Source: Fibrobacter sp. (GTDB taxonomy: Bacteria; Fibrobacterota; Fibrobacteria; Fibrobacterales; Fibrobacteraceae). From it: a stretch of DNA of 64,000 nucleotides. Positions 1-64,000 of this stretch are shown here, piece by piece. The position numbers and the translations under genes are program-made. The notes under the pieces were generated by a model. It was not told the DNA's origin, did not search any database, and worked only from the letters and a program-made list of their open reading frames with translations. How positions within the stretch are numbered: the stretch's first letter is position 1; every line of letters starts with the position of its first letter. The stretch is from the NCBI GenBank assembly GCA_017965445.1, contig JAGCPZ010000076.1:1-64000 (forward strand), in the 5' to 3' direction.

Positions 1-1
1 G

Positions 2-427
2 GAAGAAGTTCTCCATGCCCAGGAAGAGGGTGTCGAATTCTGCGTTCTGCAGAACCCGGCCAAGATTCTTGGCGACGAAGCCGGCCACGTGCGCGGCATG
101 CTCGTCGACAAGTACGAACTCGGCGAACCCGATGAAAAGGGCCGTCCGCGTCCGGTCAAGGTCGAAGGTGCAAGCTTCGAAATCGAATGCGACACCGTGC
201 TCGTTGCTATCGGTAACGGTTCCAACCCGCTTATCAGCAACACCACTCCGGAACTCTCCGTCGACAAGAAGGGTCACATCCTTCTCGAAGATGCAACCGC
301 CAACAAGACCTTCATGGAGAAGGTTTACGCCGGTGGTGACATCGTGCTCGGCGCTGCAACCGTGATTCTCGCCATGGGAGAAGGGCGCCGCGCAGCAGCT
401 GGTATTAATGAATTCCTCAAGAAGTAA
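2..427 (+). CDS. gltA: Glutamate synthase small-subunit-type oxidoreductase, C-terminal part
   Basis: The reading frame is already open at the left edge, so only about the last 141 residues are present. It reads as the C-terminal NADPH/FAD-binding part of the homotetrameric glutamate synthase (NADPH) or GltD-like family. Visible landmarks are VLVAIGNGSNPLI, where the NAD(P)H-binding domain joins the FAD domain, and YAGGDIVLGAATVILAMGEG, the GGD...A..A..G..AA signature that contacts FAD near the end of these enzymes. The protein ends with GRRAAAGINEFLKK. The enzyme would pass electrons from NADPH for glutamate formation, or act as a related flavin oxidoreductase subunit. The missing N-terminus prevents a choice between GltA, GltD and a sulfide dehydrogenase-like relative. 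A repeat copy and a terminator follow the stop. Confidence 0.85.
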   Translation, partial: EEVLHAQEEGVEFCVLQNPAKILGDEAGHVRGMLVDKYELGEPDEKGRPRPVKVEGASFEIECDTVLVAIGNGSNPLISNTTPELSVDKKGHILLEDATANKTFMEKVYAGGDIVLGAATVILAMGEGRRAAAGINEFLKK

Positions 428-450
428 TTGGTGTTATCCTTCGTGAGTCT

Positions 451-480
451 CGTCATCCTGAGCAAAGCGAAGGATCCAGT
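451..480 (+). repeat. Dispersed GTCATCCTGAGC-type repeat, copy 1
   Basis: A 30-bp unit beginning CGTCATCCTGAGCAAAGCGA and ending GGATCCAGT lies between the gltA stop and its terminator. The same 30 bp occurs inside the TolC-like gene near 17.8-17.9 kb, with diverged versions near 30171 and 57068. Look-alike repeats are common between genes in many environmental bacterial genomes. Confidence 0.8.
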
Positions 481-498
481 TAAATCTTGAATCACCTT

Positions 499-533
499 TA
501 AAAAGGAACGGCAATTCAGCCGTTCCTTTTTGT
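499..533 (+). terminator. Rho-independent terminator after gltA
   Basis: AAAGGAACGGC, a short loop, and GCCGTTCCTTTTTGT form a strong stem followed by a T run, about 70 bases after the gltA stop. Confidence 0.8.
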
Positions 534-555
534 CAATTCTTCCTTTTTTGTGACA

Positions 556-585
556 TTGCCTTTTTGCGAATCTTTTGATTATATT
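556..585 (+). promoter_or_regulatory. Possible sigma-70-type promoter for the GH5 gene
   Basis: TTGCCT and TATATT are separated by 18 bases just upstream of the GH5 start, with a ribosome site AAGGAG near 602-607. It is a weak match, proposed from position and sequence only. Confidence 0.3.
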
Positions 586-612
586 CATAGTGGGGATATT
601 TAAGGAGATGTT

Positions 613-2283
613 ATGGTTTGGTCTAAAATTTTTAGAATCACTTGTGGTGTAGCTTTTTTCGCGGGTTCTGTTTCCGCAGCCACTCTTCCAACAGCAAAAG
701 AAGTTCAGGCCAAGATGGGCTTGGGCTTCAACATCGGTAACTCGATGGAAGTGCCGAACAACCCCACGGCTTGGGGCAATCCTTTCCCGACTCAGGCTTT
801 GCTTGATTCCGTGAAGGCGGCTGGCTTTAATACGGTGCGTATCCCTTGTGCTTGGGACAGTCACACGAGCGGTGGCAAGGTCACTGAAACTTGGCTAGAC
901 TCCGTGAAAACGGTAGTCGATTTCGCCATGCGCGCAGGTCTTTACACAATCCTCAACATCCACCATGAAGGTGAAGGCGGCTGGTTCCAGAGCAACATCG
1001 GCACGAGCGTCAATAGCAACATCGACAACAAAATGAAAACTTACTGGACGCAGATTGCGAACAAGTTTAAGGATTACAACGAACGGTTGCTCTTTGCGGG
1101 CGCAAATGAACCCGGCCCGAATGTGAACACTTGGACTGCGCAACACGTCAGCACGTTGATGCACTACTATCAGACTTTTATTGATGCGGTTCGCGCTACG
1201 GGCGGCAACAACGAAACCCGCACCTTGATTATTCAGGGCCTCAACACCGACATCGACAAGTCCGTTGCGAACGCTCCGGTAAGCACCTTCCCGAAAGACA
1301 AGGTCGAAGGCCGCCTGATGTTTGAAGTGCACTACTACGATCCGTACCAATACACGCTCATGACGAGCCAGCAGGATTGGGGCGCCAGCGAGCCGATTCA
1401 ACCGCAATACTATTACGGTGACTACACCAAGGCAAGCGAACCCAAGCGCAATGCCGGTTACAACGCCTGGGCGGGCTCCGTCGATTCTAAGCTTGCGGGC
1501 ATCGTGCATCCGCAGGAACAGTTTGCCAAGATGAAGACAAATTACGTCGATAAGGGCTATCCGGTGATTGTTGGCGAATTTGGTGCGAACGTTCGCTCTC
1601 CGGAATTGAGCGGCAATGACCTGAATCTCCACAAGCAAGGCCGCGTGCAATGGCACAAGGATGTTGTTTCTGCCGCTAAGCAGTACGGGCTCACCCCGAT
1701 TCTCTGGGACATGGGCAACGAAAGCAACAGCAACTATGACAATATGGCCTACATCCGCCGTCAATCATCGCCGGTGGGCAAGGTTCTCGAAGTTGACGTT
1801 ATCAATGCCATGCGCGGTGTTTATGGCCTCGGCAATTACGAGAACAAGGGCGTTACGCACGTGGAAGACTTTATCACGGGCGGTGGCACGGAAACGCAGT
1901 CAAGCTCCAGCAACGGCGTTGAATCTAAATCGAGCAGTTCCGGCACAACCCCTCAATCAAGTAGCTCTGTAGAGAAAAATTGCGATGCTTTGATGCCGGA
2001 ATGCGGCTGGTCCCCAGAAGATCTTTGTAAGGCTGGCTTTGCGGAATATTGCGATGGCACTGCATTGCCGACCGTCCTTGTTAGGGATCCGGTGAAATTC
2101 CACCGCGATGGCAACACGCTTTACGGCTCCGGCAGTATTATGCTATTCGATATGAACGGAAACCTCGTGCGTTCCACGAATAGCGTCTCCGCCGGACAAT
2201 CCCAAATGCAACTGCGTGGCCTCCGCCAAGGCAACTACATCGCTAAATGCAAAAATAGCGCCTTGCAAGTTCAAATTCGCTAA
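613..2283 (+). CDS. Secreted GH5 endoglucanase with Ser-rich linker and C-terminal sorting-like module
   Basis: Length is 556 aa. Residues 1-22 are a signal peptide (cut after VSA). Residues about 25-400 form a GH5 (beta/alpha)8 glycanase: GFNIGNSMEVP at the start, VRIPCAWDSH, ILNIHHEG, then GANEPGPN with the acid/base Glu166, HYYDPYQYT, and VIVGEFGAN with the nucleophile Glu322. A Ser-rich linker of SSSS blocks follows at about 430-455. Next comes a small Cys-containing segment, and a final domain of about 70 aa ending MNGNLVRSTNS...GLRQGNYIAK...VQIR, which resembles the beta-sandwich sorting modules of type IX cargo. The expected substrate is beta-1,4-glucan such as cellulose or mixed-linkage glucan; subfamily and exact activity cannot be fixed by eye. 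The start has AAGGAG 6 bases upstream. The gene appears to be transcribed alone. Confidence 0.9.
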   Translation: MVWSKIFRITCGVAFFAGSVSAATLPTAKEVQAKMGLGFNIGNSMEVPNNPTAWGNPFPTQALLDSVKAAGFNTVRIPCAWDSHTSGGKVTETWLDSVKTVVDFAMRAGLYTILNIHHEGEGGWFQSNIGTSVNSNIDNKMKTYWTQIANKFKDYNERLLFAGANEPGPNVNTWTAQHVSTLMHYYQTFIDAVRATGGNNETRTLIIQGLNTDIDKSVANAPVSTFPKDKVEGRLMFEVHYYDPYQYTLMTSQQDWGASEPIQPQYYYGDYTKASEPKRNAGYNAWAGSVDSKLAGIVHPQEQFAKMKTNYVDKGYPVIVGEFGANVRSPELSGNDLNLHKQGRVQWHKDVVSAAKQYGLTPILWDMGNESNSNYDNMAYIRRQSSPVGKVLEVDVINAMRGVYGLGNYENKGVTHVEDFITGGGTETQSSSSNGVESKSSSSGTTPQSSSSVEKNCDALMPECGWSPEDLCKAGFAEYCDGTALPTVLVRDPVKFHRDGNTLYGSGSIMLFDMNGNLVRSTNSVSAGQSQMQLRGLRQGNYIAKCKNSALQVQIR

Positions 2284-2322
2284 CAATATCACCCTGCGGG
2301 CGTTTCCTGGCATCGCTTTGAA

Positions 2323-2353
2323 AAAAATCTCCGCTTCGGCGGGGATTTATTTA
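2323..2353 (+). terminator. Terminator after GH5 gene
   Basis: CTCCGC-TTCG-GCGGGG, a UUCG-looped hairpin preceded by A's and followed by a T-rich tail, lies 40 bases after the GH5 stop. Confidence 0.6.
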
Positions 2354-2390
2354 TATTATTTTGTAGGATATAAAAAAAGAGGGAGTCTCT

Positions 2391-2876
2391 ATGAAAAAAA
2401 TTTTTCCTGTCTTGACGGTTGTATTCGCACTTCTCACCGGGTGTGCTAAAACCATGCAACTGGATGATCCCAATCTCTATGACCAGTACCTCACCAAGAG
2501 CTACAACCAGCCCGTTGGAACATGCTTCAATGCGGTAAAAAGCGCTTTTGCCGAGAAAAAGGTTGCGCTGACTAAGGAAGATGCCGAAAACGGGCGAATT
2601 GTGACAGAACGTCATGATGCCTTAGTTTATGCCACATATACAGGATATACTGCAGGGGCTGTGACCAACTATAGTGGCGGCATGGGTAAAATTACGCACC
2701 GCTATTACATTGATGTGAAGGGCGATGAAAAAACATGTACCATAAAAGTGACCAAGTACAAGGCATGGAATAATGAAAATGAAGCAACTAATGTGAAGGT
2801 TGATGATATTTACAATTACTATTGGGGCCCGTTGTTCAAGAGCTTCGAAAACCATTTCAATCCTGACGAAGAATAG
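2391..2876 (+). CDS. Small lipoprotein of unknown function
   Basis: Length is 161 aa. The N-terminus MKKIFPVLTVVFALLTGCAK is a lipoprotein signal with lipobox LTGC (Cys18). The mature part has no family I recognise: about 50 residues with NAVKSAFAEKKVALTKEDAENGRIVTE, then a Gly/Thr/Tyr-rich stretch (YATYTGYTAGAVTNYSGGMGK), then beta-strand-like HRYYIDVKGDEKTCTIKVTKYKAW. The overall look, a small alpha/beta domain after the lipid anchor, recalls proteins that sit on the periplasmic face of a membrane, but this is only an impression. GAGGGAG lies 6 bases before the start. A terminator follows at 2908-2934, so it is probably a single-gene unit. Confidence 0.8.
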   Translation: MKKIFPVLTVVFALLTGCAKTMQLDDPNLYDQYLTKSYNQPVGTCFNAVKSAFAEKKVALTKEDAENGRIVTERHDALVYATYTGYTAGAVTNYSGGMGKITHRYYIDVKGDEKTCTIKVTKYKAWNNENEATNVKVDDIYNYYWGPLFKSFENHFNPDEE

Positions 2877-2905
2877 TTGTTTAAATTTTATTTCGGTATA
2901 ATTAA

Positions 2906-2936
2906 GGGACGGCGTAAACCGCCCCTTTTTTGTTGA
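2906..2936 (+). terminator. Terminator after small lipoprotein
   Basis: GGGACGG-CGTAAA-CCGCCCC followed by TTTTTTG. Confidence 0.75.
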
Positions 2937-3028
2937 GCCTCTTTATGGCTTTTTCCCGCCTGACAGGAGGTCCCCTTTACCACGCTTTGCGAATAGTGTA
3001 TATTAATTTGTGGATTGTAAGTGAGGCT

Positions 3029-3328
3029 ATGAAAATGAGCGACCACAATTATGAACTTTATGTCGAAAAGAAAAACGCCCGAGCCGAGGGCCTTGCTGAA
3101 GGTCGCGCGGAAGGTCGCGTTGAGGGCCTTGCTGAAGGTCGCGCGGAAGGCCGCGTTGAGGGTCGCGTTGAAGGCCGCGTTGAAGGCCGCAACGATGAAC
3201 GTACTGCAGTGGCACTTGACATGCTTGCCGACAACGAACCGATTGAAAAAATTGTCAAGTACTCGCACCTTCCCGAAAGCAAAGTCCTTGAACTTCGGGA
3301 CTCTCGGGCGACCTACAACAGTAAGTAG
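3029..3328 (+). pseudogene. C-terminal remnant of an Rpn/PD-(D/E)XK nuclease-type (transposase-31-like) gene
   Basis: Length is 99 aa from ATG 3029, with GTGAGG just upstream; in-frame codons continue back to 2930 but look non-coding. The core is a run of four-residue repeats EGLA/EGRA/EGRV (residues about 20-53, DNA 3085-3192), followed by NDERTAVALDMLADNEPIEKIVKYSHLPESKVLEL. This pattern, Glu-Gly-Arg tetrads then a short helix pair with an IEKI..YS.LP...V motif, is the usual C-terminus of Rpn family recombination-promoting nucleases; the roughly 200-residue catalytic domain is missing. It may be a decayed gene or a small standalone derivative kept by selection. A terminator follows at 3362-3392. 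The near-identical 12-bp repeats could expand or contract by slippage. Confidence 0.55.
3085..3192 (+). repeat. In-frame 12-bp tandem repeat (Glu-Gly-Arg-x)
   Basis: About nine copies of a 12-bp unit related to GAAGGTCGCGTT or GAGGGCCTTGCT encode EG[RL][AV]. The length is a multiple of 3, so changes in copy number would keep the frame. Confidence 0.85.
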
Positions 3329-3361
3329 CTTGCAATTCGCTTTTTGTGTGGCTGCACTATT

Positions 3362-3392
3362 TAAAAAGGGACTGCTTTAGCGGCCCCTTTTG
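3362..3392 (+). terminator. Terminator
   Basis: AAGGGAC-TGCTTTAGC-GGCCCCTT followed by TTGT. Confidence 0.6.
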
Positions 3393-3534
3393 TCGTATTC
3401 TATTCACTTTTGGAAAAAAGCGAATGGAATTGACGAAAAAATTGAAAAAAAGTGGAAAAATACAGGCCTTTGGCTCTTTGCAATAGAATTCCTTTCAATT
3501 AGTTTTATTCTTAGAAACGATAAGGAGGTCTGTT

Positions 3535-4101
3535 ATGATGAAAAAAGTGCTTGTTCCGTTTGTGGCTATTGTGGTGGGTTTTGGCCTTTTTGCCGCCTGC
3601 TCCAATGATTCCGATTCTGCTAACTCGCAGGTGAGTGACCCTGTTAATTCAACGGTAGCGAAAGTTGAATCGGCCTCTTTTACTGCGGAAAATCAGAGCA
3701 ATTGTGGCATGGAAGTTGGGTTGATGAAATCTGAGTCAGAAACGGATTCTGTTCATTTGTATATGAACAAAGATGGCTCTGCTGTGTTGAAAGAAAAAAT
3801 GCAATCAATTTGCCGTTATAAAGGAGAAACATCAAATATATCTCTTGAAAAGTCGGGAGATACTTTGCTTGTTTCCATAGACTATTACGAATATCCGCCT
3901 GATACAGTTGTTGTTTATAATGATTCACTTGGAAAAAATGATACATTGTTTGTGAGTCGCTATCCTACTCCCAAATGTGGTGGCATTTGCTCTGCCGATT
4001 ATGAAATAGATGTTCCTGCAGAATTTGTCGGTTCAAAATTTATTAGTGTGATTCGTAATGGAAAAGCTTTACTTTACCCTATTGCTTACGTAAAAGAGTA
4101 A
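3535..4101 (+). CDS. Lipoprotein, paralog of the 5016-5657 protein
   Basis: Length is 188 aa. The signal ends FGLFAACSND (lipobox FAAC), so it is probably lipid-anchored. After a short Ser/Asn linker, the C-terminal 130 residues are close to those of the lipoprotein at 5016-5657. Shared runs include LYMNKDGSAVLKEKM, YYEYPPDTV and VYNDSLGKNDTL. Both have SICRYKGE/TICPERGE and a C...C pair before DYEI.VPAEF, and both end YPIAYV. No known family was recognised; the shape suggests one compact beta-rich domain. AAGGAGG lies about 8 bases upstream of ATG 3535 (a second ATG follows at 3538). The two copies flank the TIGR02147 gene, which points to a local duplication and a shared role. Confidence 0.85.
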   Translation: MMKKVLVPFVAIVVGFGLFAACSNDSDSANSQVSDPVNSTVAKVESASFTAENQSNCGMEVGLMKSESETDSVHLYMNKDGSAVLKEKMQSICRYKGETSNISLEKSGDTLLVSIDYYEYPPDTVVVYNDSLGKNDTLFVSRYPTPKCGGICSADYEIDVPAEFVGSKFISVIRNGKALLYPIAYVKE

Positions 4102-4189
4102 ATGATATTATATTCGTTATTTAGCTCGTTTTATGGTATAATCCTCGATGCTCCCGCGGGGATTTTACTCTATTTTAAGGGTACGGAGT

Positions 4190-5023
4190 ATGAAATCGAT
4201 TTTTGAATACAAAGATTATCGCCTCTATTTGCAGGACTATCTGGATGAACGAAAACGGTACGAAAAGTTTTCGTGGCGTATGTTTTGCCGTGAAGCGGGT
4301 TTTTCGTCTCCCAATTTTTTAAAACAAGTTCGTGATGGTGCTTGGAACCTTAGCAAAGTAAAATCGGGGCAAGTCGCAAAGGCGATGGGACTTGTCGAAT
4401 ACGAAGAAGAATATTTCAAACAGCTGGTTGTCTTTGGAAATGCCAGCGATGACGATGTGAAAAAGACTGCCCTTGCTGAAATGCAACGAATTGCTTTGGC
4501 GCACAAGAAACGTGTGATTGGCAGGGATGCGCTTCAGTATTATGAATCGTGGAAATATCCTGTCATCAGGGAACTGGCTCCGCTAATGCGTGGCGCCGAG
4601 CCTCGTGACATTGCCGAAGAATGCAAGGAATATGTGTCTGCCGACGAAGTTCGCGATATTTTGGGTTTTCTTGTCGATACAGGTTTCTTGAAAAAAGATG
4701 GAAATAACGCATATTCACAGACCGATCAGACGGTCGTCGGTTCCAAGGAGGCTCTTTCGACAGCAATTCGTGCCATGCATAAAGAAATGGCGGGCATGGC
4801 TTTGCGGGCTGTAGATAGGTATTCGGCGGATGAACGCTTTTTTACAGGGATAACCGTTGGCGTTGACGAAGTTGCCTACGACAAGATTGTCGATATCATT
4901 AAGGATAGTTGCAAAAGGATTGTTGCTGTTGTGAGCGCCAATAAAAAGACGAACCAGGTTTGCCGAGTTAATTTCCAGTTTTTCCCGGTAACAAATAGAA
5001 TAGAGGAGAAAACGCATGCGTAA
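4190..5023 (+). CDS. TIGR02147 / DUF4423 family protein
   Basis: Length is 277 aa from ATG 4190 (GGAG upstream); an earlier in-frame ATG at 4148 has no ribosome site and would add a tail absent from the family. The protein opens with SIFEYKDYRLYLQDYLDERK and a helix-turn-helix-like block (FSWRMFCREAGFSSPNFLKQVRDGAWNLS), both typical of TIGR02147, a family multiplied in Fibrobacter. The middle has EEEYFKQLV and the typical YYESWKYPVIREL. The C-terminal half has a second winged-helix-like piece (VRDILGFLVDTGFLKKDGNNAYSQT). No signal peptide is seen, so it is cytoplasmic. A regulatory role is inferred from these DNA-binding-like parts; family function is not established. Its last codons overlap the ATG of the next lipoprotein (ATG at 5016, stop at 5021-5023), so the two are translationally coupled. 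Confidence 0.85.
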   Translation: MKSIFEYKDYRLYLQDYLDERKRYEKFSWRMFCREAGFSSPNFLKQVRDGAWNLSKVKSGQVAKAMGLVEYEEEYFKQLVVFGNASDDDVKKTALAEMQRIALAHKKRVIGRDALQYYESWKYPVIRELAPLMRGAEPRDIAEECKEYVSADEVRDILGFLVDTGFLKKDGNNAYSQTDQTVVGSKEALSTAIRAMHKEMAGMALRAVDRYSADERFFTGITVGVDEVAYDKIVDIIKDSCKRIVAVVSANKKTNQVCRVNFQFFPVTNRIEEKTHA

Positions 5024-5657
5024 TAAAATCCTTTTTTCAATTGCATTTTCGTTAATCTTGTTTACGTTGGCGTGTACCGACGATTCTTTAGGTGGCGGGT
5101 CATCGATTGACCCGAATGCAAATCCTGCTGTCTATGCAAATAATAGCAGTTCTTCAAATGATGACATTACGAAGAAGGGCGGTGGTTCCGCTAATTCTAC
5201 AGCGACAAAAATTGATTCAATTTCTTTTGCTGCAAGTGAAGGGTCGTGCAACATTGAAGGCGCCTTAATGAAAACTGTACCGAAGGATGATTCTATTCAT
5301 TTGTATATGAATAAAGATGGCTCTGCTGTGTTGAAAGAAAAAATGGGGACAATTTGCCCTGAGCGAGGTGAAATATCAAAAATATCGATTGAAAAACAAG
5401 AAGATACTTTACTGGTTTTCATCAAATATTACGAATATCCCCCAGACACTGTTATTGTTTATAATGATTCGCTTGGAAAAAATGATACATTGGTTGTTCA
5501 TCGTCCTGAACGCTTGTGTATGTGCTATTCCGATTATGAAATAGAAGTGCCTGCGGAATTTACTGGTACAAAATTTGTCGGTCTAAAATACACATTAAAT
5601 GATACTGATGTCAATGTAAATACTTTTCTTTACCCTATTGCTTATGTACACCAGTGA
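5016..5657 (+). CDS. Lipoprotein, paralog of the 3535-4101 protein
   Basis: Length is 213 aa. The N-terminus MRNKILFSIAFSLILFTLACTDD is a lipoprotein signal (lipobox TLAC). A Ser/Asn/Gly-rich linker (residues about 25-65) is longer than in the paralog. The C-terminal domain matches the 3535 protein nearly block for block: LYMNKDGSAVLKEKM, YYEYPPDTVIVYNDSLGKNDTL, DYEIEVPAEF and YPIAYV. The start codon overlaps the stop of the TIGR02147 gene by 8 bases; GAGGAG inside that gene supplies the ribosome site. The coupling suggests that the regulator-like protein and this lipoprotein work together. No known domain family was recognised. Confidence 0.85.
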   Translation: MRNKILFSIAFSLILFTLACTDDSLGGGSSIDPNANPAVYANNSSSSNDDITKKGGGSANSTATKIDSISFAASEGSCNIEGALMKTVPKDDSIHLYMNKDGSAVLKEKMGTICPERGEISKISIEKQEDTLLVFIKYYEYPPDTVIVYNDSLGKNDTLVVHRPERLCMCYSDYEIEVPAEFTGTKFVGLKYTLNDTDVNVNTFLYPIAYVHQ

Positions 5658-5724
5658 TGGCCTTTTGTCAATTTAACAAAACTAATTGATTTAGTACCAT
5701 TCTTAACCCCCGTTTTCCAATCTA

Positions 5725-5758
5725 TTTTCTAGAGTGGGGTTGAATACACTCTAGAAAA
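5725..5758 (+). promoter_or_regulatory. Long perfect inverted repeat just before the GH127 ribosome site
   Basis: TTTTCTAGAGTG and CACTCTAGAAAA are perfect 12-bp inverted arms with a 10-base loop. The right arm runs into the ribosome site AAAGGTGG, 12 bases before ATG 5770. It could be an operator, an mRNA hairpin controlling initiation, or a terminator for the preceding lipoprotein; the T tail on the + strand is missing. Confidence 0.5.
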
Positions 5759-5769
5759 AGGTGGAAACA

Positions 5770-8463
5770 ATGAAGTTAGGATGGTTTGGTAAGCATGTTC
5801 GCACGGCTTTCGCCTTGACGGGGCTTGCGTGCAGTCTCGGATTTTCTCAGGATATACTTTACCCCGACATGTTCGCGTTGTCGGACGTTCAGCTTTTGGA
5901 TGGCGTCTTGAAGGAGCGGCAGGATTTGAACATTGAGACGCTTATGTCGTACGATGTCGATCGCTTGCTTGCGCCGTTTTACGAAGAAGCGGGAATGAGG
6001 CCCAAGGCTTCTAAGTTCCCGAACTGGGCAGGGCTTGACGGCCACGTTTTGGGGCATTACTTGAGCGCCTTGGCGATGCATTACGCCGATAACGATGACG
6101 TTCAGGTCAAAGAACGCATTGAATACATCTTGAAGGAACTCAAGACAATCCAGGACCAAAATTCCAAGGACAACAACTTCAAGGGCTATATCAGTGGCGT
6201 GCCGAACGGCAAAAAGATGTGGCTCAGCATGAAGAGCGGCAATGCTGGCGCGCAGAACGGCTATTGGGTGCCGTGGTACAATATCCACAAGCTTTATGCG
6301 GGTCTGCGTGACGCCTATATTTATGCGGGTTATGAGCAGGCAAAGACGATGTTCCTTGCGCTTTGCGACTGGGGTATTACCATTACGAATGGCCTCGACG
6401 ATTCCAAGATGCAGCAGATGCTGGGTACGGAACACGGCGGCATGCCCGAAGTCTATGCCGACGCTTACAAACTCACAAAAGACGAAAAGTATTTGAATGC
6501 CGCAAAGAAGTGGTCGCACCAGTGGCTTTTGAATCCGATGTCGCAAGGTAATGACAACTTGACCAACGTGCATGCCAATACGCAGGTGCCGAAAGTCGTC
6601 GGTTTTGCGCGAATTGCGGAACTCTCGGGCGATGAAAAGTACAAGAAAGGTTCCGATTTCTTTTGGCAGACAGTTGTGAATAAACGCAGTATCGCCATTG
6701 GCGGCAACAGCATTTCGGAACATTTCCCGGCGCTCAACAACCATAAAAAGTTTGTTGAAGAACGTGAAGGACCGGAATCCTGCAATACTTATAACATGCT
6801 CAAGTTGACGGAACGTCTGTTCAATATCAAGCACGATGCTCATTACACCGACTTCTATGAACGTGCGCTTTTCAACCATATCCTTTCGACAATCCATCCG
6901 AAACACGGTGGTTATGTGTATTTCACTCCGGCTCGTCCGCGCCATTACCGCGTATATTCCAAGGTCAATGCGGGCATGTGGTGCTGCGTCGGTTCGGGCA
7001 TGGAAAACCCGGCGAAGTACAACCAGTTTATTTATACCAAAGACAAGGACGCTCTCTACGTGAACCTCTTTGTTGCCTCCATGCTGAACTGGAAAGACAA
7101 GAGCGTAAAAATCAAGCAGGAGACAGCCTTCCCGAAGGGGGAATCCTCCAAGTTCACGATTACGGGTAGCGGCGAATTCGATATGCAGATTCGCCACCCG
7201 TACTGGGTCAAGGAAGGCGAGTTCAAGGTCATCGTCAATGGCGATACCGTCGTGAAAAAGTCAACACCGTCGAGCTACGTTTCTGCCGGAAAGTCCTGGA
7301 AGTCGGGCGATGTCGTCGAGGTGCTTTACCCGATGTACACGCATGTCGAAGATTTGCCGGGCGTAAGCGATTACGTGGCGCTTTTGCACGGCCCGATTGT
7401 GCTTTCTGCAAAGACGGGAACGGCGAACTTGAACGGCCTTGTCGCCGATGACGGTCGCTGGAGCCATATTGCGTCCGGAGCGCTGGAATCGCTCGATCAG
7501 GCGCCGATGCTAGCAAGTAAAAAAGAGGACATTCCCTCCAAACTGGAACCGGTGAAGGGCGAACCGTTACATTTCAAGGCGCCTTACCTCTTCGCAAAAC
7601 AAAAAGACGCAAGCCTGCTTCTGGAGCCGTTCTACGAAGTCCACGATGCCCGTTACATGATGTACTGGATGGTGCTTACGGACCCGACGATTCTCGACCG
7701 CTTGGAAAAGGAACAGAAAGAAGCTTTGGCGCTTGACGAAAAGACCGTCGATAAGGTTGCCACAGGCGAGCAGCAGCCGGAAGTCGATCACAAGATGGAA
7801 GAGAAAAATTCCACCAAGGGCACGGCGAATGGCGAATTCTACCGCGACGCTGGCAAGTGCTCCGGCGGCGATGGCGGCCTCATCAGCTACGAATTCGAGA
7901 CGAACAGCGAAGATTCCTTGAGCCTCATGGTGCGTTACTGGGGCAACGAAGGCTGCACGCGTATATTCGATATCTCCATTGACGGCGAAAAGCTTACGAC
8001 CGAGACGATTTCGGACCGCTGGAAAAAGGACGAGTTCGTGAACGTGACGTACCCGATTCCCGACAAGATGATCAAGGGCAAGAAGGTGGTGCGTATCGCG
8101 TTCTCGGCAACTTCTGGAATGGTGGGCGGCATCTACAGCATACGCCTCCTCCGCAACAAGCCGAAGCCGGTCGTTGTTGACCCGCCGACGGACATTGCGC
8201 CGGTCGCCAAAGTGAACCAGGGATTCCGCGTGCGTGCCAATTCGCAGATGCTCCAAATCGAGTCGGACGCCGCACTTGCCCGAACGATGAACGTGAAAAT
8301 TTATTCAATGGATGGGCGCCTGAAACTCTCGCAAATGCTCCCTGCAGGCGCAAACAGTTTTGAAGTCGATATCGCAGGCCTCAAGAATGGCAACTACATC
8401 GTGCGACTCTTCCAGGACGGCCTCGTGCGCGGCTACACGTTGTTCAATAAAAACGGACTTTAA
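5770..8463 (+). CDS. Secreted GH127 beta-L-arabinofuranosidase with C-terminal sorting-like domain
   Basis: Length is 897 aa from ATG 5770 (AAGGTGG upstream); the GTG at 5761 is part of that ribosome site. A signal peptide ends near GFSQ (residue 27). Residues about 35-600 are the GH127 (DUF1680) catalytic region: LDGHVLGHYLSALAM, YNIHKLYAGLRDAY, HGGMPEV. The zinc-cysteine site of this family is complete: Glu336 and Cys338 in EGPESCNTYNM, and Cys405-Cys406 in GMWCCVGSGMENP, where one Cys is the nucleophile. Residues about 675-795 form the C-terminal beta domain often attached to these enzymes (GEFYRDAGKCSGGDGG...MVGGIYSIRLLR). The last 80 residues (VKIYSMDGRL...GLKNGNYIVRLF) look like a type IX sorting module. 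Expected role: release of L-arabinofuranose from plant arabinan or arabinogalactan protein side chains. Confidence 0.9.
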   Translation: MKLGWFGKHVRTAFALTGLACSLGFSQDILYPDMFALSDVQLLDGVLKERQDLNIETLMSYDVDRLLAPFYEEAGMRPKASKFPNWAGLDGHVLGHYLSALAMHYADNDDVQVKERIEYILKELKTIQDQNSKDNNFKGYISGVPNGKKMWLSMKSGNAGAQNGYWVPWYNIHKLYAGLRDAYIYAGYEQAKTMFLALCDWGITITNGLDDSKMQQMLGTEHGGMPEVYADAYKLTKDEKYLNAAKKWSHQWLLNPMSQGNDNLTNVHANTQVPKVVGFARIAELSGDEKYKKGSDFFWQTVVNKRSIAIGGNSISEHFPALNNHKKFVEEREGPESCNTYNMLKLTERLFNIKHDAHYTDFYERALFNHILSTIHPKHGGYVYFTPARPRHYRVYSKVNAGMWCCVGSGMENPAKYNQFIYTKDKDALYVNLFVASMLNWKDKSVKIKQETAFPKGESSKFTITGSGEFDMQIRHPYWVKEGEFKVIVNGDTVVKKSTPSSYVSAGKSWKSGDVVEVLYPMYTHVEDLPGVSDYVALLHGPIVLSAKTGTANLNGLVADDGRWSHIASGALESLDQAPMLASKKEDIPSKLEPVKGEPLHFKAPYLFAKQKDASLLLEPFYEVHDARYMMYWMVLTDPTILDRLEKEQKEALALDEKTVDKVATGEQQPEVDHKMEEKNSTKGTANGEFYRDAGKCSGGDGGLISYEFETNSEDSLSLMVRYWGNEGCTRIFDISIDGEKLTTETISDRWKKDEFVNVTYPIPDKMIKGKKVVRIAFSATSGMVGGIYSIRLLRNKPKPVVVDPPTDIAPVAKVNQGFRVRANSQMLQIESDAALARTMNVKIYSMDGRLKLSQMLPAGANSFEVDIAGLKNGNYIVRLFQDGLVRGYTLFNKNGL

Positions 8464-8485
8464 AACCAAATAGTACACTCCTCTC

Positions 8486-8518
8486 CAACAAGTCCTCGCG
8501 TCTGCGGGGACTTTTTAT
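8486..8518 (+). terminator. Terminator after GH127 gene
   Basis: AAGTCCTCGC-GTCT-GCGGGGACTTTTTAT. Confidence 0.75.
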
Positions 8519-8646
8519 GTAATTCATCATGTTCTAGGAATGCTGAAATATTTTACCAATTGATTGTTCCATATAACAGGAAGTTTTTTTATACTAAAAG
8601 AGCATGAAGTTATAGAAAAATATATTTTGTTAAGGAGGATATTTTC

Positions 8647-9788
8647 ATGGCTGGTTTTTGAGAAAAATTTGTGGATTGACGGCTGTTTTGCTTGTGATGC
8701 CCGTTTTTGTCGAAGCCTACACCATCACGTACAATTTGAACGGTGGTGTAAACGACCCTGATAATCCGACTAGTTATGTTTCCGATACTTCGAAGCTCGA
8801 ATTGAAGGCTCCCTCGCGAGATGGGGTCGCCTTTTTGGGGTGGTATATCGATTCGTATCTGAATGGTGAAGAGACCTATTACGAACGCTCGAATTTTGCG
8901 AAGTTTCAAAAAAATAAAAAAAAATATATCGCCAATAATCTTGGTAATTTCACTGTAACAGCACGGTGGGGGCTTATACCGCAAACCCCTAAACAAGATG
9001 AACGCGGTTGCTACCTTATACATGATGGCGCTGAACTTTATGGCCTTGCTTCTGTCGCTGACACGAACTTCTCTACCTATGCCTACGAATTCAATGGCTG
9101 CATATCGCTGCAGAACGACATTGTGGTGAACAAAAATCTGTTGAACGAAAAAGGCGAAATCGCGTTGGACGATTATGTATGGTGGATTCAACTGAATTTC
9201 AATGGAACGTTTGAAGGTAACGGATACAAGATATCTGGATTGAGGGGGGATGATGGGTTCTTTTTACGAATTGGCGACAATTTGTGGAGCGCTAAGCCCA
9301 GTTATGTGAGGAATTTGGGCATAACGGATTCCTATTTTTCGGCTTCTACGGCGGGAGCGGTTGCCGGAATCGTCTATAATTCTGCAAGGATATCCAATGT
9401 CTATACCGATGCTTCTGTTCATGGCGATAATATGGCTGGTGGCTTGTTCTGTGATGTTTACGGGGGGAAGCCTGTGACCGGCGTCACGGTCAATGACACG
9501 TATATTGAACGTTTCGGCGCTGTTGACCACCTCGTTGTAGTAGAAAAGGACGACTACAGGGGCGCTCTCCCGAATGTGGCAGCCAAAAGTGACTGGCATA
9601 CAACTGTTCAAGGAACCCGTGTTGCCATGTTCGGGCTTGTGCCGGGTAAATCACTCCTCGTGATGGATGTTCAAGGGAGAATCCTTCGTCGTCTGCAAAC
9701 GGAATCTTCGATGAATATCGAATTTGCAAGTTCGGGCCGTTTTCTCGTCCGTTACGGGAATGAAACAAAGGCTATTTCTATCCGATAA
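8647..9788 (+). pseudogene. Surface protein with InlB-type and GLUG-like repeats; start frameshifted or phase-variable
   Basis: The main open frame runs from TTG 8658 to 9788 (376 aa), but the good ribosome site AAGGAGG (8632-8638) is placed for ATG 8647, which reads Met-Ala-Gly-Phe-stop. One extra T in the T5 run at 8655-8659 would join this ATG to the long frame and give a normal signal peptide MAGFLRKICGLTAVLLV...VEA. Mature residues about 20-115 carry an InlB/Listeria-Bacteroides-type repeat (TYNLNGG...FLGWYID). Residues about 170-260 hold GLUG-like pieces (FEGNGYKISGL, YVRNLGITDSYF, AGAVAGIV). The C-terminus (SLLVMDVQGRILRRL...GRFLVRYGNETKAISIR) is type IX sorting-like. Likely a secreted or surface adhesion-type protein. 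A sequencing error, phase variation or weak TTG initiation are all possible. Confidence 0.65.
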
Positions 9789-9825
9789 ATCGAATTGTAA
9801 AAATCATAAAACAGAAAATGCTCCA

Positions 9826-9857
9826 AACTGAAAGTCTTCGCTCCGCGAGGACTTTTT
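9826..9857 (+). terminator. Terminator after surface protein gene
   Basis: AAGTCTTCGC-TCC-GCGAGGACTTTTTTG. Confidence 0.75.
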
Positions 9858-10027
9858 TGTCATGGAATACCTCTTTCGTCTCTCGTCTGTAGGGACGAAG
9901 TCCCGTTCTTTCGTCTAATATGTTTCCGAAAATAAACATACGTTGCGGTTCTTACAATGCGTTGTTAGAGTAACCAACATGAAAATATTTTTTTCAGGAA
10001 CGAAAAATGTACTTTTATTATTTTTAG

Positions 10028-10156
10028 CGAGGGTTTTTAAAACCTGTGGATGCAAAAATGGGTGAAACACGCCCAAATCCTTTTGTGAAAAAGGACGGTA
10101 AGATTTTTGTTAGTCCATTATTTACATAAGAATGGAAAAAAAATGCCCATTTTTAA
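10028..10156 (+). promoter_or_regulatory. Structured 5' leader of the DUF4956-VTC operon (possible riboswitch or attenuator)
   Basis: The 416 bases between 9789 and 10204 hold no gene. From 10031 the sequence folds into consecutive hairpins: GGTTTT/AAAACC, GGGTG-AAA-CACGCCC (10060-10074, one bulged base), and TCCTTTT-GTGA-AAAAGGA (10078-10095, GNRA-type loop). A downstream stretch CCCATTTTT (10146-10154) is perfectly complementary to AAAAATGGG (10054-10062), which would break the second hairpin. That is the layout of a conditional RNA switch. It matches no riboswitch class I could recall. The function is inferred from pairing only. Confidence 0.4.
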
Positions 10157-10204
10157 GTAAATTTTGAGAACCATGGGTTAAAAGAATTAATTAACGGAGT
10201 TATT

Positions 10205-10888
10205 ATGCTTGACCTTCTTGCTGTCCAGTCCAGCACAACAAACGCAACGATTATTACGCTTGCCTACACCTTGATTTTGGCCTTCATCCTGTCTTCCGCC
10301 ATCGGTTGGACATACGAAAAGACCTTCCTCGGGCTTTCCTATTCCCGCAACTTCGTCCAGGGCATTGTCTTGAGCGCTGTTGCTGCTTCGATGATTATGC
10401 AGGCCATCGGCGATAACGTCGGTCGCGGTCTCGGTATGATGGGTGCCCTCTCGGTGGTCCGCTTCCGTACGAGTTTCAAGGACCCGCGAGATATCATGTT
10501 CATATTCGCGGCGCTAGGTGCAGGTATCGGTTGCGGTGTCTATGCCTGGGGTGCCGCTGTGGGCGGAACGATAGCGTTCTGCTGTGTGGCTTTCCTTCTC
10601 TCCCGTACAGGTCTTGGTACCAAGCATTTCTTTGATGGCATGCTCCGCTTTGCTCTCCCGAACGAACCAAAGGTCCGTGGCCAGGTAGAAGATATCATGA
10701 AGGGCAATTTAAAGACGTTCATTTTGATAACCATGCGCGAAGTCGATGGCGGCGCCCGTTTGGACGTTGCCTACCAGATTCGCCTTCGTGCGACCAAGCC
10801 CGCTGCCGAAATTCTCACGATGCTTGCGAAAATCGAAGGCATTTCGGATGTCCAGTTCATGATGCAAGATGCCACGACGGAAATGTAG
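10205..10888 (+). CDS. DUF4956 inner-membrane protein
   Basis: Length is 227 aa. There are about four membrane segments: residues about 13-35, 48-70, 98-117 and 119-137. Between the second and third is the highly conserved cytoplasmic loop GRGLGMMGALSVVRFRTSFKDPRDI, diagnostic of DUF4956. The soluble C-terminal part (residues about 155-227) has an ACT-like alternation (TFILITMREVDGGARLDVAYQIRL...AEILTMLAKIEGISDVQF). DUF4956 genes often sit beside VTC-domain polyphosphate polymerases, as here. The role is unknown; an inner-membrane partner of the polymerase is the simplest guess. It is the first gene of a five-gene operon, 14 bases before the adaptor gene. GGAG lies 7 bases upstream of ATG. 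Confidence 0.85.
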   Translation: MLDLLAVQSSTTNATIITLAYTLILAFILSSAIGWTYEKTFLGLSYSRNFVQGIVLSAVAASMIMQAIGDNVGRGLGMMGALSVVRFRTSFKDPRDIMFIFAALGAGIGCGVYAWGAAVGGTIAFCCVAFLLSRTGLGTKHFFDGMLRFALPNEPKVRGQVEDIMKGNLKTFILITMREVDGGARLDVAYQIRLRATKPAAEILTMLAKIEGISDVQFMMQDATTEM

Positions 10889-10901
10889 GGAGGATTGAAA
10901 A

Positions 10902-12011
10902 ATGAATAAACTTGAAGATTTTCTCGATACTTTCTGGAACACCCACAAGAACAATCCGGGTGTCGCTTATGTCTATACCCATAAGCTTTCCATTGCTTGG
11001 ATTCTCTGCGTGATTTTCGCCGTTATGCTCGGCTTTATGTACCAAGGCAAGGCCGCCATGTTCCGTGGCATTGCGGAATCCAGCGAAACGATTATCAGTC
11101 TCCCGTCTCCGACCGAAATTGTCAAGGTCTATGTGGTGCCCGGTCAGGAAATCAAGGCGGGCGATACCATCGTGGTCATCAACCGTCCTGACCTCACACT
11201 CCGCATCGCGGAACTCTCCCGCGAACTGGACAATATCGAAGGCCGCAGCAACTTGAGTTCTGCCGAAATCGACCAGAAGGTGGCCGATGTCAAGGCGAAC
11301 CTCGAAACGCGTCGCCTCACGCTTTCTGCCGAAATCCGCAACCTCGAAACGGAATACGAAAGCAACAAGGCTATTTCTGCAAAACTCAAGAGCCTCTCCA
11401 ACTCGAAGTCCAAGAGCGATGGCAACGACGCCATGGCCATGCGCATCAAGAGCCTCAAGAACGAACTTGCTCTTGCTACCAGGAGCGCGAACGAACAGAT
11501 TGCTCTCCTCCGTGGCAGTGGCCGCCTCCAGAAGTCTAGCGGCAAGAGCGAAGCCGCCAACATCCGCAAGGAACTTGCCGAAATGCGCAAGCAGCAAGAA
11601 GAACTCACCCAGATTGCAAAGGAAAACTGGGTCGTCGGTGACGTGAACGTTCGCGATGGCGAAAAGGTTTCGAGTTTTGCTCCGATTGTAACGCTTGCCC
11701 ACAAGTCTCCGACTCTCGTTCGCGGTTACATCAACGAACAGATTTACAAGAACACGAATATTGGCGAAGCCGTGAAGGTGACGACATTGGCTGGTGCAGG
11801 CAAGGCTGTGGTGGGCGAGGTCGTTGGCCTTTCCAGCCGCATCGTGCCGTTCCCCGAACGCATGTGGAAGATGCCCGAACTGCCTGTCTTTGGTCGCGAA
11901 GTGACTATCAAGATTCCGGAAGACAACGAGTTCTTGCTGGGCGAAATGGTGACCATCACTGAAACAAGCATTCGTAACTTGAAGAAGCAGCAAGAGAAGG
12001 CTAAGAAGTAA
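10902..12011 (+). CDS. HlyD-like periplasmic adaptor (membrane fusion protein)
   Basis: Length is 369 aa. A single N-terminal membrane segment (LSIAWILCVIFAVMLGFMY, residues about 28-46) anchors it in the inner membrane. Then comes a biotinyl-lipoyl-like half (ISLPSPTEIVKVYVVPGQEIKAGDTIVVI), a long coiled coil rich in Lys, Glu and Arg (about 100-240: LSRELDNIEGRSNL...NIRKELAEMRKQQEEL), the second lipoyl half (WVVGDVNVRDGEKVSSFAPIVTLA), and a beta-barrel (VRGYINEQIYKNTNIGEAVKVTTL). This is the adaptor architecture of tripartite exporters. GGGAGG sits 9 bases before ATG, overlapping the DUF4956 stop. The stop is directly followed by the ATG of the next gene with no gap. No ATPase or RND pump is present; DUF4956 is the only inner-membrane protein in the operon. 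Confidence 0.85.
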   Translation: MNKLEDFLDTFWNTHKNNPGVAYVYTHKLSIAWILCVIFAVMLGFMYQGKAAMFRGIAESSETIISLPSPTEIVKVYVVPGQEIKAGDTIVVINRPDLTLRIAELSRELDNIEGRSNLSSAEIDQKVADVKANLETRRLTLSAEIRNLETEYESNKAISAKLKSLSNSKSKSDGNDAMAMRIKSLKNELALATRSANEQIALLRGSGRLQKSSGKSEAANIRKELAEMRKQQEELTQIAKENWVVGDVNVRDGEKVSSFAPIVTLAHKSPTLVRGYINEQIYKNTNIGEAVKVTTLAGAGKAVVGEVVGLSSRIVPFPERMWKMPELPVFGREVTIKIPEDNEFLLGEMVTITETSIRNLKKQQEKAKK

Positions 12012-13409
12012 ATGAAAACTGTATCGTTAATATCGCTTGCGCTCACTGCAGCCGCCATTGCTAGTCCGCTTACTTGGGAACGCCTTGTCGAATCTGCCAA
12101 GGATGATCCGAGATATCAGGCTGCCGAAAAACGTGCCGAGGCGACCGCCACCGACCGTAATCTCAAGCTTTGGGACAAAATTGAGCTCCGTTACCAGTTG
12201 GACGGTTTCAGCTTTGCCAAGCACGATTTTGAACTCCGCGTGACGCCGCAGGCCTTTGGCGAACGTGCTGCAGACAAGGAACATTTCGAAGCCGTCAAGA
12301 ACTACCAGCAGGCAACTTTCGCCGTTGAACGTTCCATACTTCTTTACGACCGTTACGAACGCGGTGTGCGCTATGTGTTGCGCAAGAAGATAAACGAGAT
12401 TAACAAGCAGCTTCTGCAGGTGAACAGCGACCGTATCGAGGTGCTCCACCTCAAGTCGGGCTCCGCTTCGTTCAATGCCGAAGACTTGATGACCTCGCTG
12501 GAAAAGAACGCATCGCTCAAGTCGAGCATCCTTTCGGACAGCACGGCGCTCCGCGATGCCGAGCTCAAGCTTAGAATTTGGGTGCCGGACTTCGAAGGTG
12601 TTGACCTTGATACCAACTTTATCCCGACGATGGACGAACTTGCCGAGTTCCTGAAGGACGGCGTGAACGTCGATGAAAACTTCCCGCTGGTGGCTCTTGC
12701 AAAGGGCAAACGTGACTCTGACGTTTCCAAGGCGAAGCAAGATGCCAGCAAGGACCGCAACTACATTTCTCATCTCGGTATCGGCTACTCGCTCCAGATT
12801 GAATCCCTGATGGAAAAGTACAAGGACTTGGGTTATAGCGATATAAGCAAGACCAAGTACAGCAAGTATGCCGACGAATGGACGAAGGGTGCTTGCGTCG
12901 GGGGCTATATTGGCGAAGATTGCATCAGAACTGATCCTGGTTACGTGGTGCGCAAGCTCGTCCCGGAAACGGATGACCGCAAGACTTCGGATAAATTCTT
13001 TGTGAACCTCGCCATCCGTCTGCCGTTCTTCGACAGCAACAAGGACGCGACGCTCCGTGAACAGGTTGCCGTTCTCGATGCCGAAAGCAAGTACTTGGAC
13101 GATGTGCGCGAAGTGAACCAGAAGGTTGCCCGCCTCACCGAAGAAGTGCTCGCTCTCATTGGCCAGTGGAAGGTCTTGAAGGACTATGCCGAACAAGTGA
13201 ACGCCAGCGGCTTCATGGAACAGTTTGCACGCAATGCGGGTTCGGACCCGCTCCTGCTCCTGCGCGCCCGCGAAAGCGCTCTCGAAAGCGACTTGAAGGC
13301 TGCAAAACTCGAATACGATATTTTCGCCCGCTACCTGTCCCTGCTCGATTACGCTGGGGGCCTTGCCCGTCAGGATGTCGCAAACCATCTTCGTGAAGGA
13401 ATCAGGTAG
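12012..13409 (+). CDS. TolC-like outer-membrane channel protein
   Basis: Length is 465 aa. A short signal peptide (LISLALTAAAIASP) comes first. The rest is mainly long helices with beta-like stretches (LRYQLDGFSFAKHDFELRVTPQ and FFVNLAIRLPFFDS), arranged as two similar halves, each ending in a helical hairpin (for example QNVAR-type LDAESKYLDDVREVNQKVARLTEEVLALIGQW). This matches TolC-like channel proteins, though it is diverged and may be specific to the operon. An inserted Cys pair (GACVGGYIGEDC, near residue 300) is unusual for TolC. ATG follows the stop of the adaptor immediately, and the VTC gene begins 3 bases after its stop, so the three are expressed together. With the adaptor it could make a channel across the envelope. 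Confidence 0.7.
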   Translation: MKTVSLISLALTAAAIASPLTWERLVESAKDDPRYQAAEKRAEATATDRNLKLWDKIELRYQLDGFSFAKHDFELRVTPQAFGERAADKEHFEAVKNYQQATFAVERSILLYDRYERGVRYVLRKKINEINKQLLQVNSDRIEVLHLKSGSASFNAEDLMTSLEKNASLKSSILSDSTALRDAELKLRIWVPDFEGVDLDTNFIPTMDELAEFLKDGVNVDENFPLVALAKGKRDSDVSKAKQDASKDRNYISHLGIGYSLQIESLMEKYKDLGYSDISKTKYSKYADEWTKGACVGGYIGEDCIRTDPGYVVRKLVPETDDRKTSDKFFVNLAIRLPFFDSNKDATLREQVAVLDAESKYLDDVREVNQKVARLTEEVLALIGQWKVLKDYAEQVNASGFMEQFARNAGSDPLLLLRARESALESDLKAAKLEYDIFARYLSLLDYAGGLARQDVANHLREGIR

Positions 13410-13412
13410 TTT

Positions 13413-14231
13413 ATGGCCGAGGCCCGCGGATTTAGCCTTCTCGAGCGTTTCGAGCTCAAGTACCATATTCCCGTCGCATGGGCGGACCGGATAGGTGCTT
13501 TTCTCGCTCCGTACTGCGAAGAAGACTATTATTCCAAAATTACACCGGGTGGATTCTACTGGATTACGAACCTTTACCTGGATTCTCCGACATGGACGTT
13601 CCTTGGCTGGAAAAAGAAACAGCTTTTGGACCGTTTCAACATGCGTATCCGCACTTACGGCGAGCATCCGGCACAGGACGGTACGTTCCACTTTGAAGTC
13701 AAGCGCAAAATCCGTAATATTTGCTACAAGAGCCGTGCGACCATCAAGGGCATCAACCCTGGCGAAGTTTGGAACATGAAACCGGAAGAATGGCCGTGCA
13801 AGAGCGATAAAGACCGCATGTATCTCAAGGATTTCTTGTACAAGACCGAAGTCCATCATGCGCATCCGCGACTCTTGACGCAGTACAAACGCCGCGCCTG
13901 GTTCGGCCTCCGTGAGGAGTATTCACGTGTGACGATCGACACAGGTATGCGTTTCCGCGAAGAGAACGGATTTGATTATACGGTGGATCCGCACTACATG
14001 CATTCCACCGGAATTCCCCGATTTTTCCAGCCAGGTGCCGATGCCGTGCTGGAGCTCAAATGCCCGGCAGCCCAGATGCCGTACTGGATGTTTGACTTGA
14101 TACGCGCTTTGAACTTGAAGCATTCTGCATTCTCTAAATTCGGAAATGCGGCTGCGGAATGGAAGCGTGTTTATGAAAATCCGCGACGTTTCAAAAGTCC
14201 ATATTGGACTCGTCTTGCGGGGAATTTTTAA
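13413..14231 (+). CDS. VTC-domain polyphosphate polymerase
   Basis: Length is 272 aa. One VTC domain fills the protein, a triphosphate-tunnel-type barrel. Visible key residues: ERFELKYHI (Glu14, Lys16), NLYLDSPTW, DRFNMRIRTYGE (Arg74, Arg78, Arg80), FHFEVKRKI (Glu95, Lys97), YKRRAWFG...YSRVTIDTG (Arg160-161, Arg172, Asp176), AVLELKCP (Glu214, Lys216) and SAFSKFG (Lys242). In yeast Vtc4 these positions bind nucleotide, metal and the growing chain, making polyphosphate from ATP. No signal or membrane segment is present, so the active site is cytoplasmic, presumably against the inner membrane with DUF4956. It is the fourth gene of the operon, 3 bases after the TolC-like stop. Polyphosphate synthesis is established for several VTC proteins; in this operon it is inferred. 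Confidence 0.85.
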   Translation: MAEARGFSLLERFELKYHIPVAWADRIGAFLAPYCEEDYYSKITPGGFYWITNLYLDSPTWTFLGWKKKQLLDRFNMRIRTYGEHPAQDGTFHFEVKRKIRNICYKSRATIKGINPGEVWNMKPEEWPCKSDKDRMYLKDFLYKTEVHHAHPRLLTQYKRRAWFGLREEYSRVTIDTGMRFREENGFDYTVDPHYMHSTGIPRFFQPGADAVLELKCPAAQMPYWMFDLIRALNLKHSAFSKFGNAAAEWKRVYENPRRFKSPYWTRLAGNF

Positions 14232-14281
14232 TATAGATTTAGATAGATAAGATCAAAAAAATTTAAAAAAGGAAGGCGCTT

Positions 14282-16006
14282 ATGAATACCAAAAAATGGC
14301 TTGCAGTTGGCACTTGTGTCTCTGTAATGGGTATGTTCTCAGCCTGCTCTGACGACGAAAGTAGTCCTATTACTCCTCCGACTCCGGGGCCCACTAGCTC
14401 TGCGGTTGTTGTTCCTGGTTCTTCTGATGCTGTTCCGCCACCGGGTAGCAGTGCTGCTAATCCGACTCCGTCTTCAGTTGTTGCTCCGACTTCATCTGCG
14501 GCTGGTCCTGCACCGGTGTCGTCGAGCGGAGGCATCGAGGTTCAAACGGATACCAGCACGGCTCAGATGGGTGTTTCTGAAATTATGTACAACGCCGCGA
14601 ACGGTTCTGCGTTGGAATGGATTGAAGTCTATATCAAGGCTGGTCCGGATATTACGGACATGGCATTGAGTGGCGTTCGCTTGGACGGTGCCGTCGAATA
14701 CATGTTCCCGGCAGGATCCCTGAAGAAGGGTGAATACGTCGTTGTTGCAAATGATGTCGCCTTGTTTAAGCAAACCTATCCGAATTTGCCAGCTGGTTGC
14801 AAAGTCTTTGGTCCGTGGGATAATGATCCTAAGACTGGCGCAGTTGCAAAGCTCGTCAACGAAGGCGATGTTGTCGATGTGAAAATCAAGGGCTCCGGTG
14901 ACGTGAGTGCCGCTTTCGGTAACGAACCGCCATGGCCAAGCCTGGCAGACGGCAAGGGTCGTACTCTTGTGTATAAGGGTTCGGGCAGTGAAGCCAGTGC
15001 AAACTCTTGGGGACCGAGCGCTATTGAAAACGGTAATCCGTGCGTGGGTGGTGACAAGGTTCTCGATGCTTCTACAATTCGCCTGAACGAAATCAAGCCT
15101 TACGATCTTGGTGTTTCTGACGGCTGGGTCGAAATCTACAACTATGGCGACGCTCCGGTTGATGTCAAGGGCTGGGAACTCGAATCCAAGCGTAAGGACA
15201 AGAAGTGGACTGTGGGTGGAGCTAATACGGTTGTTCCGGCCAAGGGCTTCCTCGTTCTTGAATCGTCCGATGCTGTATTCGGTGAAGGCCTTTACTTGAG
15301 CGACAATGGCGATGAAGTCTATCTGTACGAAGTTGTCGGTGGTGCCCGTACGGGTAAGGAAACAAGCTTGATGCTTGCTGCAGGTAAGCAGTCCAGCGGT
15401 GTTGTCGATTTGCCGGGCGGAACCACGGCTCAGGGCGCTATGGCTGCGGAAACGAAAGGCGCAGCGAACTCGCCTTTGATGGCAGGTCCGATTTTCATTA
15501 GCGAAATCCATTATCATGAAAACGAAGAAGACCCGAATGATGTGGAATTCCTTGAACTTGTGAACAAAGGAACGGAAAATGTGACTTTGGTCGAAAGTAT
15601 CAATAACACTCCGCAGGGTTGGAAAATCGAAGGCGTGAATATGGAATTCAAGGCGGGTGATGTAATCCCTGCTGGTGGAAAGATGGTTCTGTTCGGTGAT
15701 TCCCTTAGCAGTAAAGAAGCTTTGCTCCGTGCTCGCTTCAGTATTGCCGAATCTGTTCCTATCCGCTTCTATGCAGGTAAACTCTCGAACCGTGGTGAAA
15801 CCGTTGCTGTCAAGAAACCTTATTCTAAGAATGCGGATGGTTCTAGATGGTACTATCAGTTGTCCGATGCGACACTTTATAGTGACCGCTGGCCCGCAAT
15901 GACTGATACGGATGGTAAGGGCAAAAGCCTGAACCGCAAGGACTTCACAACGATGGGCTACAGCTACTCTGCATGGGAAGCCACTGCGCCGACTCCGGGC
16001 AAGTAA
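14282..16006 (+). CDS. Lipoprotein with three lamin-tail domains
   Basis: Length is 574 aa. Lipoprotein signal MNTKKWLAVGTCVSVMGMFSACSDD (lipobox FSAC). Residues about 25-90 are a Pro/Ser/Thr/Val linker (PTPGPTSSAVVVPGSS and similar). Three lamin-tail-like (LTD) beta domains follow at about 95-240 (VSEIMYNAANGSALEWIEVYIKA), 258-370 (IRLNEIKPYDLGVSDGWVEIYNYGD) and 400-565 (IFISEIHYHENEEDPNDVEFLELVN). Each begins with the usual xxISEIhyN...EWIEL pattern. In other bacteria LTDs are linked to CotH kinase-like domains that also sit near VTC and DUF4956 genes; here the CotH part is absent. AGGAAGG precedes ATG; the gap to the VTC gene is 50 bases without a terminator. It probably sits on the outside of the outer membrane, exposed by its long linker. 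Confidence 0.85.
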   Translation: MNTKKWLAVGTCVSVMGMFSACSDDESSPITPPTPGPTSSAVVVPGSSDAVPPPGSSAANPTPSSVVAPTSSAAGPAPVSSSGGIEVQTDTSTAQMGVSEIMYNAANGSALEWIEVYIKAGPDITDMALSGVRLDGAVEYMFPAGSLKKGEYVVVANDVALFKQTYPNLPAGCKVFGPWDNDPKTGAVAKLVNEGDVVDVKIKGSGDVSAAFGNEPPWPSLADGKGRTLVYKGSGSEASANSWGPSAIENGNPCVGGDKVLDASTIRLNEIKPYDLGVSDGWVEIYNYGDAPVDVKGWELESKRKDKKWTVGGANTVVPAKGFLVLESSDAVFGEGLYLSDNGDEVYLYEVVGGARTGKETSLMLAAGKQSSGVVDLPGGTTAQGAMAAETKGAANSPLMAGPIFISEIHYHENEEDPNDVEFLELVNKGTENVTLVESINNTPQGWKIEGVNMEFKAGDVIPAGGKMVLFGDSLSSKEALLRARFSIAESVPIRFYAGKLSNRGETVAVKKPYSKNADGSRWYYQLSDATLYSDRWPAMTDTDGKGKSLNRKDFTTMGYSYSAWEATAPTPGK

Positions 16007-16021
16007 ATTTATTTAAGACAG

Positions 16022-16052
16022 TCACCCCGGCCTTCGTGCCGGGGCTGTTTTA
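16022..16052 (+). terminator. Terminator after the DUF4956-VTC operon
   Basis: CACCCCGGC-CTTCGT-GCCGGGGCTGTTTTAT. The stem belongs to the CCCCGGC...GCCGGGG family reused after other genes in this window. Confidence 0.75.
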
Positions 16053-16072
16053 TTCTTTTTGAGTTTTAGGCC

Positions 16073-16104
16073 AAAAGTTCCGACATTTTGTCGGAACTTT
16101 TTTC
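16073..16104 (+). terminator. Second strong hairpin terminator
   Basis: AAAAGTTCCGAC-ATTTT-GTCGGAACTTTTTT, a perfect 12-bp stem with T run, able to work in both directions. Confidence 0.8.
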
Positions 16105-16173
16105 ATAGAATGTAAAATATGCGCCTTTTTGGAATTGCGGTTTTTGATATCTTTTAGTATTATTAACTTAGCT

Positions 16174-17976
16174 ATGAAAAGGTACTTTGCATTCATTCTT
16201 TGTGGCAGCATGGCTGCGAACGCGACCTCGCTTTCTTTACAAGATGCGTTGGACATGGCTATGGCCAACAATTCGAAGATCAAGGCCGAAAAGGCGAAAG
16301 TGGATATAGCCGAAAGTGGTGAAAACGAAGCTTTTGCCCGATTCCTCCCGACGGTGAGCTTGTCGGCAGGCATTACCAAGATTAATGACCCTATTTCGAT
16401 TGACCTTGGGCGAATTCAGCAACCTTTGAGCGATATTGCCGGGGCTGCCGCTTATTCCAAGGCTTATCTTGCGACATACAACGGAGCATACGCTAAAGCT
16501 TATCAGGAGGCTGTAGGCCAGGCGATGAAAGCGGGCATGGACGAAAAATCGGCCAAAGCCTATGTGGATTCCAAATCTGCCGATATCTGGAGCGGGGTCG
16601 TGAGCAGCAAGGACGCTAACGATGCCGCCGTGAAAATGGCTGAAAGCAAGGGCCAGGAATCCGCCCAACAAATCAAAAATTCCGATTTCAACATGAAGGT
16701 GCAGGATGATTGGTTCTTTAACGCCCGCCTGACCGTCGTGTGGCCCATTTTTACGGGTTTCAAGATTTATTCCGCGTACGATGCCGCCAAGGAAAACGTG
16801 AACGCCCGCAAGGCCGAATTCGAGATGGCGCAAAACACGGTGCTCATGGATGTGGCGACAAAGTACTTTACGCTTCGTTTGTGCGAAGAACTTGTCGTAA
16901 TGCGCGAGACGACCAAGAAGGACTTGGAAGAACATCTGAATCGCTCCAAGAAGCTTGAAGAAGGCGGTCAGATTAGCAAGACGGAACGCCTCCGTGCCGA
17001 AGTAGCGTTAGCCGAAGCCGAAAACGCTTACGAAGACGCTCTGCGCGATCAGTCGCTGGCCCGTATGGCGCTTGCAAGCCTTCTGCATACGGACACGAGT
17101 CTTACCGCGACGACTCCCGTGGAATCTCCGGAAGGCATCCGTTCGATGGAAGAATTCAAGGCTCTCGCTGTTGAAAAGCATCCGGGGCTCCGTCAACTGC
17201 GTATCGAACGCAAACGCAACCAGAATGCTGTAAAGGCGGCCCAGGCCGATTACTATCCGACGGTAGCGTTGTTCGGCTACAAGGAACTTTATACAAGGGA
17301 TTTGACGCTCCTGGAACCGGAATGGGCGATTGGTGCCAAACTGCAGTGGGATATTTTCAAGGGCGGTGATACGCGTGCCAAAGTGAGCTCTGCAAAGGCG
17401 ATGGACCGCTCCTTGGGCAGCCTCGAAGAAGAGACGATTGACAACTTGAAACTCCTTGTCGAAAAACGTTGGCGCGAACTGGAACATGCAAAGGGGAGGC
17501 TCACGAGCCTTGCCAAAACGCGTGAACTGGCCGACGAGGCATTGCGCAGCCAGAACAAGGCTTACGAAGCGGGGCTTGCCACAGGCCTTGACGTTGTGGA
17601 TGCGGAACTCGCACTTTCCCGTTTGCAGGTCGCTGACCTCAAGGCTCATTATGACGCCGTAATTGCATGGCTCGGGCTTCTTGAAGCGGCGGGTGAAGTT
17701 TCTACCGCAGGGACGGTTTTGGTCTCTAAGCAACTCGTTGTCGAAAAGCCGGTCGATGCTTCGACAAGCTCAGCAACCGACGACGCTCGTCAATCCAGTG
17801 AAGTACCCGCTGCAGTTCGTCATCCTGAGCAAAGCGAGGAATCCAGTGAAGTACCCGCTGCAGTTCGTCATCCTGAGCAAAGCGAAGGATCCAGTAAAGT
17901 ACCCGCTGCAGTTCGTCATCCTGAGCAAAGCGAAGGATCCAGTAAAGTCTTGACAGAAACTCAGCCTGCTGAATAA
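16174..17976 (+). CDS. TolC family outer-membrane exporter protein with repeat-derived C-terminal tail
   Basis: Length is 600 aa from ATG 16174; the track-style start at 16129 lies before the signal peptide and was not used. Signal peptide MKRYFAFILCGSMAANA. Two TolC-type halves: LSLQDALDMAMANNSKIKAEKAKVDIAESG...ARFLPTVSLSAG, and LAVEKHPGLRQLRIERKRNQNAVKAAQADYYPTVALFGY, with the typical beta-strand sequences VVWPIFTGFKIY and LQWDIFKGGD. Residues about 530-600 are not TolC: they are three 16-residue units (VPAAVRHPEQSE...) produced by a dispersed DNA repeat read in frame. First gene of a TolC-HlyD-ABC2-ABC2 export operon. An Ala/Gly-rich insert near residues 85-165 is also longer than usual. 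Confidence 0.9.
   Translation: MKRYFAFILCGSMAANATSLSLQDALDMAMANNSKIKAEKAKVDIAESGENEAFARFLPTVSLSAGITKINDPISIDLGRIQQPLSDIAGAAAYSKAYLATYNGAYAKAYQEAVGQAMKAGMDEKSAKAYVDSKSADIWSGVVSSKDANDAAVKMAESKGQESAQQIKNSDFNMKVQDDWFFNARLTVVWPIFTGFKIYSAYDAAKENVNARKAEFEMAQNTVLMDVATKYFTLRLCEELVVMRETTKKDLEEHLNRSKKLEEGGQISKTERLRAEVALAEAENAYEDALRDQSLARMALASLLHTDTSLTATTPVESPEGIRSMEEFKALAVEKHPGLRQLRIERKRNQNAVKAAQADYYPTVALFGYKELYTRDLTLLEPEWAIGAKLQWDIFKGGDTRAKVSSAKAMDRSLGSLEEETIDNLKLLVEKRWRELEHAKGRLTSLAKTRELADEALRSQNKAYEAGLATGLDVVDAELALSRLQVADLKAHYDAVIAWLGLLEAAGEVSTAGTVLVSKQLVVEKPVDASTSSATDDARQSSEVPAAVRHPEQSEESSEVPAAVRHPEQSEGSSKVPAAVRHPEQSEGSSKVLTETQPAE
17793..17948 (+). repeat. Dispersed repeat, three 48-bp tandem copies inside a gene
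   Basis: Three 48-bp units, each containing the CGTCATCCTGAGCAAAGCG repeat (17818-17847, 17866-17895, 17914-17943) plus TACCCGCTGCAGTT. The 48-bp period keeps the reading frame. The same 30 bp lies between genes at 451-480. Confidence 0.95.
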
Positions 17977-17999
17977 TTTTTAGAAAATGGAGAAAAATA

Positions 18000-19001
18000 A
18001 TGAACGCATTGAAGATGATTGGAAAAGTTATAGTAGTACTTGCCCTGATTGCGCTTGTCATTATGGGCATTTCCCAGCTCCAGCAATTTGCAACGCAGCC
18101 GCGTGAACAGTTCTTGCAAGGTCAAATGGAGGCAAGGCGCGTTCTTGTGGCGGGGAAGGTCCCTGGCCGTATTGAACGTTTGCTCGTTCACGAAGGCGAT
18201 GTCGTCCAAAAGGATTCCCTGATTGCGGTCATCAGCAGCCCGGAAATCGAAGCCAAGAAGATTCAGGCGCAGGGCGCTCTCGGTGCCGCGAAGGCGCAGG
18301 CGAGCAAAGCCCGCAATGGTGCCCGCAGCGAAGACATTACCGCGCTCAAGGCCATGGCCGATCGCGCCCAGGAAGCTGCAACGCTTGCAAAGAACACCTA
18401 CAACCGTGTGCAGAAACTTTATAACGAAGGCGTCTTGCCGCTGCAAAAACGCGACGAAGCCGAAACCCAGATGAAGGCTAGCCAGTCCGCTGCCGATGCC
18501 GCCCGCGCCCAGTACAACCAGGCTGTGGCCGGTGCCCGTAGCGAAGACAAGGCTGCCGCAAACGCTCTCGTGTTGCAGGCCAAGGGTGCCAATGCCGAAG
18601 TCGATGCCTACCTCGAAGAAACCAAGATTCGCACGCCGATTACGGGCGAGGTCTCGCTCAAGCTTGCCGAAGAAGGTGAAGTGGTGGGCTCCGGCATGCC
18701 GATTATCGCTGTTACCGACTTGAACGATTCTTGGGCGGTATTCCACCTCCGTGAAGATTACCTCAAGAACGTATCCAAGGGCAAAAAGTTCTATCTCCAA
18801 GTTCCGGCTCTCGACAAGACTGTCGAAATGGTCGTAAGCTACATCGCTTCTGTCGGCGATTACGCCACATGGCGCAGCAGCAAGGAGAGTTCCGGCTTTG
18901 ACCTCAAAACGTTCGAAGTCCGCTTGCGCCCGACCCACAAGGTGGAAAACCTCCGCCCAGGCATGAGCGTTTTGCTCCCCGCCGACGATATCCAGCAGTA
19001 G
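18000..19001 (+). CDS. HlyD family periplasmic adaptor
   Basis: Length is 333 aa. N-terminal membrane anchor VIVVLALIALVIMGISQL (residues about 10-27). Lipoyl-like half VLVAGKVPGRIERLLVHEGDVVQKDSLIAVISSPE, then a helical hairpin rich in Ala, Lys and Gln (residues about 85-200, with repeated GARSEDI/GARSEDK), then TPITGEVSLKLAEEGEVVGSGMPIIAVTDL and a barrel (WAVFHLREDYLKNVSKGKKFYLQVPAL). This is the EmrA/YbhG-like adaptor for ABC-2 type exporters. GGAG lies 9 bases before ATG; 23 bases after the TolC stop. It should join the two permeases below to the TolC protein above. Confidence 0.9.
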   Translation: MNALKMIGKVIVVLALIALVIMGISQLQQFATQPREQFLQGQMEARRVLVAGKVPGRIERLLVHEGDVVQKDSLIAVISSPEIEAKKIQAQGALGAAKAQASKARNGARSEDITALKAMADRAQEAATLAKNTYNRVQKLYNEGVLPLQKRDEAETQMKASQSAADAARAQYNQAVAGARSEDKAAANALVLQAKGANAEVDAYLEETKIRTPITGEVSLKLAEEGEVVGSGMPIIAVTDLNDSWAVFHLREDYLKNVSKGKKFYLQVPALDKTVEMVVSYIASVGDYATWRSSKESSGFDLKTFEVRLRPTHKVENLRPGMSVLLPADDIQQ

Positions 19002-19016
19002 GAATAGAAGGTTATC

Positions 19017-20234
19017 GTGCTGAAAGGCCTTTTAAAGACAATAGGGAAAATTTACTTTGGCCACAAAATCGTTTTGTGGATGATTCTTACGGTGCTTCCC
19101 GTGGGCGTTTCCGTGTTCATGCTGGAAATGTTTTCGTCCGAAATCGTGCAGCATGTCCCGATTGGAATTGTCAAACAAGATAAAAGCCAACTGGCCGACC
19201 GCTTGGAAAGGGCGCTCCAGTCCAGCCCCGTGCTCGATGTGAAGGTGAATTGCCATGACATGAGCGAATGCGAACATGCGGTAATTCGTGGCGATTTGCA
19301 GACGTTCGTTGTGCTGCCGTATGATTTGGAACGCCGTGCCTTGCGCCTTGAAGCACCCGTGATACCGGTTTATTCCAGCGGACAGAATTATCTCACGAAC
19401 ATGTTTGCGACAAAGGAAATCCGTGCGGTCATTACAAGTATCGGTTCGGACCTTTTTACGGCATCGTTTGAAGATCCCGTCAAGACGGAAATCCATTCTG
19501 TTGGCAATATTGAAGGCAATTACCAGGGGTTCCTGGCGCTTGGGCTTGTATCGGCGGTGTTTCATTTGGCGGCAATGCTTGTTGCCGTATATATCGGTTC
19601 ATTCCCGCTTCGCGACCGCCGTGTACGTGAATTTTACCAATACGCCGAAAAATCTTGGTTGACGCTCGGGATAGCTTCGTTTGTTCCGATGACTATAATC
19701 CTTTGGCTTGAATACATGGGCTGTTACGCTTATACGCACCGCATGCTCATGCCGATGGGCTTTGATGAATTCGTGATGGTCTCTGTGGCGCAGCTTTTGA
19801 TGGTTATTTGTTGCGTGGGGGCCGGCATGGCTTTTGTGGGCGTGACCGGCGTGATGCGCATTGCGACTGGCGTTTCGGGCGTGATTGGCGGCCCTGCGTT
19901 TGCGTTTGCCGGCCAGACATACCCCGTGATGGCGATGCCGTTTGCCGTACGCTGCTTTGCATTTGTACTCCCGCTCACGCATGTGCTCCGCGTGCAATCC
20001 ATGATGCTCCTTGGCGATGTCGGTATGGCTGCATCTTGGGAAGTCATCAAGCTTATGGCGGGCATGGCTCTTTTCTGGTTTTTGTTCGGAAACTTTACGA
20101 TGCATCTGCGCTGGAAATACCGCTTGTCGCGTGATTCCAAGTTGCCTGTAGTCGTTGACGACGAAAATCCAATCGAAATCGAGAAAGCGGTTCAGGAAGC
20201 TGCAAAACGTCATCAGGAGGCGAAAAATGATTAG
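19017..20234 (+). CDS. ABC-2 type export permease, first of pair
   Basis: Length is 405 aa with a GTG start (GAAGG 6-10 bases upstream); 15 bases after the adaptor. Architecture of ABC2_membrane_3 permeases: one membrane segment near residues 18-36, a large periplasmic loop (VPIGIVKQDKSQLADRLERALQSSPVLDVK...), then five or six membrane segments from about residue 165 (LALGLVSAVFHLAAMLVAVYIG, ASFVPMTIILWLEY, VSVAQLLMVICCVGAGMAFVGV, FALPLTHVLRVQ-like, LMAGMALFWFLFGNF). The C-terminal tail is charged (VVDDENPIEIEKAVQEAAKRHQEAKND). It overlaps the next gene by 8 bases. Substrate unknown. No ATP-binding subunit is encoded nearby. Confidence 0.85.
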   Translation: MLKGLLKTIGKIYFGHKIVLWMILTVLPVGVSVFMLEMFSSEIVQHVPIGIVKQDKSQLADRLERALQSSPVLDVKVNCHDMSECEHAVIRGDLQTFVVLPYDLERRALRLEAPVIPVYSSGQNYLTNMFATKEIRAVITSIGSDLFTASFEDPVKTEIHSVGNIEGNYQGFLALGLVSAVFHLAAMLVAVYIGSFPLRDRRVREFYQYAEKSWLTLGIASFVPMTIILWLEYMGCYAYTHRMLMPMGFDEFVMVSVAQLLMVICCVGAGMAFVGVTGVMRIATGVSGVIGGPAFAFAGQTYPVMAMPFAVRCFAFVLPLTHVLRVQSMMLLGDVGMAASWEVIKLMAGMALFWFLFGNFTMHLRWKYRLSRDSKLPVVVDDENPIEIEKAVQEAAKRHQEAKND

Positions 20235-21408
20235 TCGTCTTTTGAAAGTGACATTGACAGAATGGAAACTGTTTTTCACGGATCCTGCGGCAGTCTTGCT
20301 GCTCGTCGTTGCCGGGGTTCTTTATGCGTTCTACTATCCGACGGCGTACGTGAATCAGACCGTCACGCGAGTCCCTGTAGCTGTTGTCGATTTGGATCAT
20401 TCGGCGAAGTCCCGCGAACTTACGCGTATGGCATCTGCAAGCCAGCAAGTTCACGTCAAGGCCGTCTATAACGACATGCTCGAAGCGGAAACCGCAATGG
20501 CGCGGGAAGACATTTTCGGTTTCATGGTCATTCCCGAGAACATGGAAAAGGATTTGCTGAACAAAATACCGACGAAGATAAACATCTTTACGCATGGCGC
20601 CTACGTGATGCTCCACGGCACAATCGGAACGGCGTTCTCGACGTGTGCGCTGACGGTTGGCGCGGTAAGCAAAGTCAAGGCGATCGCATTAAGCAAAAAA
20701 GTCCCTTCTGCAAAAGCGATGGCGATGCGAGACCCGATTCCGTTATCAATACAAACGATGTTTAATAATACGGGAAGTTATTCTAATTACGTTGTTCCTA
20801 GCGTACTTGTGGTAATTTTGCAACAGTCGCTGATTATTGGCATCTGCATTATGGGCGGCGCCCGCGGACACAGGCGCTTCCGCAGAAACCAGCGCTATTC
20901 CGAAGTAGAAAACGAAAATATGTTTTATCGTTATTTTGGTCGAGCGCTAGCTTATTTTCTCCACTATTGCTGCTTTATCTTGTTCTACCACTGCTTTATT
21001 TACAACCTCTTCGATTTCCCGCGCCGTGGGGAACTCCTGCCGATGATGGTGTTTGCGGTTGTGTTCCTGACCTCGGTCATCAATTTCGGCATGTGCCTTT
21101 CGCAGGTCTTTTTGCATCGTGAATCGAGCATGCAGTTGTTCCTCAATCTCTCCATTCCGATTCTTTTCCTTGCGAACTTTAGCTGGCCCAGTTACTTGAT
21201 GCCGAGCTGGATGGTGGGGCTTTCGTATGTTCTGCCGAGTACGTTTGCCGTGCCCGCATGGCTCTCGATAGAGCAGATGGGCGGGGACATTTACGACGTG
21301 GCGCCTAAACTTTACCTGCTTGCGATACAGTCGGTCATCTATCTTGTGTTAGGTCTATTCCTCACGCATTTGCGCGACAAGACGCACTTCAAAACCGGAG
21401 ACATGTAA
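20227..21408 (+). CDS. ABC-2 type export permease, second of pair
   Basis: Length is 393 aa from ATG 20227, which has AGGAGG 6 bases upstream and overlaps the end of the first permease; the open frame reaches back to 20155 but that start would lie deep in the neighbour. Same architecture as its partner: N-terminal segment (AVLLLVVAGVLYAFYYP), periplasmic domain (VAVVDLDHSAKSRELTRMASASQQVHVKAVYNDM split over two strands and helices), then about five membrane segments ending IQSVIYLVLGLFLTHLRD. The two proteins probably form the heterodimeric membrane part of the exporter. The operon stops here, without an ATPase; 230 bases of heptamer repeat follow. Confidence 0.85.
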   Translation: MISRLLKVTLTEWKLFFTDPAAVLLLVVAGVLYAFYYPTAYVNQTVTRVPVAVVDLDHSAKSRELTRMASASQQVHVKAVYNDMLEAETAMAREDIFGFMVIPENMEKDLLNKIPTKINIFTHGAYVMLHGTIGTAFSTCALTVGAVSKVKAIALSKKVPSAKAMAMRDPIPLSIQTMFNNTGSYSNYVVPSVLVVILQQSLIIGICIMGGARGHRRFRRNQRYSEVENENMFYRYFGRALAYFLHYCCFILFYHCFIYNLFDFPRRGELLPMMVFAVVFLTSVINFGMCLSQVFLHRESSMQLFLNLSIPILFLANFSWPSYLMPSWMVGLSYVLPSTFAVPAWLSIEQMGGDIYDVAPKLYLLAIQSVIYLVLGLFLTHLRDKTHFKTGDM

Positions 21409-21502
21409 AAAAACGCGCTAAAATGCAAAAAAGAGTGACGAAGTCATAGCCGCTTTCGCCATTCTTTTTGTAAATTACATCTGTGTAAACTTAACGATGA
21501 AA

Positions 21503-21613
21503 AGCTAGTTAAGAGTTCTAAGTTACTAGTTACTAGAATGTTTCTTCAAGAATCTCTAGTAACTATTAACTATTAACTAGTAACTAGTAACTAGTAACTA
21601 CTAACTAATAACT
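21503..21613. repeat. TAGTAAC heptamer palindromic array A
   Basis: Left arm AGTTACTAGTTACTAGA, a spacer of about 15 bases containing TTCTTCAAGAA, then several TAGTAAC/TATTAAC units on the right. Together they form a large imperfect palindrome between the permease and peptidase genes. Same element as arrays near 32973, 43449, 50700 and 55990. Confidence 0.85.
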
Positions 21614-21658
21614 GCATAAACCTTAAAGCGCCGAAGGCGTGATGGAATTATTGACAAT

Positions 21659-22375
21659 ATGATGTTCGATCCTATATACATAATAATTACTGTTGCCGCG
21701 CTTGCCCTCTCGGGCATTGTTTCCCTGTTGGTCAAAAAGCGCTTTACCGCAGGCCAAAAAGTGTATATCTCTAGCGGTCTTACCGGTGCCGATGTTGCAA
21801 AAGCCATCCTTATGGATGCCGGTATTACCGACGTGAAAATCCTCAAGCACCAAGGATTTCTTTCGGACCATTACAATCCGCTGAACAAGACTCTGAACTT
21901 GTCACCCGAAGTTTATTCTGGCCGCAATGCCAGTGCTGCAGGTGTCGCCGCTCACGAAGTCGGACACGCTATCCAGCATGCGCAAGGCTATTTCCCGATG
22001 TGGCTCCGTTCGGCGATTGTCCCAGCTGCAAATATCGGCTCTAATCTAGGGCCATGGCTTGTGATTATCGGCATTATGCTCATGGGCTTGGGCAAGGCGC
22101 TGGGTCAATCCCTTGCGATTGTGGGCGTTTTCCTCTTTGCGCTTGCGACGTTGTTTACTCTTGTGACAGTGCCCGTGGAATTTGATGCCTCTGCCCGAGC
22201 TAAAAAAGCTCTTGCCCGCATGGAAGTCGTTTCGCCGGGTCGTGAATACAATACCGTTTCCGGAGTGCTTTTCGCCGCAGGCCTTACGTATGTTGCTGCC
22301 GCGATTACTTCTATCTTGCAGTTGCTCTACTGGGCGTACCGCGCAGGGCTTATCGGTGGTCGCAACGACGATTAG
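21659..22375 (+). CDS. YugP-type membrane zinc metallopeptidase
   Basis: Length is 238 aa. N-terminal membrane segment (YIIITVAALALSGIVSLLV), then a soluble part with AAGVAAHEVGHAIQHAQGY: the HExxH zinc motif of the Zn_peptidase_2 / YugP family, whose proteins are around 220-240 residues. Also typical are SSGLTGADVAKAIL...GITDVKI near the N-terminus and PLNKTLNLSPEVY. Three or four further membrane segments follow (LGPWLVIIGIMLMGLG, IVGVFLFALATLFTLVTVPVEFDAS, FAAGLTYVAAAITSILQLLYW). The substrate is unknown. A hairpin terminator closes it (22399-22421), so it is a single-gene unit facing the convergent scpA gene. Confidence 0.9.
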   Translation: MMFDPIYIIITVAALALSGIVSLLVKKRFTAGQKVYISSGLTGADVAKAILMDAGITDVKILKHQGFLSDHYNPLNKTLNLSPEVYSGRNASAAGVAAHEVGHAIQHAQGYFPMWLRSAIVPAANIGSNLGPWLVIIGIMLMGLGKALGQSLAIVGVFLFALATLFTLVTVPVEFDASARAKKALARMEVVSPGREYNTVSGVLFAAGLTYVAAAITSILQLLYWAYRAGLIGGRNDD

Positions 22376-22392
22376 GTTTTTATCGTAAACCA

Positions 22393-22424
22393 AATTTGCC
22401 TCGCTTCGGCGGGGCTTTTTTGAT
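22393..22424 (+). terminator. Terminator between the YugP and scpA genes
   Basis: GCCTCGC-TTCG-GCGGGGC followed by TTTTTTG; between convergent genes. Confidence 0.75.
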
Positions 22425-22432
22425 AGATGTAG

Positions 22433-24298
22433 TTAATCTTTACCGGCTCCGTAAACAACGGGGCCTTCTTCGTCTTCGTCGTCATCGCCGTGTTCAGCGA
22501 GATAAGCCTGATATTCTTCTTCCGTCATTCCGCCTTCGTCATCTTCGGGCATGAAGGATTTGCGCTTTGGCTTTTCCGGGGCTGTCGCAGGCTTCGATTC
22601 TTCCTTGCGGCTTGCGCGTGCACTGCGATTCAAGTAGGCGATGTATTCTTCGTCCGTCATTTCGTTGCCGAAACTGTAAGAAGAATACTTGTCTTCTTCG
22701 GGTTCGTCTTGTGCGTAGCTGGATTCCGCAGAAGTATATGACTTGGTGATTGACGGAATGTCGTCGCTTTCGGAAACTTCGTTGGAGGGCTGCACGGTGG
22801 CCGTTGAAGACTGCGTTTCGTTTGTTGAAGACTGCGCGGAACTTGCGTTGTCGTAGAACGCCTGCGCCTTTTGCATAAAGGCCGCGAACTCCTCGTCGCT
22901 CATCTGCTTGACCGCATCTTCGTTCAAACCTTGGACGCTGTTTATGTTGCCTGCAACAATTGTGGGTGTGTCGTTAGATTCGTCCGCGCCTTCGTCAGAT
23001 TCTTCGACCGGTTCAAATGCGTGTGCCGGTTCAATGACATGCGATGTCTCGACAATGTCTTCGAGAACACTTGCGCCCAAGTCAGTTTCATGACTGGATG
23101 CGCCTGATTCAATTGTCGGGATTGCAGTATCTTCTGGTGTTATGGGCTGCGTGGCATCTTGAATAAACGCTGCATCTTGATTCGGCGCAGTTTCTGGTGT
23201 TGTGGGCTGCGCGGCTTCTTGTCCCGGAGCGATTGCATCTCCAGCGGGAGCGCTTGCTGCCTGATGCGCGCCTTCGGCGGCATCCGCTTCCGCAATCATG
23301 TCGGCAAACGGATTCTCCTGCACTTCGGAAATATCTTCGCGCCCTTCCAACATCGCGTTGAGGTCTTCTTCCGTGACGTTCCTGCCGCGTTCCGTCCAAA
23401 GCACAGCTTCGCGCATCGTAGCGGCAAGGTCGCCCACGCTCTTTTCCTTGGAACGCGCAATCGCCTGACTGCGGATAGTCTCCACAAGCCCCGCCTTGAC
23501 CTCGGGATCCTTGCTGAAGAACACCGTCTCGTGCGCCATTTCGTCGGCGTACTCGGGATTGTTCTTCTTGCGGTAAATCCAGATCGGGCCGAACAACTCG
23601 CTCTGACGGAACACGACCTCGTCCGTCTTGATCATCTCGAGCATGGCCATGAACGTCACCGCCGCGACAATCGGGTGCGAATCGTTGTCGAGCAAGTCTT
23701 CGAAAAGCGCACGACCATGTGCGTTCAAGAAGTTGTTAATCGCCTGCTGACGGTCCTGAATCGTCACATAGTCCAATTCGATATGGTGGATCGTCTCGGA
23801 AATCTTTGTCTTTAAACTCTTCTGGTAAGCGCGGAAAAGCTGCCAGATGTTCGCATCCGCGAGCGTATCGTCGTCGTTCTGCGTTTTTTCGAGCCTTCCG
23901 CGGGAATATGTGCCGAAGTTCTTCGCCTCCATCTCCTGGAGCCCGCCCGCGACCTGCTTGAAACGCTGGTATTCCAACATTTCCTGCATGAGCTTTTCGC
24001 GGTCTTCGTTGTATTCCTCGATGGTCTCCGGGTCGCGTTCTTCGGCTGGGAGCAGCTCCTGCACCTTGAGCGCCATCAAACGGCTCGCCATGAACAAGAA
24101 GTCGCCCGCCTTGGAAAGGTCCGTTTCGGAATACTCGTTTACCCACTTCAAAAAGTCGTCCGCGATTTCCGCAATCGGAATCTGGTCCAGCGTCATTTCC
24201 TTTTTCTGGACGAGATAGACGAGCAAGTCCATCGGCCCGTTAAATGAACCGATTTTCACCTCGTAATCTTCTTGCTCAAGAACTTCGGAATCAACCAT
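22433..24298 (-). CDS. scpA: ScpA kleisin with a long acidic C-terminal extension
   Basis: Length is 621 aa; typical ScpA is about 250. Residues about 10-260 are ScpA: YEVKIGSFNGPMDLLVYLVQKKEMTLDQIPIAEIADDFL at the N-terminus (SMC-contacting helices), KAGDFLFMASRLMALKVQELLP, EYQRFKQVA, and the C-terminal winged helix near HPIVAAVTFMAMLEMIKTDEV. ScpA bridges the two Smc heads in chromosome condensation. Beyond residue 330 the protein is disordered, rich in Ala, Glu, Ser, Thr, Pro and Gln, with three copies of a short motif: MSDEEFAAFM (466), MTDEEYIAYL (547) and MTEEEYQAYL (591). The very end is acidic (GDDDEDEEG). The start at 24298 gives the canonical N-terminus. scpB is not adjacent. It is the only gene in its unit. 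Confidence 0.9.
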   Translation of the reverse strand: MVDSEVLEQEDYEVKIGSFNGPMDLLVYLVQKKEMTLDQIPIAEIADDFLKWVNEYSETDLSKAGDFLFMASRLMALKVQELLPAEERDPETIEEYNEDREKLMQEMLEYQRFKQVAGGLQEMEAKNFGTYSRGRLEKTQNDDDTLADANIWQLFRAYQKSLKTKISETIHHIELDYVTIQDRQQAINNFLNAHGRALFEDLLDNDSHPIVAAVTFMAMLEMIKTDEVVFRQSELFGPIWIYRKKNNPEYADEMAHETVFFSKDPEVKAGLVETIRSQAIARSKEKSVGDLAATMREAVLWTERGRNVTEEDLNAMLEGREDISEVQENPFADMIAEADAAEGAHQAASAPAGDAIAPGQEAAQPTTPETAPNQDAAFIQDATQPITPEDTAIPTIESGASSHETDLGASVLEDIVETSHVIEPAHAFEPVEESDEGADESNDTPTIVAGNINSVQGLNEDAVKQMSDEEFAAFMQKAQAFYDNASSAQSSTNETQSSTATVQPSNEVSESDDIPSITKSYTSAESSYAQDEPEEDKYSSYSFGNEMTDEEYIAYLNRSARASRKEESKPATAPEKPKRKSFMPEDDEGGMTEEEYQAYLAEHGDDDEDEEGPVVYGAGKD

Positions 24299-24393
24299 TG
24301 AACGATAATATAGAAATTAGACGGGAAATTTTGGCGAATTGTCACCCGCTATTGTAGAAATGAAGCGCAGGAAAACAAGCGTGAAAAATTTGG

Positions 24394-24540
24394 CTATTTG
24401 CGGATTGACCCGTTAGAAAACTCCACCCTAAATAGAGGTACCCAAGTTTCTTGACCGTCATCAGATGCCCAGCGTACAACTTGAGAAAGATTGGCTGTAG
24501 TAGGTTTGTATCCTTGACTTTGCCTTGTTTTACAAAGTGA
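24394..24540 (-). other. Possible gene remnant in the scpA-GNAT interval
   Basis: The interval 24299-24786 has no complete gene. On the minus strand a 48-codon open stretch without a start codon reads like a protein C-terminus (for example VVRWASDDGQETWVPLFRVE) and ends at TAG (24394-24396). I do not recognise it; it may be chance. Confidence 0.2.
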
Positions 24541-24585
24541 CTAATCCATAATAGCAGAAAAGGTCTTTTTTACAAAAACATCGCT

Positions 24586-24661
24586 ATAATTCTCTAAATG
24601 TGCAAAAAAATGTGAGATTTAGAGAGTTATAAGCACTTTTTTGTGGTATAACTCTCTAAAT
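24586..24661. repeat. Three-copy 14-bp repeat (direct plus inverted)
   Basis: ATAATTCTCTAAAT (24586-24599), its inverted copy ATTTAGAGAGTTAT (24617-24630), and a second direct copy ATAACTCTCTAAAT (24648-24661), with 17-base gaps. It could be an operator or part of a decayed mobile element. Confidence 0.7.
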
Positions 24662-24687
24662 GTGCGGTTTTGCGACTTTTTTGGAAA

Positions 24688-24716
24688 CAAAGAATGTCCG
24701 CTTGCTGGCGGACATA
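24688..24716 (-). terminator. Terminator after the GNAT gene
   Basis: Read on the minus strand: TGTCCGC-CAGCAA-GCGGACA followed by TTCTTTGTTT, about 75 bases past the GNAT stop. Confidence 0.55.
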
Positions 24717-24786
24717 AATTTTTTTTTGCGATGGGCTTTACTAATAAAGTTCCTACATAATTTGGAACTCTTTAGGGCGTATGGGT

Positions 24787-25344
24787 TTACGCCACCAAAT
24801 CCATCAGGTCAAAGTACATCAAGCGCGTATGCGGGTCATCGTCTTCGAGGTTCATCATGCGGAACCCGTTCTTCTCGTAAAACGGAACGGCCCCCAAGTA
24901 GGCATCTACCGTTATAAAGCGGCAGCCCGTTTTGTTGTTGATGACGAACATGGATTTGATGTAATCGAGCAATCCGGAACCAATTTGATTTCCTTTGGCT
25001 TGCTTATCAACTGCTAAGCGGCAGAGCTTTACGGCGGGGTAGCTTTTCAACCGTTTCTCGTTCGGGAATCCTTGCTTGCGGCGGAATCTGTTGAATTCCG
25101 TCATGCTCGGAAAATCGCTTGTCGCAATTTTGTCGTTCGCGAGGCTGAAGTAGGCTAGGGTTTGTTTTGATTCTGGGTCGATACATGTATAGCTCACCGC
25201 TAGCATGTGGTAGTCGAACAAAGAAGCTCTATTTGCTATATAGTCGTTCAAGTCCTTGTCGCCGCAGTCGAAATTCTCGACGGCGTTTGTGGGTTGCAAC
25301 CTTACAATTTTGAATCTTTCGGGAATTCCACATGTCTGAACCAT
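24787..25344 (-). CDS. GNAT acetyltransferase, possible toxin of a two-gene module (copy 1)
   Basis: Length is 185 aa. GNAT fold signs: N-terminal FDCGDKDLNDYI; VKLCRLAVDKQAKGNQIGSGLLDYI, with the acetyl-CoA-binding Q/R-x-x-G-x-G/A loop; and CRFITVDAYLGAVPFYEKNGF, the A...FY.k.GF end motif. This pattern is close to TacT-like enzymes that act as toxins by acetylating charged tRNA, but general GNAT enzymes share it. It overlaps the upstream small gene by 43 bases, as in toxin-antitoxin pairs. A second pair with the same order and strong similarity lies at 55171-55931. Alternative starts a few codons downstream are possible. The toxin role is inference. Confidence 0.8.
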   Translation of the reverse strand: MVQTCGIPERFKIVRLQPTNAVENFDCGDKDLNDYIANRASLFDYHMLAVSYTCIDPESKQTLAYFSLANDKIATSDFPSMTEFNRFRRKQGFPNEKRLKSYPAVKLCRLAVDKQAKGNQIGSGLLDYIKSMFVINNKTGCRFITVDAYLGAVPFYEKNGFRMMNLEDDDPHTRLMYFDLMDLVA

Positions 25345-25544
25345 GGGTCCACACCTCCGTTTGCTGCTTCGCGGGCGCGTTTTTCACGCATGCCATCTTC
25401 AAATGCTTTTTGGAAAATTTCATAGTTCCGTAAGCGGCGGGCGCGAGCTTCTGGAGTTTCGGGGTGCCTCTCCTGCATACGGGCGATAAACCGGCGAGCA
25501 TCCTCGCCGAACAAGATAGGTGTTTCTCTGACGGGTCTTGCCAT
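25302..25544 (-). CDS. Small basic protein paired with GNAT enzyme (putative antitoxin, copy 1)
   Basis: Length is 80 aa. Begins MARPVRETPILFGEDARRF, then helix-rich Arg/Glu sequence (IARMQERHPETPEARARRLRNYEIFQKAFEDGMREKRAREAANGG) and a short tail. The N-terminal block MARPxRETPILFGEDARRF is identical in pattern to the partner at 55171, and similar short proteins are found next to GNAT genes in other anaerobes. No DNA-binding fold is evident by eye. Its 3' end overlaps the GNAT start by 43 bases, so the two are coupled. Antitoxin is a hypothesis from size, overlap and pairing. Confidence 0.75.
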   Translation of the reverse strand: MARPVRETPILFGEDARRFIARMQERHPETPEARARRLRNYEIFQKAFEDGMREKRAREAANGGVDPWFRHVEFPKDSKL

Positions 25545-25685
25545 GAGTGTCCTATTTGTTAGTTGTTAGAATAAAAGTAACTGATATATTAACGCCCGGC
25601 CAAGCCGGATGGCTTCCTCAATGGATCCGTTTTTTAAATATATAAAAGCAGAAAAAGAAGTGCAAGGGGACTGGGCTTATGCCAA

Positions 25686-25714
25686 AAACCCCTCCATCGG
25701 GAGGGGCTGTTTAA
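25686..25714 (-). terminator. Terminator after glmS
   Basis: Read on the minus strand: CCCCTCCC-GAT-GGAGGGG followed by TTTTTGG, 35 bases beyond the glmS stop. Confidence 0.75.
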
Positions 25715-25746
25715 TCGTTTTTTATCGACTTCGTAGCGATGTCGTT

Positions 25747-27576
25747 TTATTCCACCGTCACGCTCTTGGCGAGGTTTCTCGGCTGGTCCACGTCGTTGCC
25801 GCGGAGAACGGCGATGTGGTAGGCGAGCAACTGCAGCGGGATGCAGGTGACAATCGGCATGAGCATCGGGCGGGTTTTCGGCACGGTGATGATGTGGTCG
25901 GCGATTTCGTCGAGCGGGTGGCAGTCTTCCGTGGTGACGGCGATGACTTTACCGCCGCGGGCCTTGATTTCGCGGATGTTGCTGATAATCTTGTCGAAGA
26001 GCGAATCCTTCGGGGCGATGACCACGACCGGCATGTTTTCGTCGATAAGGGCGATGGGGCCGTGCTTCATTTCGGCGGCGGGGTAGCCTTCGGCGTGGAT
26101 GTAGCTGATTTCCTTGAGCTTCAAGGCGCCTTCCATGGCGACCGGGTAGCAGAAGTGACGTCCGAGGTACAAGAAGTTGTTCGCCTTGCTGAGTGTCTTT
26201 GCAATTTCGGCGATGCTGTCGGAGAGCTTGAGCGTTTCGGCAACGAGGTCCGGGAGTTCCGTGAGTTCCTTGACGATGTCGGCGCCGGTTTCAAAGCTGA
26301 GTCGGCGCTGGCGACCGAGCAGGAGCGCAATCATGGCAAGTACGGTGACCTGGCTTGTGAACGCCTTGGTGCTCGCGACGCCGATTTCCGGGCCTGCGTG
26401 CAGATAGACGCCGCCGTCGCTTGTGCGTGCGATGGTCGAGCCGACTCCGTTACAGATGGCAAGTGCGGTTGCGCCTTTTTGCTGGGCTTCCTTGAGGGCG
26501 GCGAGCGTGTCGGCGGTTTCGCCGGACTGGCTGATGGCGATTACGAGTGTACCCGGCTTGATGATGGGGTTTCTGTAGCGGAACTCGGATGCGTATTCGA
26601 CTTCGACCGGGACGCCGGCGAGGTCTTCGATCATGTATTCACCGACCATGCCTGCGTAGTAGCTGGTACCGCAGGCGGTGATGATGATGCGGTTGATGTT
26701 CCTGAGTTCCTTGATGTTCGTGTCGAGGCCGGCGAGTTTCGCGTTTCCTTCGGCGGCGAGCAGGCGGCCGCGCATGGTGTTGCGCAGCACTTCGGGCTGT
26801 TCGAAAATTTCCTTGAGCATGAAGTGCGGGAATCCGCCCTTGGCAACGGCGTCGGCGTCAAATTCGACATCCTGGACTTCGCGCTGTACTTCGTGGCTGC
26901 TCATGTTCACGATGGAGTAGCCGCCGTCCTTGATTTGCACGATGTCGTTGTCGTCCAGATAGACAACTTTCTGCGTGTGGTTGATGATTGCGGAAACGTC
27001 ACTTGCAATGTAGAAGTCGCCGTCGTTTCCGATGCCGAGGATAAGCGGACTTCCGCGGCGGGCGCCAATCAAAACGTTGGGTTCTTCGTTGCAGATGACT
27101 CCGAGGCCGAACGTTCCTTCGATTTGCTTGAGGGCCTTGAGTACGGCGGACTTCAAATCGCCGTTGTAATAGCGGGCGATGAGGTGTGCGACGACTTCCG
27201 TATCGGTTTCGGACTTGAATTCAACGCCTTCGGAGATGAGCTTTGCCTTGAGGCTTGCGTAGTTCTCGATGATGCCGTTGTGGACAATCGAGATTTTTCC
27301 GTCAAAGCTTGTGTGCGGGTGCGCATTGGATTCGGTGGGGGCACCGTGGGTGGCCCAGCGCGTGTGGGCGATGCCGATGGAACCCTTGATGGGGCAATTC
27401 TTCAATTTGTCTTCGAGGGCCTTGATTTTCCCAGATGCGCGGACAACTTTGATTTGCCCTTGGTCGATGATGGCGACTCCCGAGCTATCGTAGCCACGAT
27501 ATTCCATTTTCTTGAGACCTTCGACAAGGACCGGTAGAGCTTCCCCTTTACCGATGTATCCGATAATTCCGCACAT
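25747..27576 (-). CDS. glmS: Glutamine--fructose-6-phosphate aminotransferase (GlmS)
   Basis: Length is 609 aa, the normal size. Makes glucosamine-6-phosphate from fructose-6-phosphate and glutamine, the first step towards peptidoglycan amino sugars. N-terminal glutaminase: MCGIIGYIG with the catalytic Cys2, MEYRGYDSSGVA, HTRWATHGAPTESNAHPH, VHNGIIENY. Then two SIS isomerase domains: TACGTSYYAGMVGEY...EYASEFRYR (about 295-330), AISQSGETADTLAAL, KAFTSQV, and YLGRHFCYPVAMEGALKLKEISYIHAEGYPAAEMKHGPIALID (about 460-500). The C-terminus ends DVDQPRNLAKSVTVE, as in canonical GlmS. No glmS ribozyme was recognised upstream. Monocistronic. Confidence 0.97.
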   Translation of the reverse strand: MCGIIGYIGKGEALPVLVEGLKKMEYRGYDSSGVAIIDQGQIKVVRASGKIKALEDKLKNCPIKGSIGIAHTRWATHGAPTESNAHPHTSFDGKISIVHNGIIENYASLKAKLISEGVEFKSETDTEVVAHLIARYYNGDLKSAVLKALKQIEGTFGLGVICNEEPNVLIGARRGSPLILGIGNDGDFYIASDVSAIINHTQKVVYLDDNDIVQIKDGGYSIVNMSSHEVQREVQDVEFDADAVAKGGFPHFMLKEIFEQPEVLRNTMRGRLLAAEGNAKLAGLDTNIKELRNINRIIITACGTSYYAGMVGEYMIEDLAGVPVEVEYASEFRYRNPIIKPGTLVIAISQSGETADTLAALKEAQQKGATALAICNGVGSTIARTSDGGVYLHAGPEIGVASTKAFTSQVTVLAMIALLLGRQRRLSFETGADIVKELTELPDLVAETLKLSDSIAEIAKTLSKANNFLYLGRHFCYPVAMEGALKLKEISYIHAEGYPAAEMKHGPIALIDENMPVVVIAPKDSLFDKIISNIREIKARGGKVIAVTTEDCHPLDEIADHIITVPKTRPMLMPIVTCIPLQLLAYHIAVLRGNDVDQPRNLAKSVTVE

Positions 27577-27703
27577 AAAAATACCTGTATCTAAAATTTT
27601 AGGTGAAAATATACTAATTGTAAAGGTAAAAAGAAAAAAATTGTAAGCTTTATCTACTTTGTTTTGCTATTTTAAAGTCGTCAATTTTTCATAGAGGATA
27701 AAA

Positions 27704-28513
27704 ATGAAGACTAAATTGATTATTGCTGCTGGCGCTCTCGCCATGCTTATGACTGGTTGCGAACCGTGCAAAACCGCATCGACCGAAAAGACCTCGCTTG
27801 TGACCGAAAAGGACAAGTACAGCTACGCTCTCGGTGCTCATTTCGGTAACCAGGCTCGTTTCCAGCTTGTCACCCGCGATTCCATTGACCTCGACTTGGA
27901 CCTCTTCATCCAGGCTTTCAAGGAACGCTACAATGAGGATTCCGTCAAGTTCTTGATGAACGATTCCATCATCATGGAAACGCTCAACAAGCTTTCTGCA
28001 GACCGTCAGGCCGAAAAGATGAAGAAGGACAGCATCGCCGCCGAAAAGAACAAGGCTGAAGGCGAAGCTTTCCTCGCACAGAACAAGACTGCCGAAGGCG
28101 TCGTGACCACCGCTTCTGGTCTTCAGTACAAGGTTGAAACTGAAGGTACTGGTGCAACTCCGACCGACGAAGACAAGGTCAAGGTCCACTATACCGGTAT
28201 GCTTCTCAATGGCGAAAAGTTCGACAGTTCCATCGACCGTGGTCAGCCGCTTGAATTCCCGGTGACGGCCGTTATCGCTGGCTGGACGGAAATGCTCAAG
28301 CTCATGAAGGTTGGCGAAAAGGTCACCGCATGGATTCCGAGCGACCTCGCTTACGGTCCGCGTGGCAACCGCGCTATCCCGGGCAATAGCGTCCTCAAGT
28401 TCGAAATGGAACTCTTGGAAGTGATTCCGCCTGCAAAGCCGGAAGAACCGAAGGCTGACGCAAAGAAGGCTGGCAAGCCGGCTAAGAAGCCTGCTGCTCC
28501 TGCTGCCAAGTAA
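27704..28513 (+). CDS. FKBP-type peptidyl-prolyl isomerase lipoprotein
   Basis: Length is 269 aa. Lipoprotein signal LAMLMTGCEPC (lipobox MTGC). Residues about 40-135 are the helical FKBP-N dimerisation domain (YSYALGAHFGNQARFQL...FIQAFKERY...AEGEAFLAQNKTAEGVVTTASGLQYKV, the usual ending). The FKBP catalytic domain follows (about 140-250): VKVHYTGMLLNGEKFDSSIDRGQPLEFPV, VIAGWTEMLKLMKVGEKVTAWIPSDLAYG, SVLKFEMELLEV. The last 25 residues are a Lys/Ala/Pro tail (KADAKKAGKPAKKPAAP). Mip/FkpA-like folding helper in the periplasm or on a membrane surface. Single-gene unit. Confidence 0.93.
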   Translation: MKTKLIIAAGALAMLMTGCEPCKTASTEKTSLVTEKDKYSYALGAHFGNQARFQLVTRDSIDLDLDLFIQAFKERYNEDSVKFLMNDSIIMETLNKLSADRQAEKMKKDSIAAEKNKAEGEAFLAQNKTAEGVVTTASGLQYKVETEGTGATPTDEDKVKVHYTGMLLNGEKFDSSIDRGQPLEFPVTAVIAGWTEMLKLMKVGEKVTAWIPSDLAYGPRGNRAIPGNSVLKFEMELLEVIPPAKPEEPKADAKKAGKPAKKPAAPAAK

Positions 28514-28631
28514 GCTGAAGCATTTCGACTTCGAAAATTTGCACCCTGCGCACTTTTTGCGTGGGGTGTTTTTTCGCATTAAATGTCACCCTGGCGGAAT
28601 CCTATTCCGTACTTCTTCATGCCTCCCTATG

Positions 28632-28772
28632 CTTGACCATACCACCCCGGCTGTGCCGTTCTACACTAGACCATGTCACCCCGGCTGCGCCGTTCTACAC
28701 TTGACCATGTCACCCGGCTGTGTCCGTCCCGCACATGATCATGTCACCCCGCACTTGTTGCGGGGTCGGCTT
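28632..28772 (+). repeat. Four imperfect ~34-bp tandem repeats
   Basis: Units begin GACCATGTCACCCCGGCTG and continue CGCCGTTCTACACT. Copies start near 28636, 28670, 28703 and 28737; the last two are diverged. It shares the CACCCCGG core with terminator hairpins elsewhere. The 28514-28843 interval holds no convincing gene. Confidence 0.7.
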
Positions 28773-28843
28773 TTACGCTTGCCTTCTTATGTTCTGCAGA
28801 AAAATTATATCTTTGCTTTTGCATGTTATTCGAGCGGGTGTCT

Positions 28844-30154
28844 ATGTCCAGAATTTTCTTTTTACTGTGCATCGTTGTTGTTGCGCTTACCGGATGTAAT
28901 GAACAGAAAAAAATCGATGCGTTGAAGCAAGAAAACGCAAGGCTCGAAGCTGCTGCGGATTCGCTCAAGGCCTTGATTGCAAAAGCTCAGGGTGAAACTT
29001 CGAAGTGGCTCGTGAAAAACGATACGGTCCGTGCGGGCGATGGCCTTTTCCAGGTGCTGTACCGCATGAACATCAACGAAAAAGAACGCGGAAAAATCGT
29101 GATTGCGTTGCAGGACTCCGTTGAACTTTCTGCACTCCGCGTAGGCCAGGTGTTCTATGCGGCGCTCGATTCCGCGGGCGATGTCCAGCGTTTCCGTTTT
29201 GCGCCGAACCCGGCGACGGTCCACATGCTGAGCAAGACGGATTCCGGTTTTGCCTATAGCCGTATCGATAAACCGGTGACGATTCGCCAGTCTGTTTTCG
29301 AGGGCGCTCTTGAAAATGGAAGCACGTTGAGTGGCATTTTGCACAAGGTCGGTATCCCGAGACGTATGGTGGGTGTCGTGAGCGCTGTTTTGCAGTGCAA
29401 GGTCTCGTTCCAGCTGGCGCGTCCGGGCGACAAGTTCCGCATTCTGCTCGAAGAAAAGTTCTATCAGGATTCTATCTGGATTAGCGGCAAGGTGCTCTAT
29501 GCCGAATTCAACGGCCATACGGTCGGGCATCACGAGGCGTTCCGTTACGAGGACCCGGATCCGAAGAGTTCCTTTAACGCCCACTATACCGAAAAAGGCG
29601 AGGCCCTGATTTTTGAAGGCCTCCGCTATCCGTTGGACCGTTTGCACATCACGAGTCCTTATGGTACCCGCATCCATCCCATTACGGGTCGCCGCACCGT
29701 GCATCACGGTATCGACTACGGTAGCCCCAAGGGCTCGCCGGTTTATGCGGTCGCTGCTGGTGTCGTGACTGTTTCGGGTTACGATGACTTGAGCGGCAAC
29801 AAGATTGCCATCCGCCACAGGGACAATTCCGAAAGCTGGTACATGCACTTGTCCGTTCGCGGCGTGAAAGTCGGCGCTAAGGTCGCTCCGCGTCAGGTTA
29901 TCGGAAAAGTGGGATCTACGGGTCGCAGCACTGGCCCGCACTTGCACCTGGGATTCAAGGACAATCGTGGCAACTGGATGAACCCGGCTAGGAAGACGAT
30001 GATTGCAACGCCCAAGCTCGAAGGCAACCGTCTTGCCCGTCTCAAACAACGTGTGGCTGACATCCGCAAGGAAATCGAGCTTACGCTTGCCTCTCCGGCG
30101 GTCAAGGCGAACGATTCCACGGACGTGCTCGTCCGCATGCGCGTGTTGAAGTGA
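28844..30154 (+). CDS. M23 family murein endopeptidase lipoprotein
   Basis: Length is 436 aa from the Met at about 28844 (an earlier in-frame Met seven codons upstream precedes the signal). Lipoprotein signal VVVALTGCNEQ (lipobox LTGC). Short coiled coil (KKIDALKQENARLEAAADSLKALIAKA), then OapA/LysM-like region (VRAGDGLFQVLYRMNINEKERGKIVIAL, SGILHKVGIPRRMVGVVSAVL) as in MepM/YebA-type enzymes. The M23 domain follows: ITSPYGTRIHPITGRRTVHHGIDYG with zinc ligands His and Asp (HxxxD), YMHLS, and GRSTGPHLHLGF (HxH). It probably cuts peptidoglycan cross-links for growth or division. The coordinates of the upstream Met may be off by one. Confidence 0.9.
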   Translation: MSRIFFLLCIVVVALTGCNEQKKIDALKQENARLEAAADSLKALIAKAQGETSKWLVKNDTVRAGDGLFQVLYRMNINEKERGKIVIALQDSVELSALRVGQVFYAALDSAGDVQRFRFAPNPATVHMLSKTDSGFAYSRIDKPVTIRQSVFEGALENGSTLSGILHKVGIPRRMVGVVSAVLQCKVSFQLARPGDKFRILLEEKFYQDSIWISGKVLYAEFNGHTVGHHEAFRYEDPDPKSSFNAHYTEKGEALIFEGLRYPLDRLHITSPYGTRIHPITGRRTVHHGIDYGSPKGSPVYAVAAGVVTVSGYDDLSGNKIAIRHRDNSESWYMHLSVRGVKVGAKVAPRQVIGKVGSTGRSTGPHLHLGFKDNRGNWMNPARKTMIATPKLEGNRLARLKQRVADIRKEIELTLASPAVKANDSTDVLVRMRVLK

Positions 30155-30170
30155 CCGCGGCGAACGTCGC

Positions 30171-30204
30171 GGTCATCCTGGAGCCGAAGGCGATAGGATC
30201 CAGT
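30171..30204. repeat. Diverged GTCATCCTG-type dispersed repeat
   Basis: GGTCATCCTGGAGCCGAAGG...GGATCCAGT shares both ends with the repeat at 451-480; lies just after the M23 gene. Confidence 0.6.
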
Positions 30205-30209
30205 CGGTT

Positions 30210-31577
30210 CTAAAAACTTTTCTTGAATTCTTTCGGTAGCATGAAGAAGCCGGGCATGGTGTCCTGTTCGATGCCCATTTTTGCGAAGTGCCCGGTGTTT
30301 ACTGTTCCGTACCCGGCGGTTCGCAGGTAAGTTGCTTCCTTGGCGAGCTCTATGGCTTTCTTCATCGCCAATTCTCTATCGCTAATGGGGAAGTCCGGTG
30401 CGATTCCGTACTTGTGGTAGGTGCTGAAGTTCTTGTCGATAATTCTCAAGCCGGTGATGATGGCCAATGAGAAAGACGGCGTCATGAATGAAGCTTGTCC
30501 GATTCCTTTACCGTAGGTGGTTGCCCCCACGATGGGAAGTTTCCTGTTCATGGTGACGGAAAGGAGCAGGACTTCAGAACAGCTTGCCGAACCCTCGTTT
30601 GCGAGGAACACGAAATAGCGGTCCTTGGCGATACCATCGACTTCGTTGACTGCAAATGTCGTGTCGTAAGTTTGTCTGTATCTTATGGTGTCAGCTACGG
30701 TTGAAATCACGCCTGCGGCCGAATCCCCTTTAGCGAGGAACTCCTGGGACATGGAGAAGCACTGGTCGCCGTCGCCACCGCCGTTGTCGCGCAAGTCGAT
30801 GATGGTAGCCTTGTAGTTTTCGGTTTGGCGCAGGTATCTGACAAATTCACCGTAGGTGCCGGAATCGTTTGACGTTTGCCCCGTGAACTCTTGAATCTTG
30901 ATAATGGGGATGGAATCCCTGAACGAAAGTTCTACGGTCGGAGTGTAGTAGGGCTTGAGTATCACCGGTATGATGCTTTCCACGGAATCGCGTTTTACGG
31001 TGTATGTGATAACTTCGTTTTCTTCACCGCAGGAAAGTCTGTTGAAAACGGCGTCGCTTGTCGGGGCGACATTTTCGATGGCCGTGATTTGATCACCCAC
31101 TTTGAGCCCCGCTTTGTATGCCGGGGAATTTTCGATGACTTTTGTAACAACGTATTTTGAGTCCCGCTCAAACCCGGGATCCAGCTTTTGTTCGGATTCC
31201 ATGAGGGAGGAGAGGACCACTGCTGCTCGTGAAGGATCCACGTATTGGGTAAACGGGTCGAACATGCTTTCGTACATGTAGTAGAGGTCGTAGTAATCCC
31301 AGGGAATTTCGTAATCGGCAAGGGCTCCGTCCCTGACTTTTCCGATATAGGCTCCCGGTTCTCTCAGGTATTCCTTCGCGTTGTTGTAGTAGAAATAGAG
31401 AAGCTCGTAATTGTACAGGAATTCCTTGGATGCGCCTTTGATGCCGGATTGGACTGGCATCGAGTTGTCCGAGGAGCAACCCGCGACTCCCAAGCAGCAA
31501 AGGGCTCCTCCTGTAAAGACTAAAATCAATGATTTGATTTTAGAAACACTTGCATGTAAAAATTGGAATCTGCCCAT
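30210..31577 (-). CDS. S41 family (CtpA-like) peptidase lipoprotein, second of pair
   Basis: Length is 455 aa. N-terminus up to CLGVAGCSSDN is a lipoprotein signal (lipobox VAGC, Cys34) with a somewhat long lead; a later start within it is possible. Order: N-terminal helical part (WDYYDLYYMYESMFDPFTQYVDPS), PDZ domain at about 140-205 (VTKVIENSPAYKAGLKVGDQITAI), and the S41 core at about 220-370: IKIQEFTG, IIDLRDNGGGDGDQC, ANEGSASCSE (328-336, serine motif) and TTYGKGIGQ (Lys357, catalytic). The start overlaps the end of the upstream S41 gene by 52 bases, so the two are one operon. Carboxyl-terminal-processing-type proteases trim envelope proteins; the substrate here is unknown. Confidence 0.88.
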   Translation of the reverse strand: MGRFQFLHASVSKIKSLILVFTGGALCCLGVAGCSSDNSMPVQSGIKGASKEFLYNYELLYFYYNNAKEYLREPGAYIGKVRDGALADYEIPWDYYDLYYMYESMFDPFTQYVDPSRAAVVLSSLMESEQKLDPGFERDSKYVVTKVIENSPAYKAGLKVGDQITAIENVAPTSDAVFNRLSCGEENEVITYTVKRDSVESIIPVILKPYYTPTVELSFRDSIPIIKIQEFTGQTSNDSGTYGEFVRYLRQTENYKATIIDLRDNGGGDGDQCFSMSQEFLAKGDSAAGVISTVADTIRYRQTYDTTFAVNEVDGIAKDRYFVFLANEGSASCSEVLLLSVTMNRKLPIVGATTYGKGIGQASFMTPSFSLAIITGLRIIDKNFSTYHKYGIAPDFPISDRELAMKKAIELAKEATYLRTAGYGTVNTGHFAKMGIEQDTMPGFFMLPKEFKKSF

Positions 31578-32845
31578 TCTATGGCTCCTCCTTCAAATTC
31601 CTTTATGTCGTCAGTCGTTTCAGTAAAATGCTTTGCCAGAACACTCTTTTCTTGCTTCGGAATCTTTACGCCATAGAGTTTGTTTGCAACCAGGGCTGCG
31701 CAGGTGTCATTGACGTCTCCTTCGCATTCGTATTTTGGGGAGATTCCTTTGCCGTGGTAAGAGGTCCCCTTGGGCGTCTTGAATTCAATGTCCGTAATTG
31801 TGGCAAGCCCATGCGCATAAGTCCAAAATTGGGTTTGTCCGATTCCTTTCCCGAATGTTTTCGAACCGACCAGTGGAATGTCTGTCAATTCGGTGACTGC
31901 AGAAATGAAAATTTCGGACGCACTTGCTGAACCGCGGTTTGCGAGGATGATGTATTTTCCGGATTCGCCGACGTCGCCGGCCTTTGCCATAGTGGTCGAA
32001 GTTGAAGTGGCAGAACCGCCGTCCGCAGTTAGCGTGCGCCATTTCCTCGTCGATAGCGTTCCCTTGCTTACAAAGAGGTCCGCCATGCGGAGGCATTGAC
32101 TCACGTGCCCGCCGGGATTGTTGCGCAAGTCAAGTACTCGGACGCGCTTGTCCGAAGTCGTGGAGTCTAAGTAGTTTTTTAGTTCTCCGTAGGTCCCGTT
32201 TTTCCTTTCTGCCGTGGAATCCTTGAATCCTTCGATTCTTATGAATATGATGCCCGGGGCGCCTGACTCATTGAAAAGCGTATCGACAAACACTGTCGGC
32301 GCATAGACCTCCTCTTTTTGTAGCTTGTAAAGCGTCGTGTCTCCTCTATAGGAAATAAGGAGGTCGATGTCCTTGTTGAAGGCTAGGGTGGAATCGTAAG
32401 TGGCTTTCGCGTGTTCGCCCTTGAGTTCGATGCCGTTGACCTTGAGGATGTTCCCGTATCTTGGAATGCCTGCCCTCCCCGCGGGGCTTTGGGGATAAAC
32501 GCGGCTGATGAAAATGGGGTACTCTACATCGATGATGTTGTAGTATCGCATTCCGACATCGCCGCCAATGATTTTGCTAGTGTTGGTTTGGGTAGCTCGT
32601 TCTTCGCTTTTGGCAGGTACAGTGTAGTTTGTGTAGGGGTCCTTGAGCGTATTATAGAGAATTTGGACCGAGTCACCATCTTCGGACAGGTTCGGCAGTT
32701 CGTCCTCGTACAGGTATAGCCTTTGCAGGAGCCAGTAGTTAAAGGAATACTCTGTCGGTTCGGGCGTGCTCTTCACCGGGTGGATAAAGTCGGAGCATCC
32801 CAGCAAGCTCATGAGCAAAGCTGCGAACAATATTCGAATTTTCAT
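31526..32845 (-). CDS. S41 family (CtpA-like) peptidase lipoprotein, first of pair
   Basis: Length is 439 aa. Lipoprotein signal ILFAALLMSLLGCSDF (lipobox LLGC). N-terminal part EYSFNYWLLQRLYLYEDELPNLS, PDZ domain about 100-165 (FISRVYPQSPAGRAGIPRYGNILKVNG), and the S41 core: IRIEGFKDST, VLDLRNNPGGHVSQC, LANRGSASASE (301-311, serine motif), KTFGKGIGQ (Lys333). The motifs match the paralog downstream, but overall identity is modest, so this is an old duplication. The C-terminal 60 residues have a Cys pair (CEGDVNDTC) and are particular to this copy. Transcribed leftwards; the overlap with the next gene implies a two-gene unit. Confidence 0.9.
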   Translation of the reverse strand: MKIRILFAALLMSLLGCSDFIHPVKSTPEPTEYSFNYWLLQRLYLYEDELPNLSEDGDSVQILYNTLKDPYTNYTVPAKSEERATQTNTSKIIGGDVGMRYYNIIDVEYPIFISRVYPQSPAGRAGIPRYGNILKVNGIELKGEHAKATYDSTLAFNKDIDLLISYRGDTTLYKLQKEEVYAPTVFVDTLFNESGAPGIIFIRIEGFKDSTAERKNGTYGELKNYLDSTTSDKRVRVLDLRNNPGGHVSQCLRMADLFVSKGTLSTRKWRTLTADGGSATSTSTTMAKAGDVGESGKYIILANRGSASASEIFISAVTELTDIPLVGSKTFGKGIGQTQFWTYAHGLATITDIEFKTPKGTSYHGKGISPKYECEGDVNDTCAALVANKLYGVKIPKQEKSVLAKHFTETTDDIKEFEGGAIEWADSNFYMQVFLKSNH

Positions 32846-32895
32846 GACTTTATCCTTTGATTGTTTGACTTTTGTGTTGCCCTAAAAAGGAGATT

Positions 32896-32952
32896 CCCAC
32901 CTAAAGGAGGCCATGCGCACTAAGGCAACAAGTTGCCAAGTGCTGTCCGCCC
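32896..32952 (-). repeat. REP-like palindromic element, copy 1
   Basis: A 57-bp unit that includes a 27-nt palindrome at 32917-32943: arms GCACTAAGGCAAC and GTTGCCAAGTGC with AA/A at the centre. The same element is on the opposite strand at 44762 and 57123. Confidence 0.85.
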
Positions 32953-32970
32953 GGTCTATGCCGGGAATGA

Positions 32971-33018
32971 CAATTCTCTAGTAACTAATAACTAGTAACT
33001 AGTAACTGCGGCGAAGCC
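32971..33018. repeat. TAGTAAC heptamer array B with a GCGGC hairpin
   Basis: CTAGTAACTAATAACTAGTAACTAGTAACT followed by GCGGCGAAGCCGC. Lies right after the LRR gene stop and next to the REP-like copy. The repeat unit (7 bp) and GCGGC motif recur at 43438-43530. Confidence 0.8.
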
Positions 33019-33019
33019 G

Positions 33020-33772
33020 CTACTGATCGATGCTCAGTCCCTTCTTGTCGAGGAGGACGCGCGGGATTCCGCCTTCGAGCGGGTTCTCGACAACGGAAAT
33101 GGTTTCGAGGCTGTCGCATTCGGCGAGACTTTCAGGGAGGGTCGCGAGCTGGTTTGCATCGAGAACGAGTTCCTTGAGCTTTTTCAGGTTGCCGAATTCG
33201 GACGGGATGGCGCCCAGGTTGTTGCCCGAGACCATCAGGACTTCGAGGGATTCCAGGTGCGAAAGCGATGCCGGGATGCTGGTCAGCTCGTTGTTGTCCA
33301 GGTAGAGCTTGCGGAGCTTTTTAAGATTGCCGAGTGTCGCCGGGACTTCGGAGAGCATATTGTCGTGGAGCGACAGCTTGGTCACGTTCTGGCACTTGCC
33401 GATTTCGCTGGTGAGATCCAGAAGCTGGTTCTTGGCGATGTTCACCGTATCGAGCTTGGAGAGCTTGCCGATGGAATCGGGGAGTTCGGACAGGCTGTTG
33501 TAGCCCAGGTACAAGTGTTCCAGGTTTGCAAGGTCACCGATGGAATCCGGAAGTTCCATGAGGTCGTTTTCGCTCACGGAGAGACTCTTCAAGTTCTTCA
33601 AGAGACCGATATCTTCGGGAATCTCGACGAGCAAGTTGCGGTCCAGGTTGAGTTCTTCGAGAGAATCAATTTCGAAAAGTTCGGGCGGCAACAGGCGCAG
33701 CCCCTTCTGGGACAAGTCCAATGACTTTGCTTTTTCAGCTTTTGCTTTCGCTATGACATCTAGTAAATTCAT
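33020..33772 (-). CDS. Cytoplasmic leucine-rich-repeat protein
   Basis: Length is 250 aa from ATG 33772 (AGGAGT upstream); the frame extends to 33844 but without a ribosome site. An N-terminal helix (MNLLDVIAKAKAEKAKSLDL) leads into about nine LRRs of 23 residues, each like LKNLKSLSVSENDLMELPDSIG, ending EGGIPRVLLDKKGL. The repeats are of the bacterial/Ras-group type (LxxLPxxIGxLxxLxxLxLxxN). No signal peptide, so cytoplasmic; protein binding is the only supported role. Two repeats deviate slightly (DTVNIAKNQLLDLTSEIG). Monocistronic. Confidence 0.9.
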   Translation of the reverse strand: MNLLDVIAKAKAEKAKSLDLSQKGLRLLPPELFEIDSLEELNLDRNLLVEIPEDIGLLKNLKSLSVSENDLMELPDSIGDLANLEHLYLGYNSLSELPDSIGKLSKLDTVNIAKNQLLDLTSEIGKCQNVTKLSLHDNMLSEVPATLGNLKKLRKLYLDNNELTSIPASLSHLESLEVLMVSGNNLGAIPSEFGNLKKLKELVLDANQLATLPESLAECDSLETISVVENPLEGGIPRVLLDKKGLSIDQ

Positions 33773-33981
33773 AAAAAGACTCCTAATATTTAAATCATAG
33801 CTTTTTTGATAAAAAAAACGTGGAATGGCACGAAAAAAACACAAAAATTTAACGGGATTCCTAAAAGGATGTTTTCAACGAAAAAGGGGATGTTTTACAA
33901 TTAGGACATAACTCTTCTAATTCCTATCAACCCCGATTTTGTTGGTGTTTTTTCCCTTGTTTTGTTAAATCTCATATACAT

Positions 33982-34078
33982 TTGTGCACCTAAAAAGCGG
34001 ATTTTTAACAAAAAATTGTAAGTTTTATGTTTTTTTGCACGCAAATGTGAGGATTTGAAACTATTTTTAGGGTGCAAA
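33982..34078. promoter_or_regulatory. Inverted repeat in the LRR-AIPR divergent intergenic region
   Basis: TTGTGCACCTAAAAA (33982-33996) and TTTTTAGGGTGCAAA (34064-34078) are inverted with 13 of 15 matches, about 67 bases apart. TATAAT at 34097-34102 suggests a -10 box for the AIPR gene. The whole 33773-34143 gap is AT-rich and holds no gene. Confidence 0.35.
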
Positions 34079-34143
34079 TTACGAAATAATCCAATATATA
34101 ATATTATTGTATATTGTGTTTCAGTGTAATTATTGAGGAAAAA

Positions 34144-36036
34144 ATGGAACTAACAAAATCGCAGGAACGCCGCTTAGCATTTGTCGCTAGCCTCTTGAGC
34201 TTGAACCCTAACGACCCGAACGATAGAATCAAGGCACTCCGGCATCTGAACCTAGATGAAAATGGATGCTTCCACGGCTTCCAATATTCACAGGGCTTTA
34301 TGGAATTCTTCATCTTCCTGGACGAAGATACCCCGCTCGAAAAGGTGGTGGCCCATCTGAATTCGGACTTGAAGCAGCTCCAGATTGCCGTGTTCCGCAC
34401 AAGCGATCCGACGAATCCGTTCTTCCTCTCGCTTCGCGAAGAAGCCGACCCGTGGGCGGTCAACAAGATTTCCGAAGATGACGCCGAAGAAGATGACGAC
34501 GCTCCTGCAAGCCGTCCGTACATGGAAACCTTGGAGATTACGGTTCTCCGTACGCGTGCTACTCGCGATATCACGGACTCCGAACTGGAACGCACACTCA
34601 AGGACATGCGCCGCAAGCTCATGCTTTGGAAGACCGATGTGAAGGCAAAGCTCGAAATCATCGCCGAACACGATGACCTCACGCGTGACTTCCGCAGTGC
34701 GGACGACAAGCTTGAAATTGTGATGGATTCCGAACCGCTCCACCTTACTAGCGATCATGGCGAGCTTTTCCTCGGCTTCTGCCCGATTCGCACGATTTTT
34801 GATTACCACGTTGCTTTGGGCAAGCGCCTCAAGACGAAGCACAACATGGCTATCGTCTCTAGCAACATCCGTACTTACTTGGGCAACCTCACGCACACGA
34901 ACGCGGCTCTTATCGATGCTTTCCAGACGATGGAACGCAACGACGACAAGAACGTGAACGTGGACGATTTCCCGTTCCTCCACAACGGCATGACGCTTAC
35001 GGGCGACGATCTGCGCCTCAAGGAACGCGACGGCAAGAAGGTACTCTTCATCGAACGTCCGAAGATTATCAACGGTGCCCAGTCCCTCTTCACGTACGAA
35101 CAGTACGCCAAGAAGAGCAAGAAGCCTGTGAATCCGCAGGTGCTGGTGAAGGTGGTTGTGCCGTACCAGGGCGCCGACAATTTCTTGAACCAGGTGACGA
35201 TGGCGAACAACCGCCAGAACCCGGTGTTCAGCTACCATCTGCGTGCGGCAGACGACTTGCAATTCTTCATTTGGCAGCGTTACCAGGAAGAAGGCTTTAC
35301 TTACGTCTATAAAGATGGCGTGCGTCTCAAGGCCCGTACCCGTAAGCTCGAAGTGCGTATGCGCCCCGAACTTGCAAAGACATTGTTCATGATGGATGGC
35401 AAGCTCAGCGAATGCCGTTCCAGCGACTGCATCTTCGACAAGGAAACGCTCTACCAGCGCTGCTTCGGTGCGTTCATCCGCGTCGCTCCTGAAAAAGAAA
35501 AGGACTTCGTCCGCAAGACCATCGCCTTCACGAAGGCATGGCAGCTGCTTAGCCGCCTCCCGATCAAGATTCGCAAGGTCACTCCGGGCAAGGGCGTGTC
35601 TATCGAAGCGAACGACGATAACCCGCTGACCCGCATCACGTGGAACGGCCGTCTCGAAGACAAGTTCATCTTCCGCAGTGCCGTGAAGGACTTGGTTGTC
35701 GCTCTCGCACTTCGTCACTGGCTCATCTACGGCAACCCGATTCAGGACTTCGAATGGCTTGTCGAAAACGAACTCAACTTCAACGATTCCATCCTCAAGT
35801 ACGCTTCCCGCATTTACACGGAAGACTTGAAGAACATCTTGATTTCTGAATTCAAGGACAATCCCAACTACTACGATACCATCACGACCATCGACAAGGA
35901 TTCCGGCGAATCCGTCGAACGCCGCTTGTGGAAGGGTTTCTCGAACACTGCCACCTACGACAAGATGATGGACCTTCTGTGCAAGAAGAATTCTGCATGG
36001 GAAAAGTGCCGTGGCGGTATCGAGGTGTTCCTCTAA
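34144..36036 (+). CDS. AIPR family protein (abortive infection phage resistance)
   Basis: Length is 630 aa from ATG 34144 (GAGGAAA upstream). The middle of the protein carries the AIPR pattern: SSNIRTYLGNLTHTNAALIDAF (about 239-260), FPFLHNGMTLTGDDL (277-290), ERPKIINGAQSLFTYEQYA (304-322), PQVLVKVVVP...FLNQVTMANNRQNPV and SYHLRAADDLQFFIWQR. The N-terminal 200 residues are an extra domain, with an acidic segment at 110-122. No membrane segments. AIPR proteins were found on plasmids that stop phage growth and are placed near restriction-modification genes; a nuclease-like role was proposed for the family. Here it is a lone gene with its own promoter region and terminator. Defence is inferred from the family. 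Confidence 0.78.
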   Translation: MELTKSQERRLAFVASLLSLNPNDPNDRIKALRHLNLDENGCFHGFQYSQGFMEFFIFLDEDTPLEKVVAHLNSDLKQLQIAVFRTSDPTNPFFLSLREEADPWAVNKISEDDAEEDDDAPASRPYMETLEITVLRTRATRDITDSELERTLKDMRRKLMLWKTDVKAKLEIIAEHDDLTRDFRSADDKLEIVMDSEPLHLTSDHGELFLGFCPIRTIFDYHVALGKRLKTKHNMAIVSSNIRTYLGNLTHTNAALIDAFQTMERNDDKNVNVDDFPFLHNGMTLTGDDLRLKERDGKKVLFIERPKIINGAQSLFTYEQYAKKSKKPVNPQVLVKVVVPYQGADNFLNQVTMANNRQNPVFSYHLRAADDLQFFIWQRYQEEGFTYVYKDGVRLKARTRKLEVRMRPELAKTLFMMDGKLSECRSSDCIFDKETLYQRCFGAFIRVAPEKEKDFVRKTIAFTKAWQLLSRLPIKIRKVTPGKGVSIEANDDNPLTRITWNGRLEDKFIFRSAVKDLVVALALRHWLIYGNPIQDFEWLVENELNFNDSILKYASRIYTEDLKNILISEFKDNPNYYDTITTIDKDSGESVERRLWKGFSNTATYDKMMDLLCKKNSAWEKCRGGIEVFL

Positions 36037-36067
36037 TTTATTCATTGATTAGGGGCTAGAATCCGAT

Positions 36068-36108
36068 TTTGAAGCGCTCCCGCGAAAACGGGGGCGTTTC
36101 TTTTTTTC
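36068..36108 (+). terminator. Terminator after the AIPR gene
   Basis: AAGCGCTCCCG-CGAAAA-CGGGGGCGTTTC followed by TTTTTTT. Confidence 0.75.
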
Positions 36109-36158
36109 TATGTTATCGGTGCTAATTTTGAACGTCCCGTTTTTGTATCTTGTAACCG

Positions 36159-39100
36159 TTGCGTTTTAGAAAGATTTTAAATTCCGCCCTTTGGGGCTTT
36201 GCTGCTTGCAGCTTTGTTGCTGTGGGTTCCGTCTGGTCACAAGACGGAACGCTTAGCTCGTATGAATCCCTTTTTGATGATGAACTTTTTCAGGATGTGC
36301 CGCCTGTAAGCTCGGCTTCGACGGTGCCTGCGTCTTCGGCTCAACCGTCTGTGGCGGTGTCGTCTGCGGTGGCGCCCACTTCTTCTGCGGTGCCTGAATC
36401 CTCTGGTGAACGGCCTGCGTCATCCGTTGCTGTTTCTAGCTCTGCGGTTCCGGTTTTGAGTTCTGCCATCGCGGCTTCAAGTTCCGCAGTTCCTGTATCG
36501 AGTTCTGCTATCGTGGCTTCAAGTTCTGCGGACGCTTTGTCGAGCATCGCGCCTTCTTCGGCGGTCATGGCGTATTTGTCATCTGTCGTGCCGGTTTCGT
36601 CTGCGTCTGTGCTTTCGTCATCGGCTGTGGCAACTTCGGCGAGTTCTTCGCAAACTCCTACTCCCGTCGTGGCACAGTCTGAATCTGTTACGGAACAGCC
36701 TTCCGAAATTACTTCGGACGAATGGACTCCGGCCATCAAGTACATCCCGGTTCCCAAATCGACTTCTCCGCTAGATGGTCTTTTGCCGATGGGCGGTATT
36801 GGCATGCGCTCCGGGCTCATGAATACGTCCAAGGGGCAGGTGTTCTCTCACGACATCGATGTGGCTACCCGTGAAATCGACGTGACGGAAAAGCGCGTGA
36901 ATACGCATTCCCGTACGGATACGACGGTGCTGTGGACATCGCATTATCCAGAACTTGCAGACTACGTCTCGGACATGTACGACGTCGGTCGCAAGCGCTT
37001 GTGGCTCAACGGTCTTGTGGGGCAACACGATGGCGGTTACGAGGCGCCTGAAACGGGGTCTGTCTTCGATATTACGATTCCGGTGAATATGCCTGCCTGG
37101 ATGAAGGACTTCGGGTTCAACAAGCCGAAGCTCATGCTCAAGGGCTCGATGGATATCCGCTTCAAGGGCTACGGCGAAAAGGACGATGCCGAGGGCAGCA
37201 CCAAGACGAGTCTGTGGCCGTCCCCGTCGTTGGACTACAACCCGAGCTTCATGGTCGAGGGTAAGATTGGCCCGTACATCACAGTTGAAATCAAGAACGT
37301 CGATGAAGGTCTTGGTTCGCAGAACGAAGTCCGCGTTGTCTATGAGGAATCGTTCAAGGGCGAATTCGAAGATTACATATTGCAGCGCGTGGAAGCGGGT
37401 ACTACGAATCTGTCGCTTGCCGGTACGGAGTTTACGGGTTATTCCGAAAACCACCAGGGGCTTTTCGGTATCAAGGCGGAATGGAAACTGGGTGACTGGA
37501 AGCTCACGACAATCGCTTCGCAGGACGGTGGCGAGCAGGAAGAGTATTCCATCAAGGCGAACGAATCGACAACTGAGTTCCAGGTGATGGACAAACAGTT
37601 CTTGTCGTACCGCTATTACTTCTTGAACCTCGATGCGAGGAACGACTATATCGAAAATGCAGTTAACGGTAATCCGAGATCGAAATCCGATGTGACGGGA
37701 TTGAGGTTATACAAGAGAAGCGCATTGAACAACACGACCGAAGTCATAAAGAATGTGACCGTCGTATATAAGACGCCGCAAGGGAGACTGATTTCAAAGA
37801 CTGTTGACCGCATGGAAGAAATCCCGGATACCGAATATGATTACGACCGCAACACGGGTATCTTGAGGATTAACGGCGTCAACCGCAATACACTTATTGC
37901 GGCAAACTACAGCAGTGAAAAAGAAAACCGCAAGGGAAAGACTTTGCACGATGGTGGCGAGGCAGTGCTTGTCCAGTGGGACGCAACGCTTAGCGAACTT
38001 ACGGATATCGACAAGTTGATGTTGCGCAATGTGTATTCCATCGGCATCTCGGATGCGAGCGCGAATAGCTTTGTCCTCCGCATGAAAAACAAGGCGGGCA
38101 TTTCGGGCGATTACCTCAAGAAGCTTGGACTTGCCGATGAAAATACCGGCACTCCATTGGTGAACGATGCTGACATTTTCAAGAAAGATGCTTCGGGTAG
38201 CTACACTGGTGAAATGTGGCTGCCTTGTAGGAAAGTTGAAGATTACGATTCCTCGTTGAGCTATCAGGAACGGTACAAACTCGCGAAGGCGAACTGCTTG
38301 GAACCGTTGCGTAATCTAGATTCGACTGCCGCCATGCAGCAACTTTATTCGCTTCCTGTCTATAACTTGGGTCGTTATACAAATCGCTTTTACTTTGAAT
38401 CCGTGGGCAAGCGCCGTAACTCTATGCTCAGCGTGCGCGACCCGAATTCGAGCTATTCCGTCAATAGCGGAAGTTGCATGGATATTTCTCCGGGTTCCGA
38501 AAAGGTGACCGCCGGTTCTACGACGCTTATCCGCGGTACGGACTACGAAGTCAACTACGAACTTGGCCAGATTGAACTTTTGAGCGACCGCGCCTTGGAT
38601 CCGAACAAGGAAATCAAGGTCAAGTTTGAATGCGAACCTTTGTTTGAAGTCGATAACAAGCTCCTTCTCGGCGCCCGTGCGGAATTGCCTCTGGACCTCT
38701 ATGGCTTTGGCGCCGGTTCTGTGTTTGGTGTTACCGCCCTTTACAGGAGCCAGAGCACTACCGCCGAAGTCCCGACGCTTGGCAACGAACCTTATTCGAG
38801 CTTCCTCTGGGGCTTCAACGTCCGCTTGCAGGATTCCGTCAAGGCGCTCACGGACTTGGTGAACGCGATTCCTGGCATCAGCACGACGGCTTCCTCGAAT
38901 TGGCGCGTGGAGGCTGAATTCGCCGGTAGCCGCCACAATGCGAATACCAGTAAGGACCAAACCGCGCTTGTGGAAGACTTCGAATCGACGGCGACGGGCC
39001 TTGTGTATCCGCTGTCAAGACTTTCCTGGTATCCGGCGTCGCCTCCGGGTGGCGTAGATTCGCTCCCATCGACTTATATCGAAAATTTGGATTATCGCCA

Positions 39101-42100
39101 TAAAGGTGAATTTATCTGGCACAGCAACAATACGGAGCTGTACAAGTACATCTACAATAACATTGGCAATTCCGATGTCGATAACCAGCACCTGACCGTG
39201 CTCAAGATGACTTTGCGCCCGAACGATGACCTGATGGGCAATTCCTGGGGCGGTATCATGCGACCGAACAGCTCGTATTATCAGGATATGAGCGAGATGA
39301 AGTATATCGAAATTGTCGCTCGTGGTAATTCCGGTTCAATTTTCATCGACTTGGGTCTCATTAGCGAAGATATTTCGATAAATGGCGAAAAGCCGAATGG
39401 CATATACGATGGTGAAAACCAGATTGGCATGACGACGGCGCAGCATGACCGCGGTCTTGACGGTAGGGTAGGCACCGATGAATACAAGATTGTGTGGGAT
39501 TGCCGCATTGCGGGCTGCGATTCGACTCGATATACTTCTGCGAACGTGGATATCTCGACGAAAGATATTGCTGGCGATGACTTCAAGGATTTGGACGAAG
39601 AAAGCGACCCGCCTGCAAGTATTAACGGAACAGAAAACAACTTGGGCGAGCGCTCGTACGATACCGAAGATATCAATAGAAACGGTGCTCTTGATATGGA
39701 CATCAGCTTTGTCCGTTATCGAATCAATCTTTCGGACACTGACGAGGCGAACTTCGAAAAGCTCAAGAACGGTTGGCGCAGGTGGCGCATCCCGCTGAAC
39801 CAGTACGATACGATTGTCTCTCCGACGGGTGGCAACTACAAGGAAATACTTGCGGAATCTCAGTTTACCCGTGTGTGGCTGGGCCGCCTTAATCCGGGCG
39901 TTTCCGAAGCGAAGGTGCAGATTGTGAGCCTCGGAGTCCTTGGTAACGCTTGGGAAGAGACTACCGTTGCTGACCTTTACCGCACGACCACAAATGAGAA
40001 TTCCCAGATTGTCGAAGTGAATGGTGCCGAAAACCGTATTTCGGAGTACGTGGCGACGCGCGATACGACGTACATCAAGGTTTCCACAATCAACAACCGC
40101 GAGAATGCGAAGGAGTATGTGAAGTCCCCGAATACGGTGACGGAACGCGATGCGGATTCGAATGCTCCGCTCAAGGAAACGGCGCTTGTTCTGGATTACC
40201 ACAACATGAGTCCTGGGCAAGAAGTGGGCGTGACTCGCTTGTTCGAAACGGATACGAAGAACTTCTCGTCTTACAAGTCCTTGAAGATGGAAATCCATTA
40301 CCAGACGGACAAGAAAATAGATAAGGCTCCGGTGCGCTTTGCGCTCCAGTTCGGTGAAGGCTCTATAGAAGGTTCCAACGACTATTATGAATGGAGCTTC
40401 CGCCCGAAGGTTTTGCGCTACGATTGCTCCCGTGACGTGGATTGCCATGAACAGAACTGGCTCGACAACGCTTTTGCCATGGACTTGGTTGATTTCTCTG
40501 ACCTCAAGCGTGGCCGCCATCCGCCTTACCTTGAACCGGTCGTGAAAAAGTTGCCTGGCGATCGTGAAGAACAACTCCGCTTAGTCGGTAACCCCTCTAT
40601 CACGAAGGTCGATTGGGTTCGCTTTGTGATTATCGCGGATTCGTCTGCATCGCCCGAAGACCTCAAAGGTACTTTCTGGCTGAACGATTTGCGCCTTTCT
40701 GACATGGATACGGAATGGGGTTATGCCGCCCGTGTGAACGCTCAGGTGAACTTCGCAGACTTCATTTCTCTTTCGGGTGCCGTACGCTATCAGGACGGTG
40801 ACTTCGCGACGCTTTCCAATTCCGGTCGTTCTCCGAAGCCGGACCCGGCTCAGGCTGCATCCCAGCTCGATGTGTCAGCGGACATTTCCATTGCGCTCAA
40901 CAAGTTCTTGAACGATTCGCTGGGTTTCCATATCCCGATGTCGTTCGGTTACCACAGTTCGACGAAACGCCCGTACATGAAGCCTACCGACGACATGATG
41001 CTTAGAAAGAGCAGCTTTGTGGATTTGACGGGAGACATGTTCCAGGGCGATCTTGCCGTGGAATCGGACGATGATGAAAACGAGTTGAGAGATAACGCTG
41101 AATCCAAGGGCTATCAGTCTTACGTGCAGGACTTGAGCTTCAGCATCAGTTACCATAAGGATTACAAGGCAAGCGAAACGAAACTGGGTGAATTCCTGTC
41201 GCAAGCGTTCTTGGAACGTCCGGCGCTGAGTTATTCTTATCATCAGTCCGAGGGCCGTTCGACTACATCGGCGGATTCCACTTATTCGTACCACACTTTG
41301 CTCGAATATAAGTTGGGTACGTTCAGCATGTTCAAGTTCAAGCCGTTCGAAGGACTCTCGAAGTATTCCTGGCTCAAGGATCTCTCCAAGACGGAATTTG
41401 AACCGTGGCCGCAGACCTTTGACTTGACTTTGTTCGACTTTAACTATGTGCGCTATGTGAACCAGACTCGCGATCCTGATTTTGTGGAACCGCAGGTCGA
41501 TAAGGTGGTGACTTATACCGCTGAACTCAACCACAAGTTGAACATGCGCTGGAACATCCTTTCGTTCCTCTCCGTGAATTATTCCGTGAACATCAAGCGT
41601 GATATGTTTGGCGGTGGCGACCGTGAAGGCTTCACTAAGGAAAACTTCTTTAGCACGTCCGAAGGCGGCCTCTTCGCGAGCGGCTACATCTTTGACCACG
41701 ACCATTCCGACCGTAAGGTCTATATGTCTCGCGACAGTCTTGTGATTATTCCGATGGATACTGTTGCCAAGATGTCTGCTTCGGGCAAGCCGCTTGCCAT
41801 TGATATGCAGAATCCGGATTCCTATGAAATCCGCTACGATACGACTTCGTTCTACAAAATTGATAGCGTAGGCCATCGCGAATACGGACGTACTTACGGA
41901 ATTCTCCGTAACGAACGTTCCAGAAATCAGCAGTTTAGGATAAACTTTAATCCTAAGTTGATTCCGTTCATCCCATTCAATATGCAGTTCTCGTCTGATT
42001 TCAATCAGCAGAAGAGTATTCCGGATGATTTCGATTTCTATGACAAGTCCAGCATCGACAAAAATTACTGGACCATATCGCAAACGAACCGCTTCGAGTT

Positions 42101-43436
42101 TACGCCGACTTTCAAGATTATTGAATTGGCAGATTTGTTCGGCAAGGACAATGCGGTTTCGGGCTTCTTGAACAAACTCAAGTGGCGTGAGGTGAAATTC
42201 AACTGGAATGCAAGCACGAACACCATCGGTGAAAACTTCACGCTTGCGCAGCTGTACGAAGAACAGAAAGTGACTCCGTTCCAGTATTACCTTTATGGCC
42301 TTGGCCTTGGTGATGGACATGGTGGCCGCGGGCTTTGGAACATCATGACTGGTAATATGGGACTTACCGACCGCGATGACTTTACCGGCTTTGCGCAATA
42401 TCGCAACAAGCACGTGGATACGCTTGTTTATCAGGGCAGTTTCCGCAATTCTGTGTCTCGCACGCTGCAAATGTCAACGGGCCTCACTTTGCCGTTCTGG
42501 GATATTTCTGTTGCCGCTGATTTCCAGTGGAAAGAGGACTTCTCGCAGTCTCGCGAATACCCGCTGTATATTGACACAACTACGGTATTCCCGAAGTTCG
42601 GTGTCGGTATTTCTATCCCGAATATCGCGCAGAAGGTCTCGTTCCTGAACAGCTTCCGCAGTGTGAGTTTGAACCATCGCTTTGACTATAGCCGCACTGT
42701 GACAAAACGGCCCTTCCAAAGCGCCGAAGATTCTTGGGCGAGCGTGTGGAACTTTAATCCGCTGATTCGTATCACGTTCCTGACGCAGAACAATTTGCGT
42801 ATTGAAAACAGCGTTCGCATGAAGATTGAATCTACGGATCGCCGCCCGAAAGACGAAGTGATTTCTAACCCGTGCTGGCCCAAGGATACTTCTGCAAACT
42901 GCACCGATACGACAAGTTACTTCCTCGAAACGCCGTGGATTCCGACATCGCTTTACAATGACTTTGCCATTAACATTGGCGATGACTTTACGATTACGTA
43001 TCCGCTCAAGATTGACAAGGGATTCCAGCTTTGGAAATGGTTCTTCAAACTCAAGAACGATATCGACTTGAAGCTTACCGCCGGTTACGATTACAAGAAG
43101 ACGATTCGCAAGGAATACACTCCGGTCGAAGGCTATGACATGCGAAACAAGGAATCCGGTACGGACGGAGTCTTTAAGCAGTGGGCTTATGATTCGGGAA
43201 TTCCTGAAAACGAGAGGACCATATACAAGCCGAAACTGGAAATGACTTACCGCACGGTTCCGTCGAGAACGCATGAATGGTTCATTCGTCCGAGCGCTTC
43301 TTATACGTTCAACAAGATGGCTTCGCTGAGTTCGTATATCGAGTATAGACAAATTCACGAAAAACTGGATGACGAAACGGCCCATATCCGCCAGATTCTC
43401 CAGTTCGAACTCGCTTTGATGTTGAGGTTTGACTAA
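36159..43436 (+). CDS. sprA: SprA/Sov type IX secretion outer-membrane translocon
   Basis: Length is 2425 aa with a TTG start (36159), supported by the signal peptide RKILNSALWGFAACSFVAVGSVWSQ. Residues about 52-185 are a Ser/Ala/Val linker, unusual for SprA. Then two SprA_N-type regions: LYDY-type PITVEIKNVDEGLGSQNEVRV-like, VEGKIGPYITVEIKNVDEG, ILQRVEAGTTNLSLAGTEFTG...GLFGIKAEWKLGDWKLTTIASQDGGEQEEY, and RYYFLNLDARNDY, which are the diagnostic phrases; the WYPASPPGGVDSLPS and WRVEAEFAGSRHN blocks follow. The rest is a giant beta-barrel of paired strands up to QFELALMLRF, a terminal-Phe ending. SprA is the channel through which type IX cargo crosses the outer membrane. Monocistronic; other type IX genes are not nearby. 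Confidence 0.93.
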   Translation: MRFRKILNSALWGFAACSFVAVGSVWSQDGTLSSYESLFDDELFQDVPPVSSASTVPASSAQPSVAVSSAVAPTSSAVPESSGERPASSVAVSSSAVPVLSSAIAASSSAVPVSSSAIVASSSADALSSIAPSSAVMAYLSSVVPVSSASVLSSSAVATSASSSQTPTPVVAQSESVTEQPSEITSDEWTPAIKYIPVPKSTSPLDGLLPMGGIGMRSGLMNTSKGQVFSHDIDVATREIDVTEKRVNTHSRTDTTVLWTSHYPELADYVSDMYDVGRKRLWLNGLVGQHDGGYEAPETGSVFDITIPVNMPAWMKDFGFNKPKLMLKGSMDIRFKGYGEKDDAEGSTKTSLWPSPSLDYNPSFMVEGKIGPYITVEIKNVDEGLGSQNEVRVVYEESFKGEFEDYILQRVEAGTTNLSLAGTEFTGYSENHQGLFGIKAEWKLGDWKLTTIASQDGGEQEEYSIKANESTTEFQVMDKQFLSYRYYFLNLDARNDYIENAVNGNPRSKSDVTGLRLYKRSALNNTTEVIKNVTVVYKTPQGRLISKTVDRMEEIPDTEYDYDRNTGILRINGVNRNTLIAANYSSEKENRKGKTLHDGGEAVLVQWDATLSELTDIDKLMLRNVYSIGISDASANSFVLRMKNKAGISGDYLKKLGLADENTGTPLVNDADIFKKDASGSYTGEMWLPCRKVEDYDSSLSYQERYKLAKANCLEPLRNLDSTAAMQQLYSLPVYNLGRYTNRFYFESVGKRRNSMLSVRDPNSSYSVNSGSCMDISPGSEKVTAGSTTLIRGTDYEVNYELGQIELLSDRALDPNKEIKVKFECEPLFEVDNKLLLGARAELPLDLYGFGAGSVFGVTALYRSQSTTAEVPTLGNEPYSSFLWGFNVRLQDSVKALTDLVNAIPGISTTASSNWRVEAEFAGSRHNANTSKDQTALVEDFESTATGLVYPLSRLSWYPASPPGGVDSLPSTYIENLDYRHKGEFIWHSNNTELYKYIYNNIGNSDVDNQHLTVLKMTLRPNDDLMGNSWGGIMRPNSSYYQDMSEMKYIEIVARGNSGSIFIDLGLISEDISINGEKPNGIYDGENQIGMTTAQHDRGLDGRVGTDEYKIVWDCRIAGCDSTRYTSANVDISTKDIAGDDFKDLDEESDPPASINGTENNLGERSYDTEDINRNGALDMDISFVRYRINLSDTDEANFEKLKNGWRRWRIPLNQYDTIVSPTGGNYKEILAESQFTRVWLGRLNPGVSEAKVQIVSLGVLGNAWEETTVADLYRTTTNENSQIVEVNGAENRISEYVATRDTTYIKVSTINNRENAKEYVKSPNTVTERDADSNAPLKETALVLDYHNMSPGQEVGVTRLFETDTKNFSSYKSLKMEIHYQTDKKIDKAPVRFALQFGEGSIEGSNDYYEWSFRPKVLRYDCSRDVDCHEQNWLDNAFAMDLVDFSDLKRGRHPPYLEPVVKKLPGDREEQLRLVGNPSITKVDWVRFVIIADSSASPEDLKGTFWLNDLRLSDMDTEWGYAARVNAQVNFADFISLSGAVRYQDGDFATLSNSGRSPKPDPAQAASQLDVSADISIALNKFLNDSLGFHIPMSFGYHSSTKRPYMKPTDDMMLRKSSFVDLTGDMFQGDLAVESDDDENELRDNAESKGYQSYVQDLSFSISYHKDYKASETKLGEFLSQAFLERPALSYSYHQSEGRSTTSADSTYSYHTLLEYKLGTFSMFKFKPFEGLSKYSWLKDLSKTEFEPWPQTFDLTLFDFNYVRYVNQTRDPDFVEPQVDKVVTYTAELNHKLNMRWNILSFLSVNYSVNIKRDMFGGGDREGFTKENFFSTSEGGLFASGYIFDHDHSDRKVYMSRDSLVIIPMDTVAKMSASGKPLAIDMQNPDSYEIRYDTTSFYKIDSVGHREYGRTYGILRNERSRNQQFRINFNPKLIPFIPFNMQFSSDFNQQKSIPDDFDFYDKSSIDKNYWTISQTNRFEFTPTFKIIELADLFGKDNAVSGFLNKLKWREVKFNWNASTNTIGENFTLAQLYEEQKVTPFQYYLYGLGLGDGHGGRGLWNIMTGNMGLTDRDDFTGFAQYRNKHVDTLVYQGSFRNSVSRTLQMSTGLTLPFWDISVAADFQWKEDFSQSREYPLYIDTTTVFPKFGVGISIPNIAQKVSFLNSFRSVSLNHRFDYSRTVTKRPFQSAEDSWASVWNFNPLIRITFLTQNNLRIENSVRMKIESTDRRPKDEVISNPCWPKDTSANCTDTTSYFLETPWIPTSLYNDFAINIGDDFTITYPLKIDKGFQLWKWFFKLKNDIDLKLTAGYDYKKTIRKEYTPVEGYDMRNKESGTDGVFKQWAYDSGIPENERTIYKPKLEMTYRTVPSRTHEWFIRPSASYTFNKMASLSSYIEYRQIHEKLDDETAHIRQILQFELALMLRFD

Positions 43437-43437
43437 G

Positions 43438-43530
43438 GCGGCGTAGCCGCCAGTTACTAGTTAATAGTTAGTAGTTACTAGAAAAATCGAACTTAAAAAT
43501 CTAGTAACTAGTAACTTGGAACTCGTAACT
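43438..43530. repeat. TAGTAAC heptamer palindromic array C
   Basis: GCGGCGTAGCCGCC, then GTTACTAGTTAATAGTTAGTAG, an AT-rich spacer of about 27 bases, then CTAGTAACTAGTAAC. The two halves are inverted, so the RNA would fold into a long hairpin. Confidence 0.85.
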
Positions 43531-43579
43531 TATTCGGTGATTAATGGTGCTCAATATTGTATTTGGAGTAAAATAGGGA

Positions 43580-44656
43580 ATGTCGAAAGTAAAGGTGGTT
43601 ATCGGCATGAGCGGTGGCGTGGATTCGTCCGTTGCCGCACTACTTTTGCAACAGCAGGGCTACGAAGTCGTTGGTGTGACGCTTCGCGTGCTGCCCGACG
43701 TTGGCGTACAAGAATCTTCGTTTGATGCGGAAAAAGACCCGAGTGTGTTGCGTGCGAGAGCGATTGCCGAAAAACTCGGTATTGAGCATCATGTGGCGAA
43801 CTGCTCCGATACATTTACGAATGAAGTTTTAAAACGCTGCCATGATGATTTTTCGCAGGCGCGTACGCCGAACCCCTGCTGCTATTGCAATCGCTTTATC
43901 AAGTTTGGCTGGATGATGGATTATGCGAAATCGCTTGGCGCTGACTTTTTGGCGACGGGGCATTATGTGCGCATCGAAGAAATGGGCGGCGTCCGTAGGC
44001 TCTTGCGCGGGCGAGACCCCGGCAAGGACCAGAGCTATTTTTTGTTCTGGGTTCCCGATGAACGCCGCAATCACGTGCTTACGCCGCTTGGAACGTACGT
44101 GAAAAGCGAAGTGCGCGAAATCGCCGAGCAGAACGGCTTTGTGAACGCCAAGACGGGTGACAGTCAGGACATTTGCTTTGATATTTACGGTTCGCAGTAC
44201 ACGGGGTTCCTCAAGGACCGCTTTGGCGAAATGACGCGCCCGGGCCGCTTCGTGGATGAAAAGGGCAAGGTGTGGAATACGCACGACGGGTTCCATAAAT
44301 ATACAGTCGGTCAGCGCAAAGGTCTGGGTGTCGCGATAGGTGTGCCCGCATTCGTGAAGCATGTGGACCCTGCGACGGGTGATATTCTCGTGACGGGCGA
44401 CAAGTCGTCGGTCTGCTTTGACCGTGTGGAAATGGTCCATTGCGAGTGGCACGGTGGATCGCGTGCGATTGGTGAGACGTTCCGCGCCGAAGGCATGGTA
44501 CGTTACCGCCAGCGTCCTGTGGCTTGCGAAGTGACGATTGTTGATATGAATAAAGCTGTTGCCGTTTTTGACGAACCGCTCTTTGCCGTGACGCCCGGAC
44601 AGTGCGCCGTCTTTTACGATGGCGACATGGTTCTTGGCGGCGGACAAATTGTGTAG
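43580..44656 (+). CDS. mnmA: tRNA-specific 2-thiouridylase MnmA
   Basis: Length is 358 aa, typical. Thiolates U34 of Lys, Glu and Gln tRNAs. PP-loop VVIGMSGGVDSSVAALLL at the N-terminus, TPNPCCYCNRFIKF with the first catalytic Cys, ATGHYVRI, DQSYFLFWV, DSQDICF with the second active Cys, GLGVAIGVP-type domain (KYTVGQRKGLGVAIG), and a C-terminal beta-barrel (YRQRPVACEVTI...VTPGQCAVFYDGDMVLGGGQIV). AGGGA lies before ATG. Single gene, between array C and a REP-like element. Confidence 0.96.
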   Translation: MSKVKVVIGMSGGVDSSVAALLLQQQGYEVVGVTLRVLPDVGVQESSFDAEKDPSVLRARAIAEKLGIEHHVANCSDTFTNEVLKRCHDDFSQARTPNPCCYCNRFIKFGWMMDYAKSLGADFLATGHYVRIEEMGGVRRLLRGRDPGKDQSYFLFWVPDERRNHVLTPLGTYVKSEVREIAEQNGFVNAKTGDSQDICFDIYGSQYTGFLKDRFGEMTRPGRFVDEKGKVWNTHDGFHKYTVGQRKGLGVAIGVPAFVKHVDPATGDILVTGDKSSVCFDRVEMVHCEWHGGSRAIGETFRAEGMVRYRQRPVACEVTIVDMNKAVAVFDEPLFAVTPGQCAVFYDGDMVLGGGQIV

Positions 44657-44761
44657 AGCTTTGAGGTATGGGGTGTGGGGATGGTGCGTTGCACCTCTGA
44701 GGTCGCTTCGCTTTGAAACTTGTCATTCCCGGCGCCTGTCCTCGCTTGACGGGGATGACCG

Positions 44762-44815
44762 GGCGGACAGCACTTGGCAACCTGTTGCCTTAGTGCGCAT
44801 GGCTACCTTTAGGTG
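44762..44815 (+). repeat. REP-like palindromic element, copy 2
   Basis: Contains a 27-nt palindrome at 44770-44796: GCACTTGGCAAC-CT-GTTGCCTTAGTGC. Preceded by CATTCCCGG-type sequence and followed by CTTTAGGTG, as in the other copies. Confidence 0.85.
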
Positions 44816-44860
44816 AAAATCGCTTTTTTTTATTTGTAAAATTTATATTTTAGCTGTAAT

Positions 44861-45208
44861 ATGATTCGCTACATTGCCATAATCCTTTTGCTTGCCTCGT
44901 CCTTGTGGGCGAAAAAAGAATACTTTATTCTGCCTGTTCAATTGCAGGGCGTTCACGAAGATTATGCCGAAAAAATAACTTCGTTGGTCAAGGAGTATGC
45001 CGCTATAGATGGCTATGCCGTTGTCTCCAAAAAAGAAGATTGCGATTACCTGTTGCAAATAAAATTGCTTCGTGAAGAATTCGGTGTTGCCGTTATTTTT
45101 GAAAAGCGAAAAAAGAACGATAAAGTTGTATGGTCATACGGACATATCGCCTATACGCCTAACGATTTTATTCCTATTGTGAGCCATGTCTCGCATGAAA
45201 TAAAGTGA
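44861..45208 (+). CDS. Small exported protein of unknown function
   Basis: Length is 115 aa. Signal peptide MIRYIAIILLLASSLWA, then a compact alpha/beta-looking domain: EYFILPVQLQGVHEDYAEKITSLVKEYAAIDGYAVVSKKEDCDYLLQIKLLREEFGVAVIFEKR. The shape, a two-domain alternation with DCDYLLQIKLL, recalls small periplasmic proteins, but no family was recognised. No clear ribosome site was seen. It precedes the lipoprotein gene by 38 bases and may share its transcript. Confidence 0.7.
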   Translation: MIRYIAIILLLASSLWAKKEYFILPVQLQGVHEDYAEKITSLVKEYAAIDGYAVVSKKEDCDYLLQIKLLREEFGVAVIFEKRKKNDKVVWSYGHIAYTPNDFIPIVSHVSHEIK

Positions 45209-45245
45209 TAATTTTGATGATTTCTATAAGAGAAAGTTTGGGCGT

Positions 45246-45701
45246 ATGAATCGAGTTCTTGTTTTGTTTGTACTGTCTTTGTTGCTTGTGGGATGCATGG
45301 GCATGAAAGTCCGTGTTTCTGATGGTAGTGGCGATTATTCTATTTATAAAAATGGTTCTTTAGCTTGCTCGCGAAGCGATAACTGCGAAGTTTTTCCATC
45401 AGGTGATGCCGTGTATTTAGAAGCCCGCCGAAACAATGTTGTCTATAGTGGCATGGCCGTTTATAGGGGATGTAGCTCTTATGACGGTGCTTCTGGACCG
45501 TCGTCAATTTCACCAACAAACGATTTTTTAACTGTTTCTGTTTTGGGTACGTTATCGTTTGCTTCTTGGGCGGCTACAGCTGGCAATTGCAGGGGCTATT
45601 TCCCACGTGAAGTTGTTATCCCCGTCGATCTTAAAGATTCTCTACGGGCGAAGAATTACCCTTGGGACAAGCCGATTACTTCACAATCCCGACTTCGCTG
45701 A
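45246..45701 (+). CDS. Small lipoprotein of unknown function
   Basis: Length is 151 aa. Lipoprotein signal VLFVLSLLLVGCMG (lipobox LVGC). The mature part is short beta-like sequence with two Cys pairs (SLACSRSDNCEVFPSG; YRGCSSYDG...AGNCRGYF) and one likely hydrophobic segment (VSVLGTLSFASWAATA), resembling PEGA-like or exported beta proteins with a membrane-proximal helix; no certain family. Its 3' end overlaps the 3' end of the convergent batE gene by 26 bases, so the two genes cannot both be read through freely. Confidence 0.75.
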   Translation: MNRVLVLFVLSLLLVGCMGMKVRVSDGSGDYSIYKNGSLACSRSDNCEVFPSGDAVYLEARRNNVVYSGMAVYRGCSSYDGASGPSSISPTNDFLTVSVLGTLSFASWAATAGNCRGYFPREVVIPVDLKDSLRAKNYPWDKPITSQSRLR

Positions 45702-46446
45702 GTTTCACGAAACCGCGGATTTTTTCGCCGAGGCGGATTTCTGCAAAGTTCCCCTGTTCGCCGATGACTTCAAAGCTCGTGCCTTCGCTAAGCGTGTTTA
45801 GCGTTTGCGACTTGTCGCTTGGGGCGCTGGTGACATCGGCGCTTGAAGCCGTGACGACGCCCGTGATGTCCGTTTCGAGGACGAACATTTTATAAATGGC
45901 GCTCGCACCAATTGTACAGAGGACAATGCTCATCGCAAATACGACTCCAGTGCAAATGTTCTTGCCGCGTTCGCTTTTCACGAATCGACGGGCGATAATC
46001 ACAAGAGCAATGGCCCAGAAGAGAACAAGAGCGATATTCATTTGTCCTTTGAGCGAGATTGCATGGTGCAAACTCATTAAGCCCTGCAAAATGGGGTTCT
46101 CTTCTTCGTCGCCTTCTTTGTCTTTGGTTTTAGTTTGGGCGTAATTCAGGTTGTGCTGGATGTCATCGTCGCTTGGATGCAAACGGAGAGCGGACTTGTA
46201 GTAGAAAATTGCAAAACCGAGTTTACCGCTGCGGTAGTAGGCGTTGCCTAAATTGTAATAGAGGTCCGCATTGACGATGCCTTCGTCAACGCAGGTACGC
46301 CATTCGTCAATAGCGCGCTCAAAATCGTTTTCGTTGTACGCCTTTGTTCCGGCGTCGATGCCATCGCATTTCTCGGTCGCAACACTTGCTGTTGCCATAA
46401 GCAAAAGCGCAGCCGCGATTGTCAAAAAAATTCTATTCAGTTTCAT
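45676..46446 (-). CDS. batE: BatE-type TPR/SH3 protein
   Basis: Length is 256 aa. Signal peptide (IFLTIAAALLLMATASVA). Three TPR-like helix pairs (residues about 28-105: AGTKAYNENDFERAIDEWRTCVDEG, ADLYYNLGNAYYRSGKLGFAIFYYKSALRLHPSDDD), then two membrane segments (ALVLFWAIALVIIARRF, ICTGVVFAMSIVLCTIGASAIYKM), then a C-terminal SH3-like domain (SAPSDKSQTLNTLSEGTSFEVIGEQGNFAEIRLGEKIRGFVKLSEVGIVK). This is the BatE layout of the aerotolerance Bat operon. BatD is immediately upstream, 55 bases away. Confidence 0.87.
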   Translation of the reverse strand: MKLNRIFLTIAAALLLMATASVATEKCDGIDAGTKAYNENDFERAIDEWRTCVDEGIVNADLYYNLGNAYYRSGKLGFAIFYYKSALRLHPSDDDIQHNLNYAQTKTKDKEGDEEENPILQGLMSLHHAISLKGQMNIALVLFWAIALVIIARRFVKSERGKNICTGVVFAMSIVLCTIGASAIYKMFVLETDITGVVTASSADVTSAPSDKSQTLNTLSEGTSFEVIGEQGNFAEIRLGEKIRGFVKLSEVGIVK

Positions 46447-46501
46447 AAAATCTTCCGTTGGAAATCTCCGCTTGGAGGCGGGAATGACATGTTAAATGTT
46501 T

Positions 46502-48313
46502 TTATAGCTTCAGTTCCTCGCAAAGTTTTTCGACATCCGCGAGCATTTGGGACTGTTCTTCGGTCGATGCTGTGACAGGTGCGAAACGCACGAATGCACA
46601 TTTTTCGAGCCAGCTGTCGATGGCGTCGATTGTCTCGCTCTTGACGTTCAGCTTGGCGAGTTCCTCCTTCATTTGCGGGCGGGTCATGCCCTTGAATTCG
46701 AGGTTCGTCAAGTTACTGAGATAGTCGATGAGGCCGTTTTCGAGAGCCGCATAGAACGCCTTGCCGTCACCCTTCTTGAGTGCTGCACGCGCATCTGCGA
46801 ACTTTTCTTTGAGCAGTTTGTTGGCCTTGCCCTTGCGGACAAGGGCCGTATTGCTGTTGCGCTTGCGGCTTCTTGTGATGAGGGCGTTTGCAATCAGGTA
46901 GAACGGAATCGCCGCGATAAATAGAATCCAGAAGACGATACTCCTGTGCGGTGCCGAAGATTCGCTTTTACTCGAAACTGGATGGATGAAGCGGATGTCG
47001 CTGCCGAGGAATTCGATTTCTTGTTTTTGCACTGCCGGAGTCGATGGGCTTGCAGAAACCGGAGCCTGATAGATTGGCTCTGCGGGGGCGTCTCCCTTTT
47101 CGACTTCGATGGTCCACGGGCCAGTCGATGCTGTTTCGTATTTCTTTTTGGCGGGGTTGAACCAGGAATACGTAATGGCCGGGATTTCAAATGTGCCTTT
47201 TTTCTTGGGATAGAGGAACACCTTGATGTCCTTCGAGGTGACGACCTTGTTGCCCGTGATTTTCTTGTTGATGCTGTTTTCGGGCGGCACGGAGCGGAAT
47301 TCGCTAAAGTCGGGGAGCTTCGGGTCGGTAATCGTGCCCGGAGTGCCATCACCCCTGATGCTGATTGCGAGCGTCAGAGCTTCGCCGACCTTGAGGTTTG
47401 TGCGGTCGAAATTGGCGCTAAAACTGTACGAGCCGACCATTCCCGAAAAGTCTTCGGGCTTGCCCTCGGCCGGGAGCGGGAGGACGTTGATGGCGAGCGG
47501 GGCGGTGGAGGTTTCCGTTTCGATGGATTCCTGCTTGACGCTACGGCTGGAGAACGACATGCCGCCCATCTGCTTCTTTTCTTCGACGACTTTGGGTTCG
47601 CCGAGCTTGGTATATTTGAACTTGAACGACGGAATTTCAAGCGTTCCGCTCTTGGTCGGGCTCAGCCAGGCGAATTTTGCGGTGGCCTTCATTTCGCGGC
47701 GGGTGCCTTCGACGGGCTTGAAATCCAGATTGGAAAGGTCGTTACGGTGGACGATAAAATCGTTACCCGTGCTCATGTCGGTCGCTTGGAGGCCGCCCTG
47801 GAAATGCTCGAACGTGTGGAGGCTCAAGGTGACGCTGAACTGTTCGCCTTCGTAAATGGACTTTTTGCTCGGGGTGAGGCTTGCGGCAAGGGCGTCGTCG
47901 CTATAGGAACGCTGCACGTTGACCGGAATCTTATTGCTGATGAGGTTCGGTTCCCCGCCGATGTTCCAGGTAAGCGATCCCAGATCCTGCATACCCGTTT
48001 TTCTGGGGGCTTTTATTTTGAACGAATAGACGCGCGCCTTGTAAGGCCTTCCGCCACCACCGAAAAACGAGTCGAAAAAGTCGTCCATGTCCGGACGCAT
48101 GACCTGGTCGGCACTGTCGATGCCGAGAAGCTTGAAGTTGTTGCGGGTCTCCAGATGGAGGGCGCCCCTATTTTGAGGCAGTTCCTGCAACGGGACGATG
48201 AACTGCAACTTGAATGTCTGACCCGCTTCGATGCGGTCCGTATCGACTTGGAGAGATGGCTTCGCGCTTACAAATGCTGCTAAACTGAGACATAAAAGCA
48301 AAAATCGTTTCAT
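46502..48313 (-). CDS. batD: BatD family protein (oxygen tolerance)
   Basis: Length is 603 aa from ATG 48313; the frame is open back to 48448 but the signal peptide MKRFLLLCLSLAAFVSA fixes the start. Residues about 20-440 are the BatD beta-sandwich repeats (LQVDTDRIEAGQTFKLQF; GEQFSVTLSLHTFEHFQG; LKVGEALTLAISIRGDGTPGTITDPKLPDFSEFR; FLYPKKKGTFEIPAITYSWFNP). A membrane segment follows near 485 (VFWILFIAAIPFYLIANALI), then a cytoplasmic part with a helical domain (LKEKFADARAALKKGDGKAFYAALENGLIDYLSNL). Gly-rich DSFFGGGGRPYK near 75 is typical. Bat proteins are linked to stress tolerance and the MoxR ATPase system, whose other genes are not in the window. Confidence 0.88.
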   Translation of the reverse strand: MKRFLLLCLSLAAFVSAKPSLQVDTDRIEAGQTFKLQFIVPLQELPQNRGALHLETRNNFKLLGIDSADQVMRPDMDDFFDSFFGGGGRPYKARVYSFKIKAPRKTGMQDLGSLTWNIGGEPNLISNKIPVNVQRSYSDDALAASLTPSKKSIYEGEQFSVTLSLHTFEHFQGGLQATDMSTGNDFIVHRNDLSNLDFKPVEGTRREMKATAKFAWLSPTKSGTLEIPSFKFKYTKLGEPKVVEEKKQMGGMSFSSRSVKQESIETETSTAPLAINVLPLPAEGKPEDFSGMVGSYSFSANFDRTNLKVGEALTLAISIRGDGTPGTITDPKLPDFSEFRSVPPENSINKKITGNKVVTSKDIKVFLYPKKKGTFEIPAITYSWFNPAKKKYETASTGPWTIEVEKGDAPAEPIYQAPVSASPSTPAVQKQEIEFLGSDIRFIHPVSSKSESSAPHRSIVFWILFIAAIPFYLIANALITRSRKRNSNTALVRKGKANKLLKEKFADARAALKKGDGKAFYAALENGLIDYLSNLTNLEFKGMTRPQMKEELAKLNVKSETIDAIDSWLEKCAFVRFAPVTASTEEQSQMLADVEKLCEELKL

Positions 48314-48480
48314 GCTCCATAATTTACCAAATTTCCACCTCGGAGATTGCAATATATTGGTGAAATCGCGGATTTGTTCGCGTAAATGGTAATGTCGGGA
48401 TAAATCCGGCAAAATTTTGATGGAACGTGCCGTCTGCGCCAGTTTCAAAAAATTTTTTGCGAAATTTATATTTTTCCCCC

Positions 48481-48509
48481 TTGAAACGTTAGTAAAATTT
48501 TGTTAATAT
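48481..48509 (+). promoter_or_regulatory. Near-consensus promoter for the 20-codon gene
   Basis: TTGAAA (48481-48486) and TAATAT (48504-48509) with exactly 17 bases between; one of the best sigma-70-type promoters in the window. It lies 28 bases before the ATG at 48537. Confidence 0.6.
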
Positions 48510-48536
48510 TGGCGCCGTCAAAAACAAGGAGTCTAA

Positions 48537-48599
48537 ATGTACTGCATTCTCGCCGCCCTCTTGGTCAAGAGCTTTAAAAAGTACGCTAAGCGCGCCTAA
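48537..48599 (+). CDS. Possible 20-residue membrane or cationic miniprotein
   Basis: ATG TAC TGC ... TAA, 20 codons. The product has a short hydrophobic half (MYCILAALLV) followed by a basic half (KSFKKYAKRA). Ribosome site AAGGAG is 8 bases before ATG, a strong promoter is at 48481-48509 and a terminator follows at 48631-48658, so this is a complete mini-transcription unit. The peptide looks like a membrane-inserting helix with a positive tail. It could also be the leader of a regulatory RNA. No family was recognised and coding is not proven. Confidence 0.5.
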   Translation: MYCILAALLVKSFKKYAKRA

Positions 48600-48627
48600 T
48601 TTTTAAAGGATGATTAAGAAAAAAGAA

Positions 48628-48660
48628 AATGGTCTCGGATTTCCGAGCCTTTTTTTATTT
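48628..48660 (+). terminator. Terminator of the 20-codon gene
   Basis: GGTCTCGGA-TTT-CCGAGCC followed by TTTTTTTA. Confidence 0.75.
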
Positions 48661-48709
48661 GGGAGTAATTTGAAAGATTCTTTCACAAATTTGGAATTAT
48701 ATTTGAACC

Positions 48710-50683
48710 ATGCGATATGGTGATTTAACTTCTTTCCAGACCGGCGTAGCCGTCCCTCTTTTCAGTCTTCACAGCAAGCACAGCATTGGCATTGGCGAAT
48801 TCCTGGACTTGATTCCGTTTGCCCAGTGGTCCAAGTATTGCGGGTTCAATATCATCCAGCTTTTGCCCGTAAACGATACGGGTTCTGAGTCGAGCCCTTA
48901 CAGTGCCCGCAGCGCGTTTGCGTTGAATCCCGTCTTTATCAACGTGCAGTCTGTCGATGGGGCCACGGAATTTGAAAGCGAAATTGAAAGCGCACGGGAA
49001 GAGTTCGCTGGCATCAAGCGCGTGGATTATTATCGCATTACCTCATGGAAACGTTCGATTCTCCGCAAGATTTTCGATTTCCGCTACGACCAGCTCAAGT
49101 CTTCGAAGAAACTCCTTGCTTGGGTCGATAAGAACGCCTGGGTCAAGTCCTACTGCGTCTATTGCACGCTGAAGGCCCAGAACGGCGAGGCGAGCTGGAA
49201 GGACTGGAAAAAGTACCAGAACCCCTCCGCTGCCGATGTCGATAAGCTCTGGATGAAAAATTACAGGGATACGCTGTTTCAGGCGTGGATGCAATATACT
49301 GCCGAGGGGCAGTTTACCGCCGCCGTGAACGAAATCTCCAAGCTGGGGCTCCGCTTGAAGGGCGACGTGCCTATCCTCATTAACGAGGACAGTGCCGATG
49401 TCTGGTTCGACCGCAAGTATTTCTCGCTTGCCGACCGCGCGGGCGCGCCTCCTGACATGTTCAGCTACGGCGGCCAGAACTGGGGATTCCCGACTTACCG
49501 CTGGGATGTCCTCGAAGCGGACGACTTTGGATGGTGGCGCCGCCGCTTGGCCCAAGCGAGCAAGTTCTACCATGCGTACCGCATTGACCACGTGCTGGGC
49601 TTCTTCCGTATCTGGGCAATTCCCGAAAACGAGGTCACGGGCATTCTCGGGCGTTTCCAGCCCTCGATTCCACTCACGTGGGATGTGCTCCGCAATGCAG
49701 GTTTCTGCCGTGAAACGCTGGAATATCTGCGTCGTCCGAATTTCTCTGTCGATCAGTTGCGTGAATTCCTGGGCAATGAAACGGACAGGCTTATATCGCG
49801 TTATTTTGAAAATTTGCCGGGTAAGTTCGACCGCTTTGTCATCAAGCCGGAGTTCTTGTCCGAACGCGCCATTGTCTCGTTGGAAGAACCGCAGGAAGTC
49901 AAGGACTCCATGCTCCGTGTCTATTGGAACCGCGTGTTCATCCCGACGGGTGACGAAAACACTTATTATCCGTACTGGTATTGGTACAACCAGCCGGTGC
50001 TCTTTACGCTCCCGCAGAACGAGCAGCAAAAGTTGCATGAATTGATTGGCCAGAACGAGCAGGCTCAGAATGCGCTTTGGGAACAGAATGCGATGAAGCT
50101 TCTGTCTGTGCTTGCGAACGAGACGGACATGCTGGTCTGTGCCGAAGACCTAGGGGCCGTGCCGCCCTGCGTGCCGTCCGTGCTCAAAAAGCTGAATATC
50201 ATGTCGTTGCGTATTGAACGCTGGGCCCGCGACTGGAACGTCCCGTATTCCCCGTATTACAACATGGAAGACTATCCGCGTCTCTCGGTTTGCACCACGA
50301 GCTGCCACGATACATCGACGTTACGCGGGCTTTGGGAAGAGGCCGATTTCGACAAGGCGTTCTACTGGTCGCACGCGCAGATGCCGGGAGTCGCACCCGA
50401 AAAGCTTACGCCGCCGGTGGTACGCGACATTCTCGCTCATGTGTTTAAGGCAAATAGTTTGTTCTGTATTCCGCCAATCCAGGATTATCTCGCTCTTTCA
50501 TCATCGCTTTCTGAATGCGACCCGAAGGAAGAGCGCGTCAATATTCCGGGGACGGTCGGCGGCAACAACTGGACCTACCGTACACCGTGCAGTCTCGAAG
50601 ACTTGCTCGCAAATCTGGGCTTGATTTCGGAGATTGGCAAACTTGTCGAAGACCGTAGAAACCGTGCTTTGTGGAAGATTTAG
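48710..50683 (+). CDS. malQ: 4-alpha-glucanotransferase (MalQ, GH77)
   Basis: Length is 657 aa. Transfers maltooligosaccharide pieces between alpha-1,4-glucans. Signs of GH77: GVAVPLFSLHSKHSIGIGEFLDL, LQLLPVNDTG-type (QLLPVNDTGSESSPYSARSAFALNPVFI), KGDVPILINEDSADVW, YRIDHVLGFFRIW with the nucleophile Asp, CAEDLGAVPPCVPSVL with the acid/base Glu, SVCTTSCHDTSTLRGLWEE with the third Asp, and the C-terminal INIPGTVGGNNWTYRTP (residues about 610-630). No signal peptide, so cytoplasmic. Probably works with the GH13 enzyme downstream on glycogen or maltodextrin. It starts 50 bases beyond the mini-gene terminator. Confidence 0.95.
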   Translation: MRYGDLTSFQTGVAVPLFSLHSKHSIGIGEFLDLIPFAQWSKYCGFNIIQLLPVNDTGSESSPYSARSAFALNPVFINVQSVDGATEFESEIESAREEFAGIKRVDYYRITSWKRSILRKIFDFRYDQLKSSKKLLAWVDKNAWVKSYCVYCTLKAQNGEASWKDWKKYQNPSAADVDKLWMKNYRDTLFQAWMQYTAEGQFTAAVNEISKLGLRLKGDVPILINEDSADVWFDRKYFSLADRAGAPPDMFSYGGQNWGFPTYRWDVLEADDFGWWRRRLAQASKFYHAYRIDHVLGFFRIWAIPENEVTGILGRFQPSIPLTWDVLRNAGFCRETLEYLRRPNFSVDQLREFLGNETDRLISRYFENLPGKFDRFVIKPEFLSERAIVSLEEPQEVKDSMLRVYWNRVFIPTGDENTYYPYWYWYNQPVLFTLPQNEQQKLHELIGQNEQAQNALWEQNAMKLLSVLANETDMLVCAEDLGAVPPCVPSVLKKLNIMSLRIERWARDWNVPYSPYYNMEDYPRLSVCTTSCHDTSTLRGLWEEADFDKAFYWSHAQMPGVAPEKLTPPVVRDILAHVFKANSLFCIPPIQDYLALSSSLSECDPKEERVNIPGTVGGNNWTYRTPCSLEDLLANLGLISEIGKLVEDRRNRALWKI

Positions 50684-50698
50684 GAGGTTTGAGGTCGC

Positions 50699-50835
50699 TT
50701 CGCGACAGTTAGGAGTTCTGAGTTACTAGGGCGACTTCGTCGCAGTTCTAAGTTTGAAGTTACTAGTTACTAGAGATGTTCTTAATGCAAATTCTATTAA
50801 CTAGTAACTATTAACTAGTAACTACTAACTAACTT
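50699..50835. repeat. TAGTAAC heptamer palindromic array D
   Basis: Left part with CAGTTAGGAGTTCTGAGTTACTAG and GTTACTAGTTACTAGAG, a spacer, then ATTAACTAGTAACTATTAACTAGTAACTAC. Sits between malQ and the GH13 gene. Confidence 0.8.
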
Positions 50836-50854
50836 CACTACGTTTCAATTTGCT

Positions 50855-52114
50855 ATGACTTTTCCTGCTTGGGTTAAAGACGCTGTTTTCTACCAAATCT
50901 TCCCGGACCGCTTTTGCCGCAGTTCGCGTTATAAGGCTGTTGGAAAATTTGTAGAATGGGGGAGTAAGCCCACCCGTGAAAACATGTTCGGCGGAAACCT
51001 CGCCGGGATTACGGACAAGCTAGAGTATATTGCGTCGCTGGGTGTGACGGCACTTTACCTTTGCCCGATTTTCAAGAGCAATTCCAACCACCGCTACCAT
51101 ACGGTCGATTACTTTGAAATCGACCCGGTGCTGGGGACGCTCAAGGATTTTGACAGGCTTGTCAAGAAAGCGCACAAACTTGGACTTCGCGTGATTTTGG
51201 ACGGCGTGTTCAATCACTGCTCGCGTGGATTCTTCCAGTTCAACAGCTTGATGGAACTCGGCAAGAATTCCCCGTATGTCGATTGGTTCCATGTGCATGG
51301 CTGGCCGCTCCATGCGTATTCCGGCAAGCCCAATTACGATTGCTGGTGGGGGTTCCCGGCGCTCCCGAAGTTCAATACCGACAATCCCGACGTTCGCGAA
51401 TACCTTTTCTCGGTGGGCGAGTACTGGATGAAACGCGGTATTGATGGCTGGCGCCTGGATGTGCCGAACGAGATTGACGACGATAGCTTTTGGCAGGAGT
51501 TCCGCCGCCGCATCAAGGCGATTAATCCGGAAGCGTATATCGTCGGCGAGATTTGGGACGAACCCTCGCGCTGGCTCAAGGGCGACCAGTTTGACGGTGT
51601 GATGAACTACCCGTTGCGTCGGGCCGTCCTTGCGTATCTCTTTGACGAAAAGCCGATAAACTTGGCCGCGTTTGCGAAACGGCTCCGTGAGGCGTTCCCT
51701 GCAGGGCGCTTTGGCGTGCCGATGAACTTGCTGGGGAGTCACGATACTATCCGTCTCGCGTCGTTACCGTGCAGCAACCTGCAGCGGGTTAAGCTTGCGC
51801 TTGCGATACTCTTCTTTCTGCCGGGCGCTCCGTGTATTTATTATGGTGACGAAATCGGCATGGAAGGCGGCAAGGATCCCGACAACCGCAGGTCTTTCCC
51901 GTGGGATAAACTTTCTGACGGTCGCCGCAGCCCTGTTTTCCGTTTTTTGAACGAACTTGTTGCGCTCCGGAACAGGGAACGCGTGTTGCGCGATGGCACT
52001 TTGGATATCGTCTATAGTTCCCGTCATTTGTGTATTGTGCGCACCCTCGGCCGGAAGAAGATGACGCTTGTTGTTTCGGCTGCCAAACCCGATCCGTTGT
52101 TTGAAATTAAGTAA
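50855..52114 (+). CDS. GH13 alpha-amylase family glucosidase (neopullulanase-like)
   Basis: Length is 419 aa. GH13 landmarks: VFYQIFPDRFCRS, GGNLAGITDKLEYIASLGVTALYLCPIFKS, VILDGVFNHCSRGF (conserved region I), GIDGWRLDVPNEID (region II, nucleophile Asp), YIVGEIWDEPSRWL (region III, acid/base Glu), LLGSHDTIRL (region IV, Asp), IYYGDEIGMEGGKDPDNRR. The last phrase and YQIFPDRF are typical of the cyclomaltodextrinase/neopullulanase group (GH13_20), but the N-terminal domain of that group is absent. No signal peptide: a cytoplasmic alpha-glucan hydrolase. Companion of malQ, though separated by repeat array D. Confidence 0.92.
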   Translation: MTFPAWVKDAVFYQIFPDRFCRSSRYKAVGKFVEWGSKPTRENMFGGNLAGITDKLEYIASLGVTALYLCPIFKSNSNHRYHTVDYFEIDPVLGTLKDFDRLVKKAHKLGLRVILDGVFNHCSRGFFQFNSLMELGKNSPYVDWFHVHGWPLHAYSGKPNYDCWWGFPALPKFNTDNPDVREYLFSVGEYWMKRGIDGWRLDVPNEIDDDSFWQEFRRRIKAINPEAYIVGEIWDEPSRWLKGDQFDGVMNYPLRRAVLAYLFDEKPINLAAFAKRLREAFPAGRFGVPMNLLGSHDTIRLASLPCSNLQRVKLALAILFFLPGAPCIYYGDEIGMEGGKDPDNRRSFPWDKLSDGRRSPVFRFLNELVALRNRERVLRDGTLDIVYSSRHLCIVRTLGRKKMTLVVSAAKPDPLFEIK

Positions 52115-52194
52115 ACAGTAAGCCTTCTTGCAGCAGGAAAGGTGGTGCCCGCTCGGTGGCGGGCATGACATTTCACCTTTTTATACCTAAAATT

Positions 52195-52230
52195 CCTTCC
52201 TACTTCCTACTTCCTACCTCCTACTTTTCT
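52195..52230. repeat. Short CCTACTT tandem repeat before secDF
   Basis: CCTTCCTACTTCCTACTTCC and TACCTCCTACTTTT: about five copies of a 7-bp unit, related in length to the TAGTAAC arrays but different in sequence. Confidence 0.6.
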
Positions 52231-52278
52231 ATCTTTGTCGCCGCACTAGTATGTTGAATGCCTTTTAAGGGATCACAA

Positions 52279-54912
52279 ATGAATAAACATAAATTCGGCT
52301 TGCGAGAATTCGTCATTCTTGCTGTCATCATTCTTTCGGCCTACTCTGTATGGCCTTCTATTCAGGTTCACTCCAAGAAGGGGGAAGTGAAGAAGACTTT
52401 CCTCAAGGAAAATCCGAAGCTCGGGGCAAGTTCCATTAACTTTGGCTTGGACCTTGCCGGTGGTACCAGCATCACGCTGCAGATTGATAAGTCCAGCCTC
52501 AAGGATGGCGACGATATCAAGGACATTCAGGCTCAGTCCCTCGAAATCATCCGTAACCGCGTTGACCAATACGGTCTTTCCGAACCGCAGATTTCTCCGA
52601 CCGGTGACGACCGAATTGTCGTTGAACTGGCTGGTGTGGACGACTCTACGGCAAAGGCGCTTGTGGGTTCTACCGCTAAGCTTGAATTCAAGATTCTTGC
52701 CGAATCTGAAAAGTTTGCGCAGGTGGTTAGCCTGATTGATGGCTACCTCACTCGCCAGACGACCGACATCGCTGCTGATTCCGTTGTGACGGACTCGACC
52801 AAGAAGGATTCTGCCAAGACGGATTCTGCGAAGAAGGAAACCCTGTCTGATGAAGAACTTCTCGCTGGCGGCGTTGCTAAGACTGAAACTGCTGAAAAGA
52901 AGGATTCCGCTGTTGCTGAGTCCGAGGCCGCTCCGGCAGACGTGGTCGGACAGTCGCTTTCCTCTTTCTTCATCTCTTTTGGCAATGGCGGTTTCATTGC
53001 TGAAGAAAGCGTCGAAAAGGTGAAAAAGCTCCTCGAAACGGATGGCGTCCAGAAGCTCATTCCGCGTGATGTCGCATTCGCTTTCGGTAGCGGTCTTGAA
53101 AAGCTCCGCCGCGACTCCAAGGTCAAGGCCAAGCGCCTTTACCTCCTCCGCCGCCGTGCCGAAATGGGCGGTGACGATATTACGGATGCTCGTCCGTACC
53201 GTGTCAGTGACGGTGTAAGCGCCGGTGAAGTCGCTGTGAACCTCCGCTTTGGCGGTATCGGTCCTAAGAAGTTCTCCGCTGTGACGGCTGCAAACGTCGG
53301 CAAGCAGATGGCCATCGTTCTTGATAACCAGGTCATCAGCGCTCCGGTCATCCGTGACCGTATCCCGAACGGCGAAGCCCAGATTACCGGTCTCGAAGAC
53401 ATGGCCGAAGCAAACCGCCTCGCTGTCGTGTTGAAGGCTGGTGCCCTCAAGGCCCCGATGCAGATTATCGAAAGCCGTACCGTCGGTGCTACCCTCGGTG
53501 AAGAAAACATTGTCCAGGGCTTCGGCTCCGGTGCAATCGGCCTCTTGATCTGCTTGGTGTTCATGGTGGCCTACTACCGCCTCGGTGGCTTGATTGCAAG
53601 TATCGGCGTGATGATTAACGCCCTTGTGACTGCTGCCGTGATGTCTGTGTTTAACGCAACGCTTACTCTTCCGGGTATTGCTGGCTTCATCCTCGTCGTC
53701 GGTATGTCTCTTGACGCGAACGTGATTATTTACGAACGTATCCGTGAAGAACTCAAGAACGGCCTCACCGCTCGCGCCGCTGTCGCGAAGGGTTACGAAC
53801 GAGCTTTCAGCGCCATCTTGGACTCCAACTTGACGACGGTTTTGACGGGTCTTATTTTGTACAAAATCGGTACAGGCTCTGTCAAGGGTTTCGGTCTTAC
53901 GCTTACTATCGGTATTCTCACGTCCCTCTTCTGCGCTATCACGGTTTCCCGTGCCGTTCTCGACTGGAGACTTGCCAAGCGCGATAGAACGACGCTTTCT
54001 ATCGGTTCTGGCTTCAAGGCTTTGAACAACGCCAATCTCCCGCTCATGAAGAACCGTGGCAAGTTCAAGGCTCTCTCTTGGATTTTGATTATTGCAAGTA
54101 TCGCTTGCATCGCTGTGAAGGGCTTCGATTTCAGTATCGACTTTACGGGTGGTCAGGTCTATACGATTCAGTATCAGGATGACGCCAAGCATGAAACCGA
54201 TTTGAACAAGGCTTTGAGCAAGGCTGGCATCCAGGGTGCTCGCGTCCGCTCTCTCGGCGGTACGTCTGCCAACTCTTACCAGATTAGTGTTCGCGCTGAC
54301 GACGCCAGCTTTGAAGCTACTATGGCTAAGGCTTTCGAAGCCTCTAACCAGAAGTGCCAAATCGTGGCTAAGGACACTGTGGGTCCGACGATTGGTAAGG
54401 AACTCCGCTTCAACGCTATTTTGTCTGTGATTATCGCATGGCTCTGCATTGCCCTCTATGTGTGGGTCCGATTCGGTAAACTCGGCCTTGGCTTCGGTGT
54501 TGCTTCTGTGCTCGGCCTTATTCACGATACCATCATTACGCTCGGCTTTATCTCGGCGTTCAGCCTCTCCTTCGATGGCGCCTTGATTGCTTCGCTCCTT
54601 ACGATGATCGGTTACTCCGTGAACGACACCATCGTTAACTTCGACCGTATCCGTGAAAATACCGCTCTGTTCGGCTCTGCCAACTATGAACGTACAATCA
54701 ATAGCTCTTTGAACCAGTGCTTCAGCCGTACGGTGATTACCTCTCTCACGACTCTCTTCGTTTGCGTGGTGCTCGCTGTTATGGGTGGTTCCTCCATCCG
54801 CGACTTCGGCTTGGTACAGTGCTTCGGTATTCTTATCGGTACTTACTCTTCTGTGTGCGTCTGCTCTCCGATCGTTCTCTGGTGGAGCAAGAAGTTCAAG
54901 AAGGGTGTGTAG
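52279..54912 (+). CDS. secDF: SecD-SecF fusion protein translocase component
   Basis: Length is 877 aa from ATG 52279 (AAGGGAT upstream; an in-frame ATG at 52258 is also possible). SecD half: GLDLAGGTSITLQID, RVDQYGLSEPQI, VELAGVDD, AGALKAPMQIIESRTVGATLGEENIVQGFGSGAIGLL, PGIAGFILVVGMSLDANVIIYERIREEL. SecF half begins near residue 570: IDFTGGQVYTIQY and IGYSVNDTIVNFDRIRENT, ending with INSSLNQCFSRTVITSLTTLF. A Lys/Thr/Asp/Ser/Ala insert (about residues 165-225, KKDSAKTDSAKKE) lies in the periplasmic P1 domain. SecDF uses the proton gradient to pull proteins out of SecYEG. A terminator follows. Confidence 0.95.
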   Translation: MNKHKFGLREFVILAVIILSAYSVWPSIQVHSKKGEVKKTFLKENPKLGASSINFGLDLAGGTSITLQIDKSSLKDGDDIKDIQAQSLEIIRNRVDQYGLSEPQISPTGDDRIVVELAGVDDSTAKALVGSTAKLEFKILAESEKFAQVVSLIDGYLTRQTTDIAADSVVTDSTKKDSAKTDSAKKETLSDEELLAGGVAKTETAEKKDSAVAESEAAPADVVGQSLSSFFISFGNGGFIAEESVEKVKKLLETDGVQKLIPRDVAFAFGSGLEKLRRDSKVKAKRLYLLRRRAEMGGDDITDARPYRVSDGVSAGEVAVNLRFGGIGPKKFSAVTAANVGKQMAIVLDNQVISAPVIRDRIPNGEAQITGLEDMAEANRLAVVLKAGALKAPMQIIESRTVGATLGEENIVQGFGSGAIGLLICLVFMVAYYRLGGLIASIGVMINALVTAAVMSVFNATLTLPGIAGFILVVGMSLDANVIIYERIREELKNGLTARAAVAKGYERAFSAILDSNLTTVLTGLILYKIGTGSVKGFGLTLTIGILTSLFCAITVSRAVLDWRLAKRDRTTLSIGSGFKALNNANLPLMKNRGKFKALSWILIIASIACIAVKGFDFSIDFTGGQVYTIQYQDDAKHETDLNKALSKAGIQGARVRSLGGTSANSYQISVRADDASFEATMAKAFEASNQKCQIVAKDTVGPTIGKELRFNAILSVIIAWLCIALYVWVRFGKLGLGFGVASVLGLIHDTIITLGFISAFSLSFDGALIASLLTMIGYSVNDTIVNFDRIRENTALFGSANYERTINSSLNQCFSRTVITSLTTLFVCVVLAVMGGSSIRDFGLVQCFGILIGTYSSVCVCSPIVLWWSKKFKKGV

Positions 54913-54960
54913 TTAGACGAAAGAACGGGCCTTCGGCCCTATAGACTAAAGACGAAAGAG

Positions 54961-54992
54961 AAATTGCCCCGGCCTAGTGCCGGGGCTTTTCT
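54961..54992 (+). terminator. Terminator after secDF
   Basis: GCCCCGGC-CTAGT-GCCGGGGC followed by TTTTCTG. A GCCCTTCGGCCC stem lies just before at 54930. Confidence 0.75.
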
Positions 54993-55017
54993 GTTGGATA
55001 ACGGTTGTTTGCAAAAT

Positions 55018-55050
55018 GAAAGGGGCGCAGCTCGCCCCCTTGTTTTTGAA
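55018..55050 (+). terminator. Possible second terminator
   Basis: AGGGGCG-CAGCT-CGCCCCCTT followed by GTTTTTG. Confidence 0.5.
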
Positions 55051-55170
55051 AATGGAACATTTTATATTATAGAAACCACCTTAGTAGTGTGTTGCCGGGT
55101 TTCACCAGTCTTGTGATGCTCCAGAGTTAATAAATCCATTACTTATTATGAAATAACAAAGGACAAGGCT

Positions 55171-55389
55171 ATGGCTAGACCGATTCGTGAAACTCCGATT
55201 TTATTTGGCGAGGATGCTCGTCGTTTTCTAGAGGCGATGCAGAATGTGCAACCGGAACCTCCGGAAGTTCGTGCCCGCGTTTTGCAGGATTACGAACTGA
55301 TGAAAAAGGCTTATGAACGTGGTATGGCTAAAATGCGTGCCCGAGAAGAAGCCAATGGAGGTGATGATCCATGTTTCAAAACAGTATAG
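55171..55389 (+). CDS. Small protein paired with GNAT enzyme (putative antitoxin, copy 2)
   Basis: Length is 72 aa. Begins MARPIRETPILFGEDARRF, the same opening as the protein at 25302-25544, then ESLEAMQNVQPEPPEVRARVLQD-type helices (LEAMQNVQPEPPEVRARVLQDYELMKKAYERGMAKMRAREEANGG). Overlaps the GNAT gene by 19 bases. GGACAAGG lies 8-12 bases upstream. As for copy 1, the antitoxin role is a guess from pairing and size. Confidence 0.75.
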   Translation: MARPIRETPILFGEDARRFLEAMQNVQPEPPEVRARVLQDYELMKKAYERGMAKMRAREEANGGDDPCFKTV

Positions 55390-55931
55390 ATAAATCCCAT
55401 CTCGATTTTGTTCGTTTGCGGTTTGGAAAAAACATTAAACAATTTGATTGTGGAGATAAGGATTTAAACGATTTCATTCTCAGGCGTGCTCCTGAATTTC
55501 AAAAACACCTGCTGTCGGTTAGCTACGCTTGTGTTGACGTTGACGATGCAAGTAAGGTTTATGCTTATTGCAGTCTTGCCAATGACAAGGTTGCCGTGGG
55601 TGATTTCAAGGACAAGACCGAATTCAACCGTTTCCGTAAAAAACTAGGATTCCCGAATGAAAAGCGCTTGAAAAGCTACCCTGCGGTCAAGTTGTGTCGG
55701 CTCGGCGTTGATAAATCTGCAAAAGGACATCAAATCGGTACGACTGTTTTAAATTACATCAAGGCGATGTTCGTATTCGAAAATAAGACCGGTTGCCGAT
55801 TCTTGACTGTTGATGCGTATCTGGATGCGGTTCCGTTTTACGTGAAAAATGGATTTCGGTTCATGAACACAGATGATGACGACCCGCATACTCGATTGAT
55901 GTTTTTCGACTTGATGAAACTGGTGGCGTAA
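55371..55931 (+). CDS. GNAT acetyltransferase (copy 2)
   Basis: Length is 186 aa. Matches copy 1 (24787-25344) along its full length: FDCGDKDLNDFI, SYACVDVDDASKVYAYCSLANDKV, GFPNEKRLKSYPAVKLCRLGVDKSAKGHQIGTTVLNYI, CRFLTVDAYLDAVPFYVKNGFRFMN and DDDPHTRLMFFDLMKLVA. The acetyl-CoA loop here is KGHQIGTT, so the G-x-G/A part is kept loosely (G..GT). Start overlaps the partner gene by 19 bases. A terminator hairpin follows at 55943-55972. The module probably duplicated or arrived twice. Confidence 0.8.
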   Translation: MFQNSIDKSHLDFVRLRFGKNIKQFDCGDKDLNDFILRRAPEFQKHLLSVSYACVDVDDASKVYAYCSLANDKVAVGDFKDKTEFNRFRKKLGFPNEKRLKSYPAVKLCRLGVDKSAKGHQIGTTVLNYIKAMFVFENKTGCRFLTVDAYLDAVPFYVKNGFRFMNTDDDDPHTRLMFFDLMKLVA

Positions 55932-55942
55932 ATAGACGATAG

Positions 55943-55973
55943 CCCCGGCTTTGCCGGGGCTTTTCTGTTGAAT
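55943..55973 (+). terminator. Terminator after GNAT copy 2
   Basis: AGCCCCGGC-TTT-GCCGGGGC followed by TTTTCTG. Confidence 0.75.
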
Positions 55974-55987
55974 GAATAAAAAAGCTT

Positions 55988-56018
55988 TTTTCTAGTAACT
56001 AATAACTAGTAACTATCG
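55988..56018. repeat. TAGTAAC heptamer array E (short)
   Basis: TTTTCTAGTAACTAATAACTAGTAACTATC. One-sided and shorter than the other arrays; just before corA. Confidence 0.7.
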
Positions 56019-56060
56019 ACTATTTTTCTATATTATCCCCCGTTCGATAAAGGGGGCGGT

Positions 56061-56993
56061 ATGCTCAAATATTACAAAATCGAATCCGGTCGTCTCGCGG
56101 TGGCTCCGAACGAAGAAGCCGCTGACATCGTTATGATGGGTTCTCTAAGCCAGGAACAGCGAAGCGTTCTAGTTAAGGAATATGAGATTACGGAACATAC
56201 CATAGCATCCGCATTCGACTCCGACGAACTTTCCCGTATAGAATACGACGATGATTTCACGACCATCGTGTTCAAGAAGCCCAAGAACTATTCAGCCGAA
56301 GACAATTTTCAGTTCCGCGTGGAATCCTTCGGCATATTCATTTTCAAGGACTGGGTCCTGCTTTTGACGGACACCGACATCCCCGTGATGGACGAACGCA
56401 AGTTCTCGAAAATCGATAGCCTGAACACCTTCGTGCTTCGCGTTTTGAGTTTCGCGATTTCACACTTCAACGAACACTTGAAGATAATCAACCGCATCAA
56501 CGACGATTTGGAACAGCGCCTCAACACGTCGATGGAGAACAAGTATCTCCTCTCGATGTTCAGCCTGAACAAGGGCTTGATTTACTACGTGAGCGCATTG
56601 AATAGCAACGATACACTGCTTCGCAAGTTGCAACTTGGCCGCAGCCTCAACTGGACCGAAGCCGAGCGCGAACTCCTCGAAGATATCCAGATTGAAAATG
56701 GGCAGAGCCTGCAACAGGCCAACATCTACGCCAACATTTTGACATCCATGATGGATGCCCGCGCAAGCGTCATCAACAACAACGTGAACCAGTTGATGAA
56801 AAACCTCACCATCGTGACGATTTCCATATCGCTCCCGACGTTCTTCGCAAGTTTGTTCGGCATGAACGTGAAACTCCCGTTCGGCATGAACGGCGACGCC
56901 ACCGTCGGCTCGCCCGCAGCGTTCTGGTATATCATCGTTATCTGCGTCCTCTCTGTGATTGCCTTCTTGGCCGTGTGGATGCGCAAGAAGTAA
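56061..56993 (+). CDS. corA: CorA-type magnesium transporter
   Basis: Length is 310 aa. Long N-terminal cytoplasmic domain (residues 1-245) ending in the stalk helix INNNVNQLMKNLTIVTISISLPTFFASLFGMN. The GMN selectivity motif is present (LFGMNVKLPFG), followed by an unusually Gly/Asn-rich loop (FGMNGDATVGSPAAFW) with a second GMN, then TM2 (WYIIVICVLSVIAFLAVWMRKK). Moves Mg2+ or related divalent ions down the membrane potential as a pentamer. AAGGGGGCGG precedes ATG. Single gene. Confidence 0.92.
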   Translation: MLKYYKIESGRLAVAPNEEAADIVMMGSLSQEQRSVLVKEYEITEHTIASAFDSDELSRIEYDDDFTTIVFKKPKNYSAEDNFQFRVESFGIFIFKDWVLLLTDTDIPVMDERKFSKIDSLNTFVLRVLSFAISHFNEHLKIINRINDDLEQRLNTSMENKYLLSMFSLNKGLIYYVSALNSNDTLLRKLQLGRSLNWTEAERELLEDIQIENGQSLQQANIYANILTSMMDARASVINNNVNQLMKNLTIVTISISLPTFFASLFGMNVKLPFGMNGDATVGSPAAFWYIIVICVLSVIAFLAVWMRKK

Positions 56994-57067
56994 TTTAGTT
57001 GTACTGTCAACTCTGGACTTTTTTGACCTTGTCATTCCGGCCGTAGTGCCGGAATCAGTTTTCCCCC

Positions 57068-57093
57068 GTCATCCTGAGAGGCGTAAAGCCTCG
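57068..57093. repeat. Diverged GTCATCCTGAG-type dispersed repeat
   Basis: GTCATCCTGAGAGGCGTAAAGCCTC: same opening as the repeat at 451-480, different second half (GGCGTAAAGCCTC palindrome). A CATTCCGGC...GCCGGAAT hairpin lies just before it (57033). Confidence 0.5.
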
Positions 57094-57122
57094 AAACAAC
57101 AGTCATCCTCGACCGTCAGGGA

Positions 57123-57180
57123 GGGCGGACAGCACTTGGCAACTTGTTGCCTTAGTGCGCATGGCCAGCTTTAGGTGGGG
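57123..57180 (+). repeat. REP-like palindromic element, copy 3
   Basis: 27-nt palindrome at 57132-57158: arms GCACTTGGCAAC and GTTGCCTTAGTGC around TT. Flanks match those of copies 1 and 2. Confidence 0.85.
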
Positions 57181-57263
57181 ATCCATAGAGCATTTGTTAC
57201 AAATACATGGACTTTTAACCGGAATTTGTTATATTAATTAACGGATATCCTTTGAGGTCCTGT

Positions 57264-57983
57264 ATGAAAAAGATTCTAATTAGCTCTCTTGCTCTTGGTA
57301 TGCTCGTTTTTGGCGGGTGTTCTTATAAAGAACGGTGTGACGTGGCGAACTTTACAGAAGTAGAGTACTTTTGGTGCCCTAAGGCCGATTCTGCAGTTGT
57401 GGCTTGGATGCCTAATATAAAAAAAATGACCTCCTATTATGATGAATTTGCTGATTGTATTCGGTTTGCTAAAGAATATGCTCCCGAACACGACTCTTTA
57501 AAACTTTGCGAAAGTGATGCGTTAGTGGGCAAATTTCAGCTAAGGGCTTGTGCAGATGCAGGTTCGTATAAAAAGGATAGCAATTTGGTGTCGTTGTGGA
57601 TAAATATAATGGCGGATAGTGATCATGGAGCGCAAATGAGTTATAGTGATGAGGTTGTAAGGATTATCTTTGATATATACGGTTGTTCTGCTTATGAATG
57701 TAAGAATGCAAATAAGTTACGTGTGTATATTAAAGAGGGCGTTTCTTTTTATGCCAAAGAAGATTATAGAATTTCTTATGAAGAATGGCTGACTCCTGAA
57801 AACTTCAAAATTGTAGAGACTGATCCCAAGCCTCCATCATCATCAGATGGGTATTACAGATATCATCATTTCCGTTTGATTGTTGATTCTCCGGCGATAA
57901 AAGCAACTATTGAAACCAAGTGCGATAGCAATTGCTATAACACATGGAATACGCCTAATGTTAGCTTCCCGATAGGTGGGTGA
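57264..57983 (+). CDS. Lipoprotein of unknown function
   Basis: Length is 239 aa from ATG 57264 (GAGG upstream). Lipoprotein signal ILISSLALGMLVFGGCSYK (lipobox FGGC). The mature protein has eight or more Cys residues (RCDVAN, YFWCPKAD, DCIRF, LCESD, RACADAG, YGCSAYEC, KCDSNCYN), which suggests several disulfides. No family recognised. Lower GC and many AAA/TTT codons compared with genes before 57 kb mark the start of an AT-rich segment. Monocistronic by appearance. Confidence 0.75.
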   Translation: MKKILISSLALGMLVFGGCSYKERCDVANFTEVEYFWCPKADSAVVAWMPNIKKMTSYYDEFADCIRFAKEYAPEHDSLKLCESDALVGKFQLRACADAGSYKKDSNLVSLWINIMADSDHGAQMSYSDEVVRIIFDIYGCSAYECKNANKLRVYIKEGVSFYAKEDYRISYEEWLTPENFKIVETDPKPPSSSDGYYRYHHFRLIVDSPAIKATIETKCDSNCYNTWNTPNVSFPIGG

Positions 57984-58207
57984 ATTCATAGCCATTGCAG
58001 TGTGAATGTTCTTTGGGAAACGTGGCTGAAGGCTGCGTTTTTTTTGTATGTTAATTTTTTTGATTCTCGTTTAGTTTTATTTTACAACATATGTAAAATG
58101 TTGATAATTTGTTAATTATTTGTGATTTCTTTTGTTCTTAAAATGAAGTTTACTTAAATTTCTTGTTGGGTAAACTAAATTATACAAAATAAGTGTAATA
58201 GTTTGTA

Positions 58208-58236
58208 TTGACTGTTTTGTGAAGTTATTTTACATT
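58208..58236 (+). promoter_or_regulatory. Possible promoter in the AT-rich intergenic region
   Basis: TTGACT and TACATT are 17 bases apart, 166 bases before the LolA-like gene. The 57984-58401 gap is very AT-rich and shows no gene; a hairpin with AACGTGGC...GGCTGCGTTTTTTTT near 58018-58047 could be the terminator of the preceding lipoprotein. Confidence 0.35.
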
Positions 58237-58401
58237 AAGTGCGATTTTGTTAGTATGAATTTATTTTAAATAGAAATTATTTTAAATGTGTTTGTATTGA
58301 TAAAATATTATATGGTTCTTTCCTGAACTATAACAAGATTGTTTAACTAAGAAGAATGATGACATTGTTCATCATGTATTCTTATATATATAGGTAAAAA
58401 G

Positions 58402-59043
58402 ATGCTGAAAAAGATAATCTTTGCTATGTCTCTGATGGTTCTGTCGGCTTTTGCTGGCGATTCATTCCTCAATTCCTGCCAAAAGAAGTGGGATGCGACT
58501 CTTGCGAACATGAAAAGTTTCAGAGGCGATATGGTCCAGACCATGAGCATAGAAGAAAGTAATCTTTCGAATTCGCAGAATATTGAAATAATGTATTTGA
58601 AATTGAATCAGTCTTATTTGCGAATGGATGTTCAAATAAATAGCGTGAATTCATTTATTGTCTGTAGAGGTGATTCTATGTACACAAAGGCTGGTGATGG
58701 TAAGTGGCTTCCAAGCCTTCAAAAATGTTCAGCAAATCCATTGACAGGAATTTTTGAGTCTCTTGAAAAGTCAAAGTTGAAGTTTGTTAAAGAATCGAAT
58801 GGTTCCCGTGTGTATCGTGATTCGTTGAAAATAGAGTATAAAATCCAAACAAAAACTTGTCGCATAATAGAAGCAGAAAAAGAGGACATGAAAACTTCTT
58901 GGGATTACGAAATTATAAAAGATTTTGATATCCCCGTGAAAAATTCGATGAATATAAAAAAGAATTCCGCTAAGATTGTGGTGGAATTCAAAAATCTTTT
59001 GGTCAATCAGGGTGTAACGAAGAGCTTCTTTGAGGTGAAATAA
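58402..59043 (+). CDS. LolA-like exported protein
   Basis: Length is 213 aa. Signal peptide MLKKIIFAMSLMVLSAFA. The mature part resembles the LolA/outer-membrane lipoprotein carrier fold: ANMKSFRGDMVQTM near the N-terminus, YLRMDVQINSVNSFIVCRGDSMYTKAGDGKW, LKFVKESNGSRVYRDSLKIEYKI, and a C-terminal strand MNIKKNSAKIVVEFKNLLVNQGVTKSFFEV. In LolA the corresponding ...W/F-xYxPxxxxL part binds lipoprotein acyl chains; this copy is diverged. The giant gene starts 2 bases after its stop, so the two are one operon and this protein may help deliver or fold the giant product. Confidence 0.55.
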   Translation: MLKKIIFAMSLMVLSAFAGDSFLNSCQKKWDATLANMKSFRGDMVQTMSIEESNLSNSQNIEIMYLKLNQSYLRMDVQINSVNSFIVCRGDSMYTKAGDGKWLPSLQKCSANPLTGIFESLEKSKLKFVKESNGSRVYRDSLKIEYKIQTKTCRIIEAEKEDMKTSWDYEIIKDFDIPVKNSMNIKKNSAKIVVEFKNLLVNQGVTKSFFEVK

Positions 59044-59045
59044 TT

Positions 59046-62000
59046 ATGAAAAAAATTGCTTCATTTTTTGCTTGCTTATTATTCCTTTGTGCTTTTGTAG
59101 ATGCGAGAGCGCCTTTGGAAAGTTATAAACGTTATATGATAATGCTTGTTCATGGTATTGGTGCTAATACAATGAAGCCGCATGAATATACGGCGAATCC
59201 AGAAGAAGATGAACATAAAAGTTGTCCTCGAAAGTCTGCTATTTGGGACAATTCAAAAGACGATTTACTTGATGAAAATTGGTTCGGTAATATTGGTGGA
59301 ACTTTGCAATCGAGAGGTTTTTTAGGACATGTTGTTTGGTATGATTTTTATCAACCATGGAAAAGCCCAATTCTCGGAGATGGCCGTTATGGAATTTCCT
59401 TATCGCAATATTTGGGTGATAGAAACATCACTGACAATCCAATGTCTAAGATACATAAGTTTAATAATATTTGGGAAAGTACCGGTATTGTAGATGGCCC
59501 TACAAAAGAAGGTTATTTTGGTAGAACTGCACAATCTTATTGGCTACATGAATTCTTTCCTAACGAATTGACTGATAATGATAAAGTTACATACCAACGG
59601 CATGGTAAAAATTCTTTCATGGAATTAGCTCAGAGTGATTGGGCTTTGTGGGATAAGATTCAGAAAAAGGCTGGTCTTAACAATGAAGAAACTCCCAAGA
59701 AATATATTTTTATCGCCCATTCTATGGGTGGATTGACAACGCGTGATTATATTACTAGCAATTTCTATAAAGGAGATGTGGATAAACTTATTACTCTCGA
59801 TTCACCACATGAAGGTTCTGCTATTGCTAATTACGTTCAATATTGGAAACAAGGGCGTATAAATAATAAAATTTTTGTTGCTGAATTTACGGCCGATATT
59901 GCTTTAATGTGCTTGGCTTTCCATATGTCCACTAATCCAGCGACAGCATCGATGACTGTTCCTTCTCTTTTAGCTTCAGTGGCTGCTTGGACTTGGCCGA
60001 TGTGGTACACCACTATTGGGAATTTTTTGGGCAATAAGTTTGCGGGATATGATAATGAAATAAACAAGGATACTGGGCTAGAAGAAGATCATTCTGCTTA
60101 TGGAATTGATGTGATGGCCTTAAATGATGGTGGTAATAAGTATGGCCTATATCAGTCAGATACAAAGGATTTTTTAAAGAGTTTTAATAACAGAACTTCG
60201 TTGGTCGATAACAATAATAATGGTTATCAGTTGCCTTATTTCCGTCTTGTTTCCACGTCAGGAGTTCCGACTCCGGGTGGTCCTGGATTTCATCAATTTG
60301 TCAATAACCAAATGCTTAATTATGGTTTTTTCTTGAGCTTGATGGGGGGGGTTGTTCCGTATGTTCTTGATGGCGAAGATGGAGCCTTTTCTAATACATC
60401 CGCAGTTAATGTTCTTTTTAAGGCAGTTACGGCTCTAATGTTGAGCTCTCTCTGGAATGATTGGGGTTCTGGCTTTGTTCCACATTGGAGCGGCGAAGCG
60501 AAAAACGTTAAAATATTTAATGATCCTAAAGCAGATACTAAGAGATGGAATATATCTTTTGATGGCGATAACAATAATCTGTTAGGGGGCTTTGTTCCCT
60601 TTTTATTGGGTTTAGGTGCTGCGGAAGTTGTTGCTCAGCTTGTGCCATGGGAAAATGCGGGTTTAAAAACGTTAAGGTATTTAGGTTATGCTGCTGCTGT
60701 TGGCGCGTATGTTATGTATACAGATAGAGAAAAATTGCAGCATCTTCCTTCGATGATTGGTTTCCATGGAGCAATGGCCAAAAAAGTTGATGAAAATCGT
60801 GCAGATGGTCATCCGACAAAAGGAGGCGCTTTGAAAAGAGTTATTGATGATCTTCTTTGGGAAAAACCGTCTGTTTCTATAGTCTATAATCCGGTTGATC
60901 CGCAAGATAGAAGTAATTCACAGGGGGGGCGAGTTGGTATTTCAACAACGAAAGAAAATGTTGAATATACTAAGGCTTCTGTAACAACAAATGCAAATGG
61001 CGAATCTGTTGTGGATGTTAAATGGAAGGGAGAAACATCTCCCCACATATTTGACCTGTCTTTACCGGGCACTTTTGATGCGAATGGTAATGAGCTCCCG
61101 AAGACTGTAAATGTTGTTGGTAAACATGTTAATACAACGATAAAGGGTGTTGTTCTCAATAAAACTGATGGAAGTAAAAGTATAAGGATAGACAACAGTA
61201 ATTGCGGTGCTCTTGCAAGTGATTGGACTGTTGTTAAGGAAAATGAGGGCAATTGGTCATGTAATATTCCTGCATTGTCTAATAATGAAAAAGGTAATTA
61301 TACAATGCAATTGGTTGTTGGCGCTCCGAGTGATGCCAATGCTACTTATGGGGTTATGGTCGATGTGGACCGTGTTCCTGGCATAGCGTTTGTTGAAGGC
61401 CCTGCTCTGATTAATGCTCAGGACAATGATTGGGATCGTTATGTGACATTCAAGAGTCGTCGCAAACAGGTTGATGCAAATGGCAATATTGATGTAACTA
61501 TTGCAGACATGGTTGATTACCGTCGTGCATCGAATCTTGTTGTCAATAAGCTCCCGCGTTTGATAGAATTTGAAGTAGATGATTTACAGCCGGATCGTAT
61601 GAATCGTTTGAGTGTCGATTTTAACTATGGCACGGCGAAGATTGAATTTGAAGCTAAGAATGATCCGAATAATTATAGCGCAGCCTTTGTGTATAAAGAT
61701 GCAAATGGCAATGTAATAATGGAAAATGGTAAGCAGAAAAAAGTTGGTGGAGACAATGCGGTGTCTCATGGCCTTGTAAACACTGCGGATGAAGAATATA
61801 CATTAAAAATGTCTTTAGGTTCTACTTCTTGTCAAGCCACTGTAAAGAACCCTGTTAATGCGTGGGGTAAATGGATTCTTAATTTGGATGAGCTTTCCGC
61901 AACGTGTAAGATAGACAAGTATCAACCGTTCTTGGAAGGTCAAAACCACATCCGTATTTTCTCTGAAAACAGATGGTTGATGACACGCTCTCAGGATTTG

Positions 62001-64000
62001 AACATCTTCATCCCAGGTCCTCCGCCAACTATTTCGCTTGTTTATCCGCGAGATGGAGAAGTGTTCTGTGGCTCGTCAAAGTTGGAATTTGAAACAAACC
62101 TTATTTACGCCTTATCCTCTCCATTTACGGAGAATGATGTATCCATATACTATATGGATGGGGATCAAAGAGTTGATATAAATGCAAATGAATTGGATGT
62201 TAATCCAAAACCTGATTTGGGTTCTATAACTCAATATAGTGTCACAACAAAAAATAAAATTAAATGGCCTAAGGAAACTGCAGTATCGATTACAGTGAGA
62301 CCGAAGATTTTGGGGAATTCTTCGACTCCGTACACATATATGCTGCACATTTCTCAAGACTGTGTTGCTCCTACAGTGACTATTAGCAATGAACAAGAAA
62401 TATATAATCCCACAACGATTTCTTTTGAATCATTTGACCAAAGTGAGGTCAATGGTGAACATCTTTCTGTTCAAGATGAAATCATTGAAATCAAGTCACA
62501 AGATGGTTCGTTTAAAAAGGTCCTTTCGGCAAATAAGTTTACTACGTTAGGTCCCAAGATTCGTTCTATTGAATTGATGGATAATGCAGGAAACGATTTG
62601 CCGGATGGAACGTATGAACTTTCGGTTCGTGTTCATGATGATGCTGTGAAGGACAAGGGAAGTGATGAAGCAAGACGTGATTTCTGGGAATCTTACCAAC
62701 CTCAGCCGGATATGTCAAAGCCTTTTGCTACGTATTGCAACGATGGTGATTTGACAAATGCGTCGTCATGTATGACTCATTGGACGAAAGTTTCTAAAGA
62801 AATAATAATTGACCATACTGCACCGGCTATTGAAAATTATGAATTCGTTTTGAAGCAAGGTAATCAAGAATTTGCATTCGATCGTAATCGATACATGGGT
62901 TCTGCTACGGATAAGGATTTGGTGTTGAAGATGAATGTCTCTGATGCCAATCTGAATGCCGAAAATGTACCCGAAGTAAGTGTTGAATTTGTTCAAGTTG
63001 ATTTTATTGGACAGATTGTGCAAAATGGTTATCACTTTGTACAAAAAATGGAAGGCAAATATGAAAATGGAAAGTTTGTGTATAACCATGATGTTATCAA
63101 GGCTTTGACAGAAGATTTGAAAAATGCAATGAATGGACAGCAGCCTGTTCCTGATGGTATTTATTCGCCTGTTGTCAAGGTCATGGATGTTGCGAAAAAT
63201 GTAGCTGAAATTTCGCTGCCTCTAATTTTTGTTGATATGACTGCACCGAAGATAACGGAATTGAGCGTGCCGTACACTGTTAAGAGTGGTATGATGCACA
63301 TCGTTACATTTAAGGCAGATGAAATTGATGATGATCCGTCTGCTGGGAGATTAGGTGGAGGAATGAATGCTAATGTGACCGCAGAATGCGGTAATCGGAC
63401 GATTTCCTATGGTCAGGTTTCTTCTGTTGAGGCCGATTCGAAAGTAAAATTTGCTTTTGAAGCTGTTATCCCTGCTGATGTTCAAGGAGCCTGCCTTGCG
63501 AAAATTGAAGTAGCTGATGGTAATGGCAATATAAGAAAGGCTGAACTCAGCTTTGTTGTGGACTTTATTCCGCCAGAGATAACATATCCAGAAAAAGCTA
63601 ATAAAGGCAGTGTGCCGGAATTGTCTGGCCGTGTCGTAATACGTGGTTCTGCAGGTAATCCGAATCTGCGTACAGGAGGTTCCTTTACGAAGTATGAACT
63701 GACTTATGCCGAAATTAATGCGGAATCTGTTGTCATCGGGAACTGGGAACATATTGGCATGACTGTGCCGGAAGGTCGCCGTTGCAATAATCCTTCTAAT
63801 GTAAGTTGCTCCGCTGTCGATAAGATTGGTGCTGGTGATGACATCTTGGGTTATTGGGATCTCTCGAATTTCCCCGACGAAGCAAAAGGCAAAATGTATA
63901 GGATAAAAGTCGAAACGTTTAATGAAGGCGGATATAGCGAAAGCGATTATGTAGATGTGTTTGTTCCGGCTGGCACAAAATCTATGCCGTCCATTACTAT
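59046..64000 (+). CDS. Giant secreted lipase-like protein, 3' part outside the window
   Basis: Open from ATG 59046 (GAGGTGA about 9 bases upstream) to the edge; at least 1651 residues. Signal peptide MKKIASFFACLLFLCAFVDA. Residues about 30-470 are an alpha/beta-hydrolase: LVHGIGAN (His36-Gly37, oxyanion region), YIFIAHSMGGLTTRDYI with nucleophile Ser226 in the GxSxG-like A-H-S-M-G, and LDSPHEGSAIANY. This recalls lipases and lecithin-type acyltransferases. A hydrophobic stretch at about 285-330 is followed, from about residue 640, by many Ig-like/Big-like beta repeats that begin DVDRVPGIAFVEG, PPTISLVYPRDGEVF, DCVAPTVTIS, DHTAPAIENY, DMTAPKITELSV and DFIPPEITYP. A large surface or secreted esterase is likely. 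It continues beyond the window. Confidence 0.75.
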   Translation, partial: MKKIASFFACLLFLCAFVDARAPLESYKRYMIMLVHGIGANTMKPHEYTANPEEDEHKSCPRKSAIWDNSKDDLLDENWFGNIGGTLQSRGFLGHVVWYDFYQPWKSPILGDGRYGISLSQYLGDRNITDNPMSKIHKFNNIWESTGIVDGPTKEGYFGRTAQSYWLHEFFPNELTDNDKVTYQRHGKNSFMELAQSDWALWDKIQKKAGLNNEETPKKYIFIAHSMGGLTTRDYITSNFYKGDVDKLITLDSPHEGSAIANYVQYWKQGRINNKIFVAEFTADIALMCLAFHMSTNPATASMTVPSLLASVAAWTWPMWYTTIGNFLGNKFAGYDNEINKDTGLEEDHSAYGIDVMALNDGGNKYGLYQSDTKDFLKSFNNRTSLVDNNNNGYQLPYFRLVSTSGVPTPGGPGFHQFVNNQMLNYGFFLSLMGGVVPYVLDGEDGAFSNTSAVNVLFKAVTALMLSSLWNDWGSGFVPHWSGEAKNVKIFNDPKADTKRWNISFDGDNNNLLGGFVPFLLGLGAAEVVAQLVPWENAGLKTLRYLGYAAAVGAYVMYTDREKLQHLPSMIGFHGAMAKKVDENRADGHPTKGGALKRVIDDLLWEKPSVSIVYNPVDPQDRSNSQGGRVGISTTKENVEYTKASVTTNANGESVVDVKWKGETSPHIFDLSLPGTFDANGNELPKTVNVVGKHVNTTIKGVVLNKTDGSKSIRIDNSNCGALASDWTVVKENEGNWSCNIPALSNNEKGNYTMQLVVGAPSDANATYGVMVDVDRVPGIAFVEGPALINAQDNDWDRYVTFKSRRKQVDANGNIDVTIADMVDYRRASNLVVNKLPRLIEFEVDDLQPDRMNRLSVDFNYGTAKIEFEAKNDPNNYSAAFVYKDANGNVIMENGKQKKVGGDNAVSHGLVNTADEEYTLKMSLGSTSCQATVKNPVNAWGKWILNLDELSATCKIDKYQPFLEGQNHIRIFSENRWLMTRSQDLNIFIPGPPPTISLVYPRDGEVFCGSSKLEFETNLIYALSSPFTENDVSIYYMDGDQRVDINANELDVNPKPDLGSITQYSVTTKNKIKWPKETAVSITVRPKILGNSSTPYTYMLHISQDCVAPTVTISNEQEIYNPTTISFESFDQSEVNGEHLSVQDEIIEIKSQDGSFKKVLSANKFTTLGPKIRSIELMDNAGNDLPDGTYELSVRVHDDAVKDKGSDEARRDFWESYQPQPDMSKPFATYCNDGDLTNASSCMTHWTKVSKEIIIDHTAPAIENYEFVLKQGNQEFAFDRNRYMGSATDKDLVLKMNVSDANLNAENVPEVSVEFVQVDFIGQIVQNGYHFVQKMEGKYENGKFVYNHDVIKALTEDLKNAMNGQQPVPDGIYSPVVKVMDVAKNVAEISLPLIFVDMTAPKITELSVPYTVKSGMMHIVTFKADEIDDDPSAGRLGGGMNANVTAECGNRTISYGQVSSVEADSKVKFAFEAVIPADVQGACLAKIEVADGNGNIRKAELSFVVDFIPPEITYPEKANKGSVPELSGRVVIRGSAGNPNLRTGGSFTKYELTYAEINAESVVIGNWEHIGMTVPEGRRCNNPSNVSCSAVDKIGAGDDILGYWDLSNFPDEAKGKMYRIKVETFNEGGYSESDYVDVFVPAGTKSMPSIT
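60344..60353 (+). repeat. G8 homopolymer inside the giant gene
   Basis: Eight G's at 60344-60351 (ATGGGGGGGGTT) plus a G7 tract near 60924. Tracts this long are slippage-prone; in-frame here. Confidence 0.6.

Follow-up and report, generated by a model that had tools for sequence, protein, structure and literature searches.

Conserved gene sets joining a VTC-type polymerase to an HlyD-TolC conduit are candidates for polyphosphate synthesis and export in at least six bacterial phyla

The bacterial polyphosphate literature that we found centres on PPK1 and PPK2, and VTC is treated there as a eukaryotic route to the polymer (e.g. review PMC10657179). In yeast, the VTC complex (Vtc1/Vtc3/Vtc4) makes polyphosphate and moves it across one membrane in a coupled process (PMC9911596). 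VTC genes are also found in Gram-positive VTC-DUF4956-CotH clusters, some of them beside Pel genes, and in NELoc-2 of Clostridium perfringens, which carries genes for VTC and CotH. The principle of synthase-dependent exopolysaccharide secretion (Pel, cellulose, alginate) is that polymerisation drives export through a pore in the outer membrane. An EmrA/HlyD-like adaptor combined with a TolC-fold channel is found in EmrAB-TolC, MacAB-TolC and type I secretion systems.

The operon described here lies in a 64-kb window (the whole stretch of DNA that was analysed) from a Fibrobacter-type gut bacterium, in whose ORF list its five genes are all on the + strand:

10205..10888, + strand: DUF4956 protein, 227 aa (Pfam PF16316, 3.7e-12)
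10902..12011, + strand: HlyD/EmrA-like periplasmic adaptor, 369 aa (Pfam HlyD_D23, 6e-8; HlyD_3, 2e-6)
12012..13409, + strand: TolC-like outer-membrane channel, 465 aa, with signal peptide (Pfam OEP, 22.6 bits, 1.1e-4)
13413..14231, + strand: VTC-type polyphosphate polymerase with a triphosphate tunnel fold, 272 aa (Pfam VTC, 1.8e-30)
14282..16006, + strand: lipoprotein with three lamin-tail domains, 574 aa (Pfam LTD, 8e-28, three stretches)
16025..16044, + strand: intrinsic terminator ending the operon (stem of 7 G-C pairs, 6-base loop, T-rich tail)

An earlier sequence-only reading had reported five genes with gaps of 0-50 bases, two of the junctions having 0 and 3 bases, and a terminator at the end. 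ORFs and sequence agree on this layout: the junctions read off the sequence are 13, 0, 3 and 50 bases in order, and the terminator has a folding energy of -22 kcal/mol (z -5.45). Promoter-like sites did not exceed the chance level.

The likeness to the yeast complex lies in the polymerase domain, which is of the Vtc4 type and has the same catalytic residues, and in the coupling of a polymerase to a membrane protein. Unlike yeast VTC, the operon encodes neither an SPX domain nor a detectable Vtc1-like membrane domain; it has DUF4956, and it adds an adaptor and an outer-membrane channel, so that two membranes would be crossed. It shares the VTC and DUF4956 partners, with CotH or LTD genes nearby, with the Gram-positive clusters; however, the bacterial VTC-DUF4956-CotH clusters examined contain no HlyD or TolC, and the VTC and DUF4956 of the window belong to a separate clade. 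Where EmrAB-TolC, MacAB-TolC and type I secretion systems have an MFS, ABC or RND transporter, the operon has a polymerase and DUF4956. It differs from the Pel, cellulose and alginate synthases in having no glycosyltransferase, and the polymer and the parts differ as well. PPK1 and PPK2 make polyphosphate from ATP, the reaction proposed for VTC, but are unrelated to it and nearly absent from Fibrobacter (PPK1 in 2/37 and PPK2 in 0/37 genomes), a genus in which VTC is near-universal. No PPK was found in the window's genome, which is 72% complete. Our search of the open-access literature found no paper on the conduit-type operon.

The adaptor and channel beside VTC-DUF4956 had been noted as unusual. 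They are in fact phylum-wide in Fibrobacterota, where the DUF4956-HlyD-TolC-VTC core was intact and in this order in 36/36 uncut loci, and they recur in other phyla. A genome scan found all four core genes in 63 of 80 relatives from at least six phyla; at most of the other loci the contig ends, or a divergent ORF occupies the place of TolC. The core comes in two gene orders among the relatives, with median gaps of -4 bases from HlyD to TolC and -1 base from TolC to VTC. Correlations between the distance matrices of the four core proteins are r 0.83-0.94, against at most 0.15 after permutation.

A less biased sample was built from the PF09359 genes in 297 and 291 genomes of two diderm phyla outside Fibrobacterota, which gave 70 loci. 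HlyD and TolC are carried by 31 of the 32 conduit-type VTC loci in this sample, and the remaining locus is cut off. The conduit-type VTC proteins form one clade (100/100), as do their DUF4956 proteins (100/100), and the VTC-DUF4956-CotH loci without a conduit fall outside these clades. Judged by these trees, the conduit-type gene set is of single origin, and the comparison supports HlyD and TolC as dedicated partners co-inherited with VTC and DUF4956. HlyD/TolC were lacking from 38 of the 70 loci. A conduit is therefore not required by every VTC system, and we rejected the idea that HlyD/TolC accompany VTC-DUF4956 in any outer-membrane bacterium. Four genomes (G500, G633, G691, and G734) have both conduit-less and conduit-type loci. 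Neither OEP nor HlyD was among the 25 commonest Pfam families in the 90 neighbours of conduit-less loci.

The VTC protein scored 106.7 bits against PF09359 (cut-off 23). VTC was the sole Pfam match in its 272 aa, with no SPX, Vtc1-type channel, PP_kinase or PPK2 domain. A PDB search with the single sequence gave no match; the family profile was required, and it matched yeast Vtc4 at 3.8e-15. Residues K16, R78, R80, K97, E214, and K242 correspond to K200, R264, R266, K281, E426, and K458 of Vtc4 and are invariant in 120/120 sequences. By these residues the polymerase looks catalytically intact, in agreement with the sequence-only reading, which had called the VTC protein a polyphosphate polymerase. 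A conserved Glu14, two residues ahead of K16, is not seen in yeast Vtc4. A first scan whose alignment included Gram-positive VTCs had no usable pattern. No signal or membrane segment was predicted in the VTC protein, and the literature searched held no biochemistry on the conduit-type clade.

The DUF4956 protein is predicted to have five hydrophobic helices and an ACT-like C-terminal domain. This layout is MgtC-like, with a match to an MgtC-type NCBIfam model that stays below threshold. Foldseek matches of its AlphaFold monomer model (pLDDT 79.6, pTM 0.58) were ACT domains, including the MgtC C-terminus (2lqj), all of them generic matches with E > 0.001. R86, R88, and R95 are invariant and K92 is conserved at 98% among 55 sequences. 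The searches run detected no homology to the yeast VTC channel domain, and the DUF4956 profile matched no VTC chain in the PDB. The protein is a candidate inner-membrane pore. DUF4956 had been named the sole inner-membrane protein of the operon; it is the sole polytopic one, since the HlyD protein also has a single predicted N-terminal membrane anchor.

The HlyD family profile matched EmrA at 8e-8, and also MacA. The window HlyD had 56 matches among operon HlyDs of other phyla, at 79-213 bits (median 143), compared with 6.7 bits for a paralog in its own genome at 18000-19001; no other similar HlyD was found in that genome at E <= 10. These scores make it an ortholog of the HlyDs that other phyla have in this operon, and set it apart from the paralog. 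The OEP match of the TolC-like protein is barely above the cut-off, and its profile aligned with a clear OEP family with a probability of 87% (hhalign, E 3.9e-6). Its AlphaFold model (pLDDT 85) matched E. coli TolC and OprM (E 1e-9 to 1e-11, TM 0.55-0.63), and MtrE was also among the Foldseek matches; TolC and propeller profiles gave no useful sequence-level match in the PDB. A net-positive channel, considered as a sign of anionic cargo, was not seen across whole TolC-like proteins (median net charge, -0.5 per 100 aa; pI of the window protein, 5.4), although R60, R76, and R114 are the best conserved of their charged residues. No ABC, MFS or RND pump is present in 10205-16006 or was seen to recur beside the core in other phyla. 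The ABC-2 genes from 19017 on belong to another set, conserved no further than the genus and its near relatives.

The lipoprotein, with the lipobox MFSAC, is an accessory to this core. Its gene follows VTC in 33 of the 36 uncut Fibrobacterota loci and is a regular neighbour only in that phylum. The sequence-only reading placed this lamin-tail protein in the position of CotH, and Pfam indeed detected no CotH in the operon neighbourhood. A simple replacement no longer holds, since CotH adjoins the same four-gene core in several relatives (L045, L077, L079, and L111) and has 9 matches elsewhere in the window's genome.

That the gene set recurs in at least six phyla suggests a machine, as yet undescribed, for making and expelling polyphosphate, and we lean, with barely more than even confidence, towards the operon being a dedicated envelope-spanning system for polyphosphate synthesis and export. 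At the inner membrane, cytosolic VTC would use ATP to polymerise polyphosphate, as its conserved catalytic residues and homology imply. By analogy with synthesis-translocation coupling in yeast VTC, the growing anionic chain would enter a putative pore made by DUF4956, possibly passing the conserved basic loop (R86, R88, K92, R95), and the ACT-like domain may be a docking or regulatory site. Family functions and strict co-inheritance suggest that the private HlyD links DUF4956 to the private TolC, in which case neither an ATPase nor a proton-driven pump would be needed for the chain to exit the cell. More weakly, the product might be bound or used by surface proteins whose genes adjoin the core (LTD here, CotH kinases elsewhere). 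Several observations count against this reading: many outer-membrane bacteria have VTC loci that lack HlyD/TolC, no search linked DUF4956 to the yeast VTC channel domain, the TolC-like proteins as a whole are not clearly basic, and the conserved Glu14 is not shared with yeast Vtc4. The full proposal, in which VTC pushes the polyphosphate that it makes through an MgtC-like protein of the inner membrane and a private HlyD-TolC pair to the surface, pump-free and in at least six phyla, is tentative, and we put it somewhat below an even chance. If true, a tripartite conduit would be fed by a polymerase in place of a pump. The sequence-only reading regarded such an arrangement as new. The conserved unit, with its dedicated HlyD/TolC and no ABC, MFS or RND pump, fits that idea, but polymerase-driven export is not without precedent, as the single-membrane coupling in yeast demonstrates (PMC9911596).

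It is also conceivable that the conduit exports a protein, glycan or lipid, with the VTC-DUF4956 polyphosphate acting as counter-ion or phosphoryl donor; secreted CotH-type kinases, which would work in the ATP-poor surroundings of the cell, are one possible user. The CotH or LTD-CotH genes beside the core in several relatives would fit, as would the presence of CotH in 37/37 Fibrobacter genomes (5-18 matches each) and of VTC-DUF4956-CotH without any conduit in monoderms. Yet no one candidate cargo gene is kept from phylum to phylum, CotH was not found next to the Bdellovibrionota conduit loci, and no energised transporter is linked; we consider this alternative unlikely, although the strongest of those weighed. 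Somewhat less probable again is a role in phosphate or metal homeostasis, with DUF4956 behaving like MgtC, VTC buffering phosphate in the form of polyphosphate, and HlyD-TolC discharging phosphate, short polyphosphates or metal complexes. The MgtC-like layout of DUF4956 speaks for it, but its ACT-domain matches are generic, a small ion would not usually have an adaptor-channel pair of its own, and the operon has no pump.

In Gram-positives, VTC, DUF4956 and CotH genes adjoin Pel clusters; CotH, polyphosphate polymerase and DUF4956 genes are reported beside pel loci (PMC7112168), and glycosyltransferase genes lie near monoderm loci. The operon might therefore assist in making exopolysaccharide or in regulating that process. 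This is improbable in our view, as no glycosyltransferase, Pel or Bcs gene is present in the window operon or was seen to recur by conduit-type loci. Finally, VTC-DUF4956 and HlyD-TolC could be two unrelated systems lying together by chance, as genes of the HlyD and TolC kinds are common: the window's genome has 4 HlyD_D23 loci and about 5 OEP genes. The single-origin clades, the co-inheritance and the overlapping genes across phyla refute this, leaving it a negligible probability; the 36/36 intact loci, the 100/100 clades and the correlated distances show that these neighbours are not a matter of chance.

Under the polyphosphate export reading, the operon is a concrete, widely distributed candidate for one-step polyphosphate making and export by a VTC enzyme. 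It also opens DUF4956 and the CotH/LTD neighbours, families whose function is unknown or unclear, to tests of their role in bacteria whose genomes are complete, such as Bdellovibrio bacteriovorus (L140), Desulfonema magnum (L079), and Desulfoluna limicola (L087).

The five genes of the window operon (10205-16006, + strand), encoding DUF4956, an HlyD-like adaptor, a TolC-like channel, VTC, and a lamin-tail (LTD) lipoprotein, were read from the sequence at exactly the coordinates proposed by the sequence-only reading, with intergenic gaps of 13, 0, 3, and 50 bases; the observation of a five-gene operon is confirmed overall. It is closed by the following feature:
16025-16044, single, strong terminator
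The genome carrying this operon is 2.76 Mb and 72% complete, and among public genomes its closest kin are Fibrobacter.

Pfam gave clear names to four of the five genes, the TolC call being barely above the cut-off. The TolC assignment was therefore checked by profile-profile comparison (87%, E 3.9e-6) and by a structure model (pLDDT 85), which in the PDB agrees best with E. coli TolC, SilC, OprM, and MtrE (E 1e-9 to 1e-11). The protein is of TolC fold. The HlyD protein, which has one membrane anchor, is by sequence an EmrA-like adaptor, and DUF4956 is the sole polytopic inner-membrane protein of the operon. The predicted DUF4956 architecture comprises five helices and a C-terminal ACT-like domain, with a basic loop (R86, R88, K92, R95) that is invariant or nearly so. 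Its closest fold matches are to ACT domains, that of MgtC among them; as every match has E > 0.001, the likeness to MgtC is a lead only.

HlyD and TolC are real partners of VTC. In a Fibrobacterota sample of 40 loci from several families and classes, DUF4956-HlyD-TolC-VTC occurred in this order in all 36 loci uncut by a contig end, and 33 of these had an LTD gene 3' of VTC. Scanning GTDB genomes with a profile of VTC yielded 177 relatives; the 80 that were kept come from Desulfobacterota, Bdellovibrionota, Pseudomonadota, Nitrospirota, Delongbacteria, Spirochaete-like and UBP6 rumen genomes, and Fibrobacterota. DUF4956 was present in 71 of these loci, HlyD in 76, TolC in 73, and all four genes in 63, in two orders and with overlapping junctions. 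Most misses fell at a contig end or had, in the TolC slot, an ORF of the same size whose divergence exceeded the reach of the search model; TolC is truly absent from one locus (L139). The window HlyD was matched at 79-213 bits by 56 operon HlyDs from outside the phylum and at 6.7 bits by the HlyD of its own genome that is encoded two genes past the operon, with no further match there at E <= 10. The protein distances of the core co-vary (r 0.83-0.94), to which shared descent contributes.

Since the profile scan was biased towards relatives, VTC was also sampled with its Pfam model in two phyla, that of Desulfonema (297 genomes) and that of Bdellovibrio (291 genomes). The 70 loci read split cleanly into 32 with the conduit and 38 without; both HlyD and TolC are present in 31/32 conduit-type loci, the remaining one being cut off. 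The conduit type forms a single clade (support 100/100) in the VTC tree and in the DUF4956 tree; the HlyD/TolC association therefore probably arose once and has since been kept. The conserved core across phyla, the cross-phylum HlyD matches, and this single clade show that adaptor and channel are not chance neighbors.

A profile built from bacterial VTC sequences matched yeast Vtc4 at 3.8e-15, the other yeast subunits ranking lower. In the alignment, K16, R78, R80, K97, E214, and K242 of the window VTC, invariant in 120/120 VTC sequences, correspond to Vtc4 K200, R264, R266, K281, E426, and K458. Vtc4 has been inactivated by mutating R264, R266, and E426 (PMC9911596), and K458 has been called its catalytic lysine (PMC4641920). 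Near the C-terminus, the E-x-K motif of this family has Lys (K216) at its second position, whereas tripolyphosphatases have Glu; but one Glu of the first strand (E14) is kept, unlike in Vtc4. The window VTC likely synthesizes polyphosphate. Among 37 Fibrobacter genomes (36 at >= 95% completeness and the window's own), PPK1 was found in two and PPK2 in none, while VTC is near-universal in the genus; VTC is therefore probably the main polyphosphate route in Fibrobacter.

The sequence-only reading had polyphosphate (or a polyphosphate-linked product) made at the inner face and exported or anchored through a tripartite conduit, an interpretation that is partly supported, its conduit part being much strengthened. 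In yeast, polyphosphate is made in the cytosol and fed into a membrane channel, synthesis being coupled to translocation (PMC9911596). Six monoderm loci hold a VTC-DUF4956 pair without HlyD or TolC, which suggests a minimal unit of just these two proteins, in which DUF4956 serves as the membrane partner. The anionic chain could meet the DUF4956 basic loop, and the adaptor and outer-membrane channel added in the conduit clade would carry it beyond the periplasm. The conserved unit includes no ABC, MFS, or RND pump. The TolC-like proteins are not basic in overall charge, which speaks against a simple reading of polyphosphate export. Polyphosphate export would be the most likely function of the operon, at slightly better than even confidence.

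VTC, DUF4956, and CotH genes have been reported next to Pel clusters (PMC7112168), and Clostridium perfringens NELoc-2 holds VTC and CotH genes (PMC2879425). A link of VTC to HlyD or TolC was not found in the open-access literature, which is weak evidence of absence; the window operon represents a conserved branch of the VTC systems of bacteria, and no description of it was found there. CotH kinase matches are plentiful, with 5-18 in each of the 37 Fibrobacter genomes, of which that of the window (G000) has nine, and CotH kinases adjoin the core in four loci of relatives (L045, L077, L079, L111). Given both, a surface phosphate economy is a reasonable guess.

DUF4956 also has partners other than these: where VTC is missing from the vicinity, it accompanies a TolC gene in Hymenobacter (L072 5908-7991) and neighbors a caspase-like ORF in Sinorhizobium (L075 4962-5651). 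Immediately after the window operon comes another, unrelated operon for export (TolC2, HlyD2, ABC-2 permeases; window 16174-20234), whose conservation is limited to the genus and its near relatives. A tandem repeat of 48 bp (17792-17948, 3.3 copies) lengthens TolC2 at its 3' end. Many relatives carry, fused to the HlyD adaptor or encoded after it, a domain with weak matches to the Phytase-like, SdiA-regulated, and DUF3616 families, probably a beta-propeller:
L034 4691-6667, HlyD with such a domain
L035 5712-6668, HlyD with such a domain
L079 (Desulfonema magnum) 4532-6727, HlyD with such a domain
L140 (Bdellovibrio bacteriovorus) 5069-6829, HlyD with such a domain
In rumen locus L109 (2892-4679) and four others like it, a peptidase C25 (gingipain-type) gene lies immediately upstream of HlyD. 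In Bdellovibrionota, a large protein (about 820-1300 aa) with no significant Pfam match adjoins the core upstream or downstream:
L103 8943-12272, large protein beside the core
L107 757-4203, large protein beside the core
five more Bdellovibrionota loci, large protein beside the core
In a Bathymodiolus methanotrophic endosymbiont (L125 5538-7998), an opposite-strand ORF (6165-7280) splits the TolC gene.
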